Virus record (IMG/VR): IMGVR_UViG_3300025138_000301
Location: 1-26,091 of that record
DNA from: a virus
DNA: 26,091 nucleotides
Direction: 5' to 3' (one strand)
The notes under the pieces are model-generated. The model saw only the letters and a list, made by a program, of their open reading frames with translations. It did no database searches and had not been told where the DNA came from. The translations under genes and the position numbers were made by a program. This document shows positions 1 through 26,091 of this stretch, piece after piece; position 1 is the first letter of the stretch, and each line of letters opens with the position of its first letter.

Positions 1-2
1 AC

Positions 3-224
3 ACAGCTAACCTAGCATCAGCAATGTCTAATGCGCTTTATACTGGATTAGCTTCAGCAAGAGACGTTAGCACAGGAACAAATGTTGTAGCGGCAGATGG
101 AAATACAACAAGAACAGTTGGTGCATCTGCTTTTCATGTTTGGGCCGCGTTTTCTGGTCAATCAAACAAAACTCTGTATGATGCCCTATTTATAGATATT
201 GTGATTCACGGAGACCTAGCATAA
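3..224 (+). CDS. Virion (tail/fibre-type) protein, C-terminal part
   Basis: The reading frame is open from the first bases of the window and stops with TAA at 222-224, so only the C-terminal part is present; the in-frame ATG at 24 need not be the real start. The visible part is rich in Ala, Thr, Gly and Asn, without charged clusters or membrane segments, as expected of a phage structural protein. It ends in the residues IVIHGDLA, nearly the same as the end of the next protein (MVIAHGDLA), suggesting related tail or fibre components. Its stop overlaps the next ATG by one base (TAATG), so translation is probably coupled. Position directly before the stabilisation protein supports a virion role; the exact function is unknown. 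Confidence 0.6.
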   Translation, partial: TANLASAMSNALYTGLASARDVSTGTNVVAADGNTTRTVGASAFHVWAAFSGQSNKTLYDALFIDIVIHGDLA

Positions 225-700
225 TGAGTAAAGCAGCACAACTAGCCGCATATCAGGCAGGTCTTAAAACTGCCCTTATTGAATTTACAGACGGTGATGA
301 CGCTATAACCATTGCTGATGCAGGGGTTGTCACACTGTTAAACACAGCCGTAGCCAAGTCTGAAGGCGGCGCTGTTACAACCAATATTGCACAGGGTCTG
401 GCGAAGTGCTGGTTTAACTTTGACCAAGACGCTCCTGCGGTTGATGACAGCCTAAACATCTCAAGCATTACCGACACAGGCACAGGGCTTTTCGACCCGC
501 AGTGGAATAATAATTTTGCAAATGTAAATTACGCTTGTTCTGGAATGACTGGAGATACATTTTTTATAAGTTTGGACGATGGGCATGAAGAAACTGTTTT
601 AACAACAACAGGTGATTGTGCGATGGCAGTGATTCAACATTCAGGTGGGCATACTGACAACGAACAAACTATGGTCATAGCACACGGAGACCTCGCATAG
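224..700 (+). CDS. Virion protein with SSITDxGTG-type repeat domain
   Basis: This 158-residue protein starts at the ATG of a TAATG junction. Residues about 62-107 (KCWFNFDQ..., then NISSITDTGTGLF, then NVNYACSGM) fit a pattern I know from many phage tail-fibre and small virion proteins, usually written KAWVNFNG...SFNVSSITDNGTGDY...NY. From family knowledge this is a beta-rich virion module; whether it is fibre, decoration or receptor-binding here cannot be told. The C-terminus HGDLA is shared with the upstream gene. There is no signal peptide or membrane segment. The TAG stop overlaps the GTG start of the next gene by one base. Confidence is good for a structural protein and low for its precise place in the particle. 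Confidence 0.65.
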   Translation: MSKAAQLAAYQAGLKTALIEFTDGDDAITIADAGVVTLLNTAVAKSEGGAVTTNIAQGLAKCWFNFDQDAPAVDDSLNISSITDTGTGLFDPQWNNNFANVNYACSGMTGDTFFISLDDGHEETVLTTTGDCAMAVIQHSGGHTDNEQTMVIAHGDLA

Positions 701-2565
701 TGCCCTTAAGCAAGCTCCAATTCAAACCCGGTATTAATAGAGAAGGCACAAACTACTCTAACGAGGGTGGCTGGTTTGATGGTGACAAAATTAGGTTTCG
801 TAACGGTTATGCAGAACGCATAGGCGGCTGGGTTCGTGCATCTGAGAACAAGTTCACGGGAACTGCTCGTAAGATATATGATTTTGTAACGCTGGCTTCT
901 GCTAATCTTTTGTTTATAGGCACTGAGCAAAAAGCATTTCTTGAAAACTCTGGCACGTTTAGCGACATAACCCCTATTCGCTCTACCGTTACATTAGGCA
1001 CTAATCCTGTAACAACAGGATCTGCGGGGTCGGGAATTGTCACAGTAACAACAGGATCTGCACACGGCGCAATTACGGGGGACTTTGTTACCTTTACTGG
1101 GCTAACAACAACAGACGGCATTACTGCGGCACAGTTAAACATTGAACACCAGATAACATCTGTGCCTAGCACCACTACCTTCACGGTATTAACCGCAGGT
1201 GCGGCTACTTCAGGTTCTACGGCTGGCGGAGGTGGTAGTAAGACAGCGGCGTTTCAGATCAATATTGGAATTACAACCACGGTTCTTGGTTCGGGTTGGA
1301 GTGCAGGAACATGGGGTCGATTTGAATGGGGTTCCTCTTCTGGTTCTTTGGCAGGCGATACTTTGCGTCTTTGGGCGGCAGATAATTTTGGCGAAGACTT
1401 AATATTTAATGTAATGAATGGTGAGATATTCTATTGGGATGCTACAAACGGCGCAAGTACAAGAGCCGTATCTTTAACAAGTTTGACTGGCGCAAGTGAT
1501 GTTCCTGTTGTAGCTCGTAAGATTCTAGTGTCAGACGTAGACAGGCACTGCATAGCATTTGGTGCAAATACAATAGGCACAACAGTGCAAGATCCGTTGC
1601 TTATTCGTTTTAGCAGTCAAGAATCCGTTGTTGACTGGACACCTACCGCCACTAACACTGCTGGAGATCTTAGATTGTCTAAGGGCAGTGAGATAATTAC
1701 AGCGTTGCAAACAAGTCGTCAGATCCTTGTTTGGACAGATCAGTCACTTTATTCCATGCAATTTATTGGTAGCCCTTTTACTTTTGGTGTTTCAATGCTT
1801 GCAGACAATACTCGTATTGCTGGCCCCAATGCAGCTATTGCTGTGAACGATGTTGTATTCTGGATGGGACAAGAAAACTTTTATTTATATGACGGTCGCA
1901 TTCAAGCAATACCCTGCACTGTGAGAGACTATGTGTTCGGTGACATGAACAATCAACAATCCTTTAAGTTTCATGCAGGATCTATTGGCAGTCAAACAGA
2001 GATATGGTGGTACTACTGTTCTTCTGGTTCTGCTGAGATAGACCGTTATGTAGTGTACAACTACGGGCAGAAGATCTGGTACTACGGTACACTTGTTCGT
2101 ACTGCGTGGAATGATCGTGCGTCTGGACTGCGTAGTTTCCCGCAAGCAACAGGCACAGACAATTATCTTTATAATCATGAAAATGGTTTGGATGATTTTA
2201 GCACAGGCAGCGCAGTAGCAATTAACTCTTTTGTGGAATCTTCAGACTTTGACATAGGTGATGGTCAACAATTTATGTTGGTCAACCGTATTCTTCCTGA
2301 TTTAAGTTTTAATGGGTCAACATCGTCAAATCCTGCTGCAAAATTTACAGTCAAAAGTCGTGATTTTACAGGCGACAATTTTACTGAATCCTCTTCAGGA
2401 GAAGCTGTTAGAACAGCTACTAGCCCTGTTGAGCAGTATACAGACAAGATTGACTTGAGAGCCCGTGGTAGGCACATGGCAATTCGTGTAGAGAACACAG
2501 CAGTAGGCGTAAAATGGAGGCTAGGCGCACCAAGGATTGACGCAAGGGCGGATGGAAGAAGATGA
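700..2565 (+). CDS. P22-type DNA stabilisation / tail accessory protein
   Basis: The 621-residue protein begins with GTG (700-702), overlapping the upstream TAG by one base; the N-terminus reads PLSKLQFKPGINREGTNYS. That opening (KPGI.RE.T.YS.EGGW.DGDKIRFR.G..E.IGGW) matches what I recall of the phage stabilisation family, where P22 gp10 is the model: it binds beneath the portal after packaging and helps keep DNA inside the head. Residues about 95-180 are a Thr/Gly/Ser-rich insert of Ig-like character; the rest is beta-rich with many aromatics. It overlaps the next gene by four bases (ATGA). The assignment points to a short-tailed phage. A generic tail-hub or tubular protein is the main alternative. 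Confidence 0.75.
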   Translation: MPLSKLQFKPGINREGTNYSNEGGWFDGDKIRFRNGYAERIGGWVRASENKFTGTARKIYDFVTLASANLLFIGTEQKAFLENSGTFSDITPIRSTVTLGTNPVTTGSAGSGIVTVTTGSAHGAITGDFVTFTGLTTTDGITAAQLNIEHQITSVPSTTTFTVLTAGAATSGSTAGGGGSKTAAFQINIGITTTVLGSGWSAGTWGRFEWGSSSGSLAGDTLRLWAADNFGEDLIFNVMNGEIFYWDATNGASTRAVSLTSLTGASDVPVVARKILVSDVDRHCIAFGANTIGTTVQDPLLIRFSSQESVVDWTPTATNTAGDLRLSKGSEIITALQTSRQILVWTDQSLYSMQFIGSPFTFGVSMLADNTRIAGPNAAIAVNDVVFWMGQENFYLYDGRIQAIPCTVRDYVFGDMNNQQSFKFHAGSIGSQTEIWWYYCSSGSAEIDRYVVYNYGQKIWYYGTLVRTAWNDRASGLRSFPQATGTDNYLYNHENGLDDFSTGSAVAINSFVESSDFDIGDGQQFMLVNRILPDLSFNGSTSSNPAAKFTVKSRDFTGDNFTESSSGEAVRTATSPVEQYTDKIDLRARGRHMAIRVENTAVGVKWRLGAPRIDARADGRR

Positions 2566-2849
2566 CGAAAAAAGTATTACGTCCTATTTTGCCAATTCCC
2601 CCTGACGAATACGACCCAGTTTATCTAAATCAGCTTGTAAGAATTTTAGAACAATTAATAAACGAAGTGCGGTCTTCTGATGTTAATTTTCAAGGAATAC
2701 CAAGTAGCGGCTCTGCTAATTCTTTAGATCAAGGGGATTTTTACATAGCAGATGGTGGTTTTATAAAGCTTGTTGTGGCTACTGATTTTTTTTCAGGTAG
2801 TGTTATAGGAACAACTTCAATTGGTTCGGTGACTGTTTCAGTGTCTTAA
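2562..2849 (+). CDS. Small hypothetical protein after stabilisation gene
   Basis: This 95-residue protein overlaps the end of the stabilisation gene by four bases (ATGA), so it is probably translated by re-initiation. It has a proline-rich start (RPILPIPPDEYDP), an amphipathic helix about residues 22-40 (YLNQLVRILEQLINEVRSS) and a Gly/Ser/Val beta-like tail. No membrane segment or signal peptide is visible, so it is not an obvious holin. The helix followed by a beta tail could suit a small virion or adaptor protein, but I do not recognise the family. The 79 bases after it are noncoding and hold a perfect 12-bp palindrome. Confidence 0.6.
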   Translation: MTKKVLRPILPIPPDEYDPVYLNQLVRILEQLINEVRSSDVNFQGIPSSGSANSLDQGDFYIADGGFIKLVVATDFFSGSVIGTTSIGSVTVSVS

Positions 2850-2897
2850 CTGCCATATACTTGTGGGAATAGTCTAATAATGTTAAAGTTCAGTTGC

Positions 2898-2909
2898 GAA
2901 CAATTGTTC
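2898..2909. promoter_or_regulatory. Perfect dyad GAACAATTGTTC, candidate operator
   Basis: A perfect 12-bp palindrome sits in the 79-base gap ahead of the gene at 2929, upstream of its AAAAAGG ribosome site. It matches the G(T/A)ACAATTGT(T/A)C motif repeated in the islands at 22535-24990. It also fits the GAAC-N4-GTTC form of the Firmicutes LexA box, though host and binding protein are unknown. I see no convincing -35/-10 pair beside it. Confidence 0.45.
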
Positions 2910-2928
2910 TACTAAAAAGGTTTTTATT

Positions 2929-3780
2929 ATGGGCTTGTTTGACAATCTTAAAGACATAGCTATACCAGCAGCAATTGGCTATTTTGGTGGGCCTGCGGCA
3001 TCTTCTCTTTTGGGAGGGAACGCCATTCTTGGCGGTGCCGCAGCTAGTGGCCTTGGCAGTCTTGTTATGGGTGGCAAGCCAAAAGATGCATTAAGAGCCG
3101 CGTTGTTGGGTGGGCTTGGCGGCGCTGGGTCGGAATACATGCAAAACAGAGCTTTAACTAATGCGGCAACCAAGGCAGCCGCACCTTCAATTGGTAGTGG
3201 CATAGGGCAAGTTGATAACACTTTAGCTCAAGCAGCAGCAAGAAAATCTGCCGCTGATGCAGCAACCACACAAATAGCATCTGGCGCTTCATCCCCTGTT
3301 ACGACAGCAGGCAAAACAATGTCAGGAGACTTGTTAAAAAGTCTAAACCTTGCTGGTGATACAGAAGAGGGAAATATACTTTTTAGAGCTTTAAACACTC
3401 AATTAGGAGAGGGCGTAACCGCTGGATTAATTGCTAAACTTCTTGCTGGCGATGACGAAGACGAGGATAATAGAGGGTCTTTTGAAATTCGTCCTTATGC
3501 TCAAGGTGGTCCCGGAGGCAAGCTTGGCGGCATAAATTACAATCAAGGAGGCATTGTTCAATACCTTAATCAAGGTGGCATGCCACAGAATTACCCAAGG
3601 CGCGATGGCCCGATTGCCCCATATGAGGGCTCTGGCACTAAAGACGATGTACCAGCTATGTTAACTGCTGGTGAATTTGTAATGACCCGTGATGCTGTTA
3701 AAGGCGCAGGAGGGGGTGATTTAAATCAAGGACTTAACCGCATGTATGGTATGATGGATAAATTTGAGGGGATGGCGTAA
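2929..3780 (+). CDS. Gly/Ala-rich internal virion protein, tape-measure-like C-terminus
   Basis: The 283-residue protein starts at ATG 2929, nine bases after an AAAAAGG ribosome site. Residues about 10-75 are Gly/Ala-rich and hydrophobic (AAIGYFGGPAASSLLGG and following), able to lie against or enter a membrane. Residues about 239-257 read DDVPAMLTAGEFVMTRDAV, a motif seen near the end of many phage tape-measure and internal virion proteins. Between them are repeats of the type NQGG and an acidic stretch DDEDEDN. The gene opens a run of four large or medium virion genes before the lysozyme, the usual place of ejection proteins in short-tailed phages. The role in DNA ejection is inferred from composition and place. 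Confidence 0.65.
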   Translation: MGLFDNLKDIAIPAAIGYFGGPAASSLLGGNAILGGAAASGLGSLVMGGKPKDALRAALLGGLGGAGSEYMQNRALTNAATKAAAPSIGSGIGQVDNTLAQAAARKSAADAATTQIASGASSPVTTAGKTMSGDLLKSLNLAGDTEEGNILFRALNTQLGEGVTAGLIAKLLAGDDEDEDNRGSFEIRPYAQGGPGGKLGGINYNQGGIVQYLNQGGMPQNYPRRDGPIAPYEGSGTKDDVPAMLTAGEFVMTRDAVKGAGGGDLNQGLNRMYGMMDKFEGMA

Positions 3781-4682
3781 TGGCTACACAAACCGTAGAA
3801 CAGGTACAGCGCCTAGCTCCTTACCTTGAGGGTCTTGAGCAAAGGGTTTTAGGAACCGCGTTTGGTGAGTTTGATGGAAAAACACAAACCAGCCCTGGAT
3901 TATTAGACACCCCGCTTAACTTGCCTGCACAGCAAGTAGCTGGATTTGACCCCCTACAACAAGCAGCTTTTGATGCTGCTCCAGGAATGGTTGGATCATA
4001 TGCTCCGTTCATTCAAGGAGCTTCAGGTCAAACATTAGGCGGTCAAGCTGCCCTTGGTGGTGGCCTTGGTCTTTTAAATGACCCCACCGCTGCTGTTGCA
4101 CAGTATATGAACCCGTATCAATCTACAGTCATTGATGAAATTAATCGTCAGGCTCAGATTGGCAAACAACAAAGAGATGCAACGGCTGTAAGAGCCGGTG
4201 CTTTTGGTGGATCTCGTCAAGGAATTCAAGACGCTGAAGCGGAGGGACGTAGGCTTTCTGCTATAGGAGAAGCTCAAAGACAAGGCTATTCTGATGCTAT
4301 TACATCGTCACAGAAAGCAGCGCAGCTTATGGGTGGCCTTGGACAGGCATACGGAACTTTAGCTTCAACTACAGCAGATTTAGGCCGTGTTCAGTCAGAG
4401 CTTGGTCGTGGTGATCTTGGAATGCTTTCACAATTAGGAGAGACAGGACGCAATTATCAGCAACAAGTTCTTGAAGCTCAACGTCAAAACCAATTGCAAG
4501 CAACACAAGAGCCATTTACTAGATTAGAGCTTGGTCAAAATCTTCTTAAAGGCATTCCTAGCGCGGGGTTATCTTCAACATTTAAGTCTTCAACAACCCC
4601 AGCAACCAATCCATTTTTGGCTGGCATTGGAGCATACACCGCTCTTCAAGGTATTAAACCTTCTGGTACTGTAGCAAATTAG
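3780..4682 (+). CDS. Probable internal virion / ejection protein (GAFGGSRQ type)
   Basis: The 300-residue protein starts at the ATG of a TAATG junction with the upstream gene. It is rich in Gln, Gly and Ala. Around residues 110-150 it reads YMNPYQSTVIDEI, then a Gln/Arg-rich helix, then AGAFGGSRQ, a pattern I recall from structural proteins of marine podoviruses. Residues about 150-245 are mostly helical with heptad-like Leu/Gln spacing (LGRVQSELGRGDLGMLSQLG), consistent with a coiled coil. There are no enzyme motifs and no signal peptide. Position in the virion block and composition support an internal or ejection role; the family is not formally identified. Confidence 0.6.
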   Translation: MATQTVEQVQRLAPYLEGLEQRVLGTAFGEFDGKTQTSPGLLDTPLNLPAQQVAGFDPLQQAAFDAAPGMVGSYAPFIQGASGQTLGGQAALGGGLGLLNDPTAAVAQYMNPYQSTVIDEINRQAQIGKQQRDATAVRAGAFGGSRQGIQDAEAEGRRLSAIGEAQRQGYSDAITSSQKAAQLMGGLGQAYGTLASTTADLGRVQSELGRGDLGMLSQLGETGRNYQQQVLEAQRQNQLQATQEPFTRLELGQNLLKGIPSAGLSSTFKSSTTPATNPFLAGIGAYTALQGIKPSGTVAN

Positions 4683-4693
4683 GAGGGGTATAA

Positions 4694-6652
4694 ATGACAC
4701 AAGTTAATATAAGCGGTAAAACCTACACTGTTACTCCAAATGGAAGTGTTCTTGGCCCCTCTGGTAATAATGTATCTAACGCAAACATTGTTGCTATTGC
4801 TAAAGCACAAGCGGCATCTCCTGCGCTAAACCAAAGAATATCTGCTCTTAATAGTGGAATTGGTAAAGTTCCTGTTGACGGAGAAAGGGCTTTGAGTACT
4901 GAAAGAGGATTTGATCAAAAAGGTTTATATTCAGGAATGGACGAAGGCCTTAGTAATTTGTTGCCTAAATTTAAAGAAAAACAAAATTTATCGCCATTTG
5001 TAAATTTAGTAGGCGGTATCACTACCGGCGCCGTTAGAGGAGCAGGAGAACTTGCTGATTTTATAGGAGACACAGGTTCAGCATTAGGGCAAAACATTGG
5101 TGATTATTTTACTCGTCCAGTGGGCTTGGATGATGAAATAGAAAGTCAAAGAGAGCAAAAAAAGTCCAACCCACTTGGTTTAATTTCTGATGATATTTTT
5201 AGTGAGGCGGCAGCGGTAGAAGCTCAAGCAGAAAGAGATTCATCTTATGCAGATGCTGCAGCTTCAATGGCTGCAGCGGGTCAAAAACGAGAAAAATTTC
5301 CTAATCGTCCATCAGGCACTTTTACTTCAAGTAAAGAAACCAATAATAAAGAAAATATTGTTAAAGACAGTGCCAATAATGCTAGTGACGAAGACGAGGA
5401 TAATAATGCTAGTTCGGTTCCGGGCGCAGACACACCAGCCAAAGAAGCTACTGTTAATGCTTTAGATGAATATTTAAAGCTTGCAAGACCCGGCATAGCG
5501 CCAAAAGATTACGATGAGTATATGAAAGAATTTGCTGATGCCACTGGCCTTGATGTATCTGGTCAACCAGATAACAGCCAAGCTTTGATGGCATTTGGTT
5601 TAGCTCTAATGCAAAATAAAGCTGGCAAAGGGTTTAATGTTGGTGAGATATTATCTGCGACTGGTGCCGCTGGTGAAAAGGCTATGCCAGCGTTAGAAAA
5701 AGCAAGGAATAATGCTAAAACAATCCGCGCAAAAGCTGGCGAATACGCTCTTGGTCGCAAAAAAGAAGACCAAGCTGCGGCGATGAAACGCGAACAATTC
5801 TACGTTATTCCTAAAGGCAAGCTCGGAGGGCCTTTAGGTGTTGTCGATGCAATCACCAAAGGTAAGGGAGAGTTTGCTGACCTGAATTCTTATGAGCTTA
5901 ACAACCTAAATACTAACGAAGAATTTAATTCACAATATGAAATAGTTAAAGCGTCTGATTATAGTGAGCTTGTAAAAGAAGCTTTAAAGACTCCAGAGGT
6001 AAAAGATTTATATCAAACAGGATCTACACCGATTGCTTTATTTGATGGTGCGCCAAAAGACATTGGACTTATGGTTCAGCTTCCAGACTTAAACAATCCA
6101 AAAGCCAGAGGAATGGTGCCGGGTATCCAAGGCGGCGCTGCTGAATCTATTCAATATGTTCGTGATATGGAAAAAGATTTAGGCAAGCAAAAAGAATTTT
6201 TTGGTGGAATAGCCGGTCTACTAAACAGAACAGGCACTGGTGCTGTTGAGCAAACCAGAAGCGCTATTGTGCAAGGGCTTAGAAACCTCGGTCTTGATGC
6301 TGGGGGTGAAACAGACCCAATTAAACAAATACAAGTCATGTTAACAGAACTAAAAGCTAAAAATGCTGCTCAAATACTTGGAGAGTCAGGAAAAACTTTG
6401 TCTGATAACGATAGAAAAATGGTGGCTGAGATAGTGGGTGGAATATCGTTTACTGACGGTGATGAGGCGCTATTGGTGCAAAAGCTTGGAAGGTTGTATG
6501 ATGCGGTTGTTGGAAAAGCAGAGCAAAACTTAAATCAGGCTTATAGAACGCTTGACTCATATGGCGTAAAATACGGAAACTCGAAAAGAGATACGGGTGT
6601 TCGCAAAGGCAAAGATGATCAAGGTGAATATATTGATCTAACCTCGCAGTGA
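4694..6652 (+). CDS. Large internal virion protein, unidentified
   Basis: The 652-residue protein starts at ATG 4694 after a strong ribosome site (AGGAGGGG, 4681-4688). Residues about 96-150 hold a Gly-rich hydrophobic segment (VGGITTGAVRGAGELADFIG). Residues about 170-250 are low-complexity, rich in Ala, Glu, Asn, Asp and Ser, probably disordered. Residues about 290-370 contain Ala-rich helices. The C-terminal third (about 480-640) is a compact helical part including AQILGESGKTLSDNDRKM, which I associate with internal proteins of marine phages. There are no catalytic motifs. It lies between two other probable internal proteins, so an ejected core protein is likely, but this is inference. Confidence 0.6.
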   Translation: MTQVNISGKTYTVTPNGSVLGPSGNNVSNANIVAIAKAQAASPALNQRISALNSGIGKVPVDGERALSTERGFDQKGLYSGMDEGLSNLLPKFKEKQNLSPFVNLVGGITTGAVRGAGELADFIGDTGSALGQNIGDYFTRPVGLDDEIESQREQKKSNPLGLISDDIFSEAAAVEAQAERDSSYADAAASMAAAGQKREKFPNRPSGTFTSSKETNNKENIVKDSANNASDEDEDNNASSVPGADTPAKEATVNALDEYLKLARPGIAPKDYDEYMKEFADATGLDVSGQPDNSQALMAFGLALMQNKAGKGFNVGEILSATGAAGEKAMPALEKARNNAKTIRAKAGEYALGRKKEDQAAAMKREQFYVIPKGKLGGPLGVVDAITKGKGEFADLNSYELNNLNTNEEFNSQYEIVKASDYSELVKEALKTPEVKDLYQTGSTPIALFDGAPKDIGLMVQLPDLNNPKARGMVPGIQGGAAESIQYVRDMEKDLGKQKEFFGGIAGLLNRTGTGAVEQTRSAIVQGLRNLGLDAGGETDPIKQIQVMLTELKAKNAAQILGESGKTLSDNDRKMVAEIVGGISFTDGDEALLVQKLGRLYDAVVGKAEQNLNQAYRTLDSYGVKYGNSKRDTGVRKGKDDQGEYIDLTSQ

Positions 6653-6659
6653 GGATCTA

Positions 6660-9557
6660 ATGGGATTTATAAGAGTAAAGACAGATGACGGCATGCAGCG
6701 TATCAAGATTGTTGGTGATGAGCCAACAAGCGAAGAGGTGTCTAAAATACAAAATTATTTTTCACCATCATCTAAAGAGGTTCAAAAATCTTCTTTTTCT
6801 GACTTAATGGAGCAAACAAAATCCGCATCTCGTGATAAGGGCTTTGATTACAAAACTGGCGCAGACTCTGGCCTTAGAGCAAAAATATCTTTTGGCGAAA
6901 CAGGCGAAGAACAAGAGGCTATCCTTGCCAAAGTAGTTGGTAAAGAAGGATATACACGAGATTCTTTTGGTAGACTTGCTTTAACACCAGAGGGTCAACG
7001 TAAAAGAGGTATGGAGAACATTACTGGGAATCTAATCATTGAAGATGAAGGGTTCTCTATGGGGGACTTTGCTGACTTAGCTGGTATAGTTCCAGAAACT
7101 GCTGGTGCTATTGTTGGTGGTATATTGGGTCTTCCGGGTGGTTTGATTACCGCTTCATTAGGCGCAGCTGGTGGAGCGGCAGTGGGTCAAACCATAGAAG
7201 AGGGCATTGAAGCCCTGCTTGGCGTACAGAAACAAACATTAGGAGAAGTTGCTGGAGATGTAGCTACTGAGGCCGCAATTGCAGGCACACTTGAGTTTGT
7301 TACTCTCGGTACGTTTAATGCAATTCGCGGTGGCTTAAATATGGGCAAAGGAGCTATATCAAAGCCATTAGAGCAAGCTACTATTGAAGGGTCTGAACGC
7401 GGTGCTAGATTGATAGACAAAGGCGCTGCTCCCAGTCTTGAGAGGCTTGGAGCGCCAAGCACTTTAGCTTATGGTCAAAAACTAGCAGAAGGGGCAACCA
7501 AGAACACTGATCGTGTAATAAAAAACACTAATTTTGCTTTAGACACAGCAGAAGAATTTAAAGATATTCTTGGTAGGGCTGAAGTTGATGATGCTGGAGC
7601 AGCGTTTGCTGATGTTGCAGGTCGTAGATTTAAAGAACTAAACCAAACGCAAAAAGAAGCGTCTGACGCATCAATGAAGGCTGTTAAAGATAGCATTAAT
7701 GTTATTGAAAGATCTCTAGATGAAGGCTTTGATATAAATGACTCTACTCTTCAAGCCATAACAGGTTCGTTCCAAACCTTTAGCCGTGTAAGCGGAAGCC
7801 AATTTCGTGTTATGGATGAAATGTTAAGCAAACTTCAGTTTGAAGACGCAGCAGGAGTAGTTAAAGAAGGTGGGAAAGCTCGGATTATAAACACTGGAAT
7901 TATTGAAGGCGCTGTTAAGGATCTTGAAGAAGCAGTCGGCGCTAGGTCCGTTTTGCCATCTCCAGTACAACAAGCAATGCGGGGCATTGAGGAGCTTGCT
8001 TTAAAAGGAAAAGGCAAGGCTTCTTTTGAACAACTAGCTAATCAACGCAAATTAGTTAATGACGCTTTGTTTGACAACGATTTAGGCCCAGCTACTACCG
8101 AACAATTGTTCAAGTTACGCAGTGCTTTTGATTCAACTCTTGAATCTGTAAATTTACAAAGTATACCAGGAATAGCAAAGGGCCAGCAAAAACAACTTGG
8201 CGCTATAGCAACGCAGAGAGAGCTCGCCTTTAATACATATCGTGAAGGTTTAAAGGTTTTTGACGATCTTCAAAAGTTTGGCATTGTAAGAAATGTAAAA
8301 TCAGCGTCCAAAGACCCACGTTTTAATGTGGATCAATTTTTCAAAAAGGTAATTAAACCAAACTCTCCAGAACGATTAAAAGCTGTGTTTGCTGCTGTAG
8401 ACAACTCAGAAGAGGTTCGTAGTCAATTAGCTCGTGCATACTTAGACGATGCCATGAGAAAAACCAGCATTGACCTTATGGACCCATCATCTTTTAATGG
8501 TATGCGTTTTTTAAGTCAAATTCAAAGCCTTGGGACAACTGGTCGAGAATTGTTTGGCGAAAGTTGGCCTCAAGTACAAAGGCTTGCAGCTACTATAGCT
8601 CAGTCTGGTCCAACTAAAATAGATGGCGATATTGTCCAAAGAATTATGACACTTAACGCTGATAGACCACTTACTACCGCTTTAAAAGAGGTTGCAGACG
8701 CTAAAGAAGCTTTAGGTGCTGCTCAAAAAATAAGAGTTATTAGAGAATTTAACGAAGGCACACTAAGCCCAGAAGAGGCAGCGTCTTATATTGCAAGCCC
8801 CTCAAGAAGCATAACTGAAATAAACCAAATTAAAAGCTTCTTTAAGGATGACCCAGAGGCTTTAAATACTATTAGACAGTTTGTTTTAAACGATATTGTA
8901 AGCTCTGTTGGCGATGATGTGTTTACAGACACCTCAAAGGCTCTTGCTCTTGATAGGTTAATTAACAAACAGTACAAGCCTGGAGTATTAAATTCTTTAC
9001 TTGGAAAGGATATTGCTGAAGGACTAAAGCAATTTGCTGCGGATTTGGCTTATCTCGGAGATGTGGGCAAAGAAGGGGCTATTGTTGCTGCTCAATATGC
9101 CGCTCACCCAATAAGTAAAGCTGGGGCTAAAACCCGTATGTCACTTACCTCTAAATTTTTTGCAAATGAAAGAATAATGAAAGCCTTTGCCAGAAAAGGT
9201 CAGGGACTCCCAGATGCAAAAGGGTTCGGAGGAAAGGTATCTGGTGCATTAGATGCCGCTGTGTCTGGTGTAGGCGCTACTATGAGACCCTTAAGACAAG
9301 CTGGAGTAAGAGCAGTCATAGCGCCATCTGGACCTATTATTCAAGAATCAGACCAACAAGCATTTGCACAAACTCCGCCTGTTTCAGCATCTGCTCTTAA
9401 TTCTATAGATATAATACAACAACCCCAAACGGGAACAATTGCACCTGTTAAGCCAATGACGTTAAATAAAGACATTCGCACTATGGCCTCTTCTGACCCA
9501 TTTGTTGCTCAGGCGCTTGGCATTCGTGGGCCTACAGCAGGATTATTAAAAAGATGA
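6660..9557 (+). CDS. Very large internal virion / ejection protein
   Basis: At 965 residues this is the largest protein in the window. It starts at ATG 6660 with GAGG nearby (6650-6653). Residues about 134-182 form a long Gly/Ala/Ile-rich hydrophobic stretch (PETAGAIVGGILGLPGGL and on) that could insert in a membrane. Most of residues 230-870 is predicted by eye to be helical, rich in Ala, Glu, Lys and Gln. The C-terminal 80 residues are Pro/Gln/Ala-rich. Size, helical content and place just before the lysozyme match the internal core or ejection proteins that podoviruses inject to form a channel across the envelope. No transglycosylase motif was found. The final TGA overlaps the lysozyme start by four bases. 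Confidence 0.65.
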   Translation: MGFIRVKTDDGMQRIKIVGDEPTSEEVSKIQNYFSPSSKEVQKSSFSDLMEQTKSASRDKGFDYKTGADSGLRAKISFGETGEEQEAILAKVVGKEGYTRDSFGRLALTPEGQRKRGMENITGNLIIEDEGFSMGDFADLAGIVPETAGAIVGGILGLPGGLITASLGAAGGAAVGQTIEEGIEALLGVQKQTLGEVAGDVATEAAIAGTLEFVTLGTFNAIRGGLNMGKGAISKPLEQATIEGSERGARLIDKGAAPSLERLGAPSTLAYGQKLAEGATKNTDRVIKNTNFALDTAEEFKDILGRAEVDDAGAAFADVAGRRFKELNQTQKEASDASMKAVKDSINVIERSLDEGFDINDSTLQAITGSFQTFSRVSGSQFRVMDEMLSKLQFEDAAGVVKEGGKARIINTGIIEGAVKDLEEAVGARSVLPSPVQQAMRGIEELALKGKGKASFEQLANQRKLVNDALFDNDLGPATTEQLFKLRSAFDSTLESVNLQSIPGIAKGQQKQLGAIATQRELAFNTYREGLKVFDDLQKFGIVRNVKSASKDPRFNVDQFFKKVIKPNSPERLKAVFAAVDNSEEVRSQLARAYLDDAMRKTSIDLMDPSSFNGMRFLSQIQSLGTTGRELFGESWPQVQRLAATIAQSGPTKIDGDIVQRIMTLNADRPLTTALKEVADAKEALGAAQKIRVIREFNEGTLSPEEAASYIASPSRSITEINQIKSFFKDDPEALNTIRQFVLNDIVSSVGDDVFTDTSKALALDRLINKQYKPGVLNSLLGKDIAEGLKQFAADLAYLGDVGKEGAIVAAQYAAHPISKAGAKTRMSLTSKFFANERIMKAFARKGQGLPDAKGFGGKVSGALDAAVSGVGATMRPLRQAGVRAVIAPSGPIIQESDQQAFAQTPPVSASALNSIDIIQQPQTGTIAPVKPMTLNKDIRTMASSDPFVAQALGIRGPTAGLLKR

Positions 9558-10018
9558 TGAAATCAACAGTGCTTAACGAGCTTCGTCAGGAGCTTGCTGA
9601 AGACGAGGGTTGCAAGTACGAGATATACTTGGACCATCTTGGCCTGGAAACTTTTGGCATCGGTCACCTTGTGACTAAGGAAGACAAGGAACATGGCAAG
9701 CCTGTTGGCACAATCATTGAGCAGGAGCGGGTACAGCAGGTATTCAACCTAGACATGGCTGTCACGATTAATGATTGCATGACACTGTACTCTGACTTTG
9801 CACACCTACCTGATGAGTGTCAGAAGATTGTTGCCAACATGATGTTTAACATGGGCCGCCCCCGGCTGTCCAAGTTCAAAGGCATGAAGGCTGGTGTTGA
9901 TGCGCGTGACTGGAACGAGGCAGCAGATCAGATGGTAGACAGCCGCTGGTATACTCAGGTTCCTAATCGCGCAAGACGTTTGGTAGCACGGATGAGAGCT
10001 TTGTCAGAAAATGAGTAG
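9554..10018 (+). CDS. T4-type lysozyme (GH24 endolysin)
   Basis: The 154-residue protein fits the glycoside hydrolase 24 family that cuts the MurNAc-GlcNAc bond of peptidoglycan at host lysis or at entry. The T4 catalytic E-D-T triad is visible as Glu18 (DEG), Asp27 (YLD) and Thr33 (ETFGIGH), with the usual spacing. Length is near that of T4 lysozyme (164). There is no signal peptide or N-terminal membrane anchor, so it would need a holin, and I see none beside it; alternatively it is packaged, since it is translationally coupled (ATGATGA) to the large internal protein. Its codons look visibly richer in G and C than the gene upstream. ATG at 9554 or 9557 could be the start. Confidence 0.9.
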   Translation: MMKSTVLNELRQELAEDEGCKYEIYLDHLGLETFGIGHLVTKEDKEHGKPVGTIIEQERVQQVFNLDMAVTINDCMTLYSDFAHLPDECQKIVANMMFNMGRPRLSKFKGMKAGVDARDWNEAADQMVDSRWYTQVPNRARRLVARMRALSENE

Positions 10019-10178
10019 ACAAGAAGACGGGCCAATAAAAAAGGCATTGGATAATAACCAATGCCCTCGATGCCTTTGTACTTTCCCACCAGTTGATGTT
10101 CATGGGCATCTGCAATGCAGCGTATGTAAATTTGTTGTAAGCGAATGTTGCCAAGGCGAAACATGCTCTAACTCTTAG
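10011..10178 (+). CDS. Small zinc-ribbon protein, 55 residues
   Basis: A short gene starts at ATG 10011, inside the lysozyme's last codons (eight-base overlap), and stops with TAG at 10176-10178. It has CPRC at residues 18-21, the pair His31/His33 in VHGH, CSVC at 36-39, and further cysteines at 46, 47 and 52 (ECCQGETC). Two CxxC knuckles plus the VHGH link and CCxGE ending match a small zinc-binding protein I recall from many marine phages; its role is unknown and a regulatory or nucleic-acid-binding job is a guess. Its 3' end overlaps the convergent minus-strand gene by 11 bases, and its own coding sequence contains the terminator of that gene. Confidence 0.7.
   Translation: MSRQEDGPIKKALDNNQCPRCLCTFPPVDVHGHLQCSVCKFVVSECCQGETCSNS
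10037..10065 (-). terminator. Rho-independent terminator of the minus-strand gene
   Basis: Read on the minus strand, GGCATTGG, a 7-base loop and CCAATGCC form a perfect 8-bp stem followed directly by six T (plus-strand A at 10037-10042). It lies about 100 bases past the stop of the minus-strand gene at 10168 and inside the opposing zinc-ribbon gene. Confidence 0.8.
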
Positions 10179-10356
10179 GCGCAGAACCTATGCCAGAGTT
10201 ACTAACCATATTTCCATATTTATCTGAATATTCATCAGCAGTTAACTTGGCTATTTGCTGACGAGGGTTCCTGTGTTCGTCTTCACAAAGCTTCTGAAGC
10301 TTGTTGTAAGTAGAAATATCTACGGCAACAGACTTGTATTGTGTTGTATCAGCCAT
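10168..10356 (-). CDS. Ribbon-helix-helix-like small protein
   Basis: This is the only convincing minus-strand gene. The 62-residue protein has YKSVAVDISTYNKLQKLCED at residues 7-26, then PRQQIAKLTADEY: a short beta strand (KSVAVD) followed by two helices, the layout of CopG/Arc-type ribbon-helix-helix DNA-binding proteins. The last 20 residues are Gly/Ser/Asn-rich. Such proteins usually act as dimeric repressors or, without a toxin partner, as phage regulators; here there is no toxin gene. It starts at ATG (complement of 10354-10356) after a weak GGGAAA site, has a promoter inside the start of the divergent DUF1064 gene and its own terminator at 10037-10065. Regulatory function is inferred. 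Confidence 0.7.
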   Translation of the reverse strand: MADTTQYKSVAVDISTYNKLQKLCEDEHRNPRQQIAKLTADEYSDKYGNMVSNSGIGSAPKS

Positions 10357-10389
10357 TATAATTTCCCATTAATACCCATTGTTTGAGGC

Positions 10390-10417
10390 ATATTACCATG
10401 TACAACCATAAATACAA
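10390..10417 (-). promoter_or_regulatory. Promoter for the minus-strand regulator-like gene
   Basis: On the minus strand TTGTAT (10417-10412) and TAATAT (10395-10390) are separated by 16 bases, giving a leader of roughly 30 bases before the ATG at 10356. It overlaps the start of the plus-strand gene at 10398, so the two transcripts would interfere. Confidence 0.5.
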
Positions 10418-10778
10418 GAGCAATAAGTATGGAGCCAGAAAGACTACTTTCATGGGAATTACTTTTGATTCTAAGTGGGAAGCAGAACGCTGGGGCGAGT
10501 TAACAGCTATGGAAAAAGCTGGATATATAACAGACTTAGAAAGACAAATTGCATATAAAATTGTAGTTAACGATCAAAACATTTGTAAATATATAGCTGA
10601 CTTTAAATATAATAAAGTGGATGACTACGGAAACCTCGAAGAGGTGGTTGAAGATGCAAAAGGCGTAGAAACTCCTGAGTTTAAATTAAAAAAGAAACTG
10701 ATGAAAGCTGTGTTTAATATTGATATTTACTTGAGTAAAAAAAATAATAACAATTTTCTCAAAATACCCTTGACTTGA
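10398..10778 (+). CDS. DUF1064-family phage nuclease (resolvase-like)
   Basis: I choose ATG 10398, nine bases after GAGG, over an upstream in-frame TTG at 10383. The protein (126 residues) shows the DUF1064 layout: KYGARKT, then GITFDSKWEAERWGEL, then YIADFKY and EEVVEDAKG, then a Lys-rich helix. Asp in YIADF and the E-x(n)-DxK of VEDAKG would be the metal site of a PD-(D/E)XK-type fold; relatives are discussed as phage endonucleases or Holliday-junction resolvases. It stands first in the recombination/replication block. The C-terminus is unusually Asn/Lys-rich. The TGA stop lies inside the strong promoter for the downstream operon. Family assignment is fairly firm; activity is inferred. Confidence 0.75.
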   Translation: MYNHKYKSNKYGARKTTFMGITFDSKWEAERWGELTAMEKAGYITDLERQIAYKIVVNDQNICKYIADFKYNKVDDYGNLEEVVEDAKGVETPEFKLKKKLMKAVFNIDIYLSKKNNNNFLKIPLT

Positions 10779-10798
10779 AAAGATTGCATGCTTATCTT
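10770..10798 (+). promoter_or_regulatory. Sigma70-like promoter of the replication operon
   Basis: TTGACT (10770-10775), 17 bases and TATCTT (10793-10798) lie 38 bases before the ATG at 10837. TTCAGTT (10797-10803) and AACTGAA (10820-10826) form a 7-bp inverted repeat around the expected transcription start, a possible operator. AAAGATTGC upstream of the -10 resembles the GATTGC part of the promoters at 23096, 23821 and 25021. Confidence 0.7.
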
Positions 10799-10836
10799 CA
10801 GTTCATGTTTAGCGACATTAACTGAAGGAGGCGTAA

Positions 10837-11268
10837 ATGAACGCATTAAATACACCGAATGACCTGACTTCTTTGTTTGAGAAGCGTGATGGTCTCAAAT
10901 CTCAAATTGACGATTTACAGCAGCAGTTGAAGATTGTTAATAATTCTCTCAAAGACATGTTTCATGATACTGCTCAAATGCAGCTTGCTCAACAGGGTAA
11001 GGATTTTGGACAAACCACGATTAATAGTGGTGACTTCAAAGTTACTGTTGACTTCAAGAAGCGTGTTGAGTGGGACGAAGAAAAGCTTTTGGCTGTTCTT
11101 AATAACATGGATGAGGATACAGCGAGGCACTTGGCTAACGTTAAGTACAGTGTTTCAGAAGCAAAATTTCAGAATGCCACACCAGACATCAGGGCTAGAT
11201 TGTCAGAATCTCGCACTGTTGTTCTGCAAGGCACTTCTGTTGACATTAAAAGAAGGGAGGACGGTTAA
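10837..11268 (+). CDS. Coiled-coil protein at head of recombination operon
   Basis: The 143-residue protein starts at ATG 10837 after a near-perfect ribosome site (GAAGGAGG, 10824-10831), the strongest in this block, which suggests abundant synthesis. Residues about 12-45 are a coiled coil (SLFEKRDGLKSQIDDLQQQL). The rest has alternating strands (SGDFKVTVDFKKRVEWDEEKL) and an acidic-basic C-terminus. I do not recognise a named family. It is joined by a TAATG junction to the Sak4-like ATPase gene, and small coiled-coil genes often precede such recombinases in phages, so an accessory role in recombination or replication is the natural guess. Confidence 0.6.
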   Translation: MNALNTPNDLTSLFEKRDGLKSQIDDLQQQLKIVNNSLKDMFHDTAQMQLAQQGKDFGQTTINSGDFKVTVDFKKRVEWDEEKLLAVLNNMDEDTARHLANVKYSVSEAKFQNATPDIRARLSESRTVVLQGTSVDIKRREDG

Positions 11269-12131
11269 TGCTTAAGATTATTTCCGCAGAAGAACGGCTT
11301 GCAGAAAAACGTGGTCACAAGATTGTGATTGGCGGCAAGTCTGGAGTGGGAAAGACTTCACTGGTGCGCACCTTGGACATGGACAAAACATTGTTCATGG
11401 ACTTGGAGGCTGGTGATGCCGCTATTGAAGGGTGCAAAGTTGATGTAATCAGGCCTCGTACTTGGCAGGAATGTCGAGACTTTGCATGCTTTCTTGGCGG
11501 GGGCAATCCTGCATTAAGTGAAGATTCACCATACAGCATGGCGCACTATGATTATGTATGTCAAACCTATGGTGACCCAGAAGCTTTGTTAAGCAAATAC
11601 GATACAGTATTTATTGATAGTATCACTGTGGCTGGTCGGCTTTGCTTTTCTCACAATCAAAACTCACCAGAAGCCAGATCAGATCGAACAGGCAAGCTAG
11701 ACACTCGTGCAGTGTATGGTGCGCAAGGTCGTGAAATGATGGCGTGGCTAACACACTTGCAACACATTCGTGAGAAGAATGTAATTTTTGTCGGTATCTT
11801 AGATGAGAAGACAGATGATTATGGGCGCATCACCTATGACCTTCAAATTGAGGGTGCAAAGACTGGGCGTGAGTTGCCTGGAATTGTGGATGAATTAATC
11901 ACAATGACAACACTAACTGCTGACGATGGCACCTTATTTAGAGCTTTCGTTTGCGATAATCTAAATCAGTGGGGATACCCTGCTAAAGATAGAAGCGGAA
12001 GACTTGACGCTGTTGAGGAACCGCATCTTGGCAAATTGCTTAAGAAGATGTCTGGGCCAAGGCCAGAGGCAATGCAATTTGTAAATCCAGCAACGGTCAA
12101 TAATACAGAAGAGGAAAATTCAAATGCTTGA
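11268..12131 (+). CDS. Sak4-like RecA-fold ATPase (recombinase)
   Basis: The 287-residue protein carries a Walker A motif GKSGVGKTS at residues 23-31 and a Walker B strand YDTVFIDSI at about 111-119, followed by a region with conserved His/Gln (LTHLQHIREKNVIFVG) typical of the RecA core. An Asp-rich strand LFMDLEAGD follows Walker A. Length and layout fit the Sak4 group of phage single-strand annealing proteins, short RecA/Rad51-like ATPases lacking the RecA end domains. The next gene encodes an SSB-like protein, the usual partner of Sak4. They overlap by eight bases. It should promote strand annealing during phage DNA recombination or replication restart. Confidence 0.8.
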   Translation: MLKIISAEERLAEKRGHKIVIGGKSGVGKTSLVRTLDMDKTLFMDLEAGDAAIEGCKVDVIRPRTWQECRDFACFLGGGNPALSEDSPYSMAHYDYVCQTYGDPEALLSKYDTVFIDSITVAGRLCFSHNQNSPEARSDRTGKLDTRAVYGAQGREMMAWLTHLQHIREKNVIFVGILDEKTDDYGRITYDLQIEGAKTGRELPGIVDELITMTTLTADDGTLFRAFVCDNLNQWGYPAKDRSGRLDAVEEPHLGKLLKKMSGPRPEAMQFVNPATVNNTEEENSNA

Positions 12132-12741
12132 CCTAAATAATGTGCCTCCTATGGAAGGTGGCAGTGGAGACTTTGAGCTTATGCCTGATGGCACTGTGGT
12201 GAGTGGCATCATTAAGTTGTCAGGTGGTGATATTGAGGTTCCAGAGTACGGTGGTGGCACCTACTTTAAAGCATCTCAATCAACCAGCGCAAAATGGCTG
12301 CCAATTGAGCTAACAATTGTTGGTGGCTCTTTTGACAAGCGCAAGGTCTGGCAGAACATTTTTGTTGATGGTGATGCCAAAGACGAAAATGGCATGTCAA
12401 AGGCTCGAAAGATTGGTCTAAATACCATTAAGCAAATGGTTGATAGTGGTTTTGGTATCTCACCAAAAGACGAGGGTGATGACGCTAGGGCAAAACGTGC
12501 AAGCATTCAAGGCATCCATATGATTAATGGCATGACAGTTTCCTGCACACTGGGTATTGAAAAGGGTCGTGATGGCTATCCTGATCGTAATAAGATTAAG
12601 ACTGTCTTGACACCTGATTCTCCTAACTATATCCAACCTACAGGGCAAGCAGCACCAGTTGCGCAAGCATCAGTGACTCAATCTCCTGCTCCGCAACAGA
12701 CTACAGCAACAGCGGGGGTAGCACCATCATGGGCGCGATAA
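12124..12741 (+). CDS. SSB-like single-strand DNA-binding protein (DUF669-like)
   Basis: The 205-residue protein overlaps the Sak4-like gene by eight bases. Residues 1-155 are strand-rich with aromatic and basic positions (YFKASQSTSAKWLPIELTIV, KRKVWQNIFVDG, RASIQGIHMINGMTVSCTL), consistent with an OB-fold single-strand DNA-binding domain of the DUF669 kind. Residues about 165-205 are Pro/Gln/Ala/Thr-rich and disordered, like the tails of bacterial SSB, though the end (PSWAR) is basic rather than the acidic DDIPF-type tip that recruits partners. Pairing with a Sak4-type ATPase is the main support. It would coat single strands and load or stimulate the annealing protein. Confidence 0.7.
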   Translation: MLDLNNVPPMEGGSGDFELMPDGTVVSGIIKLSGGDIEVPEYGGGTYFKASQSTSAKWLPIELTIVGGSFDKRKVWQNIFVDGDAKDENGMSKARKIGLNTIKQMVDSGFGISPKDEGDDARAKRASIQGIHMINGMTVSCTLGIEKGRDGYPDRNKIKTVLTPDSPNYIQPTGQAAPVAQASVTQSPAPQQTTATAGVAPSWAR

Positions 12742-13082
12742 AGTCATTATGGCAATTTATTAGTGGGGCTCCATCAGAAGTTGATTCACTAAAATATCTT
12801 AGCGGCAAACCTTCAGAGGTCGCTAAATCCAGTATGGGGGACGCTGGAGCCGTAAAGTCCCCCACCAAAAATCTTTCAGTAGAAAGAACTCCTAACTACT
12901 GTAAGGGAACTTTGCAGATTATATCCCGTCCTAGAGGAGCTACAATGTCACAGCTTCTGCGCAAGACAGGTAAGAAGAAGGGATCTTTGTCACAAGAGAT
13001 TTCTACTTTGCGTAAATTTGGTTATAAAATTTTAAAGTCTCGCAAAGATTCTAAATCTGAATATGTCTACAAGGTGATGTAG
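12729..13082 (+). CDS. Winged-helix DNA-binding protein
   Basis: The 117-residue protein starts at ATG 12729, inside the SSB-like gene (13-base overlap), after a GGGGG run. The first 55 residues are Ser/Lys/Pro-rich and probably disordered. Residues about 62-117 form a winged-helix unit: RPRGATMSQLLRKTGKKKGS (helices 1-2), SLSQEISTLRKFGYKILKSR (recognition helix and wing start), then EYVYKV (wing strand). This shape is common in small phage DNA-binding proteins with a C-terminal HTH of the kind that controls or primes replication. It is placed between the SSB-like protein and the helicase, so it may act in origin recognition or regulation; that is inference. Confidence 0.65.
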   Translation: MGAIKSLWQFISGAPSEVDSLKYLSGKPSEVAKSSMGDAGAVKSPTKNLSVERTPNYCKGTLQIISRPRGATMSQLLRKTGKKKGSLSQEISTLRKFGYKILKSRKDSKSEYVYKVM

Positions 13083-13084
13083 TC

Positions 13085-14764
13085 ATGTTGCTACGTCCAT
13101 ATCAAGAAGTTGCTATAAAGGATGCTTCTAATGCGTTGGACAAGCACGGTGATACTTTAGTCGTTGCGCCGACTGGGGCTGGAAAGACAATCATGCTTTC
13201 TGCCTTGGTCGGCAAACGTTACAAAAGTTCACAGAATGTGCTTGTATTACAGCATCGTGATGAACTTGTTTCACAGAACTCTAAAAAATTTAAACTTGTA
13301 AATCCATCTTTGAAAATCAGTGAAGTAAATGCTGCGCAAAAAGATTGGTCAGGTGATGCTGTGTTTGCAATGGTACAGACGCTTTGCCGCGAAAAAAACT
13401 TGGACAATATGCCCAAAGTTGATTTGATTGTGGTTGATGAAGCGCATCATACTGTTGCGGATACATATCAACGTATCATTAACGCCGCAAAGGAGGCCAA
13501 TGAGGGGGTAAAGATTGTTGGCTTTACCGCTACCCCCAACCGTGGCGACAAAAAGGGCTTACGGGGCGTATTTACGAACTGTAGTCACCAGATAGAGATT
13601 TCCACGTTAATTCGTGAAGGGTTCCTCGTACCACCTAAAACATATGTAATTGATGTTGGTGTACAGGACGAATTGCGTCAGGTGCGCAAAACAATATCAG
13701 ATTTTGATATGGCAGAGGTTGAGCGGATTATGAACCGCCGTGCCATTAACAAGCGTGTAGTCGAAGAGTGGGATGAAAAGGCTGGTGATCGTCAGACGAT
13801 TGTATTTTGTTCTACCGTGCAGCATGCCGAAGATTTGTGTGAAGAGTTTGTGGCTTATGGCATTGATGCTGAGACAGTTACAGGCGAAACACCAAAAGAT
13901 AAACGCGAACAAATTCTTGAAGAGTTAAGCAATGGGGGCGTTCAGGTTGTGGTCAACGTGGCTGTTCTTACAGAGGGATTTGATGCGCCGCCTGTATCTT
14001 GTATCGTGTTAACGAGACCTTGCAGTTACAAAGCTACAATGGTTCAGATGATTGGGCGCGGGTTACGCACTGTAAATCAGGATGAGTTTCCAGGGGTTGT
14101 GAAATCCGATTGTATTGTTATGGATTTTGGAACAAGTGTTCTTACGCATGGATCTCTTGACGATGCTGTTAATTTAGATGGAAGTCAAAGCAGCATTGAA
14201 GGAGAGGCTCCAACAAAAATATGTCCCAATTGTGAATCACCTATACCTCTTAACGTAAAAATATGTCCTATTTGTGATCATGAAGGTGAACGCCCAGAGC
14301 TAGAGATACTTGAAGATTTTGTTCTAACCGAAGTAGATCTTATGCAGAGATCTCCGTTCCTTTGGATAGATTTGTTCGGGAATGGGGCTTGCATGTCTGC
14401 ATCTGGTTTTAACGGGTTTGCCTTAATCGCTGATGTAGATGGGCTGTGTGTTGCTGTTGTAAAGAAGAAAGACGGTAAGACAAGAGCGATTAGCATTGGA
14501 ACCAAGAGACAGGTCATGGCTGCCGCTGATGACTTTATGAGACAAAACGAAACTGGTGACAGCGCAAAGAAGACAAAGCGTTGGTTGAACGATGCAGTAA
14601 GTGAAAAGCAACGCAAATTGCTCTCTCAAAACGGTGTATTTGTTAGTCCAATTGACTTTTCGTGGACTAAATACAGAGCGGCTTGTATGCTTAACTACAC
14701 ATGGAATAAGTTTTATATTGATAACCTTGTTCACAATATAATTTCAGAAAAGAAAAGCGCATGA
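13085..14764 (+). CDS. SF2 DEAH helicase with zinc ribbon
   Basis: The 559-residue protein is an ATP-dependent SF2 helicase/translocase of the SSL2/RadD kind. In order: LRPYQ (3-7, Q-like motif), APTGAGKT (28-35, Walker A), VLVLQHRDEL (52-61, motif Ia), DEAH (118-121, Walker B), FTATP (motif III, about 152), IVFCSTVQHAE (motif IV), TEGFDAP (motif V) and QMIGRGLRT (motif VI, about 320-328). A zinc ribbon follows at about 380-397 (CPNC ... CPIC), then a 160-residue C-terminal part of unknown fold. RadD and related proteins also carry zinc ribbons. It would unwind or remodel recombination or replication intermediates. It overlaps the next gene by four bases. Confidence 0.85.
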   Translation: MLLRPYQEVAIKDASNALDKHGDTLVVAPTGAGKTIMLSALVGKRYKSSQNVLVLQHRDELVSQNSKKFKLVNPSLKISEVNAAQKDWSGDAVFAMVQTLCREKNLDNMPKVDLIVVDEAHHTVADTYQRIINAAKEANEGVKIVGFTATPNRGDKKGLRGVFTNCSHQIEISTLIREGFLVPPKTYVIDVGVQDELRQVRKTISDFDMAEVERIMNRRAINKRVVEEWDEKAGDRQTIVFCSTVQHAEDLCEEFVAYGIDAETVTGETPKDKREQILEELSNGGVQVVVNVAVLTEGFDAPPVSCIVLTRPCSYKATMVQMIGRGLRTVNQDEFPGVVKSDCIVMDFGTSVLTHGSLDDAVNLDGSQSSIEGEAPTKICPNCESPIPLNVKICPICDHEGERPELEILEDFVLTEVDLMQRSPFLWIDLFGNGACMSASGFNGFALIADVDGLCVAVVKKKDGKTRAISIGTKRQVMAAADDFMRQNETGDSAKKTKRWLNDAVSEKQRKLLSQNGVFVSPIDFSWTKYRAACMLNYTWNKFYIDNLVHNIISEKKSA

Positions 14765-15045
14765 ATCGTGGTGAGGTTAAGTTCAACATTATTTTTGATG
14801 GTCATGTAAACATTGATGCGTCTTACATAACATCATTTAATGACTGGAATGATGAGAGTGAGCTTCAAGATGTTTTGGTTGATTTACTGTTTGGCTTAAT
14901 TGATGGCAAAGAAGATAAATTTTTACGAGCGGAAGCAGTTGTTAAAATACAGGGCGAATCGGATTATTACTGCGCTACATTTGATAATATGGAAGGGCCG
15001 AAAGAGTGGAAGCAGGTACACATGACAGAAGGAACAATCCATTAA
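14761..15045 (+). CDS. Hypothetical acidic protein in replication operon
   Basis: The 94-residue protein overlaps the helicase stop by four bases (ATGA). It begins with a beta strand (EVKFNIIFDGHVNID), then an acidic helix (WNDESELQDVLVDLLFGLID), and ends with aromatic strands (DYYCATF). It has no cysteine pairs, membrane segments or known motifs. I do not recognise it. Its place between the helicase and the nuclease, with the same tight spacing, supports membership of the same operon and a role connected to replication or its control. Confidence 0.55.
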   Translation: MNRGEVKFNIIFDGHVNIDASYITSFNDWNDESELQDVLVDLLFGLIDGKEDKFLRAEAVVKIQGESDYYCATFDNMEGPKEWKQVHMTEGTIH

Positions 15046-15245
15046 AGGAAATAGGAGAATTGTTCGGGAATATAGGTTGGGATAAAAAGCTGTCCGACCT
15101 TCAAAAAGATGAAGTATTAGCTATGGCTGTTGTTTTAAAAGGAATAGAGGGGCTAGAAGATGTCTGTACAGAAGAACGCCTTACAGAACTTTTTATTAAA
15201 TACAGAGGGCTTGACAAAATCGAGTACGAAGACATCCCCTTCTGA
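15006..15245 (+). CDS. Small hypothetical protein, start uncertain
   Basis: The frame runs from GTG 15006 (79 residues) and overlaps the previous gene by 40 bases. An in-frame TTG at 15060 (61 residues) has AAAGGAA about ten bases upstream and would remove that overlap; either start is possible. The core is helical and amphipathic (KLSDLQKDEVLAMAVVLKGI) with an acidic C-terminus. It overlaps the downstream nuclease gene by 86 bases if that starts at ATG 15160, or by 35 bases if it starts at TTG 15211. No family is recognised. The copy of AATTGTTCGGG at 15058-15068 lies in or at the start of this gene and is probably chance coding sequence. Confidence 0.5.
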   Translation: MEAGTHDRRNNPLKEIGELFGNIGWDKKLSDLQKDEVLAMAVVLKGIEGLEDVCTEERLTELFIKYRGLDKIEYEDIPF

Positions 15246-15960
15246 TGCTGATAACATCATTAAGGAGCTTGATAGGGCTATCGTAGAAAAGGAAAGAAAG
15301 CAGCCAAGGCGTAAATACCTTGGGGCTTCGAGCCTCGGTGACCCATGTTCAAGAAAGCTTCAGTACCGCTACATGAACCAACAGATTGATGAGGGTAAGG
15401 GATTTCCAGCAAAGACATTACGCATATTCGGTCTTGGTCATACTATTGAAGATATGATGGTTATGTATTTCCGTGACGCAGGTTTTGACTTGCGCACAGA
15501 AAAGAAAGGCGAACAATTTGGGTTTGAGACTGCTGGGGGAGAAGTCAGGGGTCACATTGACGGTGTAATATGTGGCGGTCCATTACACCTTTCTTATCCT
15601 ATGTTGTGGGAATGTAAGTCTGCTAACGAAAAAAAGTTTAACGAATTTGTTCGTAAAGGCGTGGCAGTAGCAAACCCAGTGTACGCAGCACAGATTGCGA
15701 TTTACCAAGCCTACATGGATTTATCAGAAAATCCTTGTGTGTTTACAGTCATAAATAAAAACACAAGCGAGATTTATATTGAGATGGTTCCGTTTAATGG
15801 TGAGCTTGCACAAGCCACCAGCGACAAAGCAGTACAAATCCTAAAAGCGACAGAAGCTAATGATATGCTGCCTAGAGTTGCACAGAATGATGATTATTTT
15901 ATTTGCAAATGGTGCGAGTTCCGCAATACTTGCTGGAATAAAAAAGAAGGGGCGGTATGA
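15160..15960 (+). CDS. PD-(D/E)XK nuclease with Cas4/AddB-type Fe-S cysteines
   Basis: The 266-residue protein shows the RecB/Cas4 nuclease layout: GHTIED (His94, Glu97), GHIDGV (Asp134), WECKS (Glu151, Lys153) and QIAIY (Gln178, Tyr182, motif QxxxY). One cysteine precedes the core (Cys63 in GDPCSRK) and three follow as CKWCEFRNTC (Cys249, Cys252, Cys258; CX2CX5C). This 1+3 pattern ligates a [4Fe-4S] cluster in Cas4 and AddB, so an oxygen-sensitive iron-sulfur exonuclease is likely. It has no helicase domain and no cas genes nearby. I take ATG 15160; an in-frame TTG at 15211 after AGAGGG is an alternative. With the SF2 helicase and Sak4-like gene it probably processes DNA ends for recombination. 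Confidence 0.85.
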   Translation: MSVQKNALQNFLLNTEGLTKSSTKTSPSDADNIIKELDRAIVEKERKQPRRKYLGASSLGDPCSRKLQYRYMNQQIDEGKGFPAKTLRIFGLGHTIEDMMVMYFRDAGFDLRTEKKGEQFGFETAGGEVRGHIDGVICGGPLHLSYPMLWECKSANEKKFNEFVRKGVAVANPVYAAQIAIYQAYMDLSENPCVFTVINKNTSEIYIEMVPFNGELAQATSDKAVQILKATEANDMLPRVAQNDDYFICKWCEFRNTCWNKKEGAV

Positions 15961-15968
15961 GCCGCCCC
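15949..15968 (+). other. GC hairpin across the nuclease stop codon
   Basis: GGGGCGG and CCGCCCC form a perfect 7-bp GC stem with loop TATGAG that contains part of the stop codon. No T run follows, so it is not a classical terminator; it could stabilise or attenuate the message between the nuclease and primase-helicase genes. Confidence 0.6.
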
Positions 15969-16004
15969 TAGTTAAAACAAAATGACTTAACGAGGTACAA
16001 TATA

Positions 16005-18173
16005 ATGAGTGTTTTGAGGTTTGGCAACACTACATCTAGTAAATCTTCCCATGATTTGGTTGAAGAAATTTCACAGAAAGTTCCTAGAACAGAACAGATT
16101 CGCATCTTGCAGGACACGTTTCCTGCTGGTCGAATACATGGAAAAACGTTTTACATAGGCTCTTTGCTTGGCGATCCGGGGCAATCTTTAAAAATTGATA
16201 TTGATCCATCATCCACGCATTTTATGCGAGGTCAGGATTTTAACGGTGGTGTCGGCGTTGGTGGTATCGTTAAGATATTAATGGAAGCTCGTGGCATGAA
16301 AATGTCAGACATTAAAGATATGTTTGCTGACTACTTAGAAAACAACGAGCCTAAAATTGTTCGTAATAATGCTCCTATCGAAAACCCTATCAGGCCTCAG
16401 TATAACGTTAACTCTCCGTATGATGCTGAGTATGTTTATACAAATGCTGATGGTGAGATACTGGTTTCTGTTAGGCGATTCAATGTCAAAGACATAGCTG
16501 GCAATCCCATGCTCAACACAAAGGGCAAGCCAAAGAAAGAGTTTCGTCCGTTTATAGATGGGGCATCTTATTCTAAATTTCCTGATATTAGGCCTTTATA
16601 TAACATTCCAAATGTCTTGGCATCGGATAGAGTTATATGGGTTGAAGGTGAAAAATGTGCTGATGCACTTAATCATGCTGGTTACACAGCAACATGTACA
16701 ATTGGTGGGGCTGGTGCGCTAACAAAGAAGACTGCACCACAGTTTGATTTCTCTCCGTTACAGAACAAAGAGCTTATTCTGTGGCCTGATAATGACACTG
16801 CTGGGAAAAAACTAGCTGACCTTATTCAAGATCTAGCCTTATCTGCTGGGGCAAAATCTGTGACAATGCTTACGCCTCCTATGGGTAAGCCTGATGGATG
16901 GGATTCGGCAGATGCTTTGCACGAAGGGTTTAACATTGAAAACTTTGTTAATACCAAAGCAAAGATAACCAAAACGAATATTAACCTATTAGATGAATCT
17001 TTCTTAGTCTCTAGATTTCAAGGTCAAGCTCCAGAACAAAAGTTCTTAATTGACGGCACGTTTCCTCTCGGAGTTCCTATCTTGTTTGCCGCAGCAGGAG
17101 ATGCTGGTAAGGGCATGATGACTTTGGATATGGGCATGAAGATCGCATCGGGAAAGCCTATGACGAGCGCCTTTGGCGGCATGGTTAAAGAGTTCGGTAA
17201 CGTGGTTATCTTTACTGCGGAAGATGATGAAGCAGAGATGCACAGAAGAGTTGAGAGACTTGACCCACTTGAAGAGCGTAGAAACTACTCTCATGATTTA
17301 AAGATTGTGTCTCTGCCTAATGTGGGCGGTGTGTTTGCTATCATGAATGAATCTGGTGGTGAGTTCGGGACTACAGAAGAATTTGAAAAGATATACGAAC
17401 AAATCATACAGATGAGTAATTTAAAGCTTATTATCTTTGATCCGTTGGCATCGTTTGTACATGCTGACGTTAACGCTGACCCTGCGGCTGGCGCAGCTCT
17501 TACTGGTCTACTAGCTCGTATGGCAACAGAAACAGGTGCATCTGTACTGGTTTGTCACCATATGACGAAGATTAAGGATGATGCTGTAGTTAAAACACCA
17601 GAACAGGCTCGTAATCTTATTCGAGGCACGACGGCGCTTGTTGATGGTGTGAGATCTTCTTTTGCTATCTGGCAGGTTGATTCCAGTCGGGGCAAGAAAA
17701 CATGTGAAAGGCTTGGGGTTCCATATCAAAGAAACAGTTGCTTTGATGGTGCTGTTGTAAAGTCAAACGGTCCAGCCTCAAGGGATATTAGGCATTTTGT
17801 TCGGGATAATATGACGGGACTTCTTAAAGACAGAAGCGAAGAGATTATTGCAATGAGTGCTGGCTCTGCCCTTGAAATGAAGCTTGATGCTATGTGTGAG
17901 TGGATTATTGCGTGTGAGAGCAACGGTGTTGCACTGACCCATATGAGCGGTAACAACGGTGTCCATAAGAGGTCGGAAGACGCTGATGCACCAGAAATAC
18001 TACAAGGCGTTGGAAAACAAACCCTAGAAAAATATGTTCGGGATTTACAAGCGGCTGGTCGCATTGACAAATATCAGCTTACTGCATCTGGGGGCAAAGT
18101 ATGGCTCGGAGATGTAAGCGGTTCTATGAGCCTTGGTGAATACGAAGCTGTTACAGCTAGGGATAACCTGTAA
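16005..18173 (+). CDS. Primase-helicase: Toprim domain plus RepA-like ATPase
   Basis: The 722-residue protein starts at ATG 16005, after CGAGG (15990-15994). Residues about 205-300 form a Toprim domain: VIWVEGEKCADAL (conserved Glu near 212), then LILWPDNDTAGKKLA (D-x-D near 260). Residues about 345-600 are a RecA-fold ATPase of the RepA/AAA_25 type: FAAAGDAGKGMMTL as Walker A near 361-374 and LIIFDPLASF as Walker B near 475-484. The Walker A has Gly where Ser/Thr usually follows Lys. The last 120 residues look like a helix-turn-helix region. No N-terminal zinc finger is seen. The protein should prime and unwind DNA at the fork. It is the central replication gene here; no polymerase lies in the window. 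Confidence 0.8.
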   Translation: MSVLRFGNTTSSKSSHDLVEEISQKVPRTEQIRILQDTFPAGRIHGKTFYIGSLLGDPGQSLKIDIDPSSTHFMRGQDFNGGVGVGGIVKILMEARGMKMSDIKDMFADYLENNEPKIVRNNAPIENPIRPQYNVNSPYDAEYVYTNADGEILVSVRRFNVKDIAGNPMLNTKGKPKKEFRPFIDGASYSKFPDIRPLYNIPNVLASDRVIWVEGEKCADALNHAGYTATCTIGGAGALTKKTAPQFDFSPLQNKELILWPDNDTAGKKLADLIQDLALSAGAKSVTMLTPPMGKPDGWDSADALHEGFNIENFVNTKAKITKTNINLLDESFLVSRFQGQAPEQKFLIDGTFPLGVPILFAAAGDAGKGMMTLDMGMKIASGKPMTSAFGGMVKEFGNVVIFTAEDDEAEMHRRVERLDPLEERRNYSHDLKIVSLPNVGGVFAIMNESGGEFGTTEEFEKIYEQIIQMSNLKLIIFDPLASFVHADVNADPAAGAALTGLLARMATETGASVLVCHHMTKIKDDAVVKTPEQARNLIRGTTALVDGVRSSFAIWQVDSSRGKKTCERLGVPYQRNSCFDGAVVKSNGPASRDIRHFVRDNMTGLLKDRSEEIIAMSAGSALEMKLDAMCEWIIACESNGVALTHMSGNNGVHKRSEDADAPEILQGVGKQTLEKYVRDLQAAGRIDKYQLTASGGKVWLGDVSGSMSLGEYEAVTARDNL

Positions 18174-18175
18174 AA

Positions 18176-18397
18176 ATGAGCAATATAAATGATTTGTTCG
18201 GGGAATATTCTGAGCCATTTAAAAAAGAACGACTTAAAGCAATATCAGAACAAACCAAATCCTTGAAAAAAAAACGCAACGCCAGGCCAAAGGAGAACAT
18301 TTGTTCGTGTTGTGGGAGCAGCTGGGCTTGGCATAGCAGCGACTACGGAAAAACTTGGCAGTGCGTGGAGCATAAAAATGACAAGACAAAAAGATGA
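18176..18397 (+). CDS. Small zinc-finger-like hypothetical protein
   Basis: The 73-residue protein begins two bases after the primase-helicase stop. The N-terminal 40 residues are Lys/Glu-rich and helical; the C-terminal part has C43-x2-C46 (CSCC), then Cys63 and His66 (CVEH), a possible C2CH zinc site, with aromatic residues between. The ribosome site is weak, so it may depend on re-initiation. It overlaps the methyltransferase gene by 20 bases. No family is recognised. TTGTTCGGGG at 18194-18203 resembles the right-hand island motif but encodes LFGE here and is probably coincidental. Confidence 0.55.
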   Translation: MSNINDLFGEYSEPFKKERLKAISEQTKSLKKKRNARPKENICSCCGSSWAWHSSDYGKTWQCVEHKNDKTKR

Positions 18398-18896
18398 TTT
18401 CTATCCTACCCCTATAGAGGCCGTTGAAGCCTTAATAAGCGCCGAGAGGCTGCCTAACAGCATATGGGAGCCAGCGTGCGGTAATGGTGCTATCAGCAAG
18501 CCTTTAATAGAAGCCGGGCATGATGTTATATCTACTGACCTAAATGATTATGGATATGGCGAAGCTAATATAGATTTTATGATGGAACATAAAGCTCTTG
18601 CCCCTGCCATAATTACAAACCCACCCTATAAATTTGCAAATCAATTTGTTGTTAAGTGTTTAGATTTAGAAGTTCCTTACTTTGCCATGTTGTTGCGCCT
18701 CGCTTTCCTTGAGGGAAAACAGCGAAGGGAGACTATATACAACAGACAACCACCAGCGAGGGTTCATGCTTTTTCTGAACGTCTGACGATGTGGCGCGGT
18801 GATGAAGAGCAACCAGAAGGTTCGTCTGGTTTCATTGCATTTGCTTGGTTCGTCTGGGAAAAGGGCAACACTGACACAGTATTGGATTGGGTATGA
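18378..18896 (+). CDS. Phage DNA N6-adenine methyltransferase
   Basis: I choose ATG 18378 (172 residues), seven bases after TGGAG; a longer frame from 18312 would lie wholly inside the previous gene. Motif I is WEPACGNGAI (30-39), which binds S-adenosylmethionine, and motif IV is NPPY (81-84), the catalytic signature of amino-methyltransferases. DDFYPTP (6-12) near the N-terminus is typical of small phage Dam-like enzymes. No restriction endonuclease is adjacent, so it is an orphan methyltransferase, probably modifying phage DNA to evade host restriction or to mark it for replication or packaging. The recognition sequence is unknown. The stop is coupled to the next gene by ATGA. Confidence 0.8.
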   Translation: MTRQKDDFYPTPIEAVEALISAERLPNSIWEPACGNGAISKPLIEAGHDVISTDLNDYGYGEANIDFMMEHKALAPAIITNPPYKFANQFVVKCLDLEVPYFAMLLRLAFLEGKQRRETIYNRQPPARVHAFSERLTMWRGDEEQPEGSSGFIAFAWFVWEKGNTDTVLDWV

Positions 18897-19159
18897 AACG
18901 AGAAGAAGTGCTGGACACAGCAAAAAAGTATGTAACAAAAGATAGAGCAGCAGACCACGGCGACATGGAGGATAATTTCCGAACAATTGCTAATTATTGG
19001 TCAATTCATTTAGGTATCGAGGTTAGTGCTGTAGATGTTGGCGTAATGATGAGCCTGTTAAAGGTGGCTAGAATTAAAAGCAACCCAGCGCATGAAGACA
19101 ATTACATTGATGGGTGTGGTTATTTAGCGTGCGCGGCAGAGTGTAAAAACGAAATGTAA
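18893..19159 (+). CDS. DUF6378-family protein
   Basis: ATG 18893 (88 residues) is coupled to the methyltransferase by ATGA. The sequence LDTAKKYVTKDRAADHGDME, then NFRTIANYW, then VDVGVMMSLLKVARI and HEDNYIDGCGYLACA matches a small domain that I know as DUF6378, common in phages and alphaproteobacterial prophages. It is all helical with conserved His/Glu/Asp, and resembles the all-alpha nucleotide pyrophosphohydrolases in general layout, so a role in nucleotide handling is possible but unproven. It is the last gene before a 79-base gap holding a new promoter. Confidence 0.7.
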   Translation: MKREEVLDTAKKYVTKDRAADHGDMEDNFRTIANYWSIHLGIEVSAVDVGVMMSLLKVARIKSNPAHEDNYIDGCGYLACAAECKNEM

Positions 19160-19167
19160 TTTTTTTG

Positions 19168-19196
19168 TTGACATATATGCAATCACTTCCTAAATT
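19168..19196 (+). promoter_or_regulatory. Sigma70-like promoter
   Basis: TTGACA (19168-19173), 17 bases and TAAATT (19191-19196) lie 42 bases before the ATG at 19239, after a run of seven T. The spacer contains ATGCAAT, like the TTGCAATG and TGCAAAG of the other members of this promoter family. Confidence 0.65.
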
Positions 19197-19238
19197 TGTT
19201 ATCAATGACTATCAAAACAACAAATTGAGGTAAGTATT

Positions 19239-19475
19239 ATGAGAGAAAATTTGATGAAAGGGCCGTTTGCTCCTATTGCAAGTTTAAATGAAGACGGTGA
19301 GATTGATGTTCGTAAGTGTAGCCGCGTTGATACCGTTTACATTTATGAGCGTGTCCGAGAAATTCTTGATATGGATGATTTAGCGTATGGGTTATCGCGT
19401 CTGCATGATGAGTTGGCGCATAACTTTCATGTAGATACAGGCCGTAAAATCGGGGAGGTGTATGATGGAGTATAA
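19239..19475 (+). CDS. Hypothetical protein, 78 residues
   Basis: This gene starts at ATG 19239, eight bases after GAGGTAAG, and is first after the promoter at 19168. The protein has an N-terminal beta-like part (IASLNEDGEIDV), then amphipathic helices (YERVREILDMDDLAYGLSRL) and several His residues (HDELAHNFHVDTG). No motif or family is recognised; soluble and probably cytoplasmic. It overlaps the next gene by 14 bases. Early expression is suggested by the consensus-like promoter, but no function can be named. Confidence 0.55.
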   Translation: MRENLMKGPFAPIASLNEDGEIDVRKCSRVDTVYIYERVREILDMDDLAYGLSRLHDELAHNFHVDTGRKIGEVYDGV

Positions 19476-20004
19476 GTTCACATTTAAAAATGGCGATTAT
19501 CTTCAGTTAAAATCTTTCAAGCATTCAGAATTTGCGTCAGAAGAAACACATTGCTACGAAGCAACCGTGTATTTTAATCGTAACAAAATTGGCACTGTTT
19601 TAAACAGAGGCAATGGTGGAGCAGATGATTTTCATGCTGACAAGCCATTTGCAGAAAACAACAAAATTTGGAGATATTTAGAGGACAGAATTAAATCTGA
19701 ACATCCTAAATATCATATGGATTTTGATGATTCTTGGAATGAGATGTCTATGGAAGTGTGGTGTTGTGATCAAGTAAACAAGTTCTTGTCTTACAAAGAC
19801 TTTAAAAATTACATGAGGTCTAAGGTTGTGTTTACTGATTCAAAGTCTGATGACCCCAAAGCAGTTAGGTTTGTTAGCTTTAAAAGTACAAAGAAGATTG
19901 AGCAAAAGCACATTGATTTTATTGCCAATCGCAACCCTAGCTATAGTATTCTAAATAAAATGCCCGAATCAGAGGCGTTGGATGTTTGGATGACAGGAGC
20001 GTAA
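19462..20004 (+). CDS. Hypothetical protein, 180 residues
   Basis: There are two adjacent ATG codons at 19462 and 19465; GGGGAGG (19451-19457) serves either. The protein is rich in Lys, Asp, Phe and Tyr: strands at the N-terminus (YKFTFKNGDYLQLKSF, CYEATVYFNRNKIGTVL), a middle part with Trp/Met/Cys (WNEMSMEVWCCDQVNKFL) and a basic C-terminal half. There are no catalytic motifs, signal peptide or membrane segments. I do not recognise the family. It sits between two unknown genes ahead of the cytosine methyltransferase, all likely on one transcript from 19168. Confidence 0.6.
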   Translation: MMEYKFTFKNGDYLQLKSFKHSEFASEETHCYEATVYFNRNKIGTVLNRGNGGADDFHADKPFAENNKIWRYLEDRIKSEHPKYHMDFDDSWNEMSMEVWCCDQVNKFLSYKDFKNYMRSKVVFTDSKSDDPKAVRFVSFKSTKKIEQKHIDFIANRNPSYSILNKMPESEALDVWMTGA

Positions 20005-20012
20005 GTTAAATC

Positions 20013-20216
20013 ATGGCTAACATATTTTGGCTTAATAATTCTTATTTTCTTGCTAGGTGTGATGCTGTTTTAGATTCAGACTTTGATGATGATAATTTTA
20101 TGATTTATTGCATGGATGTAAGTGAGCCATATCAAGGACATAAATCTAAGGACTATGGCAATCACTTACCGTCAGGCAAGGAGCCAAGATACAATTATGA
20201 AGGGCAGTTATTATAA
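20013..20216 (+). CDS. Hypothetical protein, 67 residues
   Basis: It starts at ATG 20013 with AGGAG about 13 bases upstream and ends at the TAATG junction with the methyltransferase gene. The protein is acidic (SDFDDDNFMIY) and Tyr/Asn-rich, with a strand-rich N-terminus (NIFWLNNSYFLARC). No family or motif is recognised. Its position and coupled stop argue that it is a real gene rather than chance, but function is unknown. Confidence 0.55.
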   Translation: MANIFWLNNSYFLARCDAVLDSDFDDDNFMIYCMDVSEPYQGHKSKDYGNHLPSGKEPRYNYEGQLL

Positions 20217-21277
20217 TGAATGTATTATCTTTATTTGACGGTATGTCATGCACCCAAATTGCATTGAACAGGATGGGCATACGACCACATAACTATTTTG
20301 CTTCTGAGATTGACCCATACGCTATTAAGGTTACTCAGGCAAATTTCCCAGATACAGTGCAACTTGGCGATGTGACCAAGGTTGAGACAGCCGACAATAA
20401 GCTGGAAATCACGACAGGTAATGTCACAGAGTATTTTGGCATTGACCTGTTAGTTGGCGGCTCACCTTGTCAGGGATTTTCGTTTGCGGGGAAACAACTC
20501 AATTTTGATGACCCGCGTTCCAAGTTGTTCTTTGAATATGTTCGTCTATTAAAGGAGTTAAAGCCAAAATACTTCCTGCTGGAAAACGTCAACATGAAGC
20601 AGGAGTATCAGGACGTTATAAGCGAACAATTAGGATGCAAGCCCGTGGACATCAATTCCAATCGTGTAAGCGCACAGAACAGGCGAAGATTGTATTGGAC
20701 GAACATTCCAGTCCATATGTTGCCAGAAAATAAGCACATATATTTGAATGACATCTTGGAAGATGGGTTCACTGATCGTGAGAAAGCGCATTGTGTGGAT
20801 GCTAATTACTTCAAAGGCGGCAATCTAAAGTCATACTTTGAAAAGCATAGGCGGCAGTTGGTGTTTGATTTTGACGACCCGAAGCAAACAGGATTGCAGA
20901 TGGTGGGTGAAGCAAACCTTAAAGGTCATGGCTATAACAGGCGTGTCTATCATCCAGATGGCAAGGCACCAACATTAGCGGCTGCATCAGGCGGCAATCT
21001 TGAGCCAAAGATATTGCAGATAGCCCGTGGCGCTAATCAAGGCGGCATTAGGGCAGAAAATGGAAAAGTACCGTCTATGACAGGTTCATCATGGGAACAT
21101 AATAATTTTGTTACAAACGGCCTTAAATGGCGAAAGCTAACGCCTATCGAATGTGAACGTTTGCAGACCGTTCCAGACAACTACACCAACCATGTGTCAA
21201 ATACACAGCGTTACAGGATGTTGGGCAACGGTTTTACCGTTGATGTTATCTGCCACCTGCTGAAAGGAATTGCGTAA
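20216..21277 (+). CDS. C5-cytosine DNA methyltransferase (orphan)
   Basis: The 353-residue protein has the full C5-methyltransferase order: LSLFDGMSC (4-12, motif I, S-adenosylmethionine), GGSPCQGFSFAG (81-92, catalytic Cys85), LLENV (121-125, ENV motif), AQNRRRLYW (153-161, motif VIII), RKLTPIECERLQTVPDNYT (motif IX) and MLGNGFTVDVI (motif X). The FDGMSC start and short target-recognition region (about 175-300) resemble the Dnmt3-like phage enzymes. No endonuclease partner is near, so it is likely an anti-restriction or regulatory modifier. The target cannot be read from sequence; CCWGG words cluster downstream, but a link is only a suggestion. TAATG couples it to the preceding gene. Confidence 0.9.
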   Translation: MNVLSLFDGMSCTQIALNRMGIRPHNYFASEIDPYAIKVTQANFPDTVQLGDVTKVETADNKLEITTGNVTEYFGIDLLVGGSPCQGFSFAGKQLNFDDPRSKLFFEYVRLLKELKPKYFLLENVNMKQEYQDVISEQLGCKPVDINSNRVSAQNRRRLYWTNIPVHMLPENKHIYLNDILEDGFTDREKAHCVDANYFKGGNLKSYFEKHRRQLVFDFDDPKQTGLQMVGEANLKGHGYNRRVYHPDGKAPTLAAASGGNLEPKILQIARGANQGGIRAENGKVPSMTGSSWEHNNFVTNGLKWRKLTPIECERLQTVPDNYTNHVSNTQRYRMLGNGFTVDVICHLLKGIA

Positions 21278-21751
21278 AATTGATCTTATATGGGACAGAA
21301 CAACCTTTGAGGGCGAGGAGCATTAAGTTTGTCCCCGTCCTAGCTATCAAAAGCGAAACACAATGCCATGCATCCCTAACTTATCCTTACCCAAATAATT
21401 CATTGAGGGTTAAGCGTGGGTAAAACCATGTTCTGTTTAAAAAACTTCAGGTTAATGCATGGAACACTTAAATATACCCAGTTCTTTGTTTGTTCTGGTT
21501 TTTGTTTGTAGGTTTAAAAAACCAAAGTTGGTAGACCAAAGTTTATAAAGTTTAATGAATACAATGATTTAGAGGTTTGTGGTTTGGTGTTGCAATGATA
21601 GCAAAAACAAACAAAAATACGGGTCATAAGTTATTGAAAACATTCAAACTTTGTACTTTGGTTTTTTCACCCTATTACATAGGGGTATAGGTATATAAAC
21701 CTATACCCTGTAACGTGGGTGTGCAGAGGCCAGAAGTAAAAGGAGCTTGGT
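21278..21751. other. Noncoding region with many inverted repeats
   Basis: No convincing gene lies in these 474 AT-rich bases. Perfect inverted repeats: CCATGCAT (21366-21373) with ATGCATGG (21455-21462), enclosing TTACCCA (21387-21393) with TGGGTAA (21417-21423); TTTTTGTTTGT (21499-21509) with ACAAACAAAAA (21607-21617); AAAAAACCAAAGT (21516-21528) with ACTTTGGTTTTTT (21655-21667); and the tight hairpin at 21683-21708. The second and third pairs interleave rather than nest. A replication origin, structured RNA or regulatory region for the terS operon are possible readings. Confidence 0.5.
21683..21708. repeat. Perfect 10-bp hairpin with 6-base loop
   Basis: GGGTATAGGT, loop ATATAA, ACCTATACCC. 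It lies 43 bases before the gene at 21752 and has no T run on either side, so it is not an ordinary terminator; it could be an operator or an element of the 5' leader. Confidence 0.7.
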
Positions 21752-22000
21752 ATGAATTGTTCTCATTGTGGCAGCAAAACAGTTTACATACTTGTTGCGA
21801 ATAATCTTTGGTGCGAAGAATGCTTTACCGCAGGTATGAAGGCATATCTTGAAAATCATTCTTCTGAAAATTATGAAGAGTTTATGAAGGGCTTGTATGA
21901 GTTGAAGGGAATGAAAGAGGCGGGATGGAAAGAAACTAAGATGGGTAATTATTATTATAAAGATGATGAACACGATAATGTGATTCATCTAAGCTACTAG
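21752..22000 (+). CDS. Zinc-ribbon hypothetical protein
   Basis: The 82-residue protein starts at ATG 21752 after AAAAGGAG. It has CSHC (residues 3-6) and CEEC (21-24), a treble-clef or zinc-ribbon pair with a short hydrophobic hairpin between, then a Glu/Lys/Tyr-rich helix (YEEFMKGLYELKGMKEAGW) and an acidic end. Such small ribbon proteins in phages may bind nucleic acids or RNA polymerase; nothing here decides which. The terminase small subunit follows nine bases later, so the two are probably co-transcribed. Its upstream region is the inverted-repeat area. Confidence 0.6.
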   Translation: MNCSHCGSKTVYILVANNLWCEECFTAGMKAYLENHSSENYEEFMKGLYELKGMKEAGWKETKMGNYYYKDDEHDNVIHLSY

Positions 22001-22009
22001 GAGGGCAGT

Positions 22010-22534
22010 ATGCCAAAAGTAGGTCAAGACTTACCAAAGGAACAAAGGGAGGCTGGTCTAAAGCGTTTAAAGCCCCAGCAACAACAGTTCCTAGATTATT
22101 ACCTGCATAAGGATATGACACAGACCGAGGCAGCGCGGCAGTCGGGATACAAAAACCCTACAGTGCAAGCTGTTAGGCTATTGCGTAACCCAGTTGTTGC
22201 AGAGCGGTTGCAAGAGATGAGGCTAGAGGCAACGGCTCGATATGGTGTAACGCTAGATAAGTCTATTCGGGACTTAAAAAAAATCCGTGACCAAGCTTGG
22301 GAAATGGGAAAATTTAGCGAAGCATTGAGGGCAGAAGAGCTAAGATTGAAAGCAGCGGGACTACTTGTTAATAAACAACATGTGGTAACCGAAGATATTA
22401 CAGCGTCAACAAAAGAGGCAATATCAGATAAATTGGCTGAATTTAAGCGTTTAGCAGAGTCCCGAATGAAAAACGTAACACTAAATGTAGATGTAATAGA
22501 TAATAAGGCACAAGATATAGCGCAAGATAGTTGA
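22010..22534 (+). CDS. terS: Terminase small subunit
   Basis: The 174-residue protein starts at ATG 22010 after AGGAGGG. Residues about 20-70 (LKPQQQQFLDYYLHKDMTQT, EAARQSGY, RLLRNPVVAERL) are the helix-turn-helix of the Terminase_2 small-subunit family, which recognises the packaging site on concatemeric phage DNA and delivers it to the large subunit. Residues about 80-120 are a long charged helix for oligomerisation; the C-terminus (MKNVTLNVDVIDNKAQDI) is a beta tail typical of ring-forming terminases. The large subunit gene is not in the window: the DNA after this gene is a GC-rich repeat island, not terL, which is unusual and makes the island a candidate packaging site. Confidence 0.85.
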   Translation: MPKVGQDLPKEQREAGLKRLKPQQQQFLDYYLHKDMTQTEAARQSGYKNPTVQAVRLLRNPVVAERLQEMRLEATARYGVTLDKSIRDLKKIRDQAWEMGKFSEALRAEELRLKAAGLLVNKQHVVTEDITASTKEAISDKLAEFKRLAESRMKNVTLNVDVIDNKAQDIAQDS

Positions 22535-22612
22535 TAGGGGCTAATTGTTCGGGCTTCACACCGTGCGGGGGGTAAGGGCGATGACGAGCCATGTTCGGGG
22601 CGATTTATAGCA

Positions 22613-22624
22613 GTGTAATTGTTC
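22613..22624 (+). promoter_or_regulatory. Degenerate dyad copy GTGTAATTGTTC
   Basis: It departs from the full dyad at two left-arm bases, keeps AATTGTTC and is followed by GGGG. Similar weaker copies start at 22543 (AATTGTTCGGG) and 22679 (GTATAATTGTTC). Confidence 0.35.
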
Positions 22625-22774
22625 GGGGTCGGGATTTTCTAGGGAATCGGGCTGCCTGGCATCGGGGTTTTCGTACAAGTATAATTGTTCGGGTTACTGA
22701 GGGTTTGCCCAGGTAAAAACCGCAGCGAAGACGCAAAACGCCAGGAGAAACTCCCTGGCAGTCGGGGTTAATAT

Positions 22775-22786
22775 GTACAATTGTTC
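22775..22786 (+). promoter_or_regulatory. Dyad motif GTACAATTGTTC followed by GGG
   Basis: One of three identical 12-base copies in the island after terS (others at 22934 and 23022). Symmetry is centred on AATT with one arm mismatch (GTAC versus GTTC). Confidence 0.45.
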
Positions 22787-22879
22787 GGGATCGGAGCATC
22801 GAGCCCAGGGGTTGTGCTTAGTAATCGGGGTTGACACTGAGGCTTTATCGGGGACAGTATTAGCTTTCCTCCCTGAAGG

Positions 22880-22914
22880 ATCCCTGGTGGCTTTTGCTGC
22901 CAGGGATTTTCTTT
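22880..22914 (+). terminator. Rho-independent terminator in the post-terS island
   Basis: ATCCCTGG (22880-22887) pairs with CCAGGGAT (22900-22907) as a perfect 8-bp stem, extended inside by GC/GC around a 2-base mismatch and capped by TTTT; TTTTCTTT follows. It would end the terS transcript about 350 bases after the gene. Confidence 0.75.
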
Positions 22915-22933
22915 GCAGCGCCCAGGGCTCGAA

Positions 22934-22945
22934 GTACAATTGTTC
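22934..22945 (+). promoter_or_regulatory. Dyad motif GTACAATTGTTC followed by GGG
   Basis: Second identical copy. TCGGGTTAATA follows it, while a near-identical TCGGGGTTAATA precedes the copy at 22775, so a larger unit seems to have been duplicated and rearranged. Confidence 0.45.
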
Positions 22946-23021
22946 GGGTTAATACGAAGCCAGGGGGTTTCCGCAGCACGGGGAGCCAGGCGCCGAATTT
23001 TTCCCAGGTGCAGCATAACCA

Positions 23022-23033
23022 GTACAATTGTTC
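23022..23033 (+). promoter_or_regulatory. Dyad motif GTACAATTGTTC, last copy before promoter
   Basis: Third identical copy, but followed by TATTTG instead of CGGG. It lies 62 bases before the -35 box at 23096; the dyad at 23741 lies 68 bases before the next promoter. Confidence 0.45.
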
Positions 23034-23095
23034 TATTTGTTTGCAGCCACTTTTGCGCAGCCGTATTCTAGGTAGAAAAAAACTTCATTTATTTG

Positions 23096-23124
23096 TTGAC
23101 AGTTGTTGCAGTGATTGCTATACA
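23096..23124 (+). promoter_or_regulatory. Strong sigma70-like promoter, cassette A
   Basis: TTGACA (23096-23101), exactly 17 bases, TATACA (23119-23124). The last part of the spacer, TTGCAGTGATTGC, is nearly shared with the promoter at 23821. The expected start is about 23131, the first base of the leader hairpin. Confidence 0.85.
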
Positions 23125-23130
23125 TAATGT

Positions 23131-23180
23131 GTAGGGGGTAGCGATGACCGCCGACCAGTGATGCGAACAGCACCCCCTAC
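23131..23180 (+). ncRNA. Structured 5' leader hairpin of cassette A
   Basis: GTAGGGGGT (23131-23139) and ACCCCCTAC (23172-23180) form a perfect 9-bp stem around a 32-base loop that begins almost exactly where transcription should start. The loop contains the direct repeat GACC-GCC-GACC and has no strong inner stem. It may protect the RNA 5' end or sense a ligand; it matches no riboswitch class that I can recognise. The ATG is 30 bases downstream. Confidence 0.5.
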
Positions 23181-23209
23181 CTCGTAATAACTAATGAAAG
23201 GTAAGATTT

Positions 23210-23389
23210 ATGACACATCAAACAAGAGTTAGAAAAAACAAAGACGGCTCATTGACCGTCTTTGTGCCAGCGAGTCAATCGGATTACTTTAGTTGCTTGC
23301 TTGACGAAGGGGCGTTAGCCATGTCTGAAAGCGATCAATCTGGAGTTTTCCCAAAGTGGAACGATTTTTTGTATGAGGAGAAAAAATAA
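23210..23389 (+). CDS. Small hypothetical protein, 59 residues
   Basis: ATG 23210 follows GAAAGG by about ten bases, and the frame stops with TAA at 23387-23389, joined by TAATG to the next gene. The start is basic (TRVRKNKDG), followed by a strand (SLTVFVPA) and an acidic, aromatic tail (FPKWNDFLYEEKK). No motif is recognised. The consensus promoter, leader hairpin, ribosome site and coupled stop all support a real gene despite its length. It is the first gene of cassette A. Confidence 0.65.
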   Translation: MTHQTRVRKNKDGSLTVFVPASQSDYFSCLLDEGALAMSESDQSGVFPKWNDFLYEEKK

Positions 23390-23658
23390 TGGACGTAACG
23401 ATTATCTCAGATAAGGGGCATGCTTGGGGGATTGTAACAGTTGAGCAACTTAAGGCCGCTCGGTTATCCCTTGATGACATCAGTGAGTTTTCATACAAAA
23501 CCCCTAACGGAATGATTTTGGCTCTGGAGGAAGACTGTGATTTGCCAAAATATCTAAACAAACTGGACAGCATGGGAACGCAGTTTAACATTCGGGATAG
23601 CTATATTCCCAATGAAAGCCACCCAGACAACCCACGGAACTGGGCTCGGATTAGGTGA
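23389..23658 (+). CDS. Conserved small phage protein, EEDCD type
   Basis: The 89-residue protein starts in a TAATG junction. It reads ISDKGHAWGIVTVEQLKAAR, then ISEFSYKTPNGMILALEEDCDLPKYL. The order S/D-x-GHAW, IS-x-(Y/F)SY, and LEEDCD followed by a helix matches a small protein that I recall from many phages and plasmids of proteobacteria, function unknown. It is soluble, with no signal peptide. It ends 23 bases before a Rho-independent terminator, closing cassette A. Confidence 0.65.
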   Translation: MDVTIISDKGHAWGIVTVEQLKAARLSLDDISEFSYKTPNGMILALEEDCDLPKYLNKLDSMGTQFNIRDSYIPNESHPDNPRNWARIR

Positions 23659-23681
23659 GCAATACGAACAATTTTAAAATT

Positions 23682-23709
23682 TACCCGGTTAGTAGCCGGG
23701 TATTTTTTT
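23682..23709 (+). terminator. Rho-independent terminator of cassette A
   Basis: TACCCGG, loop TTAGTAG, CCGGGTA, followed by seven T (23703-23709). The tail reads TTTTTTTGTC, the same as after the terminator at 24675. Confidence 0.85.
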
Positions 23710-23740
23710 GTCCGTGCTGCAGCCGTCCCGGTAATAACCA

Positions 23741-23769
23741 GAACAATTGTACTGGGTTGCACCCGGTAC
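23741..23769 (+). promoter_or_regulatory. Dyad GAACAATTGTAC overlapping a hairpin
   Basis: The dyad (23741-23752) is a mirror-orientation copy of GTACAATTGTTC. Its last four bases start a 9-bp stem, GTACTGGGT (23749-23757) with ACCCGGTAC (23761-23769), one T-G wobble, loop TGC. A second hairpin CACTTC/GAAGTG follows. The island between cassettes A and B thus carries the same vocabulary (GCAGC, dyad) as the one after terS. Confidence 0.5.
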
Positions 23770-23820
23770 ACTTCGCAGCAGAAGTGATCAAAACAAACTT
23801 TTTTTTCTGGTGTTTTATTG

Positions 23821-23849
23821 TTGACACTATTTGCAATGATTGCTATATA
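23821..23849 (+). promoter_or_regulatory. Strong sigma70-like promoter, cassette B
   Basis: TTGACA (23821-23826), exactly 17 bases, TATATA (23844-23849). The spacer ends TTGCAATGATTGC. The expected start, about 23856, gives a short unstructured leader to the ribosome site AAAAGGAGGGC and ATG 23878. Confidence 0.9.
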
Positions 23850-23877
23850 TAAGGTATCAAAACAAAAGGAGGGCAAG

Positions 23878-24246
23878 ATGCCTTATAATTCAGAGAAGGC
23901 CGATAGAATTAAAAGAGACCTAGAGGGTGATCTATTTGAACCAAACCACGCTACGCGGCGGATGTTCCGTTGCTGGTTGGACGGCTCATATCTCGGTTAT
24001 GATCATTATCAGGCCAACGTTAAGTTCTTGAAGGAAAATAACGACAGCCAAGCTAGGTTGACTATGTTTGTTATTAGAGAGTTCACCAAGTACACGGCGT
24101 TTGATGCGGAATGTTCTACAGGTTATGCGCAGAAGGTAATTGTGGATACGGTCGGCAAAGAGAAGCTGGAAGCTTTGAACAAGCACCTCGTAGACGATGC
24201 GCTGGATCTAATCGCTGATTGGTTAGAAGAAAGGAAGGTGGCCTAA
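23878..24246 (+). CDS. Hypothetical protein of cassette B, 122 residues
   Basis: ATG 23878 is chosen because AAAAGGAGG lies just upstream; the frame extends further up but would then run through the promoter. The protein is soluble and helical, charged, with three tyrosines in DGSYLGYDHY and pairs of basic and acidic helices (KADRIKRDLEGDLFE, EKLEALNKHLVDDALDLIA). No motif or family is recognised. It is joined by TAATG to the cyclotransferase-like gene, so the two proteins are probably made together. Confidence 0.7.
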   Translation: MPYNSEKADRIKRDLEGDLFEPNHATRRMFRCWLDGSYLGYDHYQANVKFLKENNDSQARLTMFVIREFTKYTAFDAECSTGYAQKVIVDTVGKEKLEALNKHLVDDALDLIADWLEERKVA

Positions 24247-24653
24247 TGCTTTACTTCGCGTATGGCTCTAATTTAAATAAATCACAGATGAGTGTTAGGT
24301 GTCCCAAGGCGAGAGCCTTGGGGTCAGCTTACCTGATTGGTTGGCGGTTGGTTTTTCGGGGCGTTGCCGATATTGAGCCGTCAGATGACCCATCGGTGAT
24401 GTTGCCTGTTGGGTTCTGGGATATCACAACGGAATGTCTAGAGTCCCTAGACCACTACGAAGGATACCCCCACTTGTACCGCAGGGTAAATATCAACGGT
24501 GCGATGACCTACAGAATGAATACAGAAGGGTATTCAAGTCCAAGCAACTTTTACTTTGACGGCATTGCTAAAGGATATAGCGATTTTGAACTCGACAAGA
24601 CAGAGCTTTGGCACGCCAGAGACTGGGCGGATGATTTAGAATTAGCCGTATAA
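24246..24653 (+). CDS. Gamma-glutamylcyclotransferase-like protein (AIG2/GGCT fold)
   Basis: The start is ATG 24246 in a TAATG junction (135 residues). YFAYGSNL (3-10) is the substrate-binding loop of the GGCT/AIG2-like fold, and Glu72 in DHYEGYP (69-75) is in the place of the catalytic Glu. Enzymes of this family release 5-oxoproline from gamma-glutamyl amines, peptides or glutathione-like compounds. The next gene, in cassette C, is a putative amidoligase, an enzyme that could make such gamma-glutamyl or similar amide bonds. Both in one phage suggest making and removing an amide modification; the substrate is unknown. Confidence 0.85.
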   Translation: MLYFAYGSNLNKSQMSVRCPKARALGSAYLIGWRLVFRGVADIEPSDDPSVMLPVGFWDITTECLESLDHYEGYPHLYRRVNINGAMTYRMNTEGYSSPSNFYFDGIAKGYSDFELDKTELWHARDWADDLELAV

Positions 24654-24674
24654 TATAAATTGTTCGGGTTGAAC

Positions 24675-24709
24675 TGGGTTGCAGCAAAAAAGCTGCAGCC
24701 CATTTTTTT
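24675..24709 (+). terminator. Rho-independent terminator of cassette B
   Basis: TGGGTTGCAGC (24675-24685), loop of six A, GCTGCAGCCCA (24692-24702): an 11-bp stem with one T-G wobble, followed by seven T. This is the strongest terminator in the window. Confidence 0.9.
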
Positions 24710-24749
24710 GTCGGGCAGCGTAGATACCTGGGTAATCGGGAAATTGTTC

Positions 24750-24771
24750 GGGTTCGGGTTCGGGGTCGGGG
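24750..24771 (+). other. Potential G-quadruplex
   Basis: Four G runs at 24750-24752, 24756-24758, 24762-24765 and 24768-24771 are separated by TTC, TTC and TC. It satisfies the usual G3+N1-7 rule and comes from tandem TTCGGG units. Confidence 0.55.
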
Positions 24772-24833
24772 TATTTACGCCAGGTTTTTTTCTTGCTGCA
24801 ATCGGGTTCGGGTTTTTTTTTACCCGTGCAATG

Positions 24834-24847
24834 CGATCAATTGATCG
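24834..24847. repeat. Perfect 14-bp palindrome
   Basis: CGATCAATTGATCG sits after a TTTTTTTTT tract flanked by CGGGT and ACCCG. It contains two GATC sites. ATTAACC (24879-24885) and GGTTAAT (24893-24899) form another 7-bp hairpin shortly downstream. Confidence 0.6.
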
Positions 24848-24978
24848 TGCTGTTATGAGTATCACATGATGCTTTTTTATTAACCAAAAACAGGTTAATC
24901 AAGCTGCATGCACATTTTTAATTTTTTTTATCATGTCAGACAATATTCTCAATAGCTGGATCGTCTTCTAAATAAGAA

Positions 24979-24990
24979 GTGCAATTGTAC
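24979..24990. promoter_or_regulatory. Dyad variant GTGCAATTGTAC next to promoter C
   Basis: It has one mismatch to GTACAATTGTAC and lies immediately upstream of the -35 zone of the promoter at 25001, a suitable place for an activator or repressor. Confidence 0.4.
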
Positions 24991-25000
24991 GCTTTTATGT

Positions 25001-25026
25001 TTGTATTATGCAAAGATTGCTATATA
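25001..25026 (+). promoter_or_regulatory. Promoter of cassette C (weak -35)
   Basis: The -10 TATATA (25021-25026) is preceded by TGCAAAGATTGC, almost the same as in the promoters at 23096 and 23821, but the -35 is poor (TTGTAT at 14 bases, or TGTTTG at 17). An activator bound to the dyad just upstream could compensate. The leader holds a small hairpin, GGCGC-TTA-GCGCC, at 25038-25050. Confidence 0.6.
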
Positions 25027-25080
25027 CTTAGGAATGAGGCGCTTAGCGCCATTTTGAAACTAAAAAAGGTAAAGAAAACA

Positions 25081-26091
25081 ATGACTTACATTCAAGAAGA
25101 CAATTTTCCCATATTTGGAACCGAATCAGAAATCAAGCAAGGCGGCGAATCACGCGGTTGGAATCCTGCTAAATGGCAACAAAAAGCGCATGACGCTGGA
25201 TTCATATGGGTAACGGCTAAGGAAGACGGCACACCAGAAGTGGACGTAGAATTTATTATTCCACCTTTTCCCCTATGTGATAGCGCCAAACAAGATATAA
25301 GCAATTTCTTTACATGGGTTGAATCAGTGGGTGGTAAAGTAGGATCTCGCAATCTTGGCGGTCACGTTCATATGGGTAATCGTTTTATTCAAGGCAATAT
25401 TAGCAAGAGCCAATTCTGGTATAACTCAAAGAGAGAATACGCAAACAATGAGCGATACTATCAGCCAAGCGCATCTATGTGTCAGCCTATGCCTCTTGCA
25501 TTGGCTAAGGATGTTATTAGCCGTTACGGTTCACACCAAGACGATATAGACGCTATTCTATCCCCATCCAGACGTCACAACAGATATAGCCATTCTATGG
25601 CGCATGTCTCATTTGGCGGTAGTTCATATGATCGTTTTATGAGAGCTTCTACATCTCATGAAATGTCAGATGTAATTGGTGGCAAGTTCTATGCGATCAA
25701 TATGTCTACATGGTCACGCATAGGAACTATAGAGTTTAGACAGCACCAAGCTACCCTAGATTCTAAAAAGCTTTTTGCATGGTGTGAGCTAATCTTTACT
25801 ATGTTTAAGCATTCAGACTGGAATCGCTTAGACTATAACGCGCCATCCAGCACCATCATAGAGACACCAGTTAGCCCTTTCAGAAATGGTTCTCGTATTA
25901 GCGTTCTATATTCTGCAATGCGTGTAGATGGTGGCGCGACAACCCGCGATTTAATGAATGCTACAGGATGGTCTGCCGATACAATTCGCGCTCGTGTCTC
26001 AGAGATCCGCAACCGTGAAGACGTAGGACAAAACGGTTTAATTTGTCACACGCAACAAGCCTATGGATCTAGCTATGGTTCAAGTGCTGGA
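25081..26091 (+). CDS. Putative amidoligase with C-terminal HTH (3' end cut)
   Basis: The frame starts at ATG 25081 after AAAAAGG and is still open at the window end (337 codons). FGTESE (12-17), VDVEFIIPP (about 56-64), GGHVHMG (93-99) and TIEFRQHQATLD (216-227) match the putative amidoligase family (Pfam Amidoligase_2), a glutamine-synthetase/GCS-like fold thought to form amide bonds with ATP; Glu15/Glu17, His95/His97 and Arg220 would sit in the active site. Residues about 283-312 (GATTRDLMNATGWSADTIRA) look like a helix-turn-helix, an unusual addition to such an enzyme. It is paired with a cyclotransferase-like gene upstream. Substrate unknown; end of the protein not visible. Confidence 0.75.
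   Translation, partial: MTYIQEDNFPIFGTESEIKQGGESRGWNPAKWQQKAHDAGFIWVTAKEDGTPEVDVEFIIPPFPLCDSAKQDISNFFTWVESVGGKVGSRNLGGHVHMGNRFIQGNISKSQFWYNSKREYANNERYYQPSASMCQPMPLALAKDVISRYGSHQDDIDAILSPSRRHNRYSHSMAHVSFGGSSYDRFMRASTSHEMSDVIGGKFYAINMSTWSRIGTIEFRQHQATLDSKKLFAWCELIFTMFKHSDWNRLDYNAPSSTIIETPVSPFRNGSRISVLYSAMRVDGGATTRDLMNATGWSADTIRARVSEIRNREDVGQNGLICHTQQAYGSSYGSSAG

Follow-up and report, generated by a model that had tools for sequence, protein, structure and literature searches.

Packaging Signals in Described Phages

In phage lambda, the R sites of cosB adjoin terS as several like-oriented sites, an arrangement that recurs in the phage studied here. The lambda sites are longer, few in number and located beside a fixed cut site, whereas in the group to which our phage belongs the repeats are pentamers that number as many as 21 in an array, and a fixed end is not seen. 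The pac of the Bacillus phages SPP1 and SF6 is comparable in that it contains direct repeats and is served by a TerS of the same sequence family. In SPP1, pac overlaps promoters and the beginning of terS rather than the 3' side of the gene, and packaging proceeds in the direction of transcription (PMC4737164, PMC6316719). The SPP1/SF6 pac is a single region, located towards the 5' side of terS and comprising three direct-repeat sets, while our phage has about 12–13 dense pentamers behind terS and further arrays kilobases off. Lambdoid Chi clusters also consist of a short, G-rich, polar motif between replication genes and terminase (PMC3784561), but Chi is an octamer that is frequent in the host genome too, whereas the motif described here is confined to dense arrays. 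TerL places the group with HTVC023P-type phages and relatives. HTVC023P, HTVC027P, 023Pt_psg01 and DSL-LC04 have TerL proteins that are 54–63% identical and share the gap-rich stretch between terS and terL, yet the known HTVC023P-type pelagiphages and their relatives lack TCGGG arrays.

It is an open question how small terminases of the pac type locate their starting point, since most of them bind DNA weakly and without clear sequence preference, in SPP1 through multiple contacts (PMC9611059). Repeat arrays that act in cis at packaging loci are known, and the TCGGG arrays would be a new form of them. A full-text literature search for TCGGG combined with phage and repeats retrieved no paper, although this does not prove that none exists.

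The Repeat Island behind terS

The window, i.e., the whole analysed stretch of 26,091 bases from virus record IMGVR_UViG_3300025138_000301, is probably a fragment of a larger genome, and its source is an uncultured, probably marine phage. The gene ahead of the island is terS (Pfam Terminase_2, E 6e-9; phrog_51, E 4e-15). By sequence, its product falls in the SF6/SPP1 family, the headful/pac group, with 3zqp, 4zc3 and 2cmp, which are SF6/SPP1 relatives, as PDB matches (E 0.0015–0.002). A fold comparison of the modest TerS model (pLDDT 71) gave no match and is uninformative, and the TerS search found no isolate relatives at E < 1e-5. The initial annotation had described about 560 noncoding bases that follow terS in place of terL, with five or six copies of one motif, mostly in the same orientation and irregularly spaced, and all of this is borne out. 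The 560 bases at 22535–23095 hold no convincing ORF and have a G+C content of 0.53, above the rest of the window, and terL is absent from the window (in relatives it lies ~6.5–8 kb downstream of terS on the same strand). AATTGTTCGGG occurs exactly five times, at 22543, 22617, 22683, 22779 and 22938, and a sixth box, AATTGTTC, at 23026; all six are on the + strand, with start-to-start distances of 74, 66, 96, 159 and 88. With at most one mismatch, AATTGTTCGGG has 14 matches in the whole window, compared to 0.52 expected.

While these copies are real, the deeper repeat unit, which the initial annotation overlooked along with array 2, the intrinsic terminator and the CAATTG-centred boxes, is their shared core, the pentamer TCGGG. 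The island carries twelve copies on the + strand (starts at 22549, 22595, 22623, 22629, 22647, 22662, 22689, 22762, 22785, 22825, 22848 and 22944) and none on the − strand; in 1000 dinucleotide shuffles of the island, the mean was 1.3 and the maximum 7. The features of the locus are collected in Table 1.

Table 1. Coordinates of terS, the TCGGG arrays and accompanying elements in the window.
Feature	Position	Strand	Description
terS	22010–22534	+	small terminase subunit, 174 aa, SF6/SPP1-like by sequence
Boxes	22543–23033	+	six AATTGTTC boxes, five running on as AATTGTTCGGG; CAATTG-centred, palindrome-like in relatives
Array 1	22549–22948	+	12 TCGGG, none on −
GC hairpin and purine run	22558–22578	+	CACCGTGCGGGGGGTAAGGG, in relatives CCCCGYGCGGGGGGAGG; conserved, just behind terS
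Promoter-like site	22831–22860	+	TTGACA-N18-CAGTAT, weak, sigma70-like, within array 1
Anti-Shine-Dalgarno-like element	22865–22874	+	conserved TTTCCTCCCT, between promoter-like site and terminator
Intrinsic terminator	22880–22914	+	ATCCCTGGTGGC-TTTT-GCTGCCAGGGAT-TTTCTTT
Promoter	23096–23130	+	TTGACAGTTGTTGCAGTGATTGCTATACATAATGT, strong, sigma70-like, for downstream genes
Array 2	24664–24812	+	9 TCGGG, behind gamma-glutamylcyclotransferase gene

Conservation and Strand Lock of the TCGGG Arrays

The relatives compared here are IMG/VR contigs, hence fragments, with genes called as simple longest ORFs and only crude redundancy filters applied. A search with TerS yielded 80 loci, and a scan for dense TCGGG added much more distant phages among the matches listed. 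The terminase-bearing phages among these matches fall into two groups. The TerS of group I is 48–66% identical to that of the window (distant matches listed), and that of group II only 23–35%, with a G+C content of 31–53% (again among the matches listed) and an HTH region that varies within the group. TCGGG-rich non-coding DNA lies directly behind terS in every group I relative with enough downstream sequence, and most relatives from the TerS search have a second array ~0.5–2.5 kb further on; per locus, two to five arrays extend over several kb. Across 76 islands, 971 copies are on the + strand versus 6 on the − strand. The sequence between copies turns over fast while the word itself stays, so that TCGGG is far better conserved than TerS, which retains 23–35% identity between the two array-bearing groups. 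Copies are most often spaced by 5–7 nt and show no helical period. Beyond bins of 3–4 copies, no TCGGG-dense cluster was found outside the terS–terL interval in five long contigs. The comparison of relatives thus shows the arrays to be under selection.

Their orientation is constant as well. Across 159 non-redundant terS loci, arrays on the terS strand number 177 downstream and 2 upstream of the gene, and the opposite strand carries none. The arrays run in the terS-to-terL direction with the first one just behind terS, at 18–347 bp in all but two of the 92 array-bearing loci; in these two, the first array is near 6 kb, and at least the one in L399 is an in-frame coding repeat. A single exception to the strand rule is a 5-copy TCGGG cluster on the opposite strand in L465. 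Many neighbouring genes are reversed in group II, and the arrays still keep to the terS strand (L425, L454, L402, L433, L487). Since one reversed gene is a homologue of HTVC023P gp26 (39%, E 7e-44), which is on the + strand in HTVC023P, the reversal is real. Array direction therefore tracks the terminase genes, independently of local transcription, and as orientation is kept beside reversed genes, the signal acts as DNA and not via transcription or within a particular transcript.

Satellite-borne TCGGG was considered and rejected, as the records that were rich in TCGGG but lacked a terminase proved to be truncated relatives, coding repeats or arrays of the GGTCGC hexamer. Long GGTCGC/GGTCGG/GGTCGT hexamer arrays occur in the unrelated viral contigs L398, L415, L424, L426 and L492.

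Further Conserved Elements of the Island

Nearly all group I relatives carry, inside array 1, TTGACA/T followed after 17–19 bases by NATNAT, and then CCTCCC and a terminator. The GGGAGG and CCTCCC blocks are both nearly invariant among relatives, and the terminator stem shows compensatory changes as judged by eye. In the window, positions 22831–22914 would yield an RNA of ~50 nt starting near 22866, which is only a prediction because the −10 is weak and a promoter scan of the window made no call at this site. Rfam gave no match for the island at the gathering threshold, only chance-level ones, and a structured RNA family was ruled out on this ground. CAATTG-centred, palindrome-like boxes, which are perhaps operators, recur in the gaps after terS, at 23018–23033, 23737–23752 and 24975–24990 in the window and at 8629–8640 and 10190–10201 in the relative L083; their form in relatives is AACCMGWACAATTGTTCKGGTT.

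Possible Readers of the Arrays

The island is best explained as array 1 of a strand-polar TCGGG set that marks the packaging region of a phage group. As relatives with very different terminases keep both word and direction, TCGGG probably constitutes a directional signal in the DNA that is linked to packaging or replication. More specifically, we tentatively favour, at somewhat less than an even chance, a signal that is strand-polar, belongs to the packaging region and is probably read during terminase loading; such a packaging-linked signal is preferred because the arrays adjoin terS and are locked to the terminase direction. Like all functional statements on the arrays made here, the mechanism that we infer is conditional: as cis-acting signals of the packaging locus, the arrays would allow a terminase complex, made up of TerS and perhaps TerL or a helper, to load on concatemeric DNA, and they would set the starting zone and the direction of packaging in a headful-type phage. 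Many short copies would thereby offer many weak contacts instead of one strong site.

The proposal of the initial annotation that the repeats form a pac/cos site holds in part. A TerS of the SF6/SPP1 family adjoins them, and the repeats lie beside terS, strand-locked and oriented with packaging, the direction of which is itself inferred. Its closer analogy to R-sites or a pac array bound by TerS fares worse. A TerS-specific pac site fits badly because the same word adjoins TerS proteins of such low identity, because two to five arrays kilobases apart are unusual for pac, because a spacing of 5–7 nt, which is moreover unphased, leaves no room for an HTH on each copy and because no common contig end is found at the island. 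Contigs run through it and their ends are scattered, so that nothing like the fixed genome end of a cos/cosB site is seen near the repeats; for the same reason, contig ends were dropped as a stand-in for genome ends. A pac within terS was rejected as well, given that 41 terS genes show no strongly suppressed synonymous window, a measure that a 20-bp site could escape. One contig of 56,195 bp, G005 (L082–L084), has imperfectly overlapping ends (440 bp at 96.6%) far from the island and is probably a circularly closing genome.

The four points raised against a TerS-specific array are accommodated better if TCGGG has a Chi-like role. The pentamer would then be a polar stop for a helicase-nuclease, either of the RecBCD/AddAB type or a phage enzyme of the Cas4/RecB type, and the arrays would protect DNA ends that arise close to the packaging site, or promote their recombination. 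This would account for a G-rich pentamer on one strand in many low-efficiency copies, for its location, and for its independence from both TerS sequence and transcription; a short polar motif does lie near the packaging region, where lambdoid phages likewise concentrate Chi (PMC3784561). Chi of AddAB is directional with an efficiency of about 20% per site (PMC5443536), addA is widespread in Alphaproteobacteria, where 202 of 289 sampled genomes exceed the cut-off, and the phage encodes a Cas4-domain exonuclease. Nevertheless, we consider this explanation unlikely as it stands: a genome-wide spread is expected of Chi, while TCGGG outside the arrays is unenriched in the window (15 copies on +, 4 on −), pelagiphages of the same supergroup lack arrays, and the putative Chi of Caulobacter is GCGGTGGT (PMC5443536). 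We judge it similarly improbable that the arrays are a replication origin or a polar G-quadruplex, in which G-rich repeats that resemble iterons, are confined to one strand and lie close to promoters would assist the opening or pausing of replication in a single direction. Of the 35 islands retained once those with at least 60% of 10-mers in common had been removed, 29 match (G3+N1–7)x4 on the + strand and one on the − strand; nine long contigs have their + strand patterns exclusively in the array regions, and most group II arrays fit the pattern too. SPP1 origins, moreover, combine direct repeats with an AT-rich region (PMC6316719). However, the sole quadruplex pattern of the window sits in array 2, from 24750, and array 1 has none; the TC that is fixed before the G runs (444 of 663) is not needed for a quadruplex, typical iterons are much longer than these repeats, and GC skew has no clear inflection at the island.

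Transcription offers a further explanation, in which boxes and TCGGG would be operators of the early region around the embedded promoter of a short RNA made up of a CCUCCC 5' end and the terminator. The conserved succession of promoter-like site, CCTCCC and terminator in group I, the CAATTG boxes between genes of the region, the strong promoters that follow and the early to middle expression of the genes in the terS–terL interval of HTVC027P (PMC12753301) all agree with it. It is nonetheless quite improbable in our view, given the weak −10 of the window and the lack of an Rfam match, the arrays that hold to the terS strand beside reversed genes, and array 2, of which the majority of copies lies beyond a terminator (24675–24709). 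Least probable by far is that slippage has neutrally expanded G-rich simple sequence within non-coding gaps. Some arrays are indeed nearly tandem (L030 and the hexamer arrays of the L398 type) and their flanks turn over fast, but the constancy of word, strand and place in lineages of 31–51% G+C, with no opposite-strand array in 159 loci, largely refutes it. A proposal that we put forward slightly more guardedly than the favoured signal for terminase loading is that a previously undescribed, multi-array, strand-polar pentamer marks the direction of packaging or end protection in a large marine phage group, and that its reader is other than the helix-turn-helix of TerS, for example a helicase-nuclease of the host or the phage, or a step that senses quadruplexes. 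As word and direction are kept while TerS diverges, these phages provide a natural test of who reads the array: TerS itself, or another polar reader (Chi-type or quadruplex) at the packaging locus. In uncultured phages of the group, the TCGGG array provides a simple sequence mark for this locus.

Repeats in HTVC023P-Type Phages

Arrays of other words occupy the terS–terL stretch in some relatives. In 023Pt_psg01 (L200 15390–15500), this stretch contains a GCTCG/GCTTG array located behind an unannotated nuclease-like ORF, which is the place of array 1 in group II. In DSL-LC04 (L197 4330–5030), a GC-rich array built from CGTGGCC/GTGGGCCG words immediately precedes terL. The repeats after terS in the HTVC023P lineage were ruled out as a second case, as they are an in-frame 11-aa protein repeat. 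HTVC023P itself (L199 12460–12566) has three unannotated copies of NLENTYRKFFA directly behind terS, and its close relatives carry different three-copy repeats at this position.
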